Positions 1 through 64,000 of a stretch of 64,000 nucleotides of DNA are shown here, in pieces. Origin of the DNA: Streptococcus pantholopis (lineage in GTDB: Bacteria > Bacillota > Bacilli > Lactobacillales > Streptococcaceae); NCBI RefSeq assembly GCF_001642085.1, contig NZ_CP014699.1:1054001-1118000 (forward strand). Reading direction: 5' to 3'. Made by a program: the position numbers and the translations under genes. Numbering within the stretch: the first letter of the stretch is position 1; each line of letters opens with the position of its first letter. The notes under the pieces are model-generated. The model was not told the DNA's origin. It did not search any database and saw nothing but the letters and a program-made list of their open reading frames with translations.

Positions 1-57
1 CAAAGAGCAGATCAGCATGACAAAAACAGCTAAACAGTTCAAAAACTGTTTGGCCAT
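1..57 (-). CDS. N-terminal fragment of a probable secreted or membrane protein (runs off the left edge)
   Basis: On the minus strand an ATG at 57 opens a frame that runs to the window edge and encodes 19 residues: Met-Ala-Lys-Gln followed by a hydrophobic stretch ending Met-Leu-Ile-Cys-Ser-Leu. This looks like a signal peptide or first membrane segment. A GAGAG Shine-Dalgarno-like sequence lies about 6 nt upstream, and an extended -10 (TGATACAAT on the minus strand) lies near 107-115. An in-frame alternative from an earlier ATG at 73 is in another frame and looks less protein-like. The product cannot be identified from 19 residues. Confidence is limited because only the start is visible. Confidence 0.4.
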   Translation of the reverse strand, partial: MAKQFLNCLAVFVMLICSL

Positions 58-132
58 TTGCCGCTCTCTTCATTTCCTTTCTTTGTTTTCACAACTCTTT
101 CTTTTATTGTATCATTTTTAAGTTAAAAAGAA

Positions 133-150
133 AAAGGGGCGCTGCCCCTA
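133..150 (-). terminator. Intrinsic terminator, probably the original one of the RclA-like gene
   Basis: Minus-strand hairpin GGGGC-AGC-GCCCC followed by TTTTTCTTTTT. The only minus-strand gene upstream of it is the oxidoreductase at 1621-2937, and the IS (158-1580) now lies between them. The terminator was therefore probably contiguous with that gene before insertion. Confidence 0.6.
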
Positions 151-157
151 AAAAATC

Positions 158-1580
158 GGCTCTATAATATCTGTAGTGGGTAACTCCACTGCGGAAATTA
201 TGGCGCTTTTTTTGCTATACAAAAAAAGTCCCATATGACTTATAATGAAAAGCGACCAAACATCTCATTAGAAAGACTCATATGGAACATCTTAAGCATA
301 CCACAGAATTAATCGGAATGAAAGACCCAAATATCATCATAGAGAGTGCTGGTAAAGACGATAGGCATATTGTCATTAAAGCTAAGCTGGATTATCCACC
401 AAAACCATGTCCTCTTTGTAACGAAGCCATGATCAAATATGATTTCCAAAAACCATCAACCATTCCACTCCTAGACATCCAAGAGATCCAAGGCATGCCA
501 TCCCTCCTCAAACTCAAAAAGAGACGCTTCCAATGCAAATCCTGCCGTAAAGTCAGGGTCGCTCAAACGAGTCTGGTTAAGAAGAATCACCAAATCTCGC
601 AGCCTGTCTGGCATAAACTGACCCAGCTCTTAACCCAAAACAGATCCAACACAGACATCGCAAAAACCCTACACATCTCTGTCTCTACTGTTCAAAGAAA
701 GCTAACACAGTTCACCTTCAGGGAGGATTATTCAAGGCTCCCAGAGGTCTTGAGTTGGGATGAATTTTCTCGAAATAAGGGGAAACTCGCCTTTATAGCA
801 CAAGACTTTCAAACCAGAAAGATTATGGCCATTCTTGAAAACAACCGGCAAACTACCATCAAAAACCACTTTTACAAGTATCCAAGAAAAGTGCGGGAAA
901 CTGTTAAAGTGGTGACTGTGGACCTGTCAGGCAGCTATATCCCTATCATCAAACAGCTTTCCCAAAATGCCAAGATTGTCCTTGACCGATTTCATATTAT
1001 CCAGAACTTAGGACGCGCTATGATGACCTCTAGAATAGCCTGTATGAAGACTTTTGACAAAGCCTCTTTGCCTTACCGTGCACTCAAAAATCACTGGAGA
1101 CTGTTCCAGAAAGACAGCCGAAAACTCTCTGACAAAGCCTTTTACTCCCCTACCTTTAGGCAAACCCTGACACCCAGAGAAGTTGTGGAGAAAGTCCTGT
1201 CATTCTCTGACGAGCTGCGTTATGATTATGACCTCTATCAGCTCTTGCTGTTCCATTTTCAGGAAAGGAGAGTGAACGCCTTCTTTGGACTCATTGAAGA
1301 GCACATCAAGCGAGTCAATCCTGCTTTCAGATCTGTTTTCAAGACCTTCTTGAAATACAAACCTTATATTATCAACGCGCTTGAACTTCCCTATTCCAAT
1401 GCCAAACTAGAGGCTAGCAATAAGCTTATCAAGGACATTAAGCGAAATGCCTTTGGTTTTAGGAATTTCAAGAACTTTAAAAACAAAATACTCATCGCTT
1501 TGAACATTCAAAAAGAGAGAACCAACCTGATTCTCTCTCGTGCTTAAATATAAGTCACCCACTACAGTTGACAAAGAGCC
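158..1580 (+). mobile_element. Complete ISL3-family insertion sequence, 1423 bp
   Basis: The ends are imperfect inverted repeats: the left end begins GGCTCTATAATATCTGTAGT and the right end, read inward, begins GGCTCTTTGTCAACTGTAGT. Both continue GGGT-ACT. The element is flanked by a perfect 8-bp direct repeat AAAAAATC at 150-157 and 1581-1588, the target duplication length known for ISL3 elements. It carries a single full-length transposase. Size and organisation match the streptococcal IS1167/IS1193 group. Intact ends, target duplication and an intact gene point to a fairly recent insertion. Confidence 0.93.
282..1547 (+). CDS. ISL3 family transposase
   Basis: This 421-residue protein catalyses transposition of the surrounding IS. 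The N-terminus has a zinc-ribbon-like pair of Cys-x-x-Cys motifs (Cys43/Cys46 and Cys85/Cys88). A helix-turn-helix segment follows at about 121-143. The DDE catalytic domain shows the family motif WDEF (Asp160), a second acidic residue in VDLS (Asp214) and Glu377 in LEASN. Length is normal for the family and no frameshift is visible, so it should be active. The start is the first ATG after the left end. No strong Shine-Dalgarno is visible, which is common for transposases. Confidence 0.95.
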   Translation: MEHLKHTTELIGMKDPNIIIESAGKDDRHIVIKAKLDYPPKPCPLCNEAMIKYDFQKPSTIPLLDIQEIQGMPSLLKLKKRRFQCKSCRKVRVAQTSLVKKNHQISQPVWHKLTQLLTQNRSNTDIAKTLHISVSTVQRKLTQFTFREDYSRLPEVLSWDEFSRNKGKLAFIAQDFQTRKIMAILENNRQTTIKNHFYKYPRKVRETVKVVTVDLSGSYIPIIKQLSQNAKIVLDRFHIIQNLGRAMMTSRIACMKTFDKASLPYRALKNHWRLFQKDSRKLSDKAFYSPTFRQTLTPREVVEKVLSFSDELRYDYDLYQLLLFHFQERRVNAFFGLIEEHIKRVNPAFRSVFKTFLKYKPYIINALELPYSNAKLEASNKLIKDIKRNAFGFRNFKNFKNKILIALNIQKERTNLILSRA

Positions 1581-1620
1581 AAAAAATCACTGTCAGAATA
1601 AGCTCTAAACAAGGACATTT

Positions 1621-2937
1621 TTAAAAATTAAAAACATCATTTAAGTTTTCTGCCATACTAGGATGAGTGAAGACTTGATTTTTGATATAAGTGTAAGGAA
1701 TCTTATTGTCCATAGCCATTTTAATAAGGTTAATATTTTCATGAGAGGCCGCACCAAACAGTGTTGCACCTAGAATCTCTTTGCTCTTTGGATCAATTAA
1801 AACGCTGTAAAGTCCGCGTAAATCATTATTAACATGCCCCCGCGGCATGCTGGCAACAGGCAGTTTTTTAATTTGATAAGACAAATGAGCAGCCTGTGCT
1901 TCTTTTTCTGTCAGTCCGACTTGTGATAAAGGCGGATTGATGAACATGCTTGTAGGAACGTTGCGGCGTTCTTTAAGGCTGTAGCTGCTGTTTCCTGTTA
2001 ATTTCCCAAATACTATTCTAAAATCATCTAAAGAAGTATAGGTAAACTGCAAACCGCCATTAACATCGCCGACAGCATAGATGCCCTTGACCGTAGTTTC
2101 ACAGAATTCATCTACTTGTACAGCTCCACGATCGGTTAGTTGAATGGCAGTATTTTCCAGACCGAGATGAGCAACTGCTGGTTTTCGGCCAGTTGCATAA
2201 AGAAGAGCATCAAAATGATAATCTTTTCCCGCTGCTGTTACCGTTACTCCCTGGCCTTTATTAGAGACAAGCTCAACAGCGGCTGACAGTTCAAAGTGAA
2301 TACCGTCTTCTTCAAGATAGGTTTTTGCCAAATCTGCAATGTCACTGTCAAAACGGCTGAGCAGCTGTGGGGAGTATTCAAAAACAGTCACTCGACTGCC
2401 AAGTCTGGCATAAAGACTGGCAAATTCAAGGCCAATATTGCCCCCACCAATGATTCCCAAGCTCTCCGGCTGTTCGGATAAGGACTGAATACCCGTGCTG
2501 TCATAGACATAGCGGCTTTCTGTCAAACCTGGTATCGGTAAAACATTAGCAACGGATCCGGTGTTAATAACAATAGTTTCAGCTGTCAGCTGGTCAACAT
2601 CACTTCCAGCTGCTATCTCAACAACCTTATCAGATACAAAACGAGCTGCAGCATGATACAAGTCAACCCCCGACCCAGTTAAGGTTTGTTCATTCTTATG
2701 ACGCAGACGGGCTGTCACTGTATCTTTTAAGTGCATTGCCTGAGTAAAACTCAAATTTTTCTCAGCTGCCTGAATGAGTGTTTTTGTCGGAATGCAAGCG
2801 ACATTGATACAGGTACCGCCATACATTTCGCTGTCCTTTTCCACAAGAGCAACACGCTTCCCAAGGCTGCTCATCTTAGCAGCCAAAGTTTTGCCTGCTT
2901 TGCCAAAACCAATAACCAACAAGTCATATTTCATCAT
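1621..2937 (-). CDS. RclA-like pyridine nucleotide-disulfide oxidoreductase
   Basis: This 438-residue flavoprotein belongs to the class I disulfide reductase family (glutathione, lipoamide and mercuric reductases). The N-terminal FAD-binding motif is GFGKAG, the redox-active disulfide is in GGTCINVACIPTK, the NAD(P)H motif is GGGNIGLEFAS and a second FAD motif is YAVGDV. The C-terminus has THPSMAENLND, with the catalytic His. IGFGKAGKTLA, VYDSTG and the C-terminal motif match E. coli RclA (reactive chlorine resistance) better than glutathione reductase, so a cytosolic oxidative-stress or copper-reducing role is inferred. Start chosen at 2937 because GGAGG lies 9 nt upstream. A repeat element begins just upstream. 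Its terminator appears to have been separated by the IS at 158-1580. Confidence 0.85.
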   Translation of the reverse strand: MMKYDLLVIGFGKAGKTLAAKMSSLGKRVALVEKDSEMYGGTCINVACIPTKTLIQAAEKNLSFTQAMHLKDTVTARLRHKNEQTLTGSGVDLYHAAARFVSDKVVEIAAGSDVDQLTAETIVINTGSVANVLPIPGLTESRYVYDSTGIQSLSEQPESLGIIGGGNIGLEFASLYARLGSRVTVFEYSPQLLSRFDSDIADLAKTYLEEDGIHFELSAAVELVSNKGQGVTVTAAGKDYHFDALLYATGRKPAVAHLGLENTAIQLTDRGAVQVDEFCETTVKGIYAVGDVNGGLQFTYTSLDDFRIVFGKLTGNSSYSLKERRNVPTSMFINPPLSQVGLTEKEAQAAHLSYQIKKLPVASMPRGHVNNDLRGLYSVLIDPKSKEILGATLFGAASHENINLIKMAMDNKIPYTYIKNQVFTHPSMAENLNDVFNF

Positions 2938-2954
2938 ACGAGAATTCCTCCATA

Positions 2955-3100
2955 AAGATACAAAGCCCATGAAAAACGCAAAAGGAAAATAGGGGACTGA
3001 CTGACGAATCGCCAGATTTTAAGTCAGGACATCTTTTTCCCGCAGCGTTTAGGGCGTGTTCAATTACACAAGATACAAAGCCCGTCAAAAGAGCAGAAGA
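2955..3100. repeat. Modular interspersed repeat, full unit plus a truncated second left arm
   Basis: The unit starts AAGATACAAAG-CCC and ends GGGCGTGTTCAATT. Arms pair as GCCC/GGGC, AACGC/GCGTT and GGAAAA/TTTTCC, and a small central hairpin pairs AATC with GATT. A second left arm (AAGATACAAAGCCCG) begins at about 3070 and is cut off near 3100. The unit lies about 5 bp upstream of the Shine-Dalgarno of the RclA-like gene. Confidence 0.8.
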
Positions 3101-3285
3101 CTTAAAATATATTAGGGATATCTTCATTTTAGCAAGTAAATTATAATTTGTCAGAATTTGACTACGTATTTTAATGCTGCATAAACCTTAGTTTTAAAAA
3201 CAAAGGAGAGGGTAAAAAGAATGGAGTTGAGCTCATTGATAAGCTGGCCATATCCATAACCTTATCTGATCTGATTAAATTAACC

Positions 3286-3312
3286 TTGACAGGACCAAAC
3301 TTTTGTTATACT
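3286..3312 (+). promoter_or_regulatory. Promoter of the glycine riboswitch/AGCS transcript
   Basis: TTGACA at 3286-3291 and TATACT at 3307-3312, separated by 15 bp (slightly short). It lies about 35 bp before the first aptamer. Confidence 0.65.
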
Positions 3313-3344
3313 ATTAACTTATTCATTTTTTAAACCGATTGACG

Positions 3345-3515
3345 TTTTTCAGGAGAGAAAAGATAGACCATCTTTCACCGAAGGAGTTGCACTCTCAGGT
3401 GTCATAAGAGAATGACAGGACTGATTAACTGACGGACTTCTGGAGAGACCTTTTTAGGCGCCGAAGGGGCAAGGCAAATGTGCTCAATCTCTCAGGCAAA
3501 AGGACAGAAAAAGCG
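3345..3515 (+). promoter_or_regulatory. Tandem glycine riboswitch
   Basis: Two consecutive glycine aptamers are recognisable. The first has CAGGAGAG, CACCGAAGGAG, CTCTCAGG and GACAGGACTG. The second has CTGGAGAGACC, GCGCCGAAGGGGCAA, CTCTCAGGCAAAAGGACAG. The expression platform is the terminator at 3560-3590, which precedes the sodium:alanine/glycine symporter gene. Glycine riboswitches upstream of AGCS transporters are an established arrangement. Whether this one turns the gene on or off cannot be read directly. Confidence 0.93.
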
Positions 3516-3559
3516 AAGATAAAATTTAAAGATTTTTAAGCTTTTTTATCGTACTTACA

Positions 3560-3590
3560 GAAGTTGTTTGCAGACAGCTTCTTTTTCTTT
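3560..3590 (+). terminator. Riboswitch expression-platform terminator
   Basis: Hairpin GAAGTTGT-(TTGCAG)-ACAGCTTC followed by TTTTTCTTT, 45 nt after the second aptamer. Confidence 0.75.
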
Positions 3591-3699
3591 TGGTGTGGAA
3601 CAGACTCCTTGTCCGTCGTCCCACACCCACAAGACCTGGCAGTTATTCTAAAGATGTGAAAAAACAACTAAAGTGCCATGGAAGCTTAAATTTTTTGTC

Positions 3700-3830
3700 A
3701 CTTCCTTCCAGTCGTCCTGATTGAACAGCATCAATGAATCCGAAGGCTTTGTCACCTTGACAGCCGACCGCACCCTTCTAGTCTAGTCGTTTTGGCAGAG
3801 GGCGCAGATAAAATCACAGAAGCTGACCTG
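3700..3830 (-). repeat. Degenerate relic of the 105-bp repeat module, inverted orientation
   Basis: Read on the minus strand, this stretch contains TCTGCGCCC-TCTGCCA, ACGACTAGA, AAGGGTGCGGTCGGCTGT and GACAAAGCCTTC, matching the 105-bp module seen at 45843 and 50481 with substitutions and small indels. It lies in the 360-bp gap between the riboswitch terminator and the plus-strand AGCS gene. Its orientation relative to that gene is the same as for the minus-strand copies and their genes. Confidence 0.65.
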
Positions 3831-3948
3831 CAAATGAGGTGGCTGCTCGGTGAGTATGGCCTGTCTCAGTAGAATCTGGTAATTGGTCAGTCCCTAATTT
3901 TCTTTTATGCTTTATACAGCCATTGAATCTTGCTAAGGAGACGCTTTT

Positions 3949-5280
3949 ATGTTGGAATTTTTTACAGCTGTTGATGATATTGTGTGGGGTGCTCCCCTGC
4001 TTGTTCTTTTAGTCGGAACGGGTATTTATCTCACTATTCGTCTTGGCTTGCTGCAAGTTTTTAAACTCCCAAAAGCTTTTGCGCTTATTTTTGCTGAAGA
4101 TCAGGGAGACGGTGATATTTCCAGTTTTGCTGCATTAACGACTGCCTTGGCAGCTACCGTAGGAACCGGAAACATTGTTGGAGTTGCTACTGCTATCAAG
4201 TCCGGAGGACCAGGAGCTCTGTTTTGGATGTGGGTAGCTGCTTTTTTTGGTATGGCAACCAAATATGCTGAAGGCCTTCTTGCCATCAAGTACCGGACTA
4301 AAGACGCTAATGGTGAAGTTGCCGGAGGACCGATGCACTACATTATCAATGGTATGGGAAACAGATGGAAACCTTTAGCAGTCTTTTTTGCTTTATCAGG
4401 AGTTCTTGTTGCTTGGCTGGGACTGGGAACTTTCTCACAGGTTAACTCCATCACTTCATCATTTGAAAATACCTTTTCTTTTTCCCCTCGAGTTGTCAGT
4501 ATTCTTATCGCTCTTCTTGTTGCTATTGTCATTTTTGGCGGCATTCAGTCAATTTCCAAAGTCTCTGAAAAAGTTGTGCCTTTTATGGCAGGTTCATACA
4601 TGTTAGCTGTTCTTGCCATTATTTTTATGAATGCCAATCAGATTATTCCTGCTTTTGCTTCGATTCTAAAAGGCGCTTTTACCGGCACAGCTGCTGTTGG
4701 AGGATTTACCGGAGCTGTTGTTAAAGAAGCCATTCAGAAGGGAATTACCCGTGGTGTTTTTTCAAATGAATCCGGCCTCGGTTCGGCTCCGATTGCAGCT
4801 GCTGCAGCAAAAACTGACGAGCCAGTGGAGCAGGGGCTTATTTCTATGACAGGAACCTTCATTGATACGCTCATTATCTGCACGCTCACTGGGTTAGCTA
4901 TTATCGTAACTGATAAGTGGACTGTTCAAGGACTGGAGGGGGCACCTCTGACGCAGGCCACCTTTTCTTCTCTTTTTGGTTCTGCCGGTGCTGTTATGCT
5001 CTCCTTCTGCCTTGTTCTTTTTGCCTTTACAACCATCTTAGGCTGGAGCTATTATGGTGAACGTTGCTTTGAATTTTTGTTCGGTACGCGCTATCTCTTT
5101 CTCTACCGTCTGATTTTTATTGCTATGGTTGCTTTAGGCGGTTTTCTCAAACTCGATCTTATTTGGACTATTGCCGATATCGTTAACGGACTGATGGCCT
5201 TGCCAAACCTCATTGCCCTCTTGGCCCTTTCGCCCGTCATTATCAGTGAAACCGCACACTATTTTAACAGACAGCGGTAA
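3949..5280 (+). CDS. Sodium:alanine/glycine symporter (AGCS family)
   Basis: This 443-residue integral membrane protein is predicted to import alanine or glycine with Na+. Family motifs are visible: AATVGTGNIVGVATAI near residue 65, GPGALFWMW, and SGLGSAPIAAAAAKTDEPVEQG near 275. About ten hydrophobic segments are present and length is typical. AAGGAG lies about 8 nt before the ATG. The tandem glycine riboswitch upstream points to glycine as a substrate or signal. A terminator follows at 5345-5377. The gene is monocistronic. Confidence 0.92.
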   Translation: MLEFFTAVDDIVWGAPLLVLLVGTGIYLTIRLGLLQVFKLPKAFALIFAEDQGDGDISSFAALTTALAATVGTGNIVGVATAIKSGGPGALFWMWVAAFFGMATKYAEGLLAIKYRTKDANGEVAGGPMHYIINGMGNRWKPLAVFFALSGVLVAWLGLGTFSQVNSITSSFENTFSFSPRVVSILIALLVAIVIFGGIQSISKVSEKVVPFMAGSYMLAVLAIIFMNANQIIPAFASILKGAFTGTAAVGGFTGAVVKEAIQKGITRGVFSNESGLGSAPIAAAAAKTDEPVEQGLISMTGTFIDTLIICTLTGLAIIVTDKWTVQGLEGAPLTQATFSSLFGSAGAVMLSFCLVLFAFTTILGWSYYGERCFEFLFGTRYLFLYRLIFIAMVALGGFLKLDLIWTIADIVNGLMALPNLIALLALSPVIISETAHYFNRQR

Positions 5281-5283
5281 GCA

Positions 5284-5327
5284 TCCAAAATACCAGCTGT
5301 CTTTCCTAAATCACAGCTAGTATTTTG
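5284..5327. other. Long inverted repeat after the AGCS gene
   Basis: CCAAAATAC-cAGCTGT pairs with ACAGCTaGTATTTTGG across a 12-nt loop, with no U-run. It could be an mRNA 3' stabiliser or a degraded mobile-element end. The regular terminator follows at 5345. Confidence 0.5.
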
Positions 5328-5344
5328 GAGTAGGGGATATTTGG

Positions 5345-5377
5345 AAAAACAAGCTGTTTTACCGGCAGCTTGTTTTT
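5345..5377 (+). terminator. Terminator of the AGCS gene
   Basis: AAAACAAGCTG-(TTTTACCGG)-CAGCTTGTTTTT. A near-perfect stem ends in a T-run. Confidence 0.85.
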
Positions 5378-5399
5378 CATTATATTTATATGATACAAT
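5370..5399 (+). promoter_or_regulatory. Promoter of the CDF transporter gene
   Basis: TTGTTT at 5370-5375 and TACAAT at 5394-5399 with an 18-bp spacer. The -35 overlaps the 3' arm and T-run of the preceding terminator. Confidence 0.55.
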
Positions 5400-5427
5400 G
5401 AAAACATTGACAGTCAAGGGAGTTCTT

Positions 5428-6636
5428 ATGACAAATCCTAGCAAAAATTTAAAATTAGCTATGCGAGGTCCTATCGTCAGCATTATTGCCTATCTGCTGC
5501 TTGCTGCAGCCAAACTTCTCAGTGGCTATATGATGGATTCCAGTGCTCTGGTTGCCGATGGTTTTAACAATCTCTCTGATATCTTGGGCAATCTTATTTT
5601 GCTCATTGGTTTATATCTTGCCAGTCAGCCTGCTGATACAAATCACAGGTTTGGACATTGGAAAATAGAAGATCTCGCAAGTCTTATTACCGCTTTTATT
5701 ATGTTTACCGTCGGCTTTCGGGTCTTATTGCAGACGGTAGAGAAAATTTTCAGCAACAGTCAGGCTAAAATCGACCCTCTAGGGGCCGCTGTTGGTCTCA
5801 CATCAGCACTGGTTATGTATGGCGTCCACCGGTATAATAAAGGCCTGTCTCAAAAAATTCAGTCAAGTGCTTTAGTTGCAGCTTCTAAAGATAACTTATC
5901 CGATGCCCTGACTTCTTTAGGTACAGCTGTTGCTATTATTGCTGCTTCTTTAAATCTGATAATTATCGACCGCATTGCTGCAGTAATCATCTCTTATTTT
6001 ATTTTAAAGACTGCATATGATATTTTTATAAAAAGCACCTTTAGCTTATCAGACGGTTTTGATGAAAAACAGCTAAAAGAATATGAAAAAGCTATTTTAA
6101 AAATCCCTAAAATTACTGCCGTTAAATCTCAGCGCGGCCGAACTTACGGCAGTAACATATACCTGGACATAGTACTGGAGATGAATCCTGATCTTTCTGT
6201 CTACGAAAGTCATTCTATTACAGAGCAAGTCGAAAAACTGCTCAGTCAAAAATTTTCCATTTACGATATTGATATCCATGTCGAACCAGCACCGCTGCCG
6301 GAAGACGAAATCGCAGACAATGTGTTTAACAAGCTCTACAAAAATGAAAAATTAGTGCTGGCCCGCATCCCAGATTATGAACAGCTGATCGGTGAGGAGT
6401 TTCTGATGATTGACGAAAAGGGAAAAACATTGACAAAATTAGATTTTATTGCAATGGACGCCTGCTACAACAGCCAGTTTCAGCATTTCCAACTACAGTC
6501 TGTCAGCCAAAAAACAAAATTAGTGACTTATAAAACTGACCATCAGTTTCACACCAGTATCTGGCGCCGGAATGAAAAATGGTTCCTGATCTTTCACCAA
6601 GTTACTCCGCAGCAGCCTTGTGGAACTATTGATTAA
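5428..6636 (+). CDS. Cation diffusion facilitator family metal exporter with extra C-terminal domain
   Basis: This 402-residue membrane protein exports divalent metal in exchange for protons. The transmembrane metal site reads ADGFNNLSD in segment 2 and KDNLSD in segment 5, giving an Asn/Asp-Asp/Asp set instead of the His-Asp pairs of zinc exporters. That pattern is associated with manganese exporters such as pneumococcal MntE, so Mn is the best guess. The usual cytoplasmic ferredoxin-like domain follows. About 100 further residues end with HTSIWRRNEKWFLIFHQVTP, which resembles NTF2-like/DUF4440 domains. Start chosen at 5428 with AAGGGAG upstream; an earlier in-frame TTG at 5341 lies inside the terminator. 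Confidence 0.85.
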   Translation: MTNPSKNLKLAMRGPIVSIIAYLLLAAAKLLSGYMMDSSALVADGFNNLSDILGNLILLIGLYLASQPADTNHRFGHWKIEDLASLITAFIMFTVGFRVLLQTVEKIFSNSQAKIDPLGAAVGLTSALVMYGVHRYNKGLSQKIQSSALVAASKDNLSDALTSLGTAVAIIAASLNLIIIDRIAAVIISYFILKTAYDIFIKSTFSLSDGFDEKQLKEYEKAILKIPKITAVKSQRGRTYGSNIYLDIVLEMNPDLSVYESHSITEQVEKLLSQKFSIYDIDIHVEPAPLPEDEIADNVFNKLYKNEKLVLARIPDYEQLIGEEFLMIDEKGKTLTKLDFIAMDACYNSQFQHFQLQSVSQKTKLVTYKTDHQFHTSIWRRNEKWFLIFHQVTPQQPCGTID

Positions 6637-6709
6637 AATCTTATAAAACGGTTTAAAAATGAAACTCCCAGTCTTTCTCTGCGCCAGTTGCTGCAGATTT
6701 CCCATATAG

Positions 6710-6749
6710 AAAAAAAGAAGACAGCTCCTGTAGGGGCTGTCCTTTTTCT
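6710..6749. terminator. Bidirectional terminator between convergent genes
   Basis: AAAAAGAAGACAGCTCC and GGGGCTGTCCTTTTTC form a stem with A-run and T-run on either side. It serves the CDF gene (+) and the amino acid ABC operon (-). Confidence 0.85.
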
Positions 6750-6777
6750 CTCGACAAAATAAATCATACCTACCTAG

Positions 6778-7617
6778 CTACTTAATGTCTTCTGAGGCAA
6801 CATCTTCGCCAAACCATGTGTCAGAAATTTCCTGAAAACGCCCGTCTTCATGAAGTTCAGCAAAGGCAGCATTAATTTTTTTAACCAGTGTTTTATCTGC
6901 TTTGCGGGCACCAACTGCAAAATTTTCTTCGGCATAATCACCGGAAATAATATTGTAATTATCCAGCTGACCTTCCTGCTGTAAATAATAATTAGCATAA
7001 ACGCGGTCAATCAGCAAACCATCAATCCGATCATTTTCAAGATCAATAAAAGCTTGTGTAAAGGTCTCATACTGAGTGGCATCATCATTTTTAACAAAAT
7101 CCTTAAGGATTTCGGGATAATCAGTAAATGCCTGATAGCCTGACGAACCGGCCTGAGCCCCTAAAACCTTGTCCTTCATATCAGAGAAGCTGGTTATATT
7201 TGAACTTTTCTTCGTAACAAGAACTTGTTCATTCTCCATATACGAATCAGTAAAGAGAACTTTTTCCCTGCGCTCATCTGTCGCAGAATAGCCGTTCCAG
7301 ATTAAATCAATATTGCCGTTGTTTAATTCTGTTTCCTTCATATCCCAGTTAATAGGCTGCCACTCAACTGCAATACCGTATTTTTCAAAAACAGCCTCTG
7401 CCAGCTCAATGTCAAAACCGGCATAGGAACCGTCCGTATCTTCATACCCCATCGGAACAAACGTTTTATCAAAACCGATGGTAATCTCACCGTCATCTTG
7501 ATAAGTTTCCCACTGATCAGAGGAAGTCGCTGAATTGCTCCTGCTGCTGCAAGCTGCCAGAATAAAGGGTACCAGCAGACAAAAAACAAGCCTGAAAAAT
7601 TTTTTTCTGTTCATCAT
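6778..7617 (-). CDS. Amino acid ABC transporter substrate-binding lipoprotein
   Basis: This 279-residue lipoprotein is a family 3 (polar amino acid) solute-binding protein. A signal peptide with lipobox LAAC places it on the outer membrane face after lipidation at Cys22-23. The fold signature GFDIELAEAVFEKYG appears near residue 68, with DLIWNGYSATDERREKVLFTDSY after it. The ligand could be cystine, glutamine or another polar amino acid and is not decided by sequence. It is the last gene of a permease-ATPase-binding protein operon, 19 nt after the ATPase gene. Two adjacent ATGs are possible starts. Confidence 0.9.
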   Translation of the reverse strand: MMNRKKFFRLVFCLLVPFILAACSSRSNSATSSDQWETYQDDGEITIGFDKTFVPMGYEDTDGSYAGFDIELAEAVFEKYGIAVEWQPINWDMKETELNNGNIDLIWNGYSATDERREKVLFTDSYMENEQVLVTKKSSNITSFSDMKDKVLGAQAGSSGYQAFTDYPEILKDFVKNDDATQYETFTQAFIDLENDRIDGLLIDRVYANYYLQQEGQLDNYNIISGDYAEENFAVGARKADKTLVKKINAAFAELHEDGRFQEISDTWFGEDVASEDIK

Positions 7618-7636
7618 TAATCTGTCACTTTCTTAT

Positions 7637-8266
7637 TTATTTGGGATTGATTTTAACAATGGTATCAGAGATAGTTTCAGCAAAGGACAAATCATGCGTT
7701 ACCACAATCTGTGTGATGCCTAGACTGCGATTCTGCAAGATAAGCCGTTCTACCTCCTGGCGCAGTTCCGGATCCAATGCACTGGTAGGCTCATCATAGC
7801 CAATAATCCGAGGTTCAATCATCATGGCTCTGGCAAGAGCTACACGCTGCTTCTGTCCGCCGGACAGAGCATAAGGATAAGATGCTGTTTGATCGCTGAG
7901 ACCTAATTTCTCTAAAAGATCATTAGCTCTTTCAATCGCTTTATCTTTCGGGATATTCATTGTTTTTAAAGGAGATAAAATCAGATTATCCAGAACACTT
8001 AAGTGCGGAAAAAGCTGAAAGTCCTGAAAAACAAATCCCAGCAGATTTAAATTCTCCAAATGATCGATAGGGACTGACTCTCCATTGTAAATAATTTCAC
8101 CGGAGTCTATTTTTTCAAGACCGGCCAGCATCCGCAGCAAAGTCGTTTTCCCGCCGCCGGACGGACCGACCAGCGATAAAATCTTCCCTTCTTCGACAAG
8201 CAGGTTAAAGTGATCGAAAATCTTTTTTTGACCAAACTGCTTAGAAATATCTTTTAATTCTAACAT
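7637..8266 (-). CDS. Amino acid ABC transporter ATP-binding protein
   Basis: This 209-residue ATPase powers the importer encoded by its neighbours. Visible motifs are Walker A GPSGGGKTT (about residue 34), signature LSGGQKQRVALARAM (about 130), Walker B IIGYDEPTSALD and the switch histidine in VVTHD. Slightly shorter than the 240-residue GlnQ-type norm at the C-terminus. Lies 9 nt after the permease gene and 19 nt before the binding-protein gene. Confidence 0.93.
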   Translation of the reverse strand: MLELKDISKQFGQKKIFDHFNLLVEEGKILSLVGPSGGGKTTLLRMLAGLEKIDSGEIIYNGESVPIDHLENLNLLGFVFQDFQLFPHLSVLDNLILSPLKTMNIPKDKAIERANDLLEKLGLSDQTASYPYALSGGQKQRVALARAMMIEPRIIGYDEPTSALDPELRQEVERLILQNRSLGITQIVVTHDLSFAETISDTIVKINPK

Positions 8267-8275
8267 CCTGTCTCC

Positions 8276-8917
8276 TTACTTATAATAGCTGTACTTCTTC
8301 TCAACACGATGTGAGATAATCGTTACAATACCAATAAGGAGAAGGTAGATAGCACCAGCCACAAACATTGGCATTAAAGAAGCGTCCCGATTGGCAGCAG
8401 TCTTGCTGGCTAAAAGCAAATCTCCTACTCCAAGCACATAAACTAAAGAAGAATCCTTAACCAGATTAATTATTTCGTTAAACACACTTGGCAGAACAAT
8501 CTTGATGACTTGCGGCAAAATGATATAGCGTATCGTCTGAAACTGAGTAAACTTCAGCACCTTAGCAGCTTCATACTGGCCGCGGGGAACTGCAGCAATA
8601 CCTCCCCGAAAAATCTCTGCAAAATAAGCAGCATAGTTAAGTGTAAAGGCTAGGATAGCAGCGGGCATACGCCCAATTGTCACTCCGACACTGGGCAGAA
8701 CATAATAGAAAAAAATCAGCTGCAAAAGCAAGGGTGTGCCTCGCATCACCCAAATATACAAGGTCAGCAGCCAATTCAGAGGCTTAAAAGATACCTGCAT
8801 TAAAAAAGCCAAAACTGCCCCTATTGGGATTGATAAAACTAAAACAGTGATAAATACCTGTAACGTAATCAAAGCGCCGTTTAATAAATTAGGTAAAATG
8901 TCTAATAAATAAGCCAT
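8276..8917 (-). CDS. Amino acid ABC transporter permease
   Basis: This 213-residue His/Glu/Gln/Arg/opine-type permease has about five membrane segments and the EAA-like loop PRGQYEAAKVLKFTQFQTIRYI. The upstream motif NLLNGALITLQV is typical of the start of this family. Start chosen at 8917 (AGGAGAG just upstream); an alternative ATG at 8941 would add eight residues that include the Shine-Dalgarno. First gene of the operon. Confidence 0.92.
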   Translation of the reverse strand: MAYLLDILPNLLNGALITLQVFITVLVLSIPIGAVLAFLMQVSFKPLNWLLTLYIWVMRGTPLLLQLIFFYYVLPSVGVTIGRMPAAILAFTLNYAAYFAEIFRGGIAAVPRGQYEAAKVLKFTQFQTIRYIILPQVIKIVLPSVFNEIINLVKDSSLVYVLGVGDLLLASKTAANRDASLMPMFVAGAIYLLLIGIVTIISHRVEKKYSYYK

Positions 8918-8949
8918 GGTCTCTCCTGTCAGCATAATCACCTAACTAT

Positions 8950-8958
8950 TATACCAAA
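8950..8958 (-). promoter_or_regulatory. Extended -10 promoter of the amino acid ABC operon
   Basis: TGGTATAAT on the minus strand (TGn extension plus perfect -10) about 35 bp upstream of the permease start. No good -35 hexamer is visible. Confidence 0.55.
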
Positions 8959-9027
8959 TTTTCAGAAGATTTTGGAGATGGTTCCTAAATTATTTGCAAA
9001 AAGCTTCTCAGATAGGAGTTAACTGTA

Positions 9028-9082
9028 CAAAAAAAGGAAAGGTAAAATCAAATGCCTGCACAGAGACTTGATTTTACTCTTT
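9028..9082 (-). terminator. mtlD: Terminator of mtlD
   Basis: Minus strand AAGAGTAAAATCAA and TTGATTTTACCTTT form a long stem, followed by CCTTTTTTT. The mtl transcript ends here. Confidence 0.8.
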
Positions 9083-9095
9083 CTTCTTTAATAAA

Positions 9096-10244
9096 CTAAG
9101 CCTTTTTTTCAATACTGCTTACAATCTCTGCAATTAAAGCGCTATCCTTCAGGCCCGTGACCTCTGCAACAACCTGATCAGCTGGTTTTTGTGCTAAACT
9201 TTCCTGAAGCTGTCTGCTCTGTTCATCATCAGGGTCATTGTACTTAAAGACAAAACTGACCGTCCGCAATAGGCTGTCATAAGGCAGATGACGCTCTTTC
9301 AGCTCACGGATTGGCCGAATAAAGCGCTCATCAAAACCAAGCTTACGAATAGGTGTCCTAGCCACTCGAGTCACCTCATCAACAATATACGGATTTTCAA
9401 AGCGAGATAGGATGACCTTATGATAGTCAGCCAAAGCGGCCTCATCAAAGCCCCATTTAGCGATTAAAAGACTGCGGATTTCTGCCAGAACTGCTTCCAC
9501 ATTAGTTTTAACCTTGTCATTTTGCAAAGCCTCAAGAATGGTTTTTGCTCCATAAAAAGCTCCTGTGTAAGCTGAGGTAGCATGACCAGAGTTGACAGAA
9601 AAGAGCTTGCGTTCAATAAAGGGCTCTAGGTCTTCTTCATAATGCACCCCTTTTAATTTTAGATCAGGATTTTTCATGCGGCTGGTTTCAACAACCCACT
9701 CTTTAAAGGGCTCAACAACCACAAAAAGCGGATCATCATGGGACTGAGCCGGAACAATTCGGTCAACTGCAGCATTAGGAAAACCAACATGCTGCTGAGC
9801 ATAAGTCAAAGCTTCCTGTGACAGGTATTTTTTCACTTCTTCGTATAGAAACTGTGAACCACCAATCATATTTTCACAAGCCAAAACATCAATAGCTTGC
9901 TTATTATTGTCTGCACAACGTGCTTCAATCCCTTTGGCAATCAACTCGGCAATAAGCGGCAGGATATTAGGACCTATTGCAGTGGTGATCAAATCAGCTG
10001 TACGTATAGCTTCAACCACCGCTTCAGGATGCTGGCCATTGTTGATTCCATTAACATGCTGAATTGTAATATGGCGCTGACCTGCCTCTGCAATTTCAAT
10101 GTCGTACGACTGTCTCTCTTGCAAAGCGGTGATAATCGCTTCGTTTACATCAACAAAATCAATAGCAAACTGATTTTCTGCTAGAATTTCACCTATAAAA
10201 CCGCGGCCAATATTGCCCGCACCAAAATGCACTGCTTTCTTCAT
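9096..10244 (-). CDS. mtlD: Mannitol-1-phosphate 5-dehydrogenase
   Basis: This 382-residue cytosolic enzyme oxidises mannitol 1-phosphate to fructose 6-phosphate with NAD+, linking mannitol uptake to glycolysis. The N-terminus [15 protein letters not shown] is the dinucleotide-binding motif, and the catalytic segment [17 protein letters not shown] is present near residue 210. Length is as in streptococci. Start chosen at 10244 because GAGGAGGG lies 8 nt upstream. In the mutans-type operon mtlD normally closely follows mtlF. Here 844 bp of repeat elements lie between them, beginning 18 bp upstream of the start. Confidence 0.95.
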
Positions 10245-10262
10245 AAATACCCTCCTCACAAC

Positions 10263-10378
10263 AAGATACAAAGCCCGTTAAAAGAGCAAAGCAAAAATAG
10301 GAGCCTGACCGCCGAGTCATTAAAGACTCAAGGGAGGGCTGTCTTTTTTGCACAGCTCTTAGGGCGTGTTCAATTAAC
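10263..10378. repeat. Modular repeat, basic unit (about 115 bp)
   Basis: Left arm AAGATACAAAG-CCC-GTTAAAAGAGC and right arm TTTTTTGCACAGCTCTTA-GGGC-GTGTTCAATT. Arms pair as GCCC/GGGC and AGAGC/GCTCT, and the central hairpin is GAGTC/GACTC. First of five units filling the mtlF-mtlD gap. Confidence 0.85.
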
Positions 10379-10797
10379 AAGATACAAAGCCCGTTAAAAA
10401 CGCAAAAGGAAAATGGCGGTAAGTCCGAAATCTATGATTTCGCAGACGCACCCCTGCCAGGACGACTAGAAAGGTGCGGTCGACTGTTAAAGCGACAAAG
10501 CTTTCAGTCGTTTACGGTTGGCGGTAAGTCCGAAATCTATGATTTCGCAGACGCACCCCTGCCAGGACGACTAGAAAGGTGCGGTCGACTGTTAAGACGA
10601 CAAAGCTTTCAGACGTCTACGGTTGGCGGTAAGTCCGAAATCTATGATTTCGCAGACGCATCCCTGCCAAGACGACTAGAAGGGTGCGGTCGACTGCTAA
10701 GGCGACAAAGCCTTCAGACGTCTACGGCTGGATAGTAATAATACAGCACTCAGCTTGACTAGTTTTTCCCACAGCGTTTAGCCCGTGTTCAATTAAC
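10379..10797. repeat. Modular repeat carrying three 105-bp modules
   Basis: The left arm has AACGC and GGAAAA where the other type has AGAGC and GCAAAA. The right arm (about 10770-10797) has the matching TTTTTCCC and GCGTT. Between them are three head-to-tail 105-bp modules starting at 10415, 10520 and 10625. Each module has a GAAATC-nnn-GATTTC hairpin and a CGCACC/GGTGCG pair. The outer clamp here is GCCC/GCCC, which does not pair, so the unit may be a recombinant. Confidence 0.85.
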
Positions 10798-11027
10798 AAG
10801 ATACAAAGGGCGTTAAAAGAGCAAAGCAAAAATAGGAAAATTGACGAAGAGTCGCTGAGACTCTAGGAGATTTTATCTTTTTTGCACAGCTCTTAGCCCG
10901 TGTTCAATTAACAAGATACAAAGGGCGTTAAAAGAGCAAAGCAAAAATAGGAAAATTGACGAAGAGTCGCTGAGACTCTAGGAGATTTTATCTTTTTTGC
11001 ACAGCTCTTAGCCCGTGTTCAATTAAC
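10798..11027. repeat. Two identical 115-bp repeat units in tandem
   Basis: Units at 10798-10912 and 10913-11027 appear identical base for base. Each has clamp GGGC/GCCC, stem AGAGC/GCTCT and central hairpin GAGTC/GACTC, and ends GTGTTCAATTAAC. Identity suggests recent duplication. Confidence 0.9.
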
Positions 11028-11088
11028 AAGATACAAAAGTCGTTTAAAACACATAAGTCCGAAATCTTCCATTTCGTCTGCTGCGGTT
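11028..11088. repeat. Truncated repeat unit abutting the mtlF stop codon
   Basis: Left arm AAGATACAAAAGTCG followed by the start of a 105-bp module (AAGTCCGAAATC...). The unit is cut off at the 3' end of mtlF. Confidence 0.7.
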
Positions 11089-11526
11089 TTATTCTACATT
11101 TTCTAATAAGCGGATAATCTCTTCTTCAGTTTTAGCATCGGCTAGTTTAACCACATTATCCACATCAGCACAAAAGATAGAAATTTTTTGAATCATTTGC
11201 AGATGCTCATCGCCTATACCAGCAATACCAAATAAAACGGTAGCTATTTGCGGATTGCTCTCATCACCAAAATTAACGCCATCAGGAACCTGAATAACAG
11301 TAATTCCAGATTTTAAAACTCTTTCCTTAGCTGCATCAGTTCCGTGAGGGATTGCAATAAAATTTCCCATATAAACTGATAAATCGCGGTCCCTTTCCAC
11401 CATAGCCTCAATATACTCTTCTTCTACATAACCCTCTTTATAGAGAAGATGACCACAAAAGCGGATCGCTTCTTCTTTATTCGAAAAATCTTGGTTCAGT
11501 TTAATTAAACTTTTTTGAAATTCCAT
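11089..11526 (-). CDS. mtlF: Mannitol-specific PTS enzyme IIA
   Basis: This 145-residue cytosolic phosphocarrier takes phosphate from HPr and passes it to the IIB domain of MtlA. The fructose/mannitol IIA signature [21 protein letters not shown] contains the phosphorylated His61. It starts 1 nt after mtlR ends, so the two are translationally coupled. Separate IIA and IICB proteins are the known streptococcal arrangement. Confidence 0.95.
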
Positions 11527-11527
11527 C

Positions 11528-13483
11528 TTAGTTCTCCAATTTCTTTATTTTTTCGGTAAAAATTTGATTGAGCAGCTGATAAATGATATCTTTATTGCCG
11601 GTTTTATAAATTTCAGTATAGAGATGATTTTCAATAATGGACTGACTGATTGCTGTCATTAAGTCCCGTACCTCTGCACTTTCATGCAGGCGGGTTAACA
11701 TCACCAGTATCCGGGAAATTTCCTCTTCCTGATGATTCATCGACAGAGCCTTAACAGGCTGTTTTAGTTCAAAAACCAGAAAACAGGACCTCTCAATTTT
11801 ACTGGAATAGGTGTGAAGCAAGGCTAAATGTGTCTCAGGAATGGCTAGTGGACTGATTTCAAAGTGTTTCAAGAGTTTTTTTGCCAAATAATCTTTATCC
11901 GTAACATGTACTAATTCTTTGACAATCATTCTGACAGTTTCCGAAAACTGCGGAAGATTATCTATCTGCTTAAAAGAAAATTCAGATAGCAAAGCCTGAC
12001 TGGCTGTTAAATAGTTTTGAAAATTATAACTTGGTTTAAGATCGATGTCCTGAGGTATTTTAACATCGCGCTTGGCTTGTACATCCTGCAGATACTCTTG
12101 AAGCTGCAGGAGTTCTTTTCCATCAGGATAAACAGATATCATCTTTACATCCTGCAAAGAGGTCAGCTGAGTTGACAGGATACTGTCATAGTTTTTTCTG
12201 TCCTGTTCTGTAAAGCTAGACATAGCTTTTACTTTGACAGTTTCTACAAATGGTGCAATCGTTTTGAGACGGGTAATCAAAAGTTCGCAGGTCAACGGAC
12301 GTTCATCACTTAGCAGCAAAATTGTAATAGGATAGATATCCGGACTTCTTCTGAGACTGGAGGCAAAATGCAGTGTAATCAGCTCATATTCGGTTTCACT
12401 TTGCAAATAAACAGGGAAGATCTCTCTTACCAGCAGTGTGACCACACGATGCAAGTATTCACTGTGATTAAGCGCAGAATGTCTGATAGTCGCATTTGCT
12501 GAATCTTCAAAAATAATTGGTATAGCCAAGCTCAGCCGGATATGATTAAATAAGAATTTAAACAAGGTTCGATCCTTAGCAAAATTGATTTTGGTATACA
12601 AAGCTACTTTATCAATAAGATTGGAAACATTATAGAAAAATTCACTGTCGAAATTTTCATGAAAAAGCGGTGTCTCCTGCCTTTTAATCACTAATTCATC
12701 TAAAACAGCTGCATAATAGAGAATCTCCTGTATCGGGTAAAAAAGACCATTTTTTTCCGATAACTCTGCATAAACCGACTTAGCAAAATCAAGCGAAACC
12801 TTGCTGACGACAGGGGACACACTCTCAGGTATTGCTCCATAGCCTGTCAAAGCCAGCAAAATAATAAAAAACTGGCTCATTTTTGCATCAATATCAGGCA
12901 GTATTGACTGATGAGCCTGAAAGATAAGCGTCGCTCTTTTCAGGTAGTCCTCATTGTCTGCTTTGAAAGAACTATAGTCATACTGCCAAAAATCAGAGAC
13001 AGGAATATTGTTGGTCATCAGTACAGCTAACACCCGGCGCAGAGTTGTACTGTTTGGGTCAATAGAATACCCTTTCCTGCGTATCAGCTGCAAATCAAAG
13101 TCTGAAAACCGTTTTTCAATATCGGAAATATCCTGAATAATAGTCACATTGCTCACAGCAAAAGTTTCTTGCAGCTCTTCATTTGTCACTTCAGCCTCCG
13201 CTGTCAGCAGCTTAAAAGCAATCAAATTTAAACGCTCATTGCGCGAGAAAACAGTCTGACTGGTAAATTCTCCCAAATTTTCCAATTCACCGGTTAATAA
13301 ATAGTGGTTACCTTCCTTGATAATGCCAATATCCATCTGATTAAGGCTCTCTGTTAAATCAGCCAGAGTTCGGTAAACTGTCCGTCTGGAAACTTTTAAA
13401 ATATCTGAAATATTATTGATTGAAAGCTTTCCAAAATCCTGGAAAGCTTTCAGCAATTGTTCTTCACGTTTGGTTAGTAGCAT
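11528..13483 (-). CDS. mtlR: PRD-containing activator of the mannitol operon
   Basis: This 651-residue DNA-binding regulator belongs to the MtlR/ManR family, activated by PTS phosphorylation. Two N-terminal winged-helix segments occur at about 5-60 and 85-135 ([28 protein letters not shown]). Two PRD domains follow at about 185-400. A IIB(Gat)-like domain lies at about 405-490 and a IIA-like domain at about 510-650. It sits between mtlA and mtlF, as in S. mutans. It probably binds the palindrome at 15340-15360 upstream of mtlA. Confidence 0.92.
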
Positions 13484-13506
13484 ATACTTATTATATACTT
13501 TTACTG

Positions 13507-15273
13507 TTATTTATGCATGCGGGCAACCATTTTATCATATTCAGGCGTTGTCACCAAACTGTCAACCACCAAAATTTGAGCTTTAGGGGCTTCCTGCTGA
13601 ACCAGTGCCTGATTAGCAATTGTTGTCACAAGCAAAATATTTTCAGCATTGAACTTCCCTAAACTGCTGTTTGCTGCCTTAGAAACAGGCACAGCAATGC
13701 CATTGTTTTTAAAGATTGCCTCAAGGGTAGACTGCCCCATAGTTGCTGAACCCCGTGCTTGATCGTAGGCAAAAACAACTTCGTCAATATAGTTCAGGTC
13801 AATTTCACTATCATCAGACTTGCCATCAGTTGGTCCAGATGAAGCTGCAGCTGTTTGAGAAGCTGTTCCGGCAAGCATAGACACAATATCATCATACTTA
13901 GGAGTAGCTAAAAAGTTATCTACAGCTACATGAACTGCGCTAGGTGTTTTCTGAGCAGCCCGGTCTGCCAATTCCTCTTGAGTGACAATTAAAGTATTAG
14001 GCGTATCAGTCAGGTTAGAGATCGACTTGTTAGAAACCGGCAAATCAAGGCCAGCTTTCTTCACCTTATCACGAAGGATCGAAGCACCCATAGCTGAACT
14101 TCCCATGCCGGCGTCACAGGCAAAAATAATTTGCTGTACTGAATCAGCTGAAATATCTTCTGTTATCGCTGGCGCTGCTTCACTCTGCCCTTTAGATTCT
14201 GCTTTAGCTGCCTGAGTAGCCGCCTGAGCTTCTGCTAACGAATCTCCATCAGACTTATCTGCTTTCAGGATAGGAGCCGCAACAAGGAAGGAAACTGCTG
14301 TAGCCACAAAGACACCGGCCAGAACAGGCAGATAGCCTCCTCGAGGGGTCATCGCTAAGATAGCAATAATGGAACCGGGTGAAGCGGCGCCCGACAGTCC
14401 TGCTCCAAGCAGCTGGAAAGTAAAGGTACCAGATACACCGCCTGCGATAACCGCTAAGAAAAGGAGCGGTTTCATCATGACATAAGGGAAATAAATTTCA
14501 TGGATACCACCTAAGAAATGAATGACCATGGCTCCCCAAGAAGAAGATTTAGCTGATCCCTTGCCAAAAATAGCAAAAGCAAGCAAGACTCCAAGACCGG
14601 GACCAGGATTGGTTTCAAGCAAGAAGAGAATAGACTTGCCGGCCGCAGCCACCTGCTCAGCCCCAAGAGGTGTGAAAATACCGTGGTTAAGAGCATTATT
14701 CAAGAAGAGAATCTTAGCGGGTTCAATCAAAATATTAGCCAGCGGCAACAATCTCGCTTCAACAATCGCCTGTACTCCGACACCAATTGCGTTTGTCAGG
14801 CTGGAAACAATAGGACCAACAGCTAAGAAAGCCAAAATAATCAAAATAAAGCCAATAATACCAGCAGAGAAATTATTAACCAGCATTTCAAACCCTGCTT
14901 TTACCTTATCCTGAAAGACCTGGTCAAATTTTTTGATACACCAAGCTCCAAGCGGCCCCATAATCATTGCACCAATAAACATTGGGACATCAGAGCCTGC
15001 TACAGCACCGAACGTGGCAATCGCTCCAACCACAGCACCGCGCTGGCCGTAAACATTATAGCCGCCGGTATAGCCGATTAAGACTGGCAGCAAATAAGTT
15101 AGAATCGGACTGACCATCACATTGAGAGTTGGATTCGGCAGCCAGCCGGTATCAATAAACAGAGTGGTTAAAATTCCCCAGGCGATGAAGGCTCCAATAT
15201 TGGGCATAACCATATTGGAAAGAGCCGTTCCTAGTTTTTGCACTCTGACTTTTAATGAACTTTTGTTTTCCAT
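13507..15273 (-). CDS. mtlA: Mannitol PTS permease IICB with an extra degenerate IIB-like domain
   Basis: This 588-residue membrane protein imports mannitol as mannitol 1-phosphate. The IIC membrane domain spans about 1-345. The IIB domain has FACDAGMGSSAMG with the phosphorylated Cys386. After an Ala/Ser-rich linker a second IIB-like domain (about 495-588) reads FAYDQARGSATMG, with Tyr503 in place of the cysteine, so it cannot be phosphorylated there. AAGGAGGA lies upstream of the ATG. First gene of the mtl operon. Confidence 0.94.
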   Translation of the reverse strand: MENKSSLKVRVQKLGTALSNMVMPNIGAFIAWGILTTLFIDTGWLPNPTLNVMVSPILTYLLPVLIGYTGGYNVYGQRGAVVGAIATFGAVAGSDVPMFIGAMIMGPLGAWCIKKFDQVFQDKVKAGFEMLVNNFSAGIIGFILIILAFLAVGPIVSSLTNAIGVGVQAIVEARLLPLANILIEPAKILFLNNALNHGIFTPLGAEQVAAAGKSILFLLETNPGPGLGVLLAFAIFGKGSAKSSSWGAMVIHFLGGIHEIYFPYVMMKPLLFLAVIAGGVSGTFTFQLLGAGLSGAASPGSIIAILAMTPRGGYLPVLAGVFVATAVSFLVAAPILKADKSDGDSLAEAQAATQAAKAESKGQSEAAPAITEDISADSVQQIIFACDAGMGSSAMGASILRDKVKKAGLDLPVSNKSISNLTDTPNTLIVTQEELADRAAQKTPSAVHVAVDNFLATPKYDDIVSMLAGTASQTAAASSGPTDGKSDDSEIDLNYIDEVVFAYDQARGSATMGQSTLEAIFKNNGIAVPVSKAANSSLGKFNAENILLVTTIANQALVQQEAPKAQILVVDSLVTTPEYDKMVARMHK

Positions 15274-15302
15274 GTCAAAGTTCCTCCTTCTTTCTTATCT
15301 TC

Positions 15303-15327
15303 ATTATAAGGCAATCCAGCCTGTCAA
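15303..15327 (-). promoter_or_regulatory. mtlA: Candidate mtl operon promoter with a short spacer
   Basis: On the minus strand TTGACA (15322-15327) and TATAAT (15303-15308) are both perfect but only 13 bp apart. This is far from the optimal 17, consistent with a promoter needing an activator. A different -10 (about TAATGA) is possible. Confidence 0.45.
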
Positions 15328-15339
15328 AACACTCAAATT

Positions 15340-15360
15340 TTGGCACAATTTTTGTGTCAG
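15340..15360 (-). promoter_or_regulatory. Candidate MtlR operator
   Basis: The palindromic pair TTGGCACA-n5-TGTGTCAG matches the published Bacillus/Geobacillus MtlR pattern (TTGnCACA spacer TGTGnCAA) except for a 5-nt spacer and one end base. It lies just upstream of the candidate -35. Confidence 0.6.
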
Positions 15361-15534
15361 ATTGATAAAGTTTGATGCAAAAGTTTCTCAAATACCTACT
15401 CTGTTTCAAAGCACTGCTGAAAATCACTTCAACTTGCAGTTACAGATGAGAAAAGATTAGCAAAAAAGCAGCTAAATACCTTTAGTCTGCTGCGCTCTGT
15501 GGAAGAGGTCAAAAACAATTTGAATAATCAAACT

Positions 15535-15605
15535 TTTCGCTTCACTCTTCTAGTCGTCCTGGCAGAGGAGCGTCTGCCAAATCGAAGATTTCGGACTTGC
15601 CGTCT
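15535..15605 (-). repeat. Partial 105-bp repeat module, inverted orientation
   Basis: Minus strand reads GGCAAGTCCGAAATCTTCG, GCAGACGC, CCTCTGCCAGGACGACTAGA. These match the module, after which similarity stops. It lies in the 15361-15647 gap between mtlA and glmS. I see nothing else supportable in that gap. Confidence 0.7.
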
Positions 15606-15647
15606 TTTTGCTGTGAGCCTGAATAGGCCGAATAGGCCTTGCATCTT

Positions 15648-15676
15648 AAAAACCTTCCAGAATTCTGAAAGGTTTT
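15648..15676 (-). terminator. glmS: Terminator of glmS
   Basis: AAAACCTTTCAG-AATT-CTGGAAGGTTTTT on the minus strand, 27 nt after the glmS stop. Confidence 0.8.
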
Positions 15677-15702
15677 ATTTACTTTATAAAGACAAAGTCG
15701 GT

Positions 15703-17517
15703 TTATTCAACGGTAACGGCTTTAGCCAGATTACGCGGTTTATCCACATCAAGCCCACGCTGCAGAGAAGCATAGTAAGCAATCAGCTGGGTAGGAATAA
15801 CCATTGCAATCGTTGTTAAATAAGGATGGACTTTATTAACAATAATATCGTCTCCTTCACGGGCTAGGTCTTCTTCAACAATGACAAGCGCATTGGCTCC
15901 GCGGGAAACCACTTCAGCAATGTTACCACGTGTATGAGCCGCAATTTTTTCACTTGTTGAAATCAATGCAATAACCGGCGTCCCTTCCTCTATTAGGGAA
16001 ATCGTTCCATGTTTTAATTCGCCGGCAGCAAATCCTTCACATTGAATGTATGAAATTTCTTTTAATTTGAGGGAGGCTTCCATTGTTACATAATAATCAA
16101 TTCCGCGTCCAATATAGAAAGCATTGCGGGCTGTACTGAGTAAATGCTGAACTTTTTCAGCAATCAAATCTTTCTCTGACAATGTCGCTTCAATCGCCTG
16201 AGCAACAATGGACAGTTCATGAACCAAATCAAAATCCAGAGCTTCCTGCTTGCCATTAGCTTCACCGACAGCTTTTGCCAAAAAGGCTAGAGTAGCAACC
16301 TGTGCAGTGTAGGCTTTGGTAGAAGCCACCGCAATTTCCGGACCGGCATGCAGCAGCATTGTATAAGTAGCCTCACGCGATAATGTAGAGCCCGGAACAT
16401 TGGTGATAGTCAAACTAGGAATTCCCATCTCATTAGCCTTGACCAAGACCTGACGGCTGTCTGCAGTTTCACCAGATTGGGTTAAAAGGATAAATAATGG
16501 CTTCTTACTTAAAAGCGGCATATTGTAGCCCCATTCCGAAGCCACTCCCAATTCAACCGGTGTATCTGTCAGCGTTTCCAGCATTGATTTTGCAGCAAAA
16601 CCAGCATTATAAGATGTCCCAGCAGCTAAAATATAAATACGGTCTGATTCCTGAACAGCTTTAACAATGTTAGAGTCGACAGTCATATTCCCATTTTCAT
16701 CTGCGTAAGTATTGATGAGTTTTCTCATTACCGTAGGCTGCTCGTCAATTTCTTTAAGCATGTAGAATGGATAGGTCCCTTTGCCTATATCAGAAAGGTC
16801 CAACTCAGCAGTGTAGGTATCACGTTCAATAGCATGACCGTCATAATCTTGAACTTCAACATTATCTTTGGTTACAAGTACCAGTTCTTGATCATGAATT
16901 TCCATATACTGACTGGTTTCACGAATCATGGCCATTGCATCCGAGCAGACCATATTGTAACCTTGTCCAAGACCAATCAGCAAAGGTGATTTATTTTTGG
17001 CGACATAAATAGTATCGGGATTTTCAGCATCAATCAAGGCAAAAGCATAAGAACCTTCGATAATGTGCAGCGCTTTTTTAAAGGCTTCCAGAACCGACAA
17101 ACCATCCTCTTCAACAAATTTTCCAATTAAATGAACAGCAATTTCGGTATCTGTTTGCCCTTTGAGCTGATGGTCTGCCAGATACGTTTCTTTCATTTGA
17201 AGATAGTTTTCAATAACACCATTATGCACTAGAATAAAGCGGCCTGTTTGAGAAGTGTGAGGGTGAGCATTATCTTCACTTGGTTTACCATGAGTAGCCC
17301 AGCGGGTATGCCCGATTCCTGCAGTTCCTGTCACTGTATCACCGACTTTTTCTGCTAAATCTGCAATTCGGCCAACTGCTTTAACCAGCTGCCCTTTTTC
17401 ACCATCTGTCACAAAAACGCCGGCTGAATCATAGCCGCGATATTCCAACTTTTCAAGTCCTTGAATCAGGATGTCAGTTGCATTTGCATTCCCGACAACA
17501 CCAACAATACCACACAT
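15703..17517 (-). CDS. glmS: Glutamine-fructose-6-phosphate aminotransferase (isomerizing)
   Basis: This 604-residue cytosolic enzyme makes glucosamine 6-phosphate from fructose 6-phosphate and glutamine, the first step towards peptidoglycan and other amino sugars. The mature N-terminus CGIVG gives the nucleophilic Cys, and the glutaminase domain spans about 1-240. Two SIS domains follow (AAGTSYNAGFAAK; GRGIDYYVTMEASLKLKEISYIQCEGF), ending with DKPRNLAKAVTVE. Start chosen at 17517, with AAAGG upstream. Two NagR-type sites bracket the promoter, so control by amino-sugar supply is likely. Confidence 0.96.
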   Translation of the reverse strand: MCGIVGVVGNANATDILIQGLEKLEYRGYDSAGVFVTDGEKGQLVKAVGRIADLAEKVGDTVTGTAGIGHTRWATHGKPSEDNAHPHTSQTGRFILVHNGVIENYLQMKETYLADHQLKGQTDTEIAVHLIGKFVEEDGLSVLEAFKKALHIIEGSYAFALIDAENPDTIYVAKNKSPLLIGLGQGYNMVCSDAMAMIRETSQYMEIHDQELVLVTKDNVEVQDYDGHAIERDTYTAELDLSDIGKGTYPFYMLKEIDEQPTVMRKLINTYADENGNMTVDSNIVKAVQESDRIYILAAGTSYNAGFAAKSMLETLTDTPVELGVASEWGYNMPLLSKKPLFILLTQSGETADSRQVLVKANEMGIPSLTITNVPGSTLSREATYTMLLHAGPEIAVASTKAYTAQVATLAFLAKAVGEANGKQEALDFDLVHELSIVAQAIEATLSEKDLIAEKVQHLLSTARNAFYIGRGIDYYVTMEASLKLKEISYIQCEGFAAGELKHGTISLIEEGTPVIALISTSEKIAAHTRGNIAEVVSRGANALVIVEEDLAREGDDIIVNKVHPYLTTIAMVIPTQLIAYYASLQRGLDVDKPRNLAKAVTVE

Positions 17518-17584
17518 AGTTTTTACCTTTAGCAGAAACACCAATTTTACATTTCTGCCTCTTCTTTCTTAAGTTTGATTTGAG

Positions 17585-17596
17585 AATTGGTATAGT
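17585..17596. promoter_or_regulatory. NagR-type operator (dre site) in the glmS leader
   Basis: AATTGGTATAGT matches the ATTGGTATAG core of dre sites bound by the GntR-family regulator NagR (YvoA in Bacillus). It lies downstream of the glmS -10. Confidence 0.7.
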
Positions 17597-17628
17597 TTTA
17601 AAAGAACACCAAAAAACTCAACAAAAAC

Positions 17629-17657
17629 AGTATATAATTTTCTTATTTCCTTGTCAA
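17629..17657 (-). promoter_or_regulatory. glmS: glmS promoter
   Basis: Minus-strand TTGACA (17652-17657) and TATACT (17629-17634) with a 17-bp spacer. Confidence 0.8.
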
Positions 17658-17663
17658 TAAGAA

Positions 17664-17675
17664 AATTGGTATAGT
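17664..17675. promoter_or_regulatory. NagR-type operator (dre site) upstream of the glmS -35
   Basis: A second exact AATTGGTATAGT, 68 bp centre to centre from the first (17585) plus 11. The two copies flank the promoter, as for a repressor acting at two sites. Confidence 0.7.
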
Positions 17676-17725
17676 CAAATTTCAAGATTCAAAAGCAAAA
17701 TTCCCCAATAAAAAAGCAGCTTTCG

Positions 17726-18286
17726 CTACTCTACATCAATAAAACCAAACTGATTTAGGGGAAGTACCCTGAATCTGATCACGCCTTTTATCTGAGAGGA
17801 TTTGATAATGCCAAATTCTCTGCTGTCCTTAGTATTGCGCCGGTTATCATTTAAAATTAAATATTCCTTATTGGCAAGCACGGTCTTTTGATCATCTTTA
17901 GCAATCGTTGCTAAAGTAAAATCTTCAGTGAAAAGTGATCCGGCCGGAGCAGATTCCAGATAGGCGGTTTTTTCTTCTTCAATATAATTTTGCGCTGCGA
18001 CAGCATTATTTAAATAAAAAATATCATCCATATAAGTCACACTGTCACCGGCTTCGGCTACAATCCGGCCGACATAATCGTTTCCGTCAACTGTATAGAG
18101 AACAAAGTCTTTATACTGAGGGGTAACATTTTTATTGATGGTGACCAAATCCCCTTGATGTAAATAAGAATTAGCAGAACTTTCTGCAATCCGAACAGTT
18201 GAAAACACAAAAATTCGTAAAAGGAGAGCTGCTAAAATAATGATTAAAGCAATAATCAAGTTACGAATAAAATCTCTTTTTACCAT
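17726..18286 (-). CDS. Signal peptidase I-like protein lacking the usual catalytic lysine
   Basis: This 186-residue type I signal peptidase family protein has one N-terminal membrane anchor (about 9-30) and an extracellular domain. The nucleophile region reads ESSANSYL in place of SMxPTL, leaving Ser37 in position. The normally invariant Lys-Arg before the GD motif reads VGRIVAEAGD, so Gly73 replaces the general-base lysine. The C-terminal motif is NDNRRNTKDSREFG. It may be inactive or use another base, like pilus-associated SipA proteins. It lies between pyk and glmS, on the same strand. TTGGAG is upstream of the start. Confidence 0.85.
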   Translation of the reverse strand: MVKRDFIRNLIIALIIILAALLLRIFVFSTVRIAESSANSYLHQGDLVTINKNVTPQYKDFVLYTVDGNDYVGRIVAEAGDSVTYMDDIFYLNNAVAAQNYIEEEKTAYLESAPAGSLFTEDFTLATIAKDDQKTVLANKEYLILNDNRRNTKDSREFGIIKSSQIKGVIRFRVLPLNQFGFIDVE

Positions 18287-18337
18287 AATGACTCCAAGCT
18301 ATCTTTCTGAATAACATTATATCATTTTCCAGCTTAT

Positions 18338-18378
18338 AAAAAAAGAGAAGCCGCTTATATTAAAAGCGAACATCTCTC
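18338..18378 (-). terminator. pyk: Terminator of pyk
   Basis: Minus-strand GAGAGATGTTCGCTT and AAGCGGCTTCTC form an imperfect stem, followed by TTTTTTT. Confidence 0.7.
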
Positions 18379-18394
18379 AAATAAGAAAACATGT

Positions 18395-19897
18395 TTATTT
18401 AACCGTACGAATACGCATTGTGTTTGTTCCGCCTGAACCAACCGGTACACCGGCTACAATCACAATATTATCGCCCGATTCTACAAGACCAGATTTCAAA
18501 GCCGCTTTTTCAGCTACATCAAACATGTCATCTGTTGAAGCAGGTTTCTTAGTCACAACAGGAATAACTCCCCAATTAATCATCAATGATTTTTGTGTTT
18601 TTTCATCAAAAGTCACAGCCAAAATATCAGCATCAGGACGGTATTTAGAAATAAGACGTGCTGTATTGCCGGATTCAGTAATAGTAACAACCAGCTTAAT
18701 ATCCATAGAGCGGGTCGCATCTTTGACCGCTGATGCAACAACTTCTGTTTTTGAAGTCCGTTCAAATTCATCTGAGTTCAAGCGGCCGTATTCATTGAGC
18801 AAAGTCTGAGCATTTTTATCAATTGTTGCCATAGTCCGCACTGATTCGACCGGATACTTCCCATTGGCCGATTCTCCAGACAGCATGGTCGCATCTGTTC
18901 CGTCAATAACAGCATTAAAGACGTCCGATACTTCTGAACGGGTTGCCCGCGGTTTATCAGTCATTGTTTCCAGCATATTCGTTGCTGTAATAACTGATTT
19001 GCCGGCAGCATTAACTTTAGTGATAATCATCTTTTGGTAAACAGGAACCATTTCAAACGGAACCTCGATTCCCATATCTCCGCGTGCGATCATGATACCG
19101 TCTGCAGCCTCAATGATTTCATCAATATTGTCAATCCCTTGCTGGTTCTCAATTTTAGCAAAAAGCTGAACGTGGTCATTGCCTGTTTCTTTACAGATGG
19201 CACGAACCTCTTCCACGTCTTTAGCTGTGCGGACAAATGAAATAGCAATGAAATTAAGCCCTTGGCTGAGCCCGAAACGAATATCAGCATTGTCTCGTTC
19301 TGCCAGTGCAGGGAAAGGGATTTTTGTATTAGGGATATTAACCCCTTTTTGTTTGGCAATAATACCGTCATTTTCAACTTCAACGATAAATTCCCGTTTA
19401 GCAATATCTTTTTCGATAACTCTCAGTCCCAACTTCCCGTCATCAATAAGGATAGTCTGACCAACAGCAACATCGTCGTAAATATCTAAGGCACCGGCAA
19501 CATTTAAAGCAATAATATCACGCGTTGATTCAATGCCTTGTTTTGTCGCAACACGAATTCGCTCACCTGTCGTGTAAGAATATTCTTTAGCATCCTCTGC
19601 AAACAATTCCGTACGCATTTCAGGACCTTTAGTATCCAGCAGAAAAGCTACCTTTTGGCGTGCCATTTCCTCTGCCAGACGAACTGTTGCCATGCGTTCG
19701 CCCTGCTCTGAATGGTCACCGTGTGAGAAATTGAAACGAAAGACATTAGCACCTTCGGTTATGAGTTCAGCAATTTTAGCCGCCGATTTTTCAACATCCA
19801 GCTTTTCAGCCCAGTAACCATCTTCACCGAATTTCTTACCGCCGCGAATTTCAACCGCAGGGCCAAGTGTTGCAACAATTTTTACGCGTTTATTCAT
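18395..19897 (-). CDS. pyk: Pyruvate kinase
   Basis: This 500-residue glycolytic enzyme converts phosphoenolpyruvate and ADP to pyruvate and ATP. The N-terminal RVKIVATLGPA, the substrate segment FRFNFSHGDHSEQ, and MIARGDMGIEVPFEMVP with catalytic residues are all present. The C-terminal allosteric domain is complete. AAGGGAG lies 12 nt before the ATG. It follows pfkA by 72 nt with no clear terminator, giving the usual streptococcal pfkA-pyk operon. Confidence 0.97.
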   Translation of the reverse strand: MNKRVKIVATLGPAVEIRGGKKFGEDGYWAEKLDVEKSAAKIAELITEGANVFRFNFSHGDHSEQGERMATVRLAEEMARQKVAFLLDTKGPEMRTELFAEDAKEYSYTTGERIRVATKQGIESTRDIIALNVAGALDIYDDVAVGQTILIDDGKLGLRVIEKDIAKREFIVEVENDGIIAKQKGVNIPNTKIPFPALAERDNADIRFGLSQGLNFIAISFVRTAKDVEEVRAICKETGNDHVQLFAKIENQQGIDNIDEIIEAADGIMIARGDMGIEVPFEMVPVYQKMIITKVNAAGKSVITATNMLETMTDKPRATRSEVSDVFNAVIDGTDATMLSGESANGKYPVESVRTMATIDKNAQTLLNEYGRLNSDEFERTSKTEVVASAVKDATRSMDIKLVVTITESGNTARLISKYRPDADILAVTFDEKTQKSLMINWGVIPVVTKKPASTDDMFDVAEKAALKSGLVESGDNIVIVAGVPVGSGGTNTMRIRTVK

Positions 19898-19969
19898 ATA
19901 AATACGAAACTCCCTTTATTCTTTATTCATCCATAAAACATCAATAATTTTAGATTGTTATACTTAATC

Positions 19970-21001
<1,032 letters not shown>

Positions 21002-21019
21002 TTACTTTTTAACGTTCTT

Positions 21020-21025
21020 ATTATA
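21020..21025 (-). promoter_or_regulatory. pfkA: -10 element of the pfkA-pyk operon
   Basis: TATAAT on the minus strand about 40 bp upstream of pfkA. No convincing -35 is visible. Confidence 0.45.
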
Positions 21026-21063
21026 GCATAATCCTTACCAAATTGCTCCCTTTTCGTATTTTT

Positions 21064-24000
21064 TTATCGAAAAACCGTTTTCAGGACATATTGTTCTAAT
21101 CTTTTTGCTAATGTTTGATTTTTCTGGACATAGTAGGTCTGACTCTGAATGGTCTCCTTGCTGTCCCTGTAATGAAGGACAACAGGAATCTCTCCTTTGA
21201 ACTCAGACAGAACAGCAGATATTTCTCTGTCATAGCGGTGATCCTGCAGCAAAATCCAAAAACGTTCCGAACCGGCCTCTTCTGCTCCATTTAAAATCAT
21301 TTGCAGCTGCCCCTCACGCTTCTGTACTTTTCCCAGCAAATAGTAAAAACTCCCTTCCTGCAAGAGTGATTTAAATTGCTGATAGCTCTCCGGAAACACA
21401 GTAACATCCAGTGTTTTCTTAGCATCAGTAACTTTCAAAAATGCCATTTGCTGGCCTTTAGACTTGGTCCGGATCACACGTATCTTTTGAATCTGAATGA
21501 GTATGGTAGCTTCCGTATTTTCCTGCAAATCATTTATAGTTTGAAAAGTTCTTCTCGACTGCTTAGCAATTTCAAAAAGCGGATGCGGACTGAGCCCAAT
21601 CCCTAAGAGCTCCTGTTCTATCTGATATTTTTCCATCCCCGAATAATCGTCTGTTTCCAGCCAATTATAAGCACTGTCAGCAAACAAACTGCCCAGTTCA
21701 TTAACAAAGGTAAACAGATGGTCCAAATTAGCTTCAATTTTTTTCCGATTAGGCTCAAAAGCATCAAAAGCCCCAATACGGATCAAAGGTATGATATAGT
21801 CACGCTTTTGAAAATTAGGCGGGAGCTGTGTTAAAAAATCTTCGACACTTTGAAACGGTCTTTTGTCAATAATCCAGTAGGCCAGTTCCTGAGGAAAACC
21901 TTTTAAGTGCCGCATGCCCAAAGAAATACGATCTTGAACAATTTTATCTGTATAAGGAACAGAGTTAATCTCTACTTTCCCCACTTCAAAACCGGATTCT
22001 AAAGCATCAACAATATAATCACTGCTTGAATAATTGAGCATAATATCATAAAAAATGGCAGGATAATGCGCTTTAAAGAAAGCCAGCTGGAAAGCCAAAG
22101 CCGAATAAGCAAAAGCATGGCTGCGGTTAAAGCCATAACCAGCAAATTTAGCCATACGGGCAAAAAGATTTTGAGCTGTTTCCAAAGGATGCCCCAGCCT
22201 TTGGGCACCTGCAAGAAAATCTGCTTCCATATCCTGCATTTCTGCGTGATTTTTCTTCGACATTGCCCGGCGGAGCAAATCGGCCTTGCCTAATGTAAAT
22301 CCAGCATAGACCTGAGCAATCTGCATAACCTGTTCCTGATAGAGCATGATACCGTAAGTTGGTTCTAAGATTGGAGCCAAGGTCTCATCAAATAAATCGA
22401 CACGCTCTCGGCCAAAGCGCCGTCTAATATAATTTTCCGTATAGTCACTGGCCCCCGGCCGATTCAAACTGGTCGTTGCCACTATATCTTCAAACTTCTG
22501 CGGCTTAATCCTTTTTAGGAGATTAATGGCTCCGCTTTGTTCAAATTGAAATATTCCTTTAGTCTTACCGGCCGCAAAAAGCGCCAAAGTTTGCTTATCT
22601 TCTAAGTCAATGGCTTTAATATCAATTACTGTTCCCTGTGTTTCAGCCAGTTTTTCCTGCATTTTTTGAACAAAAGTCAGATTGCGCAGTCCTAAAAAAT
22701 CCATCTTCAAAAGGCCGTTCGCCTCAACTGCACCGGCATCGTACTGTGTAATCATCATATCCTCTCCGGCTTTAAGAGGAATATGTTCGGTCAAATCATC
22801 ATCGCTCATGACAATCCCTGCCGCATGAATAGAAGTCTGACGCGGCTGGCCTTCAATACGCTTGGCTATGCGATAGGCCTTCTGGTACTCCGCCCTGCTG
22901 TTAATCATCTGTCTGAAAGCCAAGTTAGTCTCATAAACACTGCTCAGACTATCTCTAAATCTAATTTTTTTGGTTATATCCGTTAATTCATATTCCGTCA
23001 GGCCAAAACGTTTAAAAACATCACGAACTGCCTGCTTGGCACCGAAAGTGGAAAAAGTCACAATTTGTGCGGAATGCAGTGAGCCATAGCGATTTCTGAC
23101 ATAATGAAGGAAATCGCTGCGGTAGATATCAGGTAAATCAATATCAATATCGGGCATGCTGTAACGCTCTTCGTTCAGGAAACGCTCAAAAAGAAGATTG
23201 TTTTCTACGGGATCAATACCGGTGATATCCAGAGCAAAAGATACCAAGCTCCCCGCAGCTGAACCGCGGCCCATCCCCATATAATAACCGCGACTCCGGC
23301 CGAAACGTAAAAGATCCCAGACAATTAAAAAATAGTCATCAAATCCCATTTTATGAATGACAGTCAGTTCTTTTTGCAAACGTTCTTGGTAAACCGGAAA
23401 CCATAAGTTTTTAGCTCTCAAGCCTGACTCTGTCAGTTCAGCTAACTCTTCTGCTGCCTCTCTTTCCCTATTAAAGCGAGGCAATTTTAAATCGGTATCA
23501 AAGTGATAAGAAATTCCGGAGACAAGTTCCTCTAAATTGGACAGAGCCTGAGGGAAAATTTCTTCAAAACGCTGTGTCATCACTTCACACGATAGCAAGG
23601 CCTGATTGGCAAACCCAGCCTCAGTTTCTCGTAAGGGCTTGTTATCACGAATAGCATGCAGCATCTGAATAATCTCAATCTCTTCATCATCAAAATATCG
23701 GACAGTCTGAAGAGGGAGCAGAGGCTGGCTGTAATTTCTCTGCGGTGAGTCCTGATAAACTCCGATATAGTAATCAAAAGCTAAATCCAGTCTGTCAATT
23801 CCTTCAAAATAGGGAAGCACCAAAGCTACACCGGAAAGATATTCAGCCAGATTTTCGTAGGTCAGCTGGCTGGACATTTGCAAAGTGGAGAGTTTCAAAA
23901 GATTTTTGTAACCTTGCGTATTTTTAGCGATGAAATAAAACAGGCAGCTTTCTCCATTGACCGAAAGTTCAGCCTCTAGGCCTAAAACAGGCTGAATACC

Positions 24001-24168
24001 AGCTTTTTGGGCCTCCTTAATAAAATGAAAACCAGCATAGAGACTATCCTTATCCATAATACCAATCGTTTGATAACCCAAGGACTTTGCTTTTTGGATA
24101 TAGCTGCCTAAATCAACCAAGCTGTCCATAAAAGAATAGACCGTCTTAGTATCCAGTTGTGCAAACAT
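21064..24168 (-). CDS. dnaE: DNA polymerase III subunit alpha (DnaE type)
   Basis: This 1034-residue C-family replicative polymerase works beside PolC in Gram-positives, mainly extending primers. The N-terminal PHP domain spans about 1-250. The catalytic acidic motif YSMPDIDIDLPD is near residue 345. A helix-hairpin-helix region, then an OB-fold (about 880-960, ILIQIQKIRVIRTKSKGQQMAFLKV) follow. Length matches Gram-positive DnaE1-type proteins lacking the long E. coli C-terminus. Start chosen at 24168, with AAGGAGAG upstream. An earlier ATG at 24186 overlaps that site. Confidence 0.95.
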   Translation of the reverse strand: MFAQLDTKTVYSFMDSLVDLGSYIQKAKSLGYQTIGIMDKDSLYAGFHFIKEAQKAGIQPVLGLEAELSVNGESCLFYFIAKNTQGYKNLLKLSTLQMSSQLTYENLAEYLSGVALVLPYFEGIDRLDLAFDYYIGVYQDSPQRNYSQPLLPLQTVRYFDDEEIEIIQMLHAIRDNKPLRETEAGFANQALLSCEVMTQRFEEIFPQALSNLEELVSGISYHFDTDLKLPRFNREREAAEELAELTESGLRAKNLWFPVYQERLQKELTVIHKMGFDDYFLIVWDLLRFGRSRGYYMGMGRGSAAGSLVSFALDITGIDPVENNLLFERFLNEERYSMPDIDIDLPDIYRSDFLHYVRNRYGSLHSAQIVTFSTFGAKQAVRDVFKRFGLTEYELTDITKKIRFRDSLSSVYETNLAFRQMINSRAEYQKAYRIAKRIEGQPRQTSIHAAGIVMSDDDLTEHIPLKAGEDMMITQYDAGAVEANGLLKMDFLGLRNLTFVQKMQEKLAETQGTVIDIKAIDLEDKQTLALFAAGKTKGIFQFEQSGAINLLKRIKPQKFEDIVATTSLNRPGASDYTENYIRRRFGRERVDLFDETLAPILEPTYGIMLYQEQVMQIAQVYAGFTLGKADLLRRAMSKKNHAEMQDMEADFLAGAQRLGHPLETAQNLFARMAKFAGYGFNRSHAFAYSALAFQLAFFKAHYPAIFYDIMLNYSSSDYIVDALESGFEVGKVEINSVPYTDKIVQDRISLGMRHLKGFPQELAYWIIDKRPFQSVEDFLTQLPPNFQKRDYIIPLIRIGAFDAFEPNRKKIEANLDHLFTFVNELGSLFADSAYNWLETDDYSGMEKYQIEQELLGIGLSPHPLFEIAKQSRRTFQTINDLQENTEATILIQIQKIRVIRTKSKGQQMAFLKVTDAKKTLDVTVFPESYQQFKSLLQEGSFYYLLGKVQKREGQLQMILNGAEEAGSERFWILLQDHRYDREISAVLSEFKGEIPVVLHYRDSKETIQSQTYYVQKNQTLAKRLEQYVLKTVFR

Positions 24169-24338
24169 GATTCTCTCCTTCTGCATTCTTCTTAGCTTCT
24201 ATTATACTATTAAAAAAAAATCCATGCTGAACTTTTCTTCTCCAGTATAAGAAAAGTTTTTTTCGGCTGTTCAAGTTTCAGCTATCTATTGTTTAACAAT
24301 TCTGAGTTAAGACAGCTGGCAGTCTCAGCCTTATTTTC

Positions 24339-24367
24339 TTGACATTTTACCTATATTTTTGTATTAT
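24339..24367 (+). promoter_or_regulatory. Promoter of the GntR/ABC operon
   Basis: TTGACA at 24339-24344 and TATTAT at 24362-24367 with a 17-bp spacer. Confidence 0.75.
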
Positions 24368-24373
24368 CTATAT

Positions 24374-24564
24374 AGTACAAAGGCCAAAAATGAATAAAAG
24401 TAAGTAGAAACGAAAAGCAAGGAACCTCTTCAGACCAGCTGACAGAGAGAATACCCGAAACTGTGATGGATCATCAGAATCGTTTCCTGCTTAAACTTTC
24501 CAGTGCTTGATTTTCAGCTGTTTTCTTTCTGGACTTTCTTTGTATTTAAGGAAAGGGGTTTTTA
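24374..24564 (+). promoter_or_regulatory. Long, apparently structured leader of the GntR/ABC operon
   Basis: About 190 nt of untranslated leader. AAGCAAGGAAC (24415-24425) can pair with GTTTCCTGCTT (24482-24492). The enclosed segment has further possible pairs such as ACAG/CTGT and GATG-GAT-CATC. No known riboswitch or T-box sequence is recognisable. It may be a cis-regulatory RNA or simply a long leader. Confidence 0.35.
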
Positions 24565-24933
24565 ATGTCTTGGAAATTTGATGAGAAATCGCCTATTTAT
24601 TCTCAAATTGCACACTATATCAAAATGCAGATTATCAGCCAAGAAATGGTAAGTGGTGAACGTCTCCCCACTGTGAGAGAACTGGCAGAGACCGCTGGAG
24701 TCAATCCTAATACTATGCAGAGAGCTTTCACAGAATTAGAACGCGAAGGGATGGTTTATTCTCAGCGAACATCAGGCCGTTTTGTCACAAAGGACAAAGA
24801 CCTGATTGCTGCTAAACGACACGAAGCGGCTCAGTCTGAAATCCACTCATTTGTTGCCAATATGAGAAAAATCGGTTTTCAAAATGAGGATATCATCTCT
24901 GTTTTAAAACTATTTATGAAGGAGAATAATTAG
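24565..24933 (+). CDS. GntR family (YtrA-type) transcriptional regulator
   Basis: This 122-residue protein has an N-terminal winged helix (about 8-75: SPIYSQIAHYIKMQI, RLPTVRELAETAGVNPNTM, TSGRFVTKD) and only a short helical tail. This is the YtrA subfamily pattern, typically repressing an adjacent ABC transporter. AAGGAAAGGGG precedes the ATG. It ends 1 nt before the ATPase gene. Autoregulation at the promoter at 24339 is likely by analogy. Confidence 0.9.
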   Translation: MSWKFDEKSPIYSQIAHYIKMQIISQEMVSGERLPTVRELAETAGVNPNTMQRAFTELEREGMVYSQRTSGRFVTKDKDLIAAKRHEAAQSEIHSFVANMRKIGFQNEDIISVLKLFMKENN

Positions 24934-24934
24934 G

Positions 24935-25633
24935 ATGGCACAACTCTTACAATTGCATCATGTCACCAAAACATTTAATAAAAAAGCTGTCATTGATGAT
25001 TTAACTATCAGCTTGCCCGCCGGTAAAATCATCGGATTGTTAGGACCCAATGGAAGCGGTAAAACGACCCTAATTAAGCTGATAAACGGCCTTTTACAGC
25101 CTAATCGGGGAGAGGTCGTTATTGATGGCTACCACCCTTCTGCTGCAACCAAAAAAATCATCTCCTATCTGCCGGATACAACTTATCTGCGTGAAGAGAT
25201 GAAAATAAAAGAAGCCATCACATTTTTTGAAGATTTTTTTGCAGATTTTAATCGAGAACAGGCAGAACATCTCTTAAACGACCTTGGACTGGATATCAAT
25301 CAGCGCTTTAAAAACCTTTCAAAAGGAAACAAAGAGAAAGTACAGCTGATTTTAGTTATGAGCCGCAAAGCGAAGCTCTACTTGCTGGATGAACCAATCG
25401 GCGGAGTAGATCCGGCTGCCAGAGACTATATTTTGAAGACCATTATTAACAATTATTCTGAAGATGCATCCGTTATTATTTCAACACATCTGATTGCAGA
25501 TATCGAACCGATTTTAGATGAAGTTATTTTCTTAAAAGACGGGAAAATCATCATAGAAGGCAATGCTGATGACCTGCGCTCGCAATATGCACAGTCCATT
25601 GATTCATTGTTTCGTGAGAGATTTAAAGCGTAG
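24935..25633 (+). CDS. ABC transporter ATP-binding protein (YtrB-like)
   Basis: This 232-residue ATPase has Walker A GPNGSGKTT (about 37), signature LSKGNKEKVQL, Walker B LYLLDEPIGGVDP and switch STH. It pairs with the membrane protein encoded next and is co-regulated with the YtrA-type repressor. Such modules often respond to cell-envelope stress, but the substrate is unknown. Confidence 0.9.
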   Translation: MAQLLQLHHVTKTFNKKAVIDDLTISLPAGKIIGLLGPNGSGKTTLIKLINGLLQPNRGEVVIDGYHPSAATKKIISYLPDTTYLREEMKIKEAITFFEDFFADFNREQAEHLLNDLGLDINQRFKNLSKGNKEKVQLILVMSRKAKLYLLDEPIGGVDPAARDYILKTIINNYSEDASVIISTHLIADIEPILDEVIFLKDGKIIIEGNADDLRSQYAQSIDSLFRERFKA

Positions 25634-25645
25634 GGGGAGGGTATA

Positions 25646-26410
25646 ATGTTTACAAAACTTTTAAAATACGAATTTAAATCGGTCGGTAAATGGTATTTTG
25701 CTATGAACATAGCTGTTTTGGCTGTTTCAGTGCTGTTCGGACTGACAGCAGCCAAGAAATTTGCCAATCCTGAATCCGATGCCGTTTATTTTACTGTATC
25801 AGGGACCAATGGCTTATTTATCGCCTTTTTGTTTTTAGCTTTAGGTATCCTTATTTCTGTGACCTGGATTGCGACTTTATTCATCATTATCAATCGTTTT
25901 TCAAAAAATATTTTCGGTCGTGAAGGCTATCTGACACTGACCCTACCAGTTTCAGCACATCAGCTTATTCTATCAAAACTGCTAATGTCATTTATTTGGA
26001 TTGTCTTTAACAGTTTTGTCTTAGTCATCGGTGTTTTTCTCATTATTTTACCCATTACCGGTCCCAAAGAAATTTTGTCTAATCTGATACTGATTGTTCA
26101 GCAGATAACACTTAGCGAATGGCTGCTCTATTTACTTTGGCTTATTTTGGCTATTTTATCAAGCACCTTGATGATATATCTGGCTATTGCTATCGGCCAG
26201 CTGTTTTTAGACAAGCGGAAATTAATGGGATTTCTAGCCTACTTCCTTATTTTTATCATTGTTGAGTTAATCAATCAATCCTTTATTGAAACGATTTCTG
26301 CTTCCTCTTCTGCATTCTTGACTTATTACATTGTTTGTTATCTCATTCAGATTATCATTTACTATTGGGGAATTTGCTATATTTTGCAAAAGAAAATAAA
26401 TATTCAATAG
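25646..26410 (+). CDS. ABC transporter membrane protein
   Basis: This 254-residue protein has about six hydrophobic segments and no recognisable extracellular domain. It follows the ATPase gene by 12 nt, with AGGGGGAGG before its start. It resembles ABC-2-type permeases. The substrate is not evident. Confidence 0.8.
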   Translation: MFTKLLKYEFKSVGKWYFAMNIAVLAVSVLFGLTAAKKFANPESDAVYFTVSGTNGLFIAFLFLALGILISVTWIATLFIIINRFSKNIFGREGYLTLTLPVSAHQLILSKLLMSFIWIVFNSFVLVIGVFLIILPITGPKEILSNLILIVQQITLSEWLLYLLWLILAILSSTLMIYLAIAIGQLFLDKRKLMGFLAYFLIFIIVELINQSFIETISASSSAFLTYYIVCYLIQIIIYYWGICYILQKKINIQ

Positions 26411-26413
26411 ACA

Positions 26414-26446
26414 GATTGGTATTATGAAAAAGTTACCGATTTTTTC
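26414..26446 (+). terminator. Terminator of the GntR/ABC operon
   Basis: GATTGGTA and TACCGATTTTTTC form a 7-bp stem (one G-U pair) with a T-run. Confidence 0.6.
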
Positions 26447-26452
26447 AGCCTG

Positions 26453-27070
26453 TCAGCTGAGAAGAGACTTCAGCAAATCACCGCCAAAAATCCACAAGTA
26501 ACTGTAGCCGATGATAGAAATCGGTTTAGCCAGCATAATAATAACCAAGAAACGCCCCAGCGACATATTACTCAGACCTGTAATCATAACCATAATATCC
26601 GCTGGTGAAATCGGTGAAGCCATGCAGAGGATGAAAAAATTCTCATAGCCCTTTGTCTCCAGCTTTGCCTCATACTTATAAAAAGTAGCTTCTTTGACAA
26701 AAAGCAAAACGAACTTCCTGCCGTATATCTTAACAAGAAGAAATAAAATAAAACTGCCAACAATGATGCCAAGGTAATTATAGATAAAACCAAAGAAGGG
26801 GCCAAAGATCAGAAAACCAGCAATTGTCGTGATGCCGCCGGGAATAACAGGAAAAACAACCTGCAAAATCTGAATGATAATAAAAATAAAAGGGCCTAAA
26901 AATTGGTAACTGTGAACTAAATCTTTTATCGCATTACTGTCATTTAAAATACCCAGACGATAAAGCCAGAACATCAGAAAAAAAGAAGCAATTAAGGCGA
27001 CCGTTCCAAAAATTTGAATGAATTTCTGAATCATCAGATAGCGTTTTGACATCTTCATAATTATTATCAT
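26453..27070 (-). CDS. VTT/DedA family membrane protein (TVP38/TMEM64-like)
   Basis: This 205-residue protein has five to six hydrophobic segments and the family motif region VIPGGITTIAGFLIFGPF...GSFILFLLVKIYGRKFV near 75-125, followed by SPISPADIMVMITGLSNM. DedA-superfamily members act in membrane lipid homeostasis and some as lipid scramblases. The role here is inferred only. No clear Shine-Dalgarno is visible, and start codons at 27070, 27058 or 27052 are all possible. It converges with the ABC operon. Confidence 0.82.
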   Translation of the reverse strand: MIIIMKMSKRYLMIQKFIQIFGTVALIASFFLMFWLYRLGILNDSNAIKDLVHSYQFLGPFIFIIIQILQVVFPVIPGGITTIAGFLIFGPFFGFIYNYLGIIVGSFILFLLVKIYGRKFVLLFVKEATFYKYEAKLETKGYENFFILCMASPISPADIMVMITGLSNMSLGRFLVIIMLAKPISIIGYSYLWIFGGDLLKSLLS

Positions 27071-27087
27071 ATCATATGCAGACTTTT

Positions 27088-27117
27088 TTTGCTATTTGCA
27101 AGCTAATCTGTTATACT
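27088..27117 (+). promoter_or_regulatory. ssrA: tmRNA promoter
   Basis: TTTGCT (27088-27093), an 18-bp spacer and TATACT (27112-27117), about 35 bp upstream of the mature 5' end. Confidence 0.6.
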
Positions 27118-27151
27118 AAAAATCAGGTGAGGGTATCACCTCCTAAAGCTT

Positions 27152-27498
27152 GGGGTCGTTACGGATTCGACAGGCATTATGAGATCTGTTTTGCAACTCA
27201 TCGGCGGATGTAAAACGACCAGTTAAATATAACTGCAAAAAATACAAATTCTTACGCAGTAGCTGCCTAAAAACCAGCCTGTGTGACTGCTGACCAATCG
27301 CTTGTGCTGGGAAGCGGTCTTCATTAATAAGCAAGCTACGTTTAGTCATTGTCTGACTGACTGAAAAGAGACCGATAGACTCGCTTAGCTGGGGTTTGAG
27401 TTATGTATCACAGCTAAGTTAAAATAAGACATAACCTATAGTTGTAGACAAATAGGTTGGCAGATGTTTGGACGTGGGTTCGACTCCCACCGGCTCCA
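27152..27498 (+). ncRNA. ssrA: tmRNA
   Basis: Transfer-messenger RNA rescues ribosomes stalled on broken mRNA. The 5' end GGGGTCGTTACGGATTCGAC and the 3' end with TGGGTTCGACTCCCACCGGCTCCA-type TψC/acceptor arm are clear, with CCA encoded. The tag frame begins at GCA 27235 and reads AKNTNSYAVAA-stop (27235-27270), a streptococcal-type degradation tag. Confidence 0.98.
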
Positions 27499-27509
27499 TG
27501 ACAGCATAA

Positions 27510-27536
27510 AGCAGGGTGCAGACCCTGCTTTTTTAT
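27510..27536 (+). terminator. ssrA: tmRNA terminator
   Basis: AGCAGGGT-GCAG-ACCCTGCTTTTTT, a perfect stem with a T-run. Confidence 0.9.
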
Positions 27537-27571
27537 TATGGCTTCCAACCAGTTTTTCTCTACGAGAAAAA

Positions 27572-27600
27572 CGAAAAAACCGCCAGCTATGCTGGTGGCT
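27572..27600 (-). terminator. Minus-strand terminator, probably of the wall-anchored protein gene
   Basis: AGCCACCAGC-ATA-GCTGGCGGTTTTTTCG on the minus strand, 230 bp after the stop at 27831. Between them (27601-27830) I see nothing else supportable. Confidence 0.65.
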
Positions 27601-27830
27601 AACAAGGCTTCTAGCTTCCATTTATTTTAGCAAAAGGCACCGTCCAGAATATTTCAAATAAGCATCGTTATCAGAGTGTGCTGCTATTTTCGGCATATCA
27701 TGACCCCAGCTTAATGCAAAAATAAAACAGCAGACCAAAATGGCTACTGTTTTAAAAATAATTTATCTGAACGGCAGAGAAAGACCAGACTTACACTATC
27801 AGTAATTTTTATAAAAGGATAGTCTAAAAA

Positions 27831-29591
27831 TCAGCCTCTAAACAGCCTTTTATGAATTTTTGTAAAAAATCCTATTACTGCCAGCATCATAAATAAAAGC
27901 GACCCTACTACGCCCAGCGACTTATCCTGATCTCCAGCAGCAGGCAGTTTTTTTGCATTTTGAGGCATCGGCTGAGGGTTTTCTAATTTAGAAGAAGGCG
28001 TCTCCTGCTTGGGAGCAGATCCTTCTTTTCCTTCCGCTTTAGGTAAGACTGCTGGTGATTTTGCTGATCCAGGTGCCGAAGTTTCTTGCTTAGGAGGAGC
28101 TGCTTGTGATTTTTTTGACTCAGGTGACAGTATCTCCTGCTTTGGATCTTCTGCTTGAGGCGTTTCTGTTTTTGGTAATGGCGCCTCCTGATTTGGATCT
28201 TCTTCCTGAGGATCAGTTATTTCTCCTGCTAGCTTGTACACGAATGCCACTGTTCGATCGCCTGGGATAATTTTACCTTTAATCGGATCAACACCAATAA
28301 AATTTGGCAGATTTGATTGAATCAGATTTCCATCTTCGCTTACTGTACCAATCGGATACACTCCTTCTTTGACCAAAGTATAAACCTTGTTGCCGACAGT
28401 AATTTCAGCTTGCTTTTTATTACTAATATCATAATCGTTTTCTACAGCTTGATTTTCTATCGCCGTCTCAGTCCTCAGAATTGCACCTGTTTCATCAACA
28501 TACCAAATCTTAACTGAGCCAATTTCACTATGTCTAGTATAATAATAGGCAACTTTTGGGGCTTCTTCCCCAAAAACACCTTCCTCTTGGCCTTCAGTGC
28601 TTTCTTCATTTAAAACCCATTTCACACCATTTGCATCAATGATACTTTGAGGACGAACTGCTTTAGTATCATATCTCGTGCCAATATCTCCTTGCAGGAT
28701 TTCCTGACTTTCTACTGTTTTCCCCGATTCTGTTTTTCCTTGAAGCAATGCAAGCTTACCCTTTTCAAAGCTGAAATACTGAATATAAACATTGCCCATT
28801 TCTGTACTTTGTGGTGTCTCCTCCTTAGATTCTGGACTTTCCGCTTTTGGATTATCCCCTTCGGGAGCCCGCTGGATTTTTTGTGTTACAGAACCTAAAA
28901 AATCCACTCCTTCTTCCCCAGAAAAAGCTGTAGCAATAAGAATTCCTCCATTTCGAATATCACTAAGCAAAATAGTTATCTTCCCTGTTTCATAATCAAC
29001 AGAGGTTTTTTCACCATCACCATGCCACTTCCATTTTCCGTTTTCGAGAGCTAGAATTAATTCTTTCATTCCCGTTCCCACCAACGATTCAGGGGTATAG
29101 GTCACTATAAATCTTGTTGTCTTTGGCGGCGGTGTTACACTAACGGAATTATTAGTCAATTCTAGTTTGGGTGTTTTGGGCTCCTCCTGATTTTGTTCAG
29201 CTACTGGAGGCAGTTCTTCATCTAAATTTGCTTCTGCATTCAGAATCTCTGCTTCCGGTGATTTTTCCTTTGGTGCTGATTGATTAACCATCTGAGACGG
29301 TATAGGTTCTAAATTTTCCCCCTCTCTGCTGGCAGTCATAATTTCTTGCTCATGACTGTCATTAAGAGAAAGTATCTGAGATTCAGCTAGATTGCCAGTA
29401 TCCTCTTTTGCTCCAACTTCCTCTTCATCAGTTGCACTCGTTTCATGATTATCTACTTCCATAACTTGGGAAGTCATTTCGAATCCAGCCGGCTCAGTAA
29501 TTTCGTCTGCTTTTACCGCAGCATAAGGGAACAGCACTGCTGCAGAGAAAAGCAAGCTGCTTTTTAGTAATAACTTCGACGCTCTACTCAT
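27831..29591 (-). CDS. Cell-wall-anchored surface protein with MucBP-like repeats and an LPAAG sorting motif
   Basis: This 586-residue surface protein has a signal peptide (cleavage near residue 28, AAVKA-DE). An acidic Glu/Ser-rich region follows (30-150), then a Thr/Val-rich domain (about 155-245). Two MucBP-like units lie at about 272-355 and 356-450 (IGSVKIWYVDETG). A Pro/Lys/Glu-rich wall-spanning tract precedes the sorting signal: LPAAG (549-553), a hydrophobic segment and KIHKRLFRG. LPAAG replaces the usual LPxTG Thr by Ala. Probably an adhesin; the ligand is unknown. A perfect 16-bp inverted repeat lies about 110 bp upstream. The gene is flanked by terminators. Confidence 0.85.
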   Translation of the reverse strand: MSRASKLLLKSSLLFSAAVLFPYAAVKADEITEPAGFEMTSQVMEVDNHETSATDEEEVGAKEDTGNLAESQILSLNDSHEQEIMTASREGENLEPIPSQMVNQSAPKEKSPEAEILNAEANLDEELPPVAEQNQEEPKTPKLELTNNSVSVTPPPKTTRFIVTYTPESLVGTGMKELILALENGKWKWHGDGEKTSVDYETGKITILLSDIRNGGILIATAFSGEEGVDFLGSVTQKIQRAPEGDNPKAESPESKEETPQSTEMGNVYIQYFSFEKGKLALLQGKTESGKTVESQEILQGDIGTRYDTKAVRPQSIIDANGVKWVLNEESTEGQEEGVFGEEAPKVAYYYTRHSEIGSVKIWYVDETGAILRTETAIENQAVENDYDISNKKQAEITVGNKVYTLVKEGVYPIGTVSEDGNLIQSNLPNFIGVDPIKGKIIPGDRTVAFVYKLAGEITDPQEEDPNQEAPLPKTETPQAEDPKQEILSPESKKSQAAPPKQETSAPGSAKSPAVLPKAEGKEGSAPKQETPSSKLENPQPMPQNAKKLPAAGDQDKSLGVVGSLLFMMLAVIGFFTKIHKRLFRG

Positions 29592-29701
29592 TGCTTTCTT
29601 ATCTTCATCCTTTCATTAATAAATGCCTGCCATAGGCAGAAATGTTAGATATTTTCTAGGATAAGTATAGCAAAACCGTCTACAGACTTTCTGATTATCG
29701 T

Positions 29702-29739
29702 CTGTTTTTTATCTGTTTTTTATAACAGATAAAAAACAG
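29702..29739. repeat. Perfect 16-bp inverted repeat upstream of the surface protein gene
   Basis: CTGTTTTTTATCTGTT and its exact complement are separated by 6 nt (TTTTAT). It lies upstream of the likely promoter, and could be an operator or a minor terminator. Confidence 0.7.
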
Positions 29740-29874
29740 AGTGTTTTAATGGCCTGATAAATTTTTTGAATTATTCTTAGATTCTCTCGTTTTCCTGTTT
29801 GAATGAAGCTAAACGCTATCCGTTTTTTTTCAGTTGAGCCGTACTTTATTAGTCGTTTAAATAAAGCCAAAAAT

Positions 29875-29910
29875 AAAAACTTAAAAGCAGACATCTGCTT
29901 TTAAGTTTTT
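29875..29910. terminator. Bidirectional terminator downstream of tRNA-Arg
   Basis: AAAAACTTAAAAGCAG and CTGCTTTTAAGTTTTT form a perfect stem with a 4-nt loop. It ends the minus-strand tRNA-Arg transcript. Confidence 0.8.
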
Positions 29911-29922
29911 AAATTAACCAAG

Positions 29923-29994
29923 TCCATCTTGAGGGAATCGAACCCCCATTATAAGAACCGGAATCTTATGTGATATCCATTACACTAAAGATGG
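29923..29994 (-). tRNA. tRNA-Arg(CCG)
   Basis: Acceptor CCATCTT/AAGATGG with discriminator A, anticodon stem TAAGA/TCTTA around loop TTCCGGT (anticodon CCG), and T-loop TTCGATT. CCA is not encoded. Confidence 0.93.
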
Positions 29995-30046
29995 ATAATA
30001 AAGAGCTATTAAAAAATGCTAACTCCAAACAGTCTTGAATAAACAG

Positions 30047-30077
30047 GACTTAAAAAGGCCGTCGGCCTTTTTAAGTC
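30047..30077. terminator. rpsA: Terminator of rpsA
   Basis: ACTTAAAAAGGCC-GTC-GGCCTTTTTAAGT, a perfect stem 17 bp after the rpsA stop. Confidence 0.9.
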
Positions 30078-30093
30078 TGATTATCAGCTTAAC

Positions 30094-31302
30094 TTACAGT
30101 TCAATATCGCCAAACAAATCCGCCATTGAAAAACCTGTTTGTGTTTCCGGAAGCTCGTAATCACGCTTTTCCTGCCGTTTTTGGCGACGAGGACGCGATT
30201 TACGCTTATTGTCATTATTATTTTCTCCTTCAGCCGGTGCAGGTCGCTCTTCAAGCGCTTTGATAGACAATGAAACCCGTTCATCAGCAGCATTCACGTC
30301 AAGAACTTTAACTTTAACATCCTGACCAACGCTAAGAACATCTTTAGGGTCTTCAACGCGCTTGTGCGAAATTTGAGAAATGTGTACAAGGCCATCAATA
30401 CCAGGCAAGACTTCAACGAAAGCACCAAAATCTGTCAGACGTTTCACTTTTCCGTCAATGACATCACCGGCAGCAAGCTTCTGTTCCACTCCATCCCATG
30501 GACCAGGTGTAGTTGCTTTAAGAGAGAGAGAAATCCGACCTTCTTCTTCGTCGATCGCAAGAACTTTAACGTTAATCTCCTCACCAACCGTAACAACTGA
30601 TTTTGGTGAAACATTACGCTCATGAGACAGTTCAGTCACGTGAACAAGTCCATCAACACCGCCTAAGTCAATGAAAGCTCCAAAACTTGTCAAACGTGCA
30701 ACAGTTCCAGTCACTACAGCACCAACTTCCAGTTTTGAGAATACTTCCTCACGTGCTTTGGCAGCAGCTTCTTCAACAACATCACGCCGTGACAGAATAA
30801 AACGATTTTCAGCCGGATCAATTTCTTTAATCTTCGCATCAATATCCTGTCCAACAAACTTTTCTGTGTTGCGAACAAAACGCGTATCAAGCATAGAAGC
30901 TGGAATAAATCCACGCAGACCCTCAAATTCAACTGAAAGTCCGCCTTTGACAGCACGTGTTCCTTTTACAGTGACTACTTCGCCTTCACGTCCGATCAGC
31001 TTATCCCATGCTTTACGTGCTTCTAACCGTTTTTTAGAGACCAGAAAGGTCACGGTATCAGTATCTTTTCCAACAACCTGACGCAAGACAAGTACTTCAA
31101 CTCTATCTCCTTCTTTGACATAATCGTTAATATCTGCATCACGATCATTTGTCAGTTCGCGAAGAGTAAGCACGCCTTCGACTCCAGTACCGTCAATAAC
31201 CACATTTGCCTGTTCACTGTCAACAGCTAAAACTTCCGCGGTAACAATATCACCAGGGTTGACTTCATTGACACTGTTTAGCAAATCTTCAAATTCATTC
31301 AT
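30094..31302 (-). CDS. rpsA: 30S ribosomal protein S1
   Basis: This 402-residue RNA-binding protein helps mRNA engage the ribosome. Four S1 domains are visible at about 17-87, 104-170, 189-260 and 274-345 (for example [19 protein letters not shown] and [20 protein letters not shown]). A basic, Asn-rich tail ends [12 protein letters not shown], the conserved streptococcal C-terminus. Start chosen at 31302; GGAGG lies 11 nt upstream. Four domains rather than six is normal for Firmicutes S1. Confidence 0.95.
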
Positions 31303-31431
31303 TCTAACAAAATCCTCCAACAAAAGCTAGCCCAGCTAACTTTTGATAACAATATATTTTTTTCAAGGTAACCCGCAACGACAACATATTTTTATCTTTG
31401 ACGGTCTCAGAAGTACTCTGATACCTTTAAC

Positions 31432-31503
31432 TGGGGTAGCTGGATTCGAACCAACGCATGAGGGAGTCAAAGTCCCTTGCCTTACCGCTTGGCTATACCC
31501 CAT
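31432..31503 (-). tRNA. tRNA-Gln(TTG)
   Basis: Acceptor TGGGGTA/TACCCCA, discriminator G, anticodon loop CTTTGAC (anticodon TTG), and T-loop TTCGAAT. CCA is not encoded. Confidence 0.95.
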
Positions 31504-31606
31504 TTTTAAATCCAAGACAGGTATCCGGATCAAATAGCAGCTAATCTTTGATGAAAAATTTCACTTAGCTTTCACTGCATATTTTCAACGCTTTACCATC
31601 TTGACA

Positions 31607-31687
31607 TGGAAGGGGAGGGATTCGAACCCCCGAACCCGAAGGAGCGGATTTACAGTCCGCCGCGTTTAGCCTCTTCGCTACCCTTCC
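31607..31687 (-). tRNA. tRNA-Tyr(GTA)
   Basis: A class II tRNA with a long variable arm. Acceptor GGAAGGG/CCCTTCC plus discriminator A, anticodon loop CTGTAAA (anticodon GTA). Precedes tRNA-Gln in the same transcript, 103 bp away. Confidence 0.95.
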
Positions 31688-31707
31688 ATTCCGTAACAAC
31701 GAAGTCT

Positions 31708-31736
31708 ATTCTATCATAGTTTTACCGAACTTGCAA
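31708..31736 (-). promoter_or_regulatory. Promoter of the tRNA-Tyr/tRNA-Gln unit
   Basis: TTGCAA (31731-31736), a 17-bp spacer and TAGAAT (31708-31713) on the minus strand. Confidence 0.65.
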
Positions 31737-31918
31737 GCCTTTTTAACATAGTAGAGCTCTTAAATTCAAAATTTCCGAACATTCCTTCTTATGCTAAAAA
31801 GACTGCATAATGCGAGGGCCTGCACCAGTCTGAATCCTGTATTGCAAAGCTTATCATTAAACTAATTGAAAAATGAAAATATGATGTCATTTTCATTTCA
31901 GTGTGATGTCTTTTCGTA

Positions 31919-32149
31919 TCAATGATTTAAATTATAATTTTCAATAATATTTTCAACTGCTTTTTCCAGCGATTTAAAAAAAATGCTTATTTCGCCCTTT
32001 TCAATGACAGCAAATTTACCATCAATCTCTGCAATCTCGCCGATACTTTTTTTACCTATTGTCAAGCGGTAGCCAGTCACTGGACTGCCGCTGACCTGTA
32101 CTTGACTGTCTGCCAATTCAACAGCAATTTTTTTATCTTTTTTACTCAT
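31919..32149 (-). CDS. DUF2969 family small protein
   Basis: This 76-residue protein has a Lys-rich start (MSKKDKKIAVEL) and the pattern GYRLTIGKKSIGEIAEIDGKFAV that I recognise from the streptococcal/lactococcal DUF2969 family. No catalytic motif, signal peptide or membrane segment is visible. The function is unknown. AAAAGGAC precedes the ATG. It lies alone between the tRNA unit and ilvE. The 31737-31918 gap holds nothing I can support. Confidence 0.8.
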   Translation of the reverse strand: MSKKDKKIAVELADSQVQVSGSPVTGYRLTIGKKSIGEIAEIDGKFAVIEKGEISIFFKSLEKAVENIIENYNLNH

Positions 32150-32280
32150 AAAACTTGTCCTTTTCTATTGATAAATTTAAAAACATCAAGCATATAAGTC
32201 CTCTTTAGTATAGACCTTTTTTCAGACTCTGCCATGTTTCAAAACCATCTGTGTTTCCTTTTTTAATTTTACACAAATTT

Positions 32281-32312
32281 AAAAAAGCTTGCAAGAGCAA
32301 GCTTTTTCTTTT
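32281..32312 (-). terminator. ilvE: Terminator of ilvE
   Basis: AAAAAGCTTGC-TC-TTGCAAGCTTTTTT on the minus strand, overlapping the ilvE stop codon region. Confidence 0.75.
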
Positions 32313-33333
32313 ATTCCACTTTAGTAATCCAGCCTTTTGGTGCAACAATGTCACCAAACTGAATCCCGACCAGTTCATCATAAAGCCTGCGAGTAATCGG
32401 ACCGACCTCTGTCTCACTGTAAAAGACATGCAGTCTGTCTTTAAACTGGATACCACCAATTGGTGAGATGACAGCAGCCGTTCCACAGGCACCGGCTTCA
32501 GTAAAGCGATCCAAATCAGCAATCGGAACATCGCCTTCTACAGCCTTTAAGCCGAGACGCTCTTCAGCCAAGTAAAGCAAAGAATACTTTGTTACAGAAG
32601 GCAGGATGGAAGGGCTTAAAGGTGTCACAAATTCATTGTCTCTGCTGATGCCAAAAAAGTTAGCTGAGCCGACTTCTTCTATTTTAGTGTGTGTGGCCGG
32701 ATCAAGATAGATAACATCGGAAAATCCGGCAATATGGGCCTTGTCTCCAGGCAAAAGACTGGCGGCATAGTTGCCGCCGACTTTTGCTGCACCAGTACCG
32801 TAAGGCGCTGCTCGGTCAAAGTCTTCGGCTACGATAAAATTGGTCGGTGTTAAGCCTCCTTTGAAATAGTTGCCCACAGGCATAGCAAAGACTGTGAAAA
32901 TATATTCTTCTGCTGGTTTAACACTGATACTGTCTCCTACACCGATCAACAAGGGTCTCAGATATAAAGTTGCCCCTGTTCCGTAAGGAGGTACATATTC
33001 AGCATTTGCTTTGACAACTGCTTTACAGGCTTCGATAAATTTTTCAGTTGGAACTTGAGGCATGAGCAGACGGTCAGCGGTTTTTTGCAATCGTTCAGCA
33101 TTTTGGTCCGGCCTAAAGAGCTGAATGTCTCCTGCTTTGGTCCGATAGGCTTTTAAGCCTTCAAAAGCCTGCTGGCCATAGTGAAGAGCCGGTGAACTTT
33201 CCGAAATGTGCAGAGTGGCATCCTGGGTCATCTGGCCGTTGTCCCATTCTCCGTTTTTATAATAAGAAATATAGCGCTCCGGAAGTTTAAGGTAGCCAAA
33301 TCCTAAATTTTCCCAGTCAAGATCTACAGTCAT
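32311..33333 (-). CDS. ilvE: Branched-chain amino acid aminotransferase
   Basis: This 340-residue PLP enzyme makes leucine, isoleucine and valine from their keto acids with glutamate. The start LDWENLGFGYLKLPERYISYYKNGEWD, HYGQQAFEGLKAY, the PLP lysine in GAAKVGGNYAASL (about residue 203), and EVGSANFFGI match the type II BCAT family. AAGAGG precedes the ATG. Monocistronic. Confidence 0.96.
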   Translation of the reverse strand: MTVDLDWENLGFGYLKLPERYISYYKNGEWDNGQMTQDATLHISESSPALHYGQQAFEGLKAYRTKAGDIQLFRPDQNAERLQKTADRLLMPQVPTEKFIEACKAVVKANAEYVPPYGTGATLYLRPLLIGVGDSISVKPAEEYIFTVFAMPVGNYFKGGLTPTNFIVAEDFDRAAPYGTGAAKVGGNYAASLLPGDKAHIAGFSDVIYLDPATHTKIEEVGSANFFGISRDNEFVTPLSPSILPSVTKYSLLYLAEERLGLKAVEGDVPIADLDRFTEAGACGTAAVISPIGGIQFKDRLHVFYSETEVGPITRRLYDELVGIQFGDIVAPKGWITKVE

Positions 33334-33501
33334 TTAAAAAACCTCTTTCCTCATTTTTTTCTATTTTACCCTTTTTTTGTTATTTTTCAAGTCTTTTCAT
33401 AAAATTCTGAAAATTGCACATTTAAAAACCAAATAAACTCCCGCTCTTCTCCTGAAGCACAGCCATCAAACTGTCTAATTTTACTGCGGGGATTATTTAA
33501 G

Positions 33502-33555
33502 AAAAACAGCTTACTCTGGCTGCTTTTTCAGCAGACAAAAATAAGCTGTTTTTGC
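33502..33555 (-). terminator. parC: Terminator of parC
   Basis: AAAAACAGCTTA pairs with TAAGCTGTTTTT across a loop containing a smaller TGCTG/CAGCA hairpin. It begins 10 bp after the parC stop. Confidence 0.7.
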
Positions 33556-33565
33556 AAAAATCACT

Positions 33566-36019
33566 TTATTTAATTTCTGCAGAGAGCACTTCATCCGAAA
33601 TGGTATCAGAAATGAAGGAGCCGTTGCTGCTGCGCTCCGAAAACGGCAGATCTTCCAGGATGACATCATAGGTTTTTCCGCTTTTTGAGATAATCTCAAG
33701 TTTTTCTGGCTCTTCTCTCTTTTCTGGCTGCACACTAAATAAATCAAGTGATGGATCGCCTGCAGAATGAATCGGCCCAGCTAAAAAGACACGGTGAGGT
33801 TTGGCTTTTAGTTCACGCAGCACTTGCAGACCGCGGTTAGCTCGGCTGGTTGAAGGAATGAGAGAGACAGCCATCCGTTTCAGACTCCCTCTTTGTGTCA
33901 GCAAAAAGATGCTTTCAGCACTAAGGATAAAGGCACTGGCTAGACTGTCGTCTTCTTTTAAGTTGATTGCCTTAACGCCAGCTGCTTTTCCGCTCAAAAC
34001 GGGGACATCGCCGATATTGAAACGCAGCGCATAGCCTTTACGAGTAATCAGCATGATATCATCTAAAGCAATAGGGGCAACTGCAATAACACGATCGTCT
34101 TTATTTCTTAATTTAGCAAACTGACTGGATTTAGACCGGTAGGTCCGCCAGGGAGAAATCGCCTGACGTTCCAGCCGTTTAATCTGGCCCAGTTTTGTAA
34201 CTGCAAAATAGGTAGCTGCATCAAAATCATCAATAATTTCTGCATAAACTACCTGCTCATCACTTGCAAAATTCGTAATAGTCTGTGACAGGTGCTCACC
34301 GATCTCTTTCCAGCGGATATCTGTCAGCTCGTGAACAGGCCGGTAAATCAAATTGCCGAAATTGGTGAAAATCAGCAGATGCTGAGTCGTTTTAGCTTTT
34401 TGGACTAAACTGACAGAATCATCATCACGTTTCCCCATCTCATCCAGATGAGAAGATTTAAAGGAGCGGGGGCTTGTGCGTTTGAGGTAGCCGCTTCGCG
34501 TTACGCTGACAAAGGTTTCTTCTTCAACAATCAGGCTGGCCAAATCAATTTCCAAAGCCTGTGTTTCAGCCTGCAGTTCTGTCAGACGCGGCTTGGCAAA
34601 TTTTTTCTTCACTTCACGCAGTTCACTCTTCATCACACGGTAGAGAGTCGCCTCGTCCGCAATAATTGCTTTCAAAGTCGTAATACGTTCTCTGAGCTCT
34701 GCTTCTTCGTTTTCAAGAGTAACAATATCTGTATTAGTCAAGCGATAGAGCTGCAGATTGACAATAGCTTCTGCCTGCTCTTCTGAAAAATCATAACTGA
34801 CTTTGAGATTTTCCTTGGCATCAGCCTTATTTTCGGATGCCCGAATAAGAGCAATAATATCATCTAAAATGGAGATGACACGAATCAGCCCTTCAACAAT
34901 ATGAAGACGTTTTTCGGCCTTTTCCTTATCAAATTTAGAGCGGGCTACAATGATGCTTTTGCGGTGGACGATGTAGCTGCTCAGCATCGGAATCAGACCG
35001 ACCTGACGCGGTGTGTAGTGGTCAATCGCCACCATATTGAAATTGTAGTTAACCTGTAAATCCGTGTATTTGAATAAATAGTTTAAAATGGTTTGTGCAT
35101 CAGCCTCTTTTTTCAGTTCAATAGCGATACGCAAACCATCCCTGTCTGATTCATCCCGAACTTCTGCAATGCCCGGAACTTTGTTATTCAGACGGATATC
35201 ATCAATTCTTTTGACCAAAAAAGCTTTATTCACTTCATAGGGGATTTCTGTCGCAATGATTTGCTGCCGACCGCCGCGAAGATTTTCGATGTCAGTTTTA
35301 GAGCGCACAACAATTCGGCCCTTCCCGGTTTCATAGGCCTTGCGAATCTCATCTTTCCCTTGGATAATGGCTCCTGTGGGAAAGTCCGGTCCGGGTAAAA
35401 ATTCCATCAGCTTATCTAACTTAGCTTTTGGGTGGTCGATCATATAAATCGCAGCATTAATCACTTCAGCTAAATTATGCGGCGGGATATCGGTGGCGTA
35501 GCCTGCTGAAATTCCTGTTGCACCGTTAACCAAAAGGTTGGGGAAGGCTGCTGGTAAAACCGTTGGTTCTTTTTCAGTATCATCAAAGTTCCAAGCCCAA
35601 GGCACAGTTTTCTTGTCAATATCTTGGAGCAGAAACCCTGCAATTTCAGATAAACGGGCCTCGGTATAACGCATGGCTGCAGGCGGATCACCGTCCATAG
35701 ACCCGTTATTGCCGTGCATCTCTATCAGCCTTTCACCATTTTTCCAGTCCTGTGACATACGGACCATGGCATCATAAATAGAAGAATCTCCATGCGGGTG
35801 GAAATTCCCCATAACATTTCCGACTGATTTAGCCGATTTACGGAAGCCTTTGTCGTGCGTATTGCCATCTTTATTCATTGAATAGAGAATCCGGCGCTGG
35901 ACAGGTTTAAGCCCATCACGAATATCAGGGAGCGCACGCTCTTGAATGATGTATTTGGAATAGCGTCCGAAGCGCTCTCCCATAATGTCTTCTAAAGACA
36001 TGTTTTGTACATTGCTCAT
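33566..36019 (-). CDS. parC: DNA topoisomerase IV subunit A
   Basis: This 817-residue subunit cuts and rejoins DNA to decatenate daughter chromosomes with ParE. The start MSNVQNMSLEDIMGERFGRY is the streptococcal one. The catalytic Tyr118 is in AAMRYTEARL. The quinolone-resistance region HPHGDSSIYDAM keeps Ser79 and Asp83, so no classic resistance change is present. The C-terminal beta-pinwheel is complete. No Shine-Dalgarno is visible upstream of the ATG; a diverged repeat unit starts 6 bp upstream. The GNAT gene at 36388 separates it from parE. Confidence 0.96.
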   Translation of the reverse strand: MSNVQNMSLEDIMGERFGRYSKYIIQERALPDIRDGLKPVQRRILYSMNKDGNTHDKGFRKSAKSVGNVMGNFHPHGDSSIYDAMVRMSQDWKNGERLIEMHGNNGSMDGDPPAAMRYTEARLSEIAGFLLQDIDKKTVPWAWNFDDTEKEPTVLPAAFPNLLVNGATGISAGYATDIPPHNLAEVINAAIYMIDHPKAKLDKLMEFLPGPDFPTGAIIQGKDEIRKAYETGKGRIVVRSKTDIENLRGGRQQIIATEIPYEVNKAFLVKRIDDIRLNNKVPGIAEVRDESDRDGLRIAIELKKEADAQTILNYLFKYTDLQVNYNFNMVAIDHYTPRQVGLIPMLSSYIVHRKSIIVARSKFDKEKAEKRLHIVEGLIRVISILDDIIALIRASENKADAKENLKVSYDFSEEQAEAIVNLQLYRLTNTDIVTLENEEAELRERITTLKAIIADEATLYRVMKSELREVKKKFAKPRLTELQAETQALEIDLASLIVEEETFVSVTRSGYLKRTSPRSFKSSHLDEMGKRDDDSVSLVQKAKTTQHLLIFTNFGNLIYRPVHELTDIRWKEIGEHLSQTITNFASDEQVVYAEIIDDFDAATYFAVTKLGQIKRLERQAISPWRTYRSKSSQFAKLRNKDDRVIAVAPIALDDIMLITRKGYALRFNIGDVPVLSGKAAGVKAINLKEDDSLASAFILSAESIFLLTQRGSLKRMAVSLIPSTSRANRGLQVLRELKAKPHRVFLAGPIHSAGDPSLDLFSVQPEKREEPEKLEIISKSGKTYDVILEDLPFSERSSNGSFISDTISDEVLSAEIK

Positions 36020-36024
36020 AATTT

Positions 36025-36134
36025 AAGATACTAAGGGCGTTATACAGACAAAGTCAAAACAAGAAACTGACCAAAGACGCTGGCGTCTAGGGAACAGTTG
36101 CTTTTCATACAGTCTGCGGCCCGCATTCAGTTCC
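36025..36134. repeat. Diverged modular repeat unit upstream of parC
   Basis: AAGATACTAAG-GGC ... GCCCGC-ATTCAGTT. The clamp pairs GGGC/GCCC. The second stem is AGAC/GTCT instead of AGAGC/GCTCT. The central hairpin is AGACG-CTGG-CGTCT. Sequence differs from other copies but the pairings hold. The remainder of the gap to the GNAT gene (36135-36387) holds nothing I can support. Confidence 0.65.
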
Positions 36135-36387
36135 TTTCATTAGGTTAAAAAGGTGATTTAATAGAAATTCATTTGTCATTTTGTATAAAATCAAGCGGAT
36201 AAAAGTCACAGATATCCTATGCTGAAAAAACCTCTCACAGCTTATGCCAAAATCTTCGCGGTGATGACTGGAAGGGAGAACAACAAATATTCGGTAAAAG
36301 GTAGATTCTGCTAAATTAAGCACTGCAGCCAGAGAACAGGAACAATTTTAACTCTAACTATTTTCCTCCGATAGCGCAGGATCTTGC

Positions 36388-36888
36388 TCAATCTTCAAGC
36401 CATTTTTCATAGGATAAGGCATAGGCTGTAAATCCGTTACGCTTGTAAAGATATTTTGCACCGCCATTCCATGAATAGGCATGAAGTTTGACTCGCCGAA
36501 TTCCGGAAGCTTTCAGCCAATTTATACAGGCATTCAGCAGCATTTGGCCAATCCCCTGACCTCTGGCGGATTCAACAACAAACAGTTCATCAATTAAGCC
36601 TGTTTTGCCTGTTCCATTGTCTGCAGTAGCTTCTTCATCATATATCCTTGCCAGGCCGTAGCCCACAACTGTTTGATGGTATTCGGCCAAAATAATATAT
36701 GTAAAGCCATCATCTTTATTTTCAAAAGTCTCAAGCGCCCGTCTTTTAATATTTTCAAGAACGCGCCCGTAGTCATCATACTTTGATTTTTCCTCATGTC
36801 TCTGTCTATTAAACTGACTTAAGTCAGAGGTTAATTCAAGAAAAATTTCTTTATCATTTTCACAAATTTCACGAATTTTAACTGACAT
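36388..36888 (-). CDS. GNAT family N-acetyltransferase
   Basis: This 166-residue protein has the acetyl-CoA loop RGQGIG in VVESARGQGIGQMLLNACINWL (about 110-130), followed by VKLHAYSWNGGAKYLYKRNGF. The substrate is unknown. AAAGGAAA precedes the ATG. It begins 15 nt after parE and so is probably cotranscribed with it, sitting between the two topoisomerase IV genes. Confidence 0.87.
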   Translation of the reverse strand: MSVKIREICENDKEIFLELTSDLSQFNRQRHEEKSKYDDYGRVLENIKRRALETFENKDDGFTYIILAEYHQTVVGYGLARIYDEEATADNGTGKTGLIDELFVVESARGQGIGQMLLNACINWLKASGIRRVKLHAYSWNGGAKYLYKRNGFTAYALSYEKWLED

Positions 36889-36903
36889 ACTATTTCCTTT
36901 TTA

Positions 36904-38856
36904 TTAAAAGACAGTTGATTCTTCCAGCGTGAACTTCACATTGTCTTCAATCCATTTGCGGCGCGGTTCGACCTTGTCACCCATCAAAACAGAAACGCGG
37001 CGTTCGGCACGGGCTAAATCATCAATAGTCACCTTAATAAGTGTTCGGCTGTCAGGATTCATAGTCGTTTCCCAAAGTTGGTCAGCATTCATTTCCCCAA
37101 GACCTTTGTAACGCTGGAGCTGAGCACCTTTACCGAATTTTTGGCGGAGTTCTTCCAGTTCTTGGTCAGTCCAGGCATACTCAACAATTTCTTTTTTTCC
37201 TTTACCCTTGCTCATCTTATAAAGTGGCGGAAGAGCAATATAAACATGGCCAGTTTCAACCAAAGGGCGCATGTAGCGATAAAAGAAGGTCAACAGAAGA
37301 GTTTGAATATGAGCTCCGTCAGTGTCAGCGTCGGTCATGATGATGATTTTATCGTAATTGGATTCTTCCACTTTGAAATCGGGGCCAACGCCGGCGCCAA
37401 TCGTGTAAATCATCGTGTTGATTTCTTCATTTTTGATGATATCGGCCATTTTAGCCTTGGCTGTATTAAGAACTTTGCCGCGCAGAGGCAGAATGGCCTG
37501 AAATTTACGATCCCGTCCCTGTTTAGCAGAACCGCCGGCTGAGTCACCCTCAACCAGATATAATTCATTTTTCTTGGGGTTTTTGGACTGAGCTGGTGTC
37601 AGTTTCCCAGAAAGCAAGCCCTTATCTTTTTTACTTTTACGGCCGTTCCGCGATTCATCACGGGCTTTTCGAGCCGCTTCACGGGCATCACGGGCTTTGA
37701 TTGCCTTTCGAATGAGGTTTGACGCAGTTTCTCCATTTTCCAAAAGAAAATAGGTTAATTTTTCAGAAACAATACTCTCAACCAAGGGGCGGGCTAAAGG
37801 GCTGCCAAGTTTATCTTTGGTCTGCCCTTCAAACTGGAGGTGTTCTTCCGGAACCAGAATTGATAAGACAGCTGACAAGCCTTCACGGTAGTCCGCTCCA
37901 TCAAGATTTTTGTCCTTTTCTTTAAGCAAACCAGTCTTTCGCGCATAGTCATTCATCGCCTTTGTAATCGCCGATTTCAGGCCTGTTTCATGCGTTCCGC
38001 CGTCCTTAGTCCGGACATTATTGACAAAGGACAAGATATTATCCGAAAAACCATCATTATACTGAAGTGCGACTTCAACCTGAAACCCCTGCTCCTCGCC
38101 CGAAAAGAAAATAACCGGTGTCAGTGTTTCCTTATCTTCGTTCAGATAGGCGACAAAGTCCTGAACGCCGTTTTCATAGTGAAAAGCAAGGTGCTCATCA
38201 GCTTCCCCTGAACGCTTATCAGTCAGGGTCAGAGTCACATTTTTTAAAAGAAAAGCCGATTCATTAAGACGCTCAGCAATGGTATTAAATTTAAAATCAA
38301 CGGTAGAAAAGATGCCTTCATCAGGCATAAAGGTCACCTTAGTTCCAGATCGTGATTTTGGGGCTGTTCCGACTTTCTTTAAACCGCTGACTGCCCGGCC
38401 GCCATTTTCAAACCGTTGGCGGTAAACAGCACCGCCCCTGGTAATCTCAACTTCAAGCCAGCTGGATAAGGCATTGACAACCGATGAACCAACACCGTGC
38501 AGACCGCCTGAGGTTTTATAGCCTCCTTGGCCAAATTTGCCTCCAGCATGAAGGACAGTGAAAATAACTTCCACAGTCGGAATACCCATAGCATGCTTAC
38601 CGACCGGCATTCCTCTCCCCCGATCTGCTACAGTCACGCTTCCATCCTGATTAATGGTCACGTCAATTCTATCACCAAAACCGGAGAGTGCTTCATCAAC
38701 AGCATTATCGACAATTTCCCAGACAAGGTGGTGAAGGCCGGTGGTATCCGTTGAGCCGATGTACATCCCCGGACGCTTGCGAACAGCGTCCAGACCTTCC
38801 AGAACCTGAATGGCATCATCATTATAATTATTAATAGTTATTTTTGTCTTAGCCAT
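36904..38856 (-). CDS. parE: DNA topoisomerase IV subunit B
   Basis: This 650-residue ATPase subunit drives strand passage with ParC. The GHKL ATPase motifs EIVDNAVDEALSGFGD and DRGRGMPVGKH, the transducer domain, the TOPRIM motif LYLVEGDSAGGSAKQGRDR, and DADTDGAHIQ are all present. CGGAGG precedes the ATG. Divergent from plsY, as usual in streptococci. Confidence 0.97.
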   Translation of the reverse strand: MAKTKITINNYNDDAIQVLEGLDAVRKRPGMYIGSTDTTGLHHLVWEIVDNAVDEALSGFGDRIDVTINQDGSVTVADRGRGMPVGKHAMGIPTVEVIFTVLHAGGKFGQGGYKTSGGLHGVGSSVVNALSSWLEVEITRGGAVYRQRFENGGRAVSGLKKVGTAPKSRSGTKVTFMPDEGIFSTVDFKFNTIAERLNESAFLLKNVTLTLTDKRSGEADEHLAFHYENGVQDFVAYLNEDKETLTPVIFFSGEEQGFQVEVALQYNDGFSDNILSFVNNVRTKDGGTHETGLKSAITKAMNDYARKTGLLKEKDKNLDGADYREGLSAVLSILVPEEHLQFEGQTKDKLGSPLARPLVESIVSEKLTYFLLENGETASNLIRKAIKARDAREAARKARDESRNGRKSKKDKGLLSGKLTPAQSKNPKKNELYLVEGDSAGGSAKQGRDRKFQAILPLRGKVLNTAKAKMADIIKNEEINTMIYTIGAGVGPDFKVEESNYDKIIIMTDADTDGAHIQTLLLTFFYRYMRPLVETGHVYIALPPLYKMSKGKGKKEIVEYAWTDQELEELRQKFGKGAQLQRYKGLGEMNADQLWETTMNPDSRTLIKVTIDDLARAERRVSVLMGDKVEPRRKWIEDNVKFTLEESTVF

Positions 38857-38963
38857 TATGACCTCCGAATTTATTCATCTTTTTTATCTTACAAGTTTTT
38901 TTAAAAATTTGCAAAATAATTTTTCAGAATGAACAAAAGATTTCTATTGCTCCTCTTTTTCTA

Positions 38964-38972
38964 TGCTATAAT
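38964..38972 (+). promoter_or_regulatory. plsY: Extended -10 promoter directly in front of plsY
   Basis: TGCTATAAT; the -10 hexamer is 38967-38972. The expected transcription start (about 38979) falls 1 nt from the ATG at 38980. Confidence 0.6.
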
Positions 38973-38979
38973 AGAAAAT

Positions 38980-39621
38980 ATGAATGTATTGTTTTTTATG
39001 ATAATCGCTTATTTGCTGGGGTCGATTCCCAGCGGTCTTTGGATCGGGAAAATTTTTTACGGTAAAAATCTGCGTGATTACGGCAGCGGCAATACCGGAA
39101 CAACCAATACCTTTCGCGTGCTCGGCGTGAAAGCAGGCAGCATCACCTTTGCTGCAGACTGTCTGAAAGGGACTGTAGCAACTGTTCTGCCGATAATGTT
39201 TGGTGTCACACAGTTTTCACCCATTGTGATTGGAGCTTGCGCTATCCTTGGCCATACCTTTCCAGTTTTTGCAGGATTTAAAGGCGGAAAGGCTGTTGCG
39301 ACCAGTGCCGGAGTGCTCTTAGGATTTGCGCCACTTTACCTGCTCTTTTTACTGGCTGTTTTTTTGATTGTCCTTTACCTTTCAAGTATGATTTCACTGG
39401 CCAGCATCATCAGTGCCTTAGTCGGTATTGTAACCACCCTTGTCTTTCCGGCCTTTCATTTTTTACTGTCCGGCTATGATTTCTTTTTTACTGTTATCAT
39501 TATTGCAGTGGCCAGCCTGATTATTGTTCGTCATAGAGAAAATATCAGCCGTATCAGACAGCATAAAGAAAATCTCGTCCCCTGGGGACTTAATATAACC
39601 AAACAAGAGCCAAGAGCCTAA
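38980..39621 (+). CDS. plsY: Acyl-phosphate:glycerol-3-phosphate acyltransferase
   Basis: This 213-residue integral membrane enzyme makes lysophosphatidic acid from acyl phosphate. Motifs [27 protein letters not shown] and [19 protein letters not shown] are the three conserved PlsY active-site loops. The start at 38980 gives exactly the 213 residues of pneumococcal PlsY. No Shine-Dalgarno is present, and the promoter -10 ends 7 nt before the ATG, so the mRNA may be leaderless. The internal Met at 38998 also lacks a Shine-Dalgarno. Confidence 0.93.
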
Positions 39622-39650
39622 TGAAAATAGGTGAGCAATGCTCATTTAAG

Positions 39651-39700
39651 AAAAAAGCGGAAGAGATGGTTTAATACCTGACCTTTTCCGCTTTTTATTT
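39651..39700 (+). terminator. plsY: Terminator of plsY
   Basis: AAAAAAGCGGAAGAG and CTTTTCCGCTTTTT pair, with a T-run. It probably also acts on the opposite strand for the 5'-nucleotidase gene. Confidence 0.75.
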
Positions 39701-39742
39701 GGTTAACAATTTTTTAAGAAAAACCTTCCAGTCGTCTTTTTA

Positions 39743-41938
39743 CTACTGCTGCCTTTTTCGGTATGAGTCGCGCCTGCTGCCATAAAGACCGGAAAAAATG
39801 AGAAGAACACCTACAACAATAATAACAGTAGACCTCCTATCGCCACTATTTGGCAGAAGACCGTCCTTATATTCTGCTGCAGGTAAGGTGCATTTCACAG
39901 GGGAAGAAGGTCTTATTTCAGGAGCGACTAGGTCCGAGGAATCTGCTGAAGCTAGAAAAACTGATGCCTCTGCAAATCCCTGCAGCTGTTCTGCTGCTAC
40001 AGCAGAAGGCTGGGCCAAAACATTTCTCGGATAGAAAGGTCTCTCTGCCTCTTCAGCTTCATCCTGGCTGATATTCTGGGCTATATACTGAGCTCTGGAC
40101 AGGGAAATCAAACGGGAATTAGGGTTAATATCAGTATACTGAGTCAAATCAGCCTGAGCTAAATAAGCGGCAAACACTTCATCGAGACTCGGGCCTTCTT
40201 CGCGTGCGCCACCAAGCATGGTATAGCCATCTCCGCCGGCAGCCAGAAAGTCATTAGTTGCTAAGTAATACCTTGCCATCAAATCGAGCGGCTTATAGCT
40301 GTTGCTTAAAGGATCCCAAACGCTGATAGCCAAAATCCGATTGGCAGGCTCTAAGTTAGTGTCATAATAAACCGTCACACCGGCAGCCTGCAGGAAACCG
40401 CCGCTGGGCTCAAGTAAGGGCTGGCCGTTTTCGTCAAAAACAGGGCTGCCATCAGGAGAGGTCTGTAAAATCGAACCAAGCGACTGCACAAACATATCGT
40501 AAATATCCTGTCCGCTAACCTCAATTTGAGAAATAATATTGCCAAAAGGCAAAACAGCAATAGTATCCCCCTTAGTTACCGGCTCTCCTGCTTTGATGGT
40601 CTCTCTTAAACCGCCGCCATTCATCACCGCTAAGTTGGACTGGTGAGTAAAGCCGGTCTGTCCGTAATCTAAGAGAGCATCAGCAACTGCATTCCCTAAG
40701 TTAGTCTCGCGGACACGAACGTTCATGCGATCTCCGTTTAACTCTACCGGACTTTCTGAGATGATGACTGCTGATGTTTCAGCTTCATATTTAGCTTCAA
40801 TCTCCGAGATTAAAGCAGCAATGTCAGGGTCCGGAGAAACAGACTCTGCTTCTGCTGCACTGATAACCCCCGCTGACAGCACTCGGTCTGCATTCAAAGT
40901 CACAAGACCGACATTATTGAGGTAACTACCAGTCTGATTGTAAGTAACATTACCGTAACTTGCTGTTAAGACCGTGTGGGAATGGCCATCAAGTACCAAG
41001 ACGGTTTTCCCCTGCAAGAGCTCATTATCGGCAAGAGCCTGAGCCAAAGCTGTTCCCTGCCAATGAACAGGGGTAGTCGTATCAATCCCCAGATGAGCCA
41101 AAATGACATAATGGCTGTAGGTCTTGCCTTCTGCCCGTGCATTAGCTTCAAGCTGAGCAATGACCTGATTGACCTCAGTAATAGGATCAGTAAATGTGAT
41201 ACCCACTACATTATTGGGATGGGTTTTGGTAGCTGTTTCCGGCGTTGTGACACCGATAACAACGAATTCATCCCCTGAAACAGTATCATCCATATCAATA
41301 ACAGTGGCTGCTTCAAACAGACGAACGCCATCGATATAAACATTAGAACTGATAATAGGGAAGGTCAGTTTTTCACTTAAATTCAGCAGCTGATCGAGTC
41401 CAAAATCAAATTCATGGTTGCCTAAGGTCATAGCGTCAAATCCGATAGCATTGAGAATATCCGCCATATCCTCTCCTTGGGAGCTGTTAGAAATCGGAAG
41501 GCCTTGAAACACATCTCCCGAATCAAAAACCAATGTTTTTCCTTGACTGCGGGCCTGATTGACAATCGCAGCCAGCTTAGCATCTCCAATGACACCGTCA
41601 GCCTCCTGCATACGCCCATGGACATCATTCGTATGGATAATAGTCACTTGACTATTGTCAGCCTGAGCAGCAGCCGGCAAAGGGGAGTCGTTTCCATCAG
41701 ACTGGCTGCCCGCTTCAGGATTATCTGTTATGAGCTGATTAGCTTGAACTTCCGGACCTTTCGTCTCAGCTGCAGGGCTTTCAGTATTTTCTGCAGAGAT
41801 AGCTGCCGGAAGACTGTCTGTATTGGCTATTTCTGTTGCTCCAGTATCAAAATCGGCCCAGACAGGCTGCACCTGTAGGACAGGCAGCAACAGAAATAAA
41901 CTCACAAAGACAGAAATAACTAAATGTTTCTTTTTCAT
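39743..41938 (-). CDS. Cell-wall-anchored 5'-nucleotidase with an LPNSG sorting motif
   Basis: This 731-residue surface enzyme dephosphorylates nucleotides outside the cell; related S5nA/Nt5e/Ssads enzymes make immunosuppressive adenosine. A signal peptide (ends near residue 28, VWA-DF) and an acidic linker precede the metallophosphatase domain: TIIHTNDVHGRM, FDSGDVFQG, LGNHEFDFG, VLDGHSHT (about 95-330). The substrate domain follows (about 375-610: NLGNAVADALL, NGGGLRETI, NDFLAAGGDGY). The C-terminus is LPNSG (695-699), a hydrophobic stretch and RRDSYRKRQQ. AAGGAGAGG precedes the ATG. Confidence 0.93.
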   Translation of the reverse strand: MKKKHLVISVFVSLFLLLPVLQVQPVWADFDTGATEIANTDSLPAAISAENTESPAAETKGPEVQANQLITDNPEAGSQSDGNDSPLPAAAQADNSQVTIIHTNDVHGRMQEADGVIGDAKLAAIVNQARSQGKTLVFDSGDVFQGLPISNSSQGEDMADILNAIGFDAMTLGNHEFDFGLDQLLNLSEKLTFPIISSNVYIDGVRLFEAATVIDMDDTVSGDEFVVIGVTTPETATKTHPNNVVGITFTDPITEVNQVIAQLEANARAEGKTYSHYVILAHLGIDTTTPVHWQGTALAQALADNELLQGKTVLVLDGHSHTVLTASYGNVTYNQTGSYLNNVGLVTLNADRVLSAGVISAAEAESVSPDPDIAALISEIEAKYEAETSAVIISESPVELNGDRMNVRVRETNLGNAVADALLDYGQTGFTHQSNLAVMNGGGLRETIKAGEPVTKGDTIAVLPFGNIISQIEVSGQDIYDMFVQSLGSILQTSPDGSPVFDENGQPLLEPSGGFLQAAGVTVYYDTNLEPANRILAISVWDPLSNSYKPLDLMARYYLATNDFLAAGGDGYTMLGGAREEGPSLDEVFAAYLAQADLTQYTDINPNSRLISLSRAQYIAQNISQDEAEEAERPFYPRNVLAQPSAVAAEQLQGFAEASVFLASADSSDLVAPEIRPSSPVKCTLPAAEYKDGLLPNSGDRRSTVIIVVGVLLIFSGLYGSRRDSYRKRQQ

Positions 41939-42050
41939 TACCTCTCCTTCCTAAAATCTTTCGTTTATTATACTATTTTTCTGAGCTTTTGAAAACGTTT
42001 TTAAAGATATTGTTTCGTTACAAATTCATTAAAAATCTTCTTAGCTTAAA

Positions 42051-42082
42051 GCAAAAGCGCGGTCATAAAACCGCGCTTTTGC
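42051..42082 (-). terminator. pyrC: Terminator of pyrC
   Basis: GCAAAAGCGCGGT-TTTATG-ACCGCGCTTTTGC, a perfect 13-bp stem right after the stop codon. Confidence 0.85.
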
Positions 42083-42083
42083 T

Positions 42084-43355
42084 TCAGGCCTGCTTATAAA
42101 CAAGCTGCCCCTCACAAATAGTATATTTTACAGTTCCTATCAGCTTTTCGCCAATAAAAGGAGAGTTGGAGGCTTTGGAAGCAAATTTGTCAGTAACCGT
42201 CCGTTCTTCTTGGTCAGAGAAAATAACGATATCTGCAGGACCATCTTCAGCAAGATAGCCCGCATCGAAATGATAAAGCGAAGAAGGATTAACAGTCATC
42301 TTAGCTAGCAGATCAGGCAAGCTCAGCTCACCACTGGCGACTAGGTAGGTCAAACCGAGCGATAGTGAGGTTTCAAGACCAGTCATACCAGAAGGCGCTT
42401 TTCTTATATCAGTCACATTTTTCTCATCACTATGATGGGGAGCATGGTCAGTTGCGATAATTGAAATAACACCGGACTTAAGTCCCTCAATAACAGCCTG
42501 ACGGTCGCTCTCCCTGCGCAGCGGAGGATTCATTTTAGCCGCGGCACCTTTTGTCAGCAGCAGGTCTTCTGTTTTAGAAAAATGCTGAGGTGCAGCCTCT
42601 GCAGTGATTTCAGCTCCCAACTGCTGAGCAAATTCCACTACCTTTACAGACTCTGCCTTTGATAAATGCTGAATATGCAGATGAGCTCGGCGATCATAAG
42701 CAATCATAGTATCACGGGCAATCATACTGTATTCAGCAAGACCTGTTGCCCCACAAAAATGAAACTGATCTCGGGCGATGTCTTCATTAAAACCAAGAAT
42801 ACCATTAAGCTCCGGATCTTCTTCATGCAGAGCGATAAAAGTGCCGTTTGCTTTGGCTAAATCTAGAGCATCCTTAACAACTTTAGCGCTTTGAAGGGGA
42901 ATACCATCATCTGAAAAAGAGACTGCTCCAGCGTCTAAAAGGGCTTTGAAATCTGTCAGATGCTGGCCGTCAAAGTTCTTAGTAACTGTTGCATTTGTGT
43001 AGATATGAATATTTTCTTTAGCAGCACTGGCCAAAACATCTTTTAGTGTTTCAACATCAGAGATGGTGGGATGAGTATTTGCCATCATGACAACAGTTGT
43101 AAAGCCGCCAGCAGCAGCGGCTAAAGCACCTGTATGGATATCTTCCTTATGAACTTGCCCGGGTTCACGGAAATGGACATGAATATCGACTAGGCCCGGT
43201 GCCACTACCAGCCCTGCTGCATCAATAACATCGGCACCTTCGATTTCAATATGCTTAGCAATCTTTACGATTTTTGGGCCATCAATCAGCACATCGCAAA
43301 CCTGATCAAATTGCGATTTAGGATCAATCACACGGCCGTTTTTAATGACTAACAT
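42084..43355 (-). CDS. pyrC: Dihydroorotase
   Basis: This 423-residue zinc enzyme cyclises carbamoyl aspartate to dihydroorotate, the third step of pyrimidine synthesis. The metal motif [16 protein letters not shown] and the downstream signature [13 protein letters not shown] are visible. AAGGAG precedes the ATG. It lies 9 nt after ung and apart from the other pyr genes. No PyrR site is visible before this operon. Confidence 0.95.
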
Positions 43356-43364
43356 CTTTTCTCC

Positions 43365-44018
43365 TTACTTCAGCCAATCAATTGGCTCTAAGCCATCTTG
43401 TAGTAAATAGGTATTGGTTTTTGAAAAGGGACGGCTACCGAAAAAACCCCTGTGAGCAGCTAAAGGACTCGGATGAGGCGATTCGATAACATGGTGAATT
43501 GGATTAGTCACCAAGGCTTTCTTCTTACGGGCATAACCTCCCCAAAGAATAAAGACCACCGGACTTTCCTTTTGATTGACCACTTTAATCACCGCATCTG
43601 TAAAGGGTTCCCAAATTTGCCCGGCATGCCCGTTTGCCCTGCCTTCAGGAACGGTCAGGCAAGCATTTAATAAAAGCACACCCTGCTCAGCCCAGGCAGT
43701 TAAATCGTGGTGGCTGCGCTCTCCGATATCTGCCTGCAGCTCCTGCAGGATATTCTGCAGGGACGGCGGGGCCGAAACAGTATTCGGCACTGAAAAAGAC
43801 AGCCCTTGAGCCTGACCAGGACCATGGTAAGGATCCTGACCGATTATCACAACTTTCACATCTGCCAGAGGAGTTGTTTGGATAGCGTTGAAGACTTTTT
43901 CGCGCGGCGGATAAACCGTCCCTTCAGCATAGACCTTGTCCATAAAATGATTGATCTGCGCAAAATAGTGCTCCGGCAGTTCTTTTTTGATTAAATCATG
44001 CCATTGAGAATGTTCCAT
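43365..44018 (-). CDS. ung: Uracil-DNA glycosylase
   Basis: This 217-residue repair enzyme removes uracil from DNA. The water-activating motif [18 protein letters not shown] (about 57-75) and the catalytic-loop histidine in [16 protein letters not shown] are present. Length is normal. It lies in a GNAT-ung-pyrC operon, with gaps of 20 and 9 nt. Confidence 0.97.
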
Positions 44019-44038
44019 AAGTCACCCTTTCTTATCTT

Positions 44039-44437
44039 TTAAAATGGCTTACGCGGAATGATATAGGCACTTTGATGTTTTTGAAAACCAATTTTGGGAT
44101 AATAATCCACGGCATCCGGTGCAGCTAAAAGAATGAGAGCAACATCATCCCCTATATCTTCACGCAGATGAGCTATCAATGCTTTCCCGACCCCTGTTTT
44201 TTGATAGGCTTTATCCACTGCTAAATCAGACAGATAACAGGCATAGGCATAATCTGTCAGAGCTCTGGCAATTCCAATTAATTTTTCCCCATCCCATGCT
44301 GTCCATACGCAATTGGCACCTGTCAGCATTTTTTCTAAACGTTTTAAGTCCTCATAAGGTCTGTGAATACCGGAAGCTTTAAAAACTTGTGCAAGTTCAG
44401 CTGCTGTAACTGAACGTTTATTTGAATAAGTAACCAT
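44039..44437 (-). CDS. GNAT family N-acetyltransferase
   Basis: This 132-residue protein has the acetyl-CoA loop in DLAVDKAYQKTGVGKALIAHL (about 72-92) and ends with GFQKHQSAYIIPRKPF. The substrate is unknown. AAGGAAATGAT precedes the ATG. First gene of the unit leading into ung and pyrC. Confidence 0.85.
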   Translation of the reverse strand: MVTYSNKRSVTAAELAQVFKASGIHRPYEDLKRLEKMLTGANCVWTAWDGEKLIGIARALTDYAYACYLSDLAVDKAYQKTGVGKALIAHLREDIGDDVALILLAAPDAVDYYPKIGFQKHQSAYIIPRKPF

Positions 44438-44552
44438 ATCATTTCCTTCAAATTGCAGATACTAAATATCAAATCGAAAAGCCATACTAAATAGTTTTAT
44501 GAGATTTGTAGAACATCATTTTAATCAATTTTAAAATTTTCAGCTCTTGCCT

Positions 44553-45281
44553 TTAGGATTTAAAAGCCGACCAATAGAAAGCGGCTTCCTGATAGCCTTG
44601 GTGCTCATACATTGCACGGTTATCTTCCTCAGTGACAAGAATCACAGAATCCGCTGTTTTGACCGCTCTATCCTGCAGGTGTTTGCCAATGCCCTGACCT
44701 CGCAGATCTTCATCTACTATAAAATTATCAATTTCAACAAAATGCTGCGAGTACCAAGCTGTTAATTCACCAACAATCTGTCCCTTCTTAATAGCCAGAA
44801 AAATCTTTCCGCCAGAAGTGTTACTGGCCAATTCACGATTAAATAAGGACATCTGCTGATAGTAAGTATCACCATACTGACGATATTCTTCTTCATGCTT
44901 ATCCATATAATCTTGATAAGACGTCTCGGACAACTCTTCAATCCTTACAGCCCCTGAATCGGATAAATTCAAAGATGCTGCCGGAGCAGTAAAAACAAGG
45001 AAACGTTTTAATTCAAACCCTTCTCCATAAAGCTGTGCCTGCCAAGGCTCAGGAAGCTCAATCTTCTCTGGAAAAGCGATGTTAACATAGCTTAAGGGAT
45101 AACCTTTCTGCTGGAGGGCAATAAAGTCAAGGTCTTCTTTAAAACTGTCTCTGTCAGGCATTATTTGGTAATCCAAAAGATTATTATCATAGCGTAAGGC
45201 TAAGTCCGATCTGCTATAATAAATATAGCGCTCTGTAACAAGCTTTTTTTGCAGATGGGCCATTAAAATCTCTTTATACAT
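44553..45281 (-). CDS. GNAT family N-acetyltransferase (two-part)
   Basis: This 242-residue protein has its GNAT fold in the C-terminal half (IDNFIVDEDLRGQGIGKHLQDRA near 190-212; YEHQGYQEAAFYWSAF at the end). The N-terminal half has no recognised motif and may be a degenerate GNAT repeat. The second in-frame ATG at 45263, preceded by AAAGAGA, is an equally good start. It follows the PEBP gene by 7 nt. Confidence 0.82.
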   Translation of the reverse strand: MYKEILMAHLQKKLVTERYIYYSRSDLALRYDNNLLDYQIMPDRDSFKEDLDFIALQQKGYPLSYVNIAFPEKIELPEPWQAQLYGEGFELKRFLVFTAPAASLNLSDSGAVRIEELSETSYQDYMDKHEEEYRQYGDTYYQQMSLFNRELASNTSGGKIFLAIKKGQIVGELTAWYSQHFVEIDNFIVDEDLRGQGIGKHLQDRAVKTADSVILVTEEDNRAMYEHQGYQEAAFYWSAFKS

Positions 45282-45288
45282 CTACCAA

Positions 45289-45789
45289 CTAGTACCTTCC
45301 GATAAGATTAAGTTTCGTTTCAGCCAAGACATGGCCCTCAAGAGCGTGAAGAAGCTCATTCATAAAAAAGCCCTGCTCCAAATTAAGTGCACTATCCAAG
45401 GCATAAACAGTCAAAGTATAGAGGTGATCCTTATCCGGCGGGTAAGGTCCGATATAGCCATTTTCGATAGTTGAAAAATCTGTTGACAGAAACTTGCTGA
45501 CTAAGCTGTTCTTCCCTCGCACATGCTGACTGTTCAATCGTGAAAAATCCGCTTCAATACGGGTCTTATCGGCTGGAATATTGGCCACACACCAGTGAAT
45601 ATAAGCAAAACCGCAGACAGGGATTGAATCATAATCTACAAATGTCCAAGCTAAGGTTTTAGCCTCTTTCGGAACCTCTGTCAACTCAAAAGGAAATGAT
45701 ACGATAGCATTACCCAGCACAAGCTCATCTGTCTGCTTGCTATAGCGGTCCGGTAAAACCTGCCTATCAAATTCAGTCACAATTTTCAT
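45289..45789 (-). CDS. PEBP family protein (YbhB/YbcL, Raf kinase inhibitor-like)
   Basis: This 166-residue cytosolic protein has the PEBP ligand-pocket pattern SFPFELTEVPKEAKTLAWTFVDYDSIP...YIHWCVANIPA and YIGPYPPDKDHLYTLTVYALD. The bacterial family's role is poorly known. Start chosen at 45789 because GGGGAGGG lies 5 nt upstream; the longer frame runs into the repeat. A repeat unit begins 18 bp upstream of the start codon. Confidence 0.88.
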   Translation of the reverse strand: MKIVTEFDRQVLPDRYSKQTDELVLGNAIVSFPFELTEVPKEAKTLAWTFVDYDSIPVCGFAYIHWCVANIPADKTRIEADFSRLNSQHVRGKNSLVSKFLSTDFSTIENGYIGPYPPDKDHLYTLTVYALDSALNLEQGFFMNELLHALEGHVLAETKLNLIGRY

Positions 45790-45807
45790 CTTTCCCTCCC
45801 CTAAACT

Positions 45808-46019
45808 AAGATACAAAGCCCGTGAAAAGCTCACAGCAAAAATGACGGTAAGTCCGAAATCTTCGATTTCGCAGACGCACCTCTGCCAGAACGACTAGAA
45901 GGGTGCGGTCGGCTGTTAAGACGACAAAGCCTTCAGACGTCTACGGCTAGCTAACTTGAAATCAATTCTAAACTTAGCCTTATCTTTTTTGCAAAGAGCT
46001 TAGGGCGTGTTCAATTCAT
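45808..46019. repeat. Modular repeat with one 105-bp module
   Basis: Left arm AAGATACAAAG-CCC-GTGAAAAGCTC pairs with right arm GAGCTTA-GGGC-GTGTTCAATT. The AGCTC/GAGCT stem replaces AGAGC/GCTCT on both sides. One 105-bp module occupies 45843-45947. Confidence 0.85.
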
Positions 46020-46275
46020 AAGACACAAAGGCCGTTAAAAAATCCGTATGAAAATGACGGTAAGTCCGAAATCTTTGATTTCGCAGACGCACCTCTGCCA
46101 AGACGACTAGAAAGCTGCTGTCGGCCACCAGGACGGCAAAGCTTTCAGACGTCTACGGCTTTTCTAATCAATTGCTATTACAAAGCATGGTTATACCATC
46201 TTTTTCACTAGGATTTTAGGGCGTGTTCAATTCATAAGACACAAAGCCCGTTTAGAAACCGGTTCAGCTCTAGTT
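46020..46275. repeat. Modular repeat with one 105-bp module, plus a truncated third left arm
   Basis: Left arm AAGACACAAAG-GCC ... AAAATCC and right arm GGATTTTA-GGGC-GTGTTCAATT pair as AATCC/GGATT. The module is at 46056-46160. A further left arm (46236-46275) is cut at the DUF3021 stop. Confidence 0.85.
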
Positions 46276-46686
46276 CTACTGCTGCTTTTCTTTTGTCTCT
46301 TCAGGAATATTTTTTAAGATATATTTACTGATAAAGTAACCTAGACTGCACAGCACGACGCCCCACAGAGCAAAACTGAGCAGAGCAAAAATATAACCAC
46401 TAGGTTTGCTGATATCATACCATCCGCTAATCAGCAATGCCGGATAAACCGTTGCTAACATCAGTAAAGTATGTACAATTATTTTTTTCTTGACCGTCCA
46501 AACATCGTAGTCATAAATAGCTGACGCTGCTGAAACAGCGGTTGAAATAATCGTTACAGCCACCATACTCCAAAATGCCTGTTGATTATCCTCTTGAGCA
46601 AGAAAATAGGTTATCGTTCCCATAATAATTAAAGGAATAATACCCCTAATAAAAGCCTGTTTAATACATTTTTCTTTTAAATTCAT
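46276..46686 (-). CDS. DUF3021 family membrane protein
   Basis: This 136-residue protein has four hydrophobic segments (about 12-30, 38-58, 70-88, 100-122) and a charged tail, matching the DUF3021 family often paired with LytTR regulators. No LytTR gene is next to it here. AAGGGGGG precedes the ATG. Repeat units flank the gene on both sides, so it may have arrived as a repeat-bounded segment. The function is unknown. Confidence 0.75.
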   Translation of the reverse strand: MNLKEKCIKQAFIRGIIPLIIMGTITYFLAQEDNQQAFWSMVAVTIISTAVSAASAIYDYDVWTVKKKIIVHTLLMLATVYPALLISGWYDISKPSGYIFALLSFALWGVVLCSLGYFISKYILKNIPEETKEKQQ

Positions 46687-46703
46687 AGCACCCCCCTTAG
46701 AAC

Positions 46704-46915
46704 AAGATACAAAGGCCGTGAAAAGAGCAAAGCAAAAATAGGAGACTGGACGAAAAGCCGCAAGGCTCTAGGACAGGCTATACTCACAGAGCAGCCACAT
46801 TCCTACGTCAGCTTGCGCTTCCTACAACTGCGTCTCTTTTTTGCACAGCTCTTAGGCCGTGTTCAATTGCAACAAGATACAAAGGCCCTTTGAAACTCGC
46901 AGTCTATCTCAGATA
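46704..46915. repeat. Modular repeat unit with unusual filler, plus a truncated left arm
   Basis: Clamp GGCC/GGCC, stem AGAGC/GCTCT, central hairpin AGCC-GCAA-GGCT. Extra sequence (about 46771-46835) lies between the hairpin and right arm. A partial left arm AAGATACAAAGGCC starts at about 46874 and ends at the pyrE stop. Confidence 0.8.
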
Positions 46916-46921
46916 GAGCTG

Positions 46922-47551
46922 TCAGTCCTGCCAGTTTTCTTGATTTTCTTTAAACCTCTTTAAAAGCTGTAAGCCTCTAGCATCGATATAGCCCTGAACT
47001 TTGGCAACCTTAATCAGTTCGGTATAATTTGAAAGCGTCCGGAGTTTAATGCCCGCTTCCGCAAAATTCTGCTCAGCCTGCGGCAGCTGATAGGTGAAAA
47101 TTGCAACAACACCGAGGACATCTGCTCCTTCCTTCTTAGCCGCTGCTGCAGCCTCAAGAACTGAACCGCCTGTGGAGATTAAATCTTCGATAATGACCAT
47201 CTTCTGTCCTTTGGTCACTCGGCCTTCAATTTGATTGCCAGCTCCATGATCTTTTGGTTTTGAACGAATATAAGCAAAAGGCAAATTCATCTTGTCAGCA
47301 ATGATTGCCCCGTGTGGGATACCGGCAGTCGCAGTTCCGGCAATGACATCAACTTCCGGAAAGTGTTGTTTGATAACATCGACGAAACCATTTTCAATTA
47401 AAGTACGCGTTTCCGGGTAAGACAGAGTAATGCGATTATCTGTGTAAATAGGTGATTTTATTCCTGATGCCCATGTAAAGGGGGGTTCCGGCTGTAGATA
47501 AACCGCCTTAATATCAAGCAAGTCTGATGCAATCTGTGTTGCTAATGTCAT
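46922..47551 (-). CDS. pyrE: Orotate phosphoribosyltransferase
   Basis: This 209-residue enzyme joins orotate to PRPP to make OMP. The start region [22 protein letters not shown] and the PRPP loop [17 protein letters not shown] are diagnostic. Start chosen at 47551 (GAGG, 8-nt spacing); the ATG at 47557 is too close to that site. It follows pyrF by 89 nt in the same unit. Confidence 0.96.
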
Positions 47552-47640
47552 AATCATTACCTCTTTTCTTATAACTGTTTACTGCAAAAACTTTTTTGGC
47601 AAAATCTTAATACCATATTGACAAAACAACCGGTATTAAT

Positions 47641-48333
47641 TTACCCCTGCCACTGCTCAAAGATAGTCCGGTAGGCTTCAGCCGGATTATCTGCCTGTGT
47701 GATAGGACGTCCTACCACAATATAATCAGAACCAATCTGCCTAGCGTCCTTTGGTGTCATCACCCGCTTTTGATCGCCTGCAGCACTGCCTGCGGGGCGA
47801 ATCCCAGGTGTCAGGCAAATAAAGTCACTTGCGATTGCTCCTTTGATTAGCTTCACTTCCTGCGCAGAACATACAACTCCGTCAAGCCCAGCTTCAGCTG
47901 TTTTCTTAGCATAATGGACCACAGACTCCTCTAAACTCGTTTGGATATTTTGAAAATGCTGCATCTGCTTTTCAGACGTTGAGGTCAGCTGAGTTACAGC
48001 TATTAACCGAGGTCCTTCCCCCAGCCCTTCACGTGCTGCCTTCATCATCTCAACGCCGCCTGCCGCATGAACGTTAGTCATATCTACTTCCAGCTCTGCT
48101 AACACTTTCATAGCAGACTGAACTGTATTTGGGATATCATGAAGTTTTAGGTCTAAAAAAACAGAGTGCCCCAGCCCTTTAACATAGCGAACAACTTCCG
48201 GACCTACTGCATAATAGAGCTCCATACCGATTTTAACATAGAGCTGTTCTTTTTTAGGAAATCGGGCAAGAAAAGATTTCACATCACTTAGTGATGGAAA
48301 ATCAAGAGCAATGATTGGACGGCTTTCACGCAT
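47641..48333 (-). CDS. pyrF: Orotidine 5'-phosphate decarboxylase
   Basis: This 230-residue enzyme decarboxylates OMP to UMP, the last step of the pathway. The catalytic motif [12 protein letters not shown] (about 58-70) and C-terminal [12 protein letters not shown] are present. AGAGG precedes the ATG. It has its own promoter and PyrR-type attenuator (48403-48556). Confidence 0.97.
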
Positions 48334-48402
48334 AACGACTACACCTCTAGCTTGACTTCAGTTTTGAAAATGAGACTATGATTGATTACTAATTGACAAA
48401 AT

Positions 48403-48434
48403 AAAGAAAACCTTACCCAGAAAAGGGCAAGGTT
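48403..48434 (-). terminator. Attenuator terminator before pyrF
   Basis: AACCTTGCCC-TTTT-(CT)GGGTAAGGTT followed by TTCTTT on the minus strand. It lies about 45 nt after the PyrR site. Confidence 0.8.
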
Positions 48435-48477
48435 AGCAAAGTGCAAAGGGAAAATCTGTTCTTCTGTATGAAGACTG

Positions 48478-48503
48478 AACCTTGCATGTCTCTCCGGACA
48501 TAG
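48478..48503 (-). promoter_or_regulatory. PyrR-binding anti-antiterminator in the pyrF leader
   Basis: Minus-strand TGTCCGGAGAGACATGCAAG followed by GTT fits the PyrR loop pattern (TCCnGAGAGGCT, then AAGG). The AAGGTT can pair with the downstream AACCTT, giving the usual attenuation switch. Confidence 0.8.
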
Positions 48504-48527
48504 ATTAAAGGCTATTCAATTTTCCCT

Positions 48528-48556
48528 ATTATACCGTTTTTCTGCCATAATGTCAA
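48528..48556 (-). promoter_or_regulatory. Promoter of pyrF-pyrE
   Basis: TTGACA (48551-48556), a 17-bp spacer and TATAAT (48528-48533), both hexamers perfect. Confidence 0.9.
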
Positions 48557-48591
48557 AACATGCCGGCAGCATTTAAGAAGAAAGGAAACTC

Positions 48592-49605
<1,014 letters not shown>

Positions 49606-49626
49606 TCAGACGGATCTCCTTCCTTT

Positions 49627-50427
49627 TTAGAATTCAATCTGACCAGTCGCAAAGACAGGTCCATCCTCACAGACCCGTTTATTTGCTGCTTCTGTCTGAT
49701 TTTTCAAATGTACAACACAGGCATAGCAGGCTCCCATGCCGCAAGCCATTCGTGCTTCCAATGACAAATAAGCATGTGGGTGCTGAGCAAATTTTTGATC
49801 AACATATTTAAGCATTCCCGGAGCACCGCAAGCATAAACAGCATCAAAGGTTTCTGACATACTGTCAATTACTGTCGATACATAGCCCTCAATGCCATAA
49901 GAGCCATCATCTGTTGTGACATAGACCTTGCCGTAGCGGTTCAGCTCCCGCTCTAAAATAACCGCTTTTTGACTGGAAAAACCAAGAACAGAAACTACCT
50001 CTGCCCCCTTTGATGCCAGCTGTTTTGCTGTTTCAACCAAGGGCGGGACACCAATACCACCGCCAATTAAAAGGACCTTTTGACCGGCAGCAACCACTGA
50101 CAAATCAAAACCATTCCCCTGCGGTCCCATAACATCAAGTGTATCGCCTGCAGACAGCTGAGATAAAATTGCCGTCCCTTCGCGCTCCACACGATAGACA
50201 ATCGTTGCGGTTTTCGATTTTTTATCGATCTGTGAAATGGAAATAGGACGACGGAGTAGCTTACTGGAATCCGGTATACGCAAATGCAAAAACTGACCTG
50301 CTTTCATGTCATCAACCATATCACCGGAAAGTTTCATCTCGAAAATTCCCCAAGCAATTTCCCGCTGACTGATAACTGCCATATCTTCTTTTAAAATTAA
50401 AGTTCTCTTCTGAACGTCTGTACTCAC
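49627..50427 (-). CDS. pyrK: Dihydroorotate dehydrogenase B, electron transfer subunit
   Basis: This 266-residue FAD and [2Fe-2S] protein passes electrons from PyrDb to NAD+. The flavin motif RRPISIS, the NAD-binding IGGGIGVPPL, and the C-terminal cluster ligands CGMGACYACVV...CEDGP are present. The start is GTG at 50427, with GGAGGAGG 6 nt upstream. A repeat array begins 18 bp upstream of the start, separating the gene from its promoter and attenuator. Confidence 0.95.
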   Translation of the reverse strand: MSTDVQKRTLILKEDMAVISQREIAWGIFEMKLSGDMVDDMKAGQFLHLRIPDSSKLLRRPISISQIDKKSKTATIVYRVEREGTAILSQLSAGDTLDVMGPQGNGFDLSVVAAGQKVLLIGGGIGVPPLVETAKQLASKGAEVVSVLGFSSQKAVILERELNRYGKVYVTTDDGSYGIEGYVSTVIDSMSETFDAVYACGAPGMLKYVDQKFAQHPHAYLSLEARMACGMGACYACVVHLKNQTEAANKRVCEDGPVFATGQIEF

Positions 50428-50444
50428 TGCAAACCTCCTCCATC

Positions 50445-51030
50445 AAGATACAAAGACCGATTAAAAATCCGTATGAAAATGACGGTAAGCCAGAAATCTT
50501 CGATTTCGTGTGCGCACCTCTGCCAGAACGACTAGAAAGGTGCGGTCGACTGTTAAGGCGACAAAGCTTTCAGACGTTTACGGCTGACGGTAAGCCAGAA
50601 ATCTCTGATTTCGTCTACGCACCTCTGCCAGAACGGCTAGAAAGGTGCGGTCGACTGTTAAGGCGACAAAGCTTTCAGACGTTTACGGCTGACGGTAAGC
50701 CAGAAATCTTCGATTTCGTCTGCGCACCTCTGCCAGAACGACTAGAAGGGTGCGGTCGACTGTTAAGGCGACAAAGCCTTCAGACGTTTACAGCTGACGG
50801 TAAGCCAGAAATCTTCGATTTCGTCTACGCACCTCTGCCAGAACGACTAGAAGGGTGCGGCAGGCTGTTAAGACGACAAAGCCTTCAGACGTTTACGGCT
50901 GACGGTAAGCCAGAAATCTCTGATTTCGTCTACGCACCTCTGCCAGAACGACTAGAAGGGTGCGGTCGACTGTTAAGGCGACAAAGCCTTCAGACGTTTA
51001 CGGCTGACTGACAAATAAGCTACACTTTTT
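50445..51030. repeat. Modular repeat with five tandem 105-bp modules
   Basis: Left arm AAGATACAAAG-ACC-GATTAAAAATCCG is followed by five head-to-tail 105-bp modules starting at 50481, 50586, 50691, 50796 and 50901, and ending at 51005. Copies differ by a few bases, mostly in the GAAATC-nnn-GATTTC loop. A right arm is reduced to TTTTTATACGG near 51025-51035. The period is a multiple of three, so a plus-strand frame stays open by chance. Confidence 0.93.
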
Positions 51031-51049
51031 ATACGGCATGACATAGTTA

Positions 51050-51080
51050 TAAAAAAACCTTACTCCAAAAAGAGCAAGAT
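51050..51080 (-). terminator. Attenuator terminator before pyrK
   Basis: ATCTTGCTC-TTTTT-GGAGTAAGGT followed by TTTTTTT on the minus strand. It lies about 600 bp before pyrK because the repeat array intervenes. Confidence 0.8.
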
Positions 51081-51137
51081 AAAACACAGTACAATGGACA
51101 GAAATGGCAGTGCACTGCTATTTCTCCTGATTGGGCT

Positions 51138-51162
51138 AACCTTACAAGTCTCTCTGGATTTG
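51138..51162 (-). promoter_or_regulatory. PyrR-binding site in the pyrK leader
   Basis: Minus-strand AATCCAGAGAGACTTGTAAG followed by GTT, a good match to PyrR loops. Confidence 0.82.
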
Positions 51163-51185
51163 ATTAAAGGCTTCAAATTTTTTAT

Positions 51186-51214
51186 ATTATAGCGTGAATC
51201 TTCAGTACTGTCAA
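51186..51214 (-). promoter_or_regulatory. Promoter of pyrK-pyrDb
   Basis: TTGACA (51209-51214), a 17-bp spacer and TATAAT (51186-51191), both perfect. Confidence 0.9.
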
Positions 51215-51227
51215 CCAGCAAAACTTC

Positions 51228-51755
51228 TTACTGATCCTGCTGCGCTTCTTCTTCTAACTTCATCAGACGAATCTGCTCAAAAAGTACCGGATGGACATAA
51301 TCTTCCTTTAACGACAGATTGATGACCTTGAGAGAAGAGAAGACATCTGCAAGCACACCAAAAACACGCGCCCTGCTTTCACCAAGAATTGTGTGAAAAA
51401 TGGACTGCTCTTCGCACACCTGAACCAGTCGGTCAATCCCCTCAATCCAGTTATCAACAATACTGAGTGATTGGTTCAATAAATTAAAGGCATGCTCATC
51501 ATACCAAAAGGTCGATTTTATCAGACGTTCCTGTTTATCTAACGTTTCGATACTTTTTAAAATATCACCCAGTTCAGCCTGAACAAGGGAAGGAGCAAAA
51601 GAGCCTCCCAACAGGGATGGCGTCTTTTCTACTAAAATTAATTCATCTTTAAAAAGTGTTAAATAATGTGTACTTACTAATAATTTTTGAATGAGCAACT
51701 GGTGGCTGTTCTGTCTCATATCTTCTAATTTTTTCTTCATTCTCTTCTTGACCAT
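51228..51755 (-). CDS. Hypothetical protein
   Basis: I do not recognise this 175-residue protein. It starts with a basic run (VKKRMKKKLEDM), then is mainly amphipathic helix with heptad-like leucines (ELGDILKSIETLDKQERL; SLKVINLSLKEDY) and ends acidic. No signal peptide or membrane segment is visible. No strong Shine-Dalgarno marks the start, and the ATG at 51740 is possible. It lies upstream of the pyrK promoter on the same strand with no visible partner. Confidence 0.65.
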   Translation of the reverse strand: MVKKRMKKKLEDMRQNSHQLLIQKLLVSTHYLTLFKDELILVEKTPSLLGGSFAPSLVQAELGDILKSIETLDKQERLIKSTFWYDEHAFNLLNQSLSIVDNWIEGIDRLVQVCEEQSIFHTILGESRARVFGVLADVFSSLKVINLSLKEDYVHPVLFEQIRLMKLEEEAQQDQ

Positions 51756-51946
51756 TTATATTACTTTTTTGTTACATTTTCGTTACTATTACTATACCAC
51801 ATGGAAAATAAAAGAGCAATGGGCAGAGAAGAAATTTTAAAAAATTTTCAGCGAATATCAAAAAGTCCTGACGTTCTGCAGCAGAACAGAGATAGCCATT
51901 AAAACTTCAGGACAGTTAAAATTTATTTTCAGTATAAAGGAACAGC

Positions 51947-52603
51947 TTATCGCTCTTCGCCAAAGGCCTGGCCAAATGAATGATAACGGTCTAAAAAAGC
52001 AATAAGATTATCATTAAAGGCTATAGTCTGATTTTCAATAAAAGCAACATGTGTTTTTTCAGGGATTAAAAAATCAAACTGATGCGATGTCATAATCAGC
52101 TTCTTCCCTTGATCAAGCTTATCATAAAAGAGAGATAGAATGTCTGCGACAACACCTAAATCTAAATTAGCAAAGGGCTCATCAAAAATGTACAACTCCC
52201 TTTCAATCTGCAAAAACAGCCAAATAGTTAAATATCTTCTTTCTCCCATAGACAGGGCCCCAAAAGGTTTAGCGAGATTACTTTTAATCCGTCCGGGAAG
52301 ATCCTCAAAAACAAGAGGACTATCCTTAGACAAATCACCTATTAAGGCAATCGTATCTTTCACTGTTGCCTCAGCAATAAAGGGCAGTCCCTGACTGTGA
52401 TATATAATCTGCCTGCTGTCAGGAAAGTCATAAAAGTTTGAAGGTCTGTTATTGTCTAAATTTGAAATCAAATCCAGCAGCATTGTTTTGCCGACACCAT
52501 TTCTGCCCAAAATCAAATTTAATTTTTCATCTTCAAAGAAAATACTGACATTGTCCAATAGCAAGTCCTGATTGATAGTTAAGTTAAAATTTTCTATTTT
52601 CAT
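51947..52603 (-). CDS. ABC transporter ATP-binding protein
   Basis: This 218-residue ATPase has Walker A GRNGVGKTM (about 33), signature LSMGERRYLTIW, Walker B LYIFDEPFANLDLG and switch TSHQ. It starts 1 nt after the permease gene ends, with AGGAATT upstream. The two make a small exporter-type system with unknown cargo. Confidence 0.88.
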   Translation of the reverse strand: MKIENFNLTINQDLLLDNVSIFFEDEKLNLILGRNGVGKTMLLDLISNLDNNRPSNFYDFPDSRQIIYHSQGLPFIAEATVKDTIALIGDLSKDSPLVFEDLPGRIKSNLAKPFGALSMGERRYLTIWLFLQIERELYIFDEPFANLDLGVVADILSLFYDKLDQGKKLIMTSHQFDFLIPEKTHVAFIENQTIAFNDNLIAFLDRYHSFGQAFGEER

Positions 52604-52604
52604 G

Positions 52605-53336
52605 TTAATTCCTATCTTTTTTTGAAAATACCGATGACGCTTTTAAGCAGTAACTGCCAACAAAAAGCCAGGCCAGGACAGAAAGACCGAGCGGAAGACT
52701 GTCCGCCAGATTGCTGCCGATGCTCAAAGCAATATCATTAAGCAATGAAAAAACATTCAGAAAATGAAAAAGGGTATTTAAAATAATATTCTCGGGAACA
52801 TAATCTAATGATACAAGAGATAAAAGCAGATAAGATGTCAGCACAGCCTGTAAGGTCAGCGTATTTACAGACAATCGTAAGAAAACAGCAAAAGCAAAAA
52901 AACAAATACCAACTCCCAGAATAGTTAAAGCATTAAAAATCAAAAAAAGCTGGGCATCAAAACTTCTGCTTATGAATTCAAAAATAAGCAGAAGAATATT
53001 GACCTGTACTGCTGTTAAGAGAAAATTAACGAATAGGTTAACAGCAAAAATATAATACTTTGACCCTGCCAAACTGGAAAAAACTTTAAGATAGTTGTTT
53101 TCTCTGAGAGAAACAATATTTCCTGCCCAACCAAACAGCATACCGATTACCACAATATAGACCACATAAGGGACTAAAAAGACATATTTCTCCTGAGCAC
53201 TCAATTCTGCTCCTCTTCTGCTTAAGGCAAGTAAGAGATTAACAGCAGGTAAAAAAAGAGTATAAACTAAAAAAAATTTATTGGATAGTGTAATGTTGAG
53301 CTGAAATTTAAACAGTGCCAGCAGTTTCTTTAGCAT
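52605..53336 (-). CDS. ABC transporter permease
   Basis: This 243-residue protein has six hydrophobic segments in the ABC-2 exporter arrangement and no extracellular domain. First gene of a two-gene operon with the ATPase at 51947. The substrate is unknown. The upstream gap to the polysaccharide cluster (53337-53613) holds nothing else I can support. Confidence 0.82.
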   Translation of the reverse strand: MLKKLLALFKFQLNITLSNKFFLVYTLFLPAVNLLLALSRRGAELSAQEKYVFLVPYVVYIVVIGMLFGWAGNIVSLRENNYLKVFSSLAGSKYYIFAVNLFVNFLLTAVQVNILLLIFEFISRSFDAQLFLIFNALTILGVGICFFAFAVFLRLSVNTLTLQAVLTSYLLLSLVSLDYVPENIILNTLFHFLNVFSLLNDIALSIGSNLADSLPLGLSVLAWLFVGSYCLKASSVFSKKDRN

Positions 53337-53613
53337 TGCTGATTATAACCTCCGTTTTATGCGCTAATTCTAAGGAAAAGGCAGATACTTCCCTTTAAAA
53401 AATCCCTTTACATCTACTGATTAAATAAGCCGTAATCAGAGGCTTAGCATCAGTCCTCTTATTATTCGTTTTTTAAAAGGATATTCTGTTCATTGGCAAT
53501 CTTAAAAATCGAAGCTATTTTTAAAACGTATAATAAAAGAATGGCTCTATTATAATCAGATTTAAGACATAAGTCAAGGGATTTTACAGAAAATTCTAAA
53601 CGTAATACAAACG

Positions 53614-53653
53614 TAAAAAACTGCCGCTTTTCTATAAAGTTGAAAAGCGGCAG
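53614..53653 (-). terminator. Terminator of the polysaccharide cluster
   Basis: CTGCCGCTTTTC-n9-GAAAAGCGGCAG followed by TTTTTT on the minus strand. A perfect 12-bp stem marks the 3' end of the cluster. Confidence 0.92.
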
Positions 53654-53685
53654 CAAGGTCTGTCTTATATTATAAGTTCATAAAT

Positions 53686-54735
53686 TTATTTCAAGGGAAG
53701 CATGCTTTGATCGATGGCTTTTTTTAAGTAGTCTCCATTTTGCATGGCTTTCATTACTTTTTTGACATTGCTGCAGAAAGTTAGGTAATCTTCTTGACTG
53801 ATTTTACTTAAAATAGCCTGTAGTTCATAGAGTGAATCCACTGTAATCCCAAGCTGATTCTTCTTTACAAAATCAGCCAGAGCTGCCTGAGACCAAATGA
53901 TGACCGGAAGACCAGAGGATAAATACAAAGACAGTTTATGCGGATTATTGTATCTCAGATATTCGCCAGTGGGGCCTGAACAGGTTGACAAGTCGCCGCC
54001 GTCCCAAACAAGGCCAAAACCATGGTTCAGCTCAGTAGGAACAGCATCTGCAGGGAAGGAGCCTTTATAATGGATATTGGCAGCCTTGTCTTTAGGCTGA
54101 TAATTGATTCCCAGCAGCTCAATAGACAATGGGGCTAAGTCTCCAAGTTTATAAATATAGGGACTCTTCTCATGACTCAAATTTCCGGCAATAACGATAC
54201 TTGGAGCAAAGTCAATCTTTTTATTCAGAGGTTCCTGATTGAGATAATCGAAAACTTCTAGATCGACTAAACGTTCTTCTTCTACTCCATAATTGATAAA
54301 CCACTCTTTCATTTTAGCATTGTGCACAATGATTTTATCAGCATAGATTAGCATCTGCTTAAGCTCTTTCTCATAAAAAGAGAGCTCATAAATATTTCTA
54401 ATCAACTCTACATCATGAACCAGGGAAAAAATCTGAACTCTTTTCTCATGTTTAAGCTTGGTTAAGAAATGATAACGTCCCAGCTGCTTTCTTCTAAAAG
54501 GGTGCTGGAGGATTAAAACAGAATCCTGCTCAATGGTTTGATAGATTTTTCTCCAATCTTTATAATAGTGTCCTTGTCGATAAAGTTTGGCTAGTAAACC
54601 TTTTTTATCGATGATTCCAGTAACAACTAGAGGCTTAAAACCAGCCTCGTTCAGTATTGATACACAATCATTGGTTGCCTTACTGCCGGCATGCATAAAT
54701 GCGCCATAAGCTTCAACTATCTGGTATTTATTCAA
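53686..54735 (-). CDS. Galactofuranosyltransferase-like glycosyltransferase
   Basis: This 349-residue cytosolic enzyme resembles the beta-1,6-galactofuranosyltransferase family (WefE-like) of receptor polysaccharide loci. Characteristic segments are EAYGAFMHAGSKATND, FSLVHDVELIR, KIIVHNAKMKEWF, GLVWDGGD and the C-terminal NPHKLSLYLSSGLPVIIW, a GT-B nucleotide-sugar site. glf in the same cluster would supply UDP-galactofuranose. It overlaps the preceding GT4 gene by 8 bp. Last gene of the cluster. Confidence 0.82.
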   Translation of the reverse strand: MNKYQIVEAYGAFMHAGSKATNDCVSILNEAGFKPLVVTGIIDKKGLLAKLYRQGHYYKDWRKIYQTIEQDSVLILQHPFRRKQLGRYHFLTKLKHEKRVQIFSLVHDVELIRNIYELSFYEKELKQMLIYADKIIVHNAKMKEWFINYGVEEERLVDLEVFDYLNQEPLNKKIDFAPSIVIAGNLSHEKSPYIYKLGDLAPLSIELLGINYQPKDKAANIHYKGSFPADAVPTELNHGFGLVWDGGDLSTCSGPTGEYLRYNNPHKLSLYLSSGLPVIIWSQAALADFVKKNQLGITVDSLYELQAILSKISQEDYLTFCSNVKKVMKAMQNGDYLKKAIDQSMLPLK

Positions 54736-55864
54736 ATTTTTCTCCTAATAAAATAGACTCCACATCCTTTACCTGCTTTGTAATATCAAAGCGCTTTTCA
54801 GCGAAGCAGTGGGTAATCGTTTCCTGCTGGCTGCGTTCCATTGTCAGCATAGAAATAATTTTCTGTGCCCAAACTCTGATACCCGCATCCAGCGATAAAT
54901 AAGCAGTGCTGTCTAAAATTTTCAGCTCCTTAGTGACAGTATCGCTGACCAGAACCGGTAAACCATTTGCCTGTGCTTCAACCGCAGAAAGTGGAAGTCC
55001 TTCAGAAAGAGAGGGTAAGATAAAGAGGTCAAAAGCACTCAGCCACTTTTTCATATCAGTTTGACTGCCTGCTAAAAGCACTCTATCTTCAATGCCATAG
55101 TCGCTAATTTTTTTCTTTATTTTTTCTACTGTACTGTGTGCACCTGCAACCTGACCGATAATAACTAATCTTAAACTGTCATCCAGTTGTAAAGCCGCGT
55201 GAAATACATCAATCAAAAAGGGTTGATTTTTTTGAATGTCTAAACGGCCGACATTTCCAATAATCTTTTTATGGGACCAGCCCAGCTGAGCCCTCAGTTC
55301 GTCACGTTCAGGAGCAGAAAAAGCAAAATTGTCCTTATCAATAGCATTCTGGATAATGCGGACTTTCTCTGAAAAATCCGAGCCGTACATATATTGAGCA
55401 GCTAAGTCAGAACAGGCAAAAAACTGAGTAGCAACTTTTTTAATTCGCCGCTTGTTTCTCTGATGTAGCACAAACCTGGCAGCATTGCCTCGCCATTGCG
55501 AATTATGACTGTGTATAATACGTTCCTTAATACCGTATTTTTTAGCATAATTTAGCAAGTCAATATTAGGAATACTCATAGCATTATGCCAAATCGCATC
55601 ATAGTCCCTGCCATGTTCTTCAAAAAAAAACCGGACTGCTTTTTTGTACTTTTGATATGTATACGGCGTTTTTCCTTTTCGGGGAAGATAGTATATATTA
55701 GAACCCTTTTGTAAAATCTCATCCTCAAAAACAATCGGTTCTTTTGTTCTCTTGATAAAGTCAACATGAAATTTTTGGGTGTCCAGATGTCGGTAATAGT
55801 TCATAATAAACGTTTCTGTTCCGGCAAGTACCGGTGACATACCGATAATTAATATTTTATACAT
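54728..55864 (-). CDS. Glycosyltransferase family 4 (GT-B)
   Basis: This 378-residue retaining glycosyltransferase shows GTETFIMNYYRHLD at the start, NVGRLDIQKNQPFLIDVF and the donor-site motif LFILPSLSEGLPLSAVEAQANGLPVLVSD with the EX7E acids. Donor and acceptor are unknown. AGGATT precedes the ATG. Overlaps the next gene. Confidence 0.88.
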   Translation of the reverse strand: MYKILIIGMSPVLAGTETFIMNYYRHLDTQKFHVDFIKRTKEPIVFEDEILQKGSNIYYLPRKGKTPYTYQKYKKAVRFFFEEHGRDYDAIWHNAMSIPNIDLLNYAKKYGIKERIIHSHNSQWRGNAARFVLHQRNKRRIKKVATQFFACSDLAAQYMYGSDFSEKVRIIQNAIDKDNFAFSAPERDELRAQLGWSHKKIIGNVGRLDIQKNQPFLIDVFHAALQLDDSLRLVIIGQVAGAHSTVEKIKKKISDYGIEDRVLLAGSQTDMKKWLSAFDLFILPSLSEGLPLSAVEAQANGLPVLVSDTVTKELKILDSTAYLSLDAGIRVWAQKIISMLTMERSQQETITHCFAEKRFDITKQVKDVESILLGEKFE

Positions 55865-55939
55865 AGTTAAAATCCTGAAAATAGCGGGTTTAATATATTA
55901 AGGTCATAGAGTCAGCTAAGCATATTTTAATACATACCA

Positions 55940-56926
55940 TTACTGCTCAAACTGCGATTGATGGGGATAATGCTGCTTAAGAACATCATTTAGCTGCTTA
56001 AAATGCTTTGGTTCAGCATCAGGAACATCATTGATGCAAACCATCTTAATTTTGACATTAGCAAGTAAATCAGGCAGCTTATCAACTTTGTCTATAGTCA
56101 AAAAAATTCCTTTGCCTTTTTCTAAGGGAACAAACTGGCCTGTTTCAATCTGCCAATAAGCGCATAGATAATGGTTAATATCCTGCCAGTAATCTCTTAT
56201 CCTATGCCGAGAGGTTCTGATAAAAGCTTCGGGCTCTTTTTGCCAAAGAAGAGCCAAAGTTGACTTTCTCATCGGGTGAGGGAGGTGCAGGTTGTGGTAA
56301 CCTGTAATCTGCCAAGGCAGCATTAGCAGATTTTTCAGCAAAAGTGGTCCATACTTAGGAGAAAGAAACTTAAAAGGGCTCTGTCTAAAGGCCAGTTTTT
56401 TGGGAAAATATTTGCAAATAATTTCAGTATTATTAAATAAAACATGACTGAATGCTTCATTAGGGACAATAGGATTATAGACTGCAAATAATTTAGGCAA
56501 ACCTTGGACAAAAAAATCTTCTGGCTGTGAATCCTCAACTAAAAACATATCATCATTAAAAAGGACAAAGTGCTCTGCCAAATCCGGTATACGGTGTAAA
56601 TTGAGTTCAATCGCAGCAGAATTAAAAGTCGGAAGGTATTCCGAAGGTATAAAATTATCGTGCTTAACCAAATTTAATTTAGGGTGAGCAGTATTTAACC
56701 ATTCAGGAATCTGACCATTAGTGACAAGGTGAATTTTATTAACCCACGGAGCATGCTGCTCTACCATGCGGAACCAATAATAAAAAGTCCCATAATCTCT
56801 GTAAAGCTTTGGGTTTTCAGCTTCAGAATCAGCTTGCTGAACCCATCTCGCTTTTTCTTTTAACCAATTATCATCACTGTCGTCAACCCATAAAACAACA
56901 AAATCAATCTTTTCGATGGCTCCCAT
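55940..56926 (-). CDS. Stealth family sugar-phosphate transferase
   Basis: This 328-residue protein has the Stealth conserved regions: CR1 IDFVVLWVDDSDDNW, CR2 HFVLFNDDMFLVEDSQPEDFF, CR3 NLHLPHPMRKSTL and a C-terminal CR4. Streptococcal members (WefC, WefF) add hexosamine 1-phosphate to make phosphodiester-linked receptor polysaccharide. The ATG at 56926 has GGAGG only 1 nt away, too close for normal initiation, so the true start may be a nearby non-ATG codon or an upstream one in the repeat-derived sequence. A repeat unit begins 10 bp upstream. Confidence 0.85.
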   Translation of the reverse strand: MGAIEKIDFVVLWVDDSDDNWLKEKARWVQQADSEAENPKLYRDYGTFYYWFRMVEQHAPWVNKIHLVTNGQIPEWLNTAHPKLNLVKHDNFIPSEYLPTFNSAAIELNLHRIPDLAEHFVLFNDDMFLVEDSQPEDFFVQGLPKLFAVYNPIVPNEAFSHVLFNNTEIICKYFPKKLAFRQSPFKFLSPKYGPLLLKNLLMLPWQITGYHNLHLPHPMRKSTLALLWQKEPEAFIRTSRHRIRDYWQDINHYLCAYWQIETGQFVPLEKGKGIFLTIDKVDKLPDLLANVKIKMVCINDVPDAEPKHFKQLNDVLKQHYPHQSQFEQ

Positions 56927-56935
56927 ACCTCCATT

Positions 56936-57206
56936 CAGATACAAAGACCGTAAAAACAACAAAGCAAAGAGACGATAAGTCAGAAATCTTCGATTTCGCA
57001 GACGCACCTCTGCCAAGGACGGCTAGAAAGGTGCGGTCGGCTGTTAAGACGACAAAGCTTTCAGTCGTTTACGGCTGAGGGTAGCTAGGTAACGATACAG
57101 ATTTCCGGCCCCTCACTCTCCCATTTCTGGGTTCGGGCTGAAATCATCCACTGGATGATTTCACTGCACAGCTCTAAGGCCGTGTTAGTTTCATTAAGAT
57201 ACAAAA
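56936..57206. repeat. Modular repeat with one 105/106-bp module
   Basis: Left arm AGATACAAAG-ACC, module at 56971-57076 (one extra base), then a filler with a perfect 10-bp hairpin GAAATCATCC-ACT-GGATGATTTC (57140-57162), right arm GCACAGCTCTAA-GGCC-GTGTTAG and a flanking AAGATACAAA. The rest of the gap to 57463 has a possible degraded right arm (TTTTTGCACAGTTCTTTATG, near 57396-57415) and nothing else I can support. Confidence 0.8.
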
Positions 57207-57463
57207 AATTGGGGATGAGGTGGCATAGAGGCGCTATTAAAGTTAACATTTTCCACTCTCCAAGTAAAATTCCTTCATCAGACAGGATAGAATTAAAGAT
57301 ACTTACTGCTTATTCTTAAGAAGCTTAAGTTACACTCATCTTTAAAATCTTCAAAAGTTTTTAAGCTGTCTTTATGAGTAGCTACAAACGCCAGTTTTTG
57401 CACAGTTCTTTATGAAGCTAAACTATATTTATCATAGCACAAATGAATAAATTCATAAGAGCC

Positions 57464-58492
57464 TTATCTAATAATCTGTAAAACTTTATAAAACTTTTTT
57501 AAGTGCTCTTTTAGTTTAACACATAAGTTAACAAAATGTGCGAAAAATGTATAATTCCAGCTATAGAGTCTGATGAGGAGTTTTCGGCTGATAGGGAGAG
57601 GCGCACTTAGTAAATTAGACTTATTCTGCCTTAAACGCTGTGATAAGAGCTTTATCTCCTGCTCAAATTCATTTTTAAGAACATCGAATCTGGGGGACAA
57701 AGACAGCTCTGTCAGAAGAGCGAAGTCAGCTCGCTGGCGGTTTAGCTCTGCCCAGGTCACGTAGTCAGCATGTCCTGAATGATTAGCAGCTTCTACTACC
57801 ATATCCCAAGCCTGTAAAACATCAAATTTTTTTGCTGTAAACGCTGCCGTTAAACCATGGTTGTTGATAAAATAATTGTAAATAATTTTATCGCTCACAA
57901 CAATTTTTTGAGCGTTTAAAATATAGCGAAAAGTTGCTGGAACATCTTCAGCATAGAGGCCTTCAGGAAAAACAACTCCTTCTACAACCTGACGCTTATA
58001 AAGTTTATTCCAGACATAATACTCAATAGACTGACTATTTATTTTAAAATACTTTTTAGCGTAAGCTTCCTGTGTCAGCAGTATTTCTTTAGGAGGAGCA
58101 TCTTGAGACTGAGAACTTTTTTGAGCTGTCCGTCTGATTGCTCCAACGCAAATATCAGCGTCTTTTTCCATTAAAAGCTGCAGCATATAAGCATAGGCAT
58201 CTTTTTCCAGCCAGTCATCCGAGTCTAAAAAAGCAACGTAATCACCGGTAATATGCCGTAAGGCCGTATTTCTGGCAGCACTAAGACCGGCATTTTCTTG
58301 GTTAATAATGCTGATTCGCTTATCTTTTCGAGCAAAACTTTCCGCTATAGCTAATGAGTGATCTTGGCTGCCATCATTAACAATAATAATTTCTAAATGT
58401 TCATAAGTCTGATTGACCAATGAATCCAAACAGCGTTTGAGATACTCTTCAACATTATAAACAGGAACAATAACACTAATCTTGTGGTTCAT
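57464..58492 (-). CDS. Glycosyltransferase family 2
   Basis: This 342-residue GT-A inverting transferase starts ISVIVPVYNVEEYLKRCLDSLVNQ, with IIIVNDGSQDHS, the metal-binding DSDDW (about 92-96) and ENAGLSAARNTAL. A C-terminal region includes YNYFINNHG. Sugar specificity is unknown. AAGGAAAGG precedes the ATG. It lies 13 nt after the wzy gene. Confidence 0.9.
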   Translation of the reverse strand: MNHKISVIVPVYNVEEYLKRCLDSLVNQTYEHLEIIIVNDGSQDHSLAIAESFARKDKRISIINQENAGLSAARNTALRHITGDYVAFLDSDDWLEKDAYAYMLQLLMEKDADICVGAIRRTAQKSSQSQDAPPKEILLTQEAYAKKYFKINSQSIEYYVWNKLYKRQVVEGVVFPEGLYAEDVPATFRYILNAQKIVVSDKIIYNYFINNHGLTAAFTAKKFDVLQAWDMVVEAANHSGHADYVTWAELNRQRADFALLTELSLSPRFDVLKNEFEQEIKLLSQRLRQNKSNLLSAPLPISRKLLIRLYSWNYTFFAHFVNLCVKLKEHLKKFYKVLQIIR

Positions 58493-58505
58493 TGTCTGCC
58501 TTTCC

Positions 58506-59678
58506 TTATGTTACATCAGTTAAATAAACTGACTTTATCCTTCTATCTCTGTCTTGCACAAAATCAGCCAGCAGCAAGATTGAAAAAACATTATAATAAG
58601 GCTCAATTAAGTGGTGAGCGACCATACTGTTAATGGCAACAGCAATGAGAACAGCTAAAGTATAGTAGTCGTTGCTGGTTACACTTTGAATAGAACGAAC
58701 AGTTGTCAAAGCAACAAAAAGAATAATGAAAACTGAGCCATACAGCAACATTACTTTTAGGTAGGAACTGTCCACAAAATTATAATTTGATACAGTCTCT
58801 GTGCTGCCGCCATTGCCAATAAACTCTATGACTTGACCAAAGGGCTTAATCCCATATAAATCCAGTGCACTTTTTCCTAAGGACAAGCGCCCGGAAGTCA
58901 GGCCATTTATTCGAGCATAAAGCCCTTGTCTGGCATTAAAATGAGCTGTCAGATAGTAAGAAAGATAAGCAAGAAAGACTGTCGTTAATGCAGAAAGCGA
59001 TAAAATCTTATGAAACCGCCCTTTTTGCAAATAACGAATCACTACAAAGATGACAGCCGTAATTAAGATTGTCAGAGCATCCAGACGTGCATCCGAAAAT
59101 CGAATCAGAAATAAAGCTGTGAGAACACCTATCACAGACAGCAGCCAAGGCCTCTTCCATAAGAACAGGTATGCTGAAAACAGGTAAAGATAAAAGATAT
59201 GGGCCGCGAAATCCGTCGGATAAATGATACCAAAAGAATTGCGAACTGCACCGGTATCTGGCCTGATATACTGTAAATTGGGAATAAGATCAAGTAAAGA
59301 AAAGGCAAAAGCCAGAGCAGTGATAAACCCAGCAATAATCAAATAAACTGTTATGATTTTTCTAACATCAATCTTGTAAGCGCCCATCATTAAAATAGTT
59401 AGCGCTAAGACACCTGTATCACTGGTTGCATTCCAAACCAATATTCCCGTCAGAGAAAAGATAGCCGACACAAGAAAAAAGTAAACAGACCAAGTCTTCT
59501 TAAAGAAGATACTGATAACTGCAAAAATCAAAACAGCCTTTGCGACAGAGTGCAAGAAATAAGGCATTGGAAACATTGTCGTTCCAAACATTTCAATAAT
59601 CAGATAAGGAACAAATGACATAAAAAACAAAAGTTCATCTGTCCTTAAAAAATCCAGACGTGTTTGTGCATTAACCAT
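58506..59678 (-). CDS. Polysaccharide polymerase (Wzy-like)
   Basis: This 390-residue protein has ten to twelve hydrophobic segments and a long loop (about 265-310: ARINGLTSGRLSLGKSALDLYG) with the GR-S pattern common in O-antigen polymerases. No other membrane protein in the cluster fits, so it is inferred to polymerise the repeat units outside the membrane. AAGGAAG precedes the ATG. A repeat unit begins 19 bp upstream of the start codon. Confidence 0.78.
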   Translation of the reverse strand: MVNAQTRLDFLRTDELLFFMSFVPYLIIEMFGTTMFPMPYFLHSVAKAVLIFAVISIFFKKTWSVYFFLVSAIFSLTGILVWNATSDTGVLALTILMMGAYKIDVRKIITVYLIIAGFITALAFAFSLLDLIPNLQYIRPDTGAVRNSFGIIYPTDFAAHIFYLYLFSAYLFLWKRPWLLSVIGVLTALFLIRFSDARLDALTILITAVIFVVIRYLQKGRFHKILSLSALTTVFLAYLSYYLTAHFNARQGLYARINGLTSGRLSLGKSALDLYGIKPFGQVIEFIGNGGSTETVSNYNFVDSSYLKVMLLYGSVFIILFVALTTVRSIQSVTSNDYYTLAVLIAVAINSMVAHHLIEPYYNVFSILLLADFVQDRDRRIKSVYLTDVT

Positions 59679-59696
59679 TTAACACTTCCTTAACAC

Positions 59697-59825
59697 AAGA
59701 TACAAAGGCCGTTAAAAGAGCAAAGCAAAAATAGGAAAATTGACGAAGAGTTACTAAGACTCTAGGAAATTTTATCTTTTTTGCACAGCTCTTAGGCCGT
59801 GTTCAGTTCACAAGATACAAAGCCA
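59697..59825. repeat. Modular repeat, basic unit
   Basis: Clamp GGCC/GGCC, stem AGAGC/GCTCT, central hairpin AGAGT/ACTCT. It is close to the mtl copies in sequence and ends with an extra AAGATACAAAG. Confidence 0.85.
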
Positions 59826-59883
59826 TTAAGGTAAGGCTAAAAAACTGTAAGTGAAGTCAGGATACTTTTGATAGCTTCAGCAG

Positions 59884-60675
59884 CTAAAAGCTTTTTCCGT
59901 ATTTTTCTCCGAAAAATTTAGCCTTCAGGAAAGCTTTTCCTTTTTGAAAGTGATTGATTTTTTCCAAATAGATAAAAGGGACTTCTCTAGGAGTCAGCTG
60001 TCTTTTTGCCAGCCAGACATTGAACAGCAACTCGCTGACACGGCCAAACAATCTCGCTTCAAAAGCTGACAGCTGGCTGATATCAATTTTTTGATACAGC
60101 TCATCAAGAATAAGAAACAGCCAAGAGAGATAATCATCTACAAATTCCTTCTTCATAATAAACATATTGAACATATAGCCGCTTCTTTGCTGCATCACCT
60201 GATCAAAAGCTAAAAGGTATTCTGGCGACAGATGAGAGATGATTTGTCTCGTCAGATCTAAGTGACTGCCGTCTAAAGTATGGTCATAATGAGAATACAG
60301 CGTCTCAATATAGTATCGGCGTTTTTTAGGAACAATAATCTCACTTTCATCAAGTAGATAATCAACTTCCTCCTGTGACAGAACGACCTCATCAATTTTC
60401 AAACCTTCATGATACCGCCGAGTTCTGGCAGTGAAATAGCGCCGATAATGAACGAGGCCCAAATAATCATAGCTGAGGTTTTTCCAAGCCCAGTAAAGCC
60501 CTGTCAGCTCAGAATAGTAGGGATTCAAATGTGAAATATTGTCACCCGTATCATCCCCCTGATAACCTAAGTCTTCCTTGTCTGCCCGGCCGACATGAAG
60601 TGGGAGATAAAGCTCTCTATCAGCAGGCATCTGAAAAGATTTATGGGTCGCCACAAGAATCTTTATCTGTTTCAC
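59884..60675 (-). CDS. DUF4422 domain polysaccharide biosynthesis protein
   Basis: This 263-residue protein has the DUF4422 pattern: KILVATHKSFQMP, LYLPLHVGR, GDDTGDNISHLNPYYSELTGLYWAWKN and LGLVHYRRYF. Family members occur in capsule loci and are thought to be glycosyltransferases. Start chosen as GTG at 60675 (GAGAGG, 6-nt spacing, just after the glf stop); the ATG at 60711 would overlap glf by 25 bp. Confidence 0.83.
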   Translation of the reverse strand: MKQIKILVATHKSFQMPADRELYLPLHVGRADKEDLGYQGDDTGDNISHLNPYYSELTGLYWAWKNLSYDYLGLVHYRRYFTARTRRYHEGLKIDEVVLSQEEVDYLLDESEIIVPKKRRYYIETLYSHYDHTLDGSHLDLTRQIISHLSPEYLLAFDQVMQQRSGYMFNMFIMKKEFVDDYLSWLFLILDELYQKIDISQLSAFEARLFGRVSELLFNVWLAKRQLTPREVPFIYLEKINHFQKGKAFLKAKFFGEKYGKSF

Positions 60676-60686
60676 AGGTTTCCTCT

Positions 60687-61796
60687 CTATCTTACTTCTT
60701 TTTTCACACACTGTAAGGCAGCAGCAATGACTTGGTGCATGTCATAATAGCGGTACTGCCCTAAACGGCCGCCAAAGATAACCTGCTGCTCTTTATCCGC
60801 TAAAGCTTTATAAGCCTTGTACAGCCTGTTGTTACGCTCGTTGTTAACAGGATAATAAGGCTCATCTCCCTGCTTCCAAGTTTTTGGAAATTCTTTAGTA
60901 ATAACGGTTTTTGGCTGAGTGCCGAATTCAAAGTGCTTGTGCTCAATAATACGTGTATAGGGTGTTTCAGCATCAGTATAATTGACGACTGCATTTCCCT
61001 GATAATTTTCCTTATCCACAACCTCTGTTTCAAACTGCAGACTGCGATATTCCAGTTCACCCAATTGATAATCAAAAAACTGGTCAATCATCCCGGTGAA
61101 AATGATTTTAGGAAAATCTTTAAGGTAAGCGGCCTTTTCTGCAAAGAAATCAACATTAACTTCAAGGTCTATATTTTGATGTGCCAGCAGCTTTTCGACA
61201 ATTTGTGTATAGCCACCGATTGGAATTCCCTGATAGGTATCATTAAAATAATTATTATCGTAAGTCAGACGAACAGGTAAGCGGCGAATGATGAAAGCTG
61301 GAAGGTCACGGCAGGCTTTTCCCCACTGTTTTTCTGTATAATCTTTAATCAGCTTCTCGTAAATATCAGTTCCGACAAGAGAAATCGCCTGTTCTTCCAG
61401 ATTCTCCGGTTTTTTGCCATCAAGCACTGCCCGCTGCTCTTCAATCTTGGCCATCGCCTGCTCGGGAGTTACTACTCCCCACAATCGATTAAACGTATTC
61501 ATATTGAAAGGAAGATTGTAAATCTCTCCCTTATAGTTGGCAATAGGGGAGTTAGTATAGCGGTTGAACTCAGCAAATTGGTTAACATAATCCCAAATGG
61601 CTTTATCCGAAGTATGAAAAATGTGGGCGCCGTATGTATGGACATGAATATCTTCTACTTTTTTGGTATAGATATTACCCGCAAGGTGGCTGCGCTTTTC
61701 AATAACCTTAATTTTTTTACCCTTAAGGGCTGCCTCATGAGCAAAAACAGCTCCAAAAAGACCTGCACCGACAACTAAATAATCATATTGGGACAT
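60687..61796 (-). CDS. glf: UDP-galactopyranose mutase
   Basis: This 369-residue flavoenzyme converts UDP-galactopyranose to UDP-galactofuranose. The FAD motif VVGAGLFGAVFAHEAA, RSHLAGN, HTYGAHIFHT and the C-terminal FGGRLGQYRYYDMHQVI are diagnostic. AAAGGAG precedes the ATG. Its presence shows the polysaccharide contains galactofuranose. A degenerate repeat lies between it and wzx. Confidence 0.97.
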   Translation of the reverse strand: MSQYDYLVVGAGLFGAVFAHEAALKGKKIKVIEKRSHLAGNIYTKKVEDIHVHTYGAHIFHTSDKAIWDYVNQFAEFNRYTNSPIANYKGEIYNLPFNMNTFNRLWGVVTPEQAMAKIEEQRAVLDGKKPENLEEQAISLVGTDIYEKLIKDYTEKQWGKACRDLPAFIIRRLPVRLTYDNNYFNDTYQGIPIGGYTQIVEKLLAHQNIDLEVNVDFFAEKAAYLKDFPKIIFTGMIDQFFDYQLGELEYRSLQFETEVVDKENYQGNAVVNYTDAETPYTRIIEHKHFEFGTQPKTVITKEFPKTWKQGDEPYYPVNNERNNRLYKAYKALADKEQQVIFGGRLGQYRYYDMHQVIAAALQCVKKEVR

Positions 61797-61818
61797 TTAT
61801 TCACTAACTCCTTTAAAC

Positions 61819-61905
61819 AAGTGACCAAGACCGATTCAAATCCATATAAAAAGAGGAAGGGCGATGCCTGACACCGCAACGGATATATCTTTTCATCTAA
61901 GATTT
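61819..61905. repeat. Degenerate modular repeat between wzx and glf
   Basis: AAGTGACCAAGACCGATTCAAATCC resembles the left arm at 50445; the partner TCTTTTCATCTAAGATTTTAGG resembles the 46020 right arm and runs into the wzx stop codon. Confidence 0.5.
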
Positions 61906-63353
61906 TAGGTTAATTTTTCCAACAAAGAGGCTACCATTTCTGTTGTAAAGGCTTCTTTCATCAGCAGCAAGAGAACACCATAGACTGCAAAGAAAGCAAA
62001 AGCTGTACAGACAAGCATTAAAAAGGTTCCGACACTAAGCAGTCCTTTTAAAATTAAGGTAAATAGCAGGGCAGTTCCTGCACTGATAGCAATTTTAGCT
62101 AAACTAATATTTTTAAACATGGGCAAGACTAATTCCCGCAAAAAATAGAGCTGCACTAAAGCAACAGAGAGCTCAGCAGCCGTACTGGCTATCGCTGCTC
62201 CGCTGGCTCCCAGCAAAGGAATCAAAAATATATTTAGCAAAATATCTAGAACCGCACCTATAACTGTTGAGAGAACAACTAATTTTTCTCTATTAGTCGG
62301 TACCAATATCTGCATACCCATCAGATTAGAAAGACCAATGAATAAGACAGTCGGCAGAATAAGCTGCATCGGCAGCACTGCCGGCAAAAAAGCATCACCT
62401 GATAAAAAGAGAATACTTTCTTTAGAAGTGATAATAAAATAAACAACTAAAGGCACTGCGACGACAAATACAAAGTTCAAAGCTTTTTGCACTAGGTATT
62501 TAAAATCTTCATGACGTTTTTTTTCGAAATAAAAAGATAAGCGGGGCAAAAGAACGGCTCCTAAAGATGTTACGATACTGACAAGAATTTGTTTGACCTT
62601 AACTGCCGCAGAATAATAACCAACCTCTGTGTCTCCTTTGACAAAACCCAAAATAGTGGTATCAACATTTAAATAGATTGTTGAAGAGACTGTGAGCAAA
62701 AAGAAAGATAAAGTTGGCTTAAGATGCTGTTTCAAATCAAGATTCTTCATCGGCTTTAAATGAACAATTCGACGAAGATTCAGAAAGTTTAAGAGGTTAG
62801 ACCCTACCGCAGCAAACACAGTCAATCCACCGTAAATGACATAATTCCCAGAATTTTTCACTAATAAAAACATAAGTATCAGCGAAAGCAACTTAAAAAC
62901 AATTGAACGAACAGTAATATAAGAGTAACGTTCTAAAGCTTTATAAAGCCAATCAACTCCAAGAACATTAAAAACCAAAGTTGATGACATCAGCAGATAA
63001 AGCAGCTTCTCCTGAGACAATTTTGGGACCGTTGCTACAGCGATAGTTAAGGCAACTAAGGCTAAAAGCATAACAAGAGCATTTAACAGCATAATCTCTT
63101 GTACTGTTTTATCCAGCTTTTCTTCATTATCCCGAACCTTAGCGCAGGCCCTGATTCCGTAAGTAGGAATACCAAGCATACCAACCATTGAGAAATACGA
63201 GATAATCGATGTAGCAAAGGTGACTGTCCCTACACCGCTGGCTCCGAGTACTCTGGAAACATATGGGAAGGTGAGCAGGGGAAAAATAAAGTTGGATATT
63301 GTTAAAATAAAATTCATCAGAAAATTAAATCTAACAGAATGATAGCGGTTCAT
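61905..63353 (-). CDS. Polysaccharide flippase (Wzx-like, MATE/MVF fold)
   Basis: This 482-residue protein has about 12-14 hydrophobic segments. The N-terminal FLMNFILTISNFIFPLLTFPYVSRVLGASGVGTVTFATSI is typical of the oligosaccharide flippase family. It is inferred to move lipid-linked repeat units outward. Start chosen at 63353 (GGAGGTGAAATG). Its stop codon lies in a degraded repeat arm. Confidence 0.92.
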   Translation of the reverse strand: MNRYHSVRFNFLMNFILTISNFIFPLLTFPYVSRVLGASGVGTVTFATSIISYFSMVGMLGIPTYGIRACAKVRDNEEKLDKTVQEIMLLNALVMLLALVALTIAVATVPKLSQEKLLYLLMSSTLVFNVLGVDWLYKALERYSYITVRSIVFKLLSLILMFLLVKNSGNYVIYGGLTVFAAVGSNLLNFLNLRRIVHLKPMKNLDLKQHLKPTLSFFLLTVSSTIYLNVDTTILGFVKGDTEVGYYSAAVKVKQILVSIVTSLGAVLLPRLSFYFEKKRHEDFKYLVQKALNFVFVVAVPLVVYFIITSKESILFLSGDAFLPAVLPMQLILPTVLFIGLSNLMGMQILVPTNREKLVVLSTVIGAVLDILLNIFLIPLLGASGAAIASTAAELSVALVQLYFLRELVLPMFKNISLAKIAISAGTALLFTLILKGLLSVGTFLMLVCTAFAFFAVYGVLLLLMKEAFTTEMVASLLEKLT

Positions 63354-63399
63354 TTCACCTCCATTTATGCACCTAAGACCTAAGAAAGATGAAAGCATT

Positions 63400-64000
63400 T
63401 TATTTACTCCCATCTCTCATTAACACGACTTTGAATGTTTTCAAAATTATCTTTATATCCAGCCAAACTGACCAGTGCTCGATATAAGCCAAATCTAAAG
63501 CAACCACCTTTTCAAAATCTTTTATATTACTGCGGCCGGATACTTGCCACATACCGGTAATACCAGGCTTCATCGCTAAACGTTTAAAATGGTGAAGTTC
63601 GTACTTTTGGTATTCATCAACTGTCGGCGGCCGTGTTCCCACCAAAGACATTTCACCCTTTAACACATTGATAAACTGCGGCAGTTCATCAATTGACCAG
63701 TTCCTAAGTTTACGGCCGAAAGGAAAGACTCTGGGGTCATTATCCATTTTAAACATATGTGCCGTAGTCACATTATTAACAGCCAGCAAATCTTTTTTGC
63801 GCTCCTCAGCATCCATATACATGCTGCGAAATTTGTAAATCTCAAATATTTTGCCATTCTGCCCAACACGCTTTTGTTTAAAAAACAAGGGACCTTTAGA
63901 CTGCTTCTGCACAATCGGATAAATGCACAGAGCTACTGCAGCAGTAAAAACAAGACCAAATAAGGACAAAACGATATCCAGTAGCCTTTTTAAGCATAAA
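63400..64000 (-). CDS. Initiating sugar-phosphate transferase, C-terminal part (runs off the right edge)
   Basis: The visible 199 residues are the bacterial sugar transferase domain: KRLLDIVLSLFGL, GPLFFKQKRVGQNGKIFEIYKFRSM, DELPQFINVLKGEMSLVGTRPP, and KPGITGMWQVSGRS. This family (WchA/CpsE type) puts the first sugar phosphate on undecaprenyl phosphate. The frame is open to position 64000 with no start codon, so the N-terminal membrane part lies outside the window. It ends 46 bp before the wzx start. Confidence 0.93.
   Translation of the reverse strand, partial: LCLKRLLDIVLSLFGLVFTAAVALCIYPIVQKQSKGPLFFKQKRVGQNGKIFEIYKFRSMYMDAEERKKDLLAVNNVTTAHMFKMDNDPRVFPFGRKLRNWSIDELPQFINVLKGEMSLVGTRPPTVDEYQKYELHHFKRLAMKPGITGMWQVSGRSNIKDFEKVVALDLAYIEHWSVWLDIKIILKTFKVVLMRDGSK

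Follow-up and report, generated by a model that had tools for sequence, protein, structure and literature searches.

Two kinds of described system come close to the repeat family analysed here, initiation regions that contain RNA structure and BOX-like repeats. In the E. coli thrS mRNA, a structure reportedly separates a single-stranded standby region from the part that holds the SD and the AUG, unlike the Streptococcus rods described below, which separate the SD from the AUG. The likeness to thrS lies in a hairpin inside the binding region, which the ribosome accommodates without unfolding it (PMC3936740). For genes 38 and 25 of phage T4, a review states that structure shortens the SD-AUG spacing from 22 to 5 nt and from 27 to 11 nt, respectively, and that weakening this structure lowers initiation (PMC3014915). 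The arrangement proposed here is of the same type, as structure between SD and AUG would shorten an over-long spacing to a working one. The T4 examples are small single hairpins in two phage genes, whereas the Streptococcus rods, exchangeable and in part reduced to mini rods, form a repeat family of about 110 nt that occurs at a number of housekeeping genes in a bacterial genus. Literature searches on hairpins between SD and start codon, on split sites and on BOX combined with SD returned no report of such an arrangement in Streptococcus among records that consisted mostly of titles and abstract openings. We file the family as new in the sense of a BOX-like repeat that would make split initiation regions, both kinds being already known.

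Similar to the S. pneumoniae BOX element as described by Croucher et al. 2011, the units occur in many copies per genome and form a rod from two pairing arms, between which tandem middle modules may lie (PMC3049150). A BOX-like layout had been part of the original prediction for this DNA, and it holds for arms that enclose none to several tandem modules of 105 nt; a sequence kinship with pneumococcal BOX was not found. A boxC HMM gave ten matches in 464 kb of the genome plus five other loci, the best at E 1.6. In the other direction, an HMM of the 3' arm of the unit reached E 0.57 at best against 30 BOX loci, with many weak matches in the boxC register, and the covariance model of the unit reached E 0.91 at best against 20 of these 30 loci. 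At the sensitivity of these searches, HMMs in both directions and the covariance model, kinship with BOX by sequence was rejected, as none of them gave anything significant. Canonical BOX and the rod family co-occur in the S. pneumoniae genome that was searched. BOX is over-represented between convergent genes according to Croucher et al. (PMC3049150), whereas most S. pantholopis arrays end at a start in the same sense.

The same paper describes BOX-type repeats and RepSU1 of S. suis (PMC3049150), and the rod family may be one of these BOX-type repeats. It fits them in being present in S. suis (26 matches to the covariance model) and in having arms of about 50 nt around an optional module; a relative of the middle module occurs in one S. 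suis array (81% over 54 nt). RepSU1, unlike the rod family, was found by a boxC HMM in PMC3049150. When a boxC HMM was remade from 22 sequences and run against 26 S. suis loci, it gave no significant match on any of the 26 units, the sole low-E match (E 0.0011) lying beside a unit (L280) and the others having E of 0.56 or above. Neither 'ribosom' nor 'translation' occurs in the text of PMC3049150. RUP is described there as about 107 bp long and AT-rich with 27.5% GC (PMC3049150); the original prediction had raised RUP for comparison, and the units, with a GC content of 0.33-0.49, do not share this composition and are set apart from RUP by composition alone. SPRITE, raised as well, is marked by a duplex of 18 bp with a U-rich tract after it. 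An Rfam scan of the window at gathering scores gave eight matches, none of them on units, and a scan of four loci at E 0.1 gave T-box and SSRC8_2, neither on a unit.

Repeat units in the window

The window, i.e. the whole stretch of DNA analysed, comprises 64,000 nt of Streptococcus pantholopis (NZ_CP014699.1, 1,054,001-1,118,000; genome 2.24 Mb). Of the units listed in the original prediction, the 11 starting at 2955, 10263, 10379, 10798, 10913, 36025, 45808, 46020, 46704, 56936 and 59697 were read as such, and the one at 61819 is degraded, as had been stated. The units have a single orientation in common, sense to the next gene. The motif AAGATACAAAG occurs 20 times in the window with at most one mismatch, against 2.3 expected, a value reached by none of 100 shuffles; the GTGTTCAATT half alone is not enriched in the window (10 versus 6.7 expected, 14 of 100 shuffles).

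The flagged array starts with a gene-proximal unit (10263..10375, - strand; clamp GCCC/GGGC) that lies 18 nt from the start codon of an mtlD-like gene, with GAGGAGG in between. The second unit (10379..10794, -) contains three tandem middle modules of 105 nt (10414..10728, -), which are 91-96% alike and take a position like that of boxB in BOX. Units 3 (10798..10909, -; clamp GGGC/GCCC) and 4 (10913..11024, -) have identical model scores, and a fifth unit (11028..11088, -), decayed and still containing parts of a middle module, adjoins the end of the upstream gene. The tandem units have a common junction, and one more AAGATACAAAG copy comes after the units. Five relatives (73-75% identity) lack the motif at this site, and their mtlD SD follows the stop of the upstream gene after only a short gap; the 776-nt array at mtlD therefore looks like an insertion or an expansion.

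A different arrangement is found at a gene of 817 aa (33566..36019, -), which we take to be parC from its N-terminus. Here the unit (36025..36132, -; clamp GGGC/GCCC) lies between SD and start codon, an order referred to below as SD-rod-AUG: GAAAGG, the candidate SD (36133..36138, -), directly abuts the rod on its 5' side, and the ATG follows 5 nt past the rod. Elsewhere, units lie 5' of the SD of the genes at 1621-2970 (unit 2955..3065, -) and 46276-46686 (unit 46704..46868, -; clamp GGCC/GGCC). Another unit (59697..59808, -; clamp GGCC/GGCC) is located 18 nt before the start of the gene at 58506-59678, and the degraded unit (61819..61890, -; limits approximate) is found 5' of the gene at 60687-61796. 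Middle modules are also present in the units at 45808..46016 (-) and 46020..46232 (-) and in a divergent unit at 56936..57192 (-). For a further proposed unit at 50445..51011 (-; right limit approximate), the left arm was recognised together with serial modules of 105 nt, and the far arm was not. At least five modules follow in series at 50445-51011, and a 167-aa open frame (50508-51011), mostly inside these modules, is probably not a gene. A tandem glycine riboswitch was noted at 3340-3517, near the unit at 2955.

Fold and co-variation of the arms

Read in gene sense, the unit of about 110 nt begins with AAUUGAACAC, followed by the clamp of 4 bp, a second stem, a small loop and a third stem (AAAAA/UUUUU). 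Further inwards come the loop GAUA/CCUA, a fourth stem, another loop and finally the apical hairpin, from which the strand runs back to CUUUGUAUCUU. The outer GAACA pairs with UGUAUC in the fold, so that the two unit ends meet. Seven units that were folded singly gave z values of -3.2 to -4.5.

The paired changes of the arms that had been claimed from the window were borne out, in counts that are inflated and not independent because the counted sequences and loci are related. In the table of 11 window units, the clamps of eight are paired at all four positions; the units at 10379 and 46020, said to break the clamp rule, do so with 2/4 and 3/4 pairs, and the unit at 56936 is out of register. 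Across genomes, an alignment-free test of the 4-nt clamp, taken at a fixed offset from both unit ends, found 186 of 226 unique units fully paired, against a mean of 53 and a maximum of 73 in 2000 permutations. The clamp sequences were varied (GCCC/GGGC, GGGC/GCCC, GGAC/GTCC, GGCC/GGCC, GAGC/GCTC and others). Within the genome, 96 covariance-model matches in 464 kb gave an alignment of 86 distinct rows, fitted to the model, with 475 double-changed, still-paired cells versus 200.6 in shuffles, 475 being reached by none of 500; with the partner slid by 1-3 columns the count was 65-124 cells. Double changes occurred at 26 of the 36 pairs and were absent from the five outermost. A model-fitted alignment of the rods from parC start regions (42 matches at 37 loci, five being a second unit farther upstream) contained 221 such cells versus 82.4 shuffled and 34-74 in the slid controls. 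Double changes were present at 27 of 36 pairs of these rods, with few at the five outermost pairs (1 and 3 cells, at two pairs), and their outer helix is 97.3% paired. RNAalifold on a plain MAFFT alignment of 48 non-redundant units returned only 12 pairs, each double-changed, with an energy of -0.97; it was for this weak result that the model-fitted alignments, the alignment-free test and the slid controls were used.

The clamp test and the co-variation of the parC rods and of the within-genome alignment support the predicted selection on a folded form. That this form is RNA rather than DNA is supported indirectly, by the orientation of the units in gene sense, by their SD-rod-AUG placement and by the matching spacing described below.

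Copy number and distribution

Collecting the genome copies with a covariance model built from the 48 non-redundant units, a check that had been suggested at the outset, gave at least 150 copies in the S. pantholopis genome and double changes far above shuffles. Exact AAGATACAAAG occurs 247 + 227 times in this genome, and the reversed control 0 + 0 times. Together with the enrichment of the motif in the window, this confirms a real repeat family, larger than had been described. Copies left of about 1.0 Mb lie mostly on the + strand and those right of there mostly on the - strand, which we read as co-direction with genes.

Among 247 Streptococcus genomes, 242 match the covariance model at E 0.001 or better and five do not, with at most 15 candidates scored per genome for most genomes; S. 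pneumoniae has 18 matches. In an order-wide survey of 148 genomes the model matched 39, of which 20 are Streptococcus and 19, with weak matches (E 9e-4 to 2e-8), belong to other genera. The junction pattern was found in at least 117 stretches of a species-genome collection, nearly all of them Streptococcus; it also appeared in a contig labelled as a Flavobacteriaceae assembly (L087), by contamination or chance. In G034, G269 and G026, three genomes that belong to a different family of this order, the rods at nine loci have different ends (AAGATGCG...) and the TAGGA/TATCT internal loop and tandem layout as in Streptococcus. A wider superfamily beyond Streptococcus is likely.

Tandem units in varying number were seen 5' of the SD of one gene in mitis-group loci (L032, L035, L039, L043, L046 and similar); its product starts with MSIRVIIAGF, and we take the gene to be dapB-like. 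One S. pneumoniae unit (L253) lies between two genes that, from their reading frames, are presumably rpsJ and rplC.

Placement near gene starts

The position of the units relative to gene starts had not been part of the original prediction. In 464 kb of the genome, 32 of the 46 arrays, counted as two or more motifs, end at most 30 nt from a start in the same sense, compared with 6.4% expected for a random intergenic position and orientation. The 3' end of these arrays is usually 11-22 nt from the start, with the SD in between. Ten of the 46 end before a gene on the opposite strand (at least one being a segment-end artefact) and four lie farther away. Several arrays stop at the A-tract of a terminator or leave about 4 nt to a convergent gene's stop codon, so that the 3' end of arrays seems to favour gene borders in general.

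Most placeable copies in the S. pantholopis genome lie just 5' of an SD. Automatic placement found 30 ends that precede an SD, with many ends sorted as 'other' (46 in this genome and 136 in the named loci). SD-rod-AUG placement is certain in this genome only at parC: three automatic assignments to this class are likely spurious, and the true parC case was missed because the anchor of its unit differs. In S. suis and S. pneumoniae, units are found whose 3' end is 2-6 nt from the start codon with no SD in between, and GAAAGG precedes the 5' end of these units. Automatic sorting placed 12 units of S. suis and five of S. pneumoniae in the SD-rod-AUG class. Judged by N-termini, the genes concerned are presumably alaS, prfA, uvrA, dnaJ, carA, carB, parC and proS, and further purB, a type III restriction subunit, two dihydrolipoamide acyltransferases, prmA and deoD. 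About 800 nt 5' of the S. suis alaS unit, a T-box-like match was noted (L254, 485-701; E 2.4e-10, below the gathering score).

Start regions of parC and dnaJ

For a genus-wide test, 124 start regions were read, 72 of parC and 52 of dnaJ. A unit ends at the ATG in 49 and 43 of these, respectively (92/124), and 23 parC and nine dnaJ starts have no unit there. Among the 92 unit-bearing loci, the 16 nt next to the ATG never contain an SD-like motif, and AAAGG is present at most 50 nt before the rod-start match in every one; L360 has this match only through an older copy farther upstream, as the start of its own rod has diverged. By prediction this is the arrangement of a split site, a distant SD with a structure that restores the spacing. 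In unit-free loci, SD-like motifs within 16 nt of the ATG are present at 13 of 23 parC and six of nine dnaJ starts. The rod-free starts are themselves not clean, since 22 of the 32 lack AAAGG within 12 nt and remains of the element persist in L331, L351, L359, L415 and L427. The dnaJ gene of S. pantholopis itself (L434) has no unit, and AAAGG is located 8 nt from its ATG.

Half of the unit-bearing loci (46/92) parse as one hairpin, with a median linear SD-AUG distance of 109 nt. When the rod is looped out and the unpaired nucleotides on the SD side and the AUG side are added, the effective spacing is 8 nt in 28 of these loci, 6 in 12, 10 in three, 11 in two and 13 in one. Where rod-free loci have AAAGG near the ATG, ten in all, the spacing is 7 nt in one, 8 in six and 9 in three. 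The other 46 loci are not parsed as a single hairpin and hence have no spacing value; in many, a second hairpin (GTTC...GAAC) is found between SD and rod and competes for GAACA. The SD-AUG distance in the fold graph of 49 parC loci has a median of 6, compared with 19 for shuffled inserts; this test is moderate, as 24 of the 49 loci beat 95 of 100 shuffles, and the values for L319, L321, L349, L354 and L366 are off since an AAAGG inside the rod was used. The SD itself is paired in many predicted folds, at times with the 3' end of the rod, which could mean repression; this pairing and the competing hairpin would be either a fold error or a switch. The match to what we take to be the anti-SD complement has a median of 8 nt in element loci versus 5, where the element windows were chosen by AAAGG, so that their match starts at 5.

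At orthologous dnaJ sites, rods of dissimilar sequence are found across species. Some rods are strongly reduced, to mini rods whose clamp is still paired: L343 to GCCC-UAA-GGGC, L360 to AGGCU-UUA-AGCCU, and L363 and L381 to GGGAC...GUCCC after a first hairpin. The apical part is missing in six loci (L323, L332-L336) and in L358, and L359 has collapsed to GAAAGGAGTTGAACACGCCCTAT-ATG, with the SD 17 nt from the ATG. Among the reduced rods the interior is dispensable, and end pairing is kept in all except L359. Two serial rods precede parC in L361, L348, L371, L376 and L319, the second with its own GAAAGG, as though a cassette of SD and rod had moved together; at S. suis uvrA (L267), both of two units are likewise preceded by AGAAAGG.

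Discussion

We propose, with a probability of roughly 0.7, that a genus-wide and apparently mobile BOX-like RNA rod holds SD and AUG together and creates a split ribosome-binding site. The unit would share its direction of transcription with the downstream gene and fold into one long rod whose ends meet. Where it lies between SD and AUG, folding would remove about 110 nt from the path, and we think that the rod would act as a splint that brings a strong SD and the AUG to a distance of about 8 nt, which would let the 30S subunit use the split site. Since translation of genes such as parC and dnaJ is under selection, matching changes would be forced in both arms; one or more rods 5' of an intact SD would be tolerated because SD and AUG are left alone. 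This proposal builds on what computation has shown of the fold, of the co-variation, of where the units lie, of the upstream SD that is retained and of the match in spacing; from it we infer that ribosomes would bridge the folded rod at initiation and that copies of the family move by transposition. A tentative extension, which we hold to be possible and on balance doubtful, is that SD-plus-rod cassettes are copied or exchanged as mobile RNA splints among Streptococcus genes and species, where they would serve as exchangeable split sites with conditional use of the start codon through alternative pairings (SD with UAUCUU; GAACA with 3' UGUAUC or 5' UGUUC). Judged from N-termini, the housekeeping genes concerned would be parC, dnaJ, carA, carB, alaS, proS, hisS, prfA, uvrA and others.

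The copy number in one genome, the tandem arrays and the imperfect terminal inverted repeats would also be expected of a selfish MITE- or BOX-like repeat, in which the arms are complementary for the sake of transposition (as folded DNA or a transposase site) or through quasi-palindrome correction and the place at gene starts is merely tolerated. The empty mtlD sites in five relatives and some arrays whose end adjoins a terminator or the stop of a convergent gene (10 of 46, at least one being an artefact) fit such an element as well, as do short direct repeats seen by eye (AATG/AATG at 56936, GTG/GTG at 59697 and GTT along the 10263 array). When 72 array ends were compared, however, direct repeats, as candidate target-site duplications, were inconsistent, occurring at some and not at most ends. 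In the stretches read, unsystematically, no parent insertion sequence with the same ends was noticed. A purely selfish repeat, which we consider unlikely, is further opposed by the 32 of 46 sense arrays close to starts, by the retained distal SD with its matching spacing and by the units kept at the same parC and dnaJ site across many species.

Regulation of translation is compatible with the split-site explanation and does not exclude it. The SD would then pair with UAUCUU/UAUCCU at the 3' end of the rod, or GAACA with 5' UGUUC, and temperature, a protein or a small molecule would set access to the SD. Such a regulator would account for the pairing of the SD in many minimum-energy folds, for the second hairpin that competes for GAACA in several loci and for the conserved unpaired GAUA/CCUA loop, which is also found in relatives outside Streptococcus; yet the genes at rod sites are diverse, Rfam matches do not fall on units, the mini rods retain clamp and ends only, and we know of no ligand or condition. 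We regard regulation as an improbable explanation. Very little credence is given to a mobile promoter in which TTGTAT/TATCTT would serve as the -10 box for a transcript that starts either at or shortly before the start codon, without a leader, or shortly before the SD. TATCTT is indeed invariant in 48 aligned units, 2-22 nt before the start, but the SD upstream of the rod, for which a leaderless transcript has no need, is kept in 92 of 92 loci, the stems co-vary, and no conserved -35 is visible by eye; the kept distal SD and the lack of a -35 led us to set this reading aside.

If the split-site explanation is true, a bacterial genus translates several essential genes from ribosome-binding sites that are split by a foldable repeat, and the spacing between SD and AUG would be set there by an RNA fold and not by distance. 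This would give a reason for the co-varying arms of a BOX-like repeat and show how a repeat can sit harmlessly inside an initiation region, and predictors of gene starts and SD motifs would be blind at such genes. The old question of the function of BOX-like repeats would thereby become open to a reporter test in which clamps are swapped.
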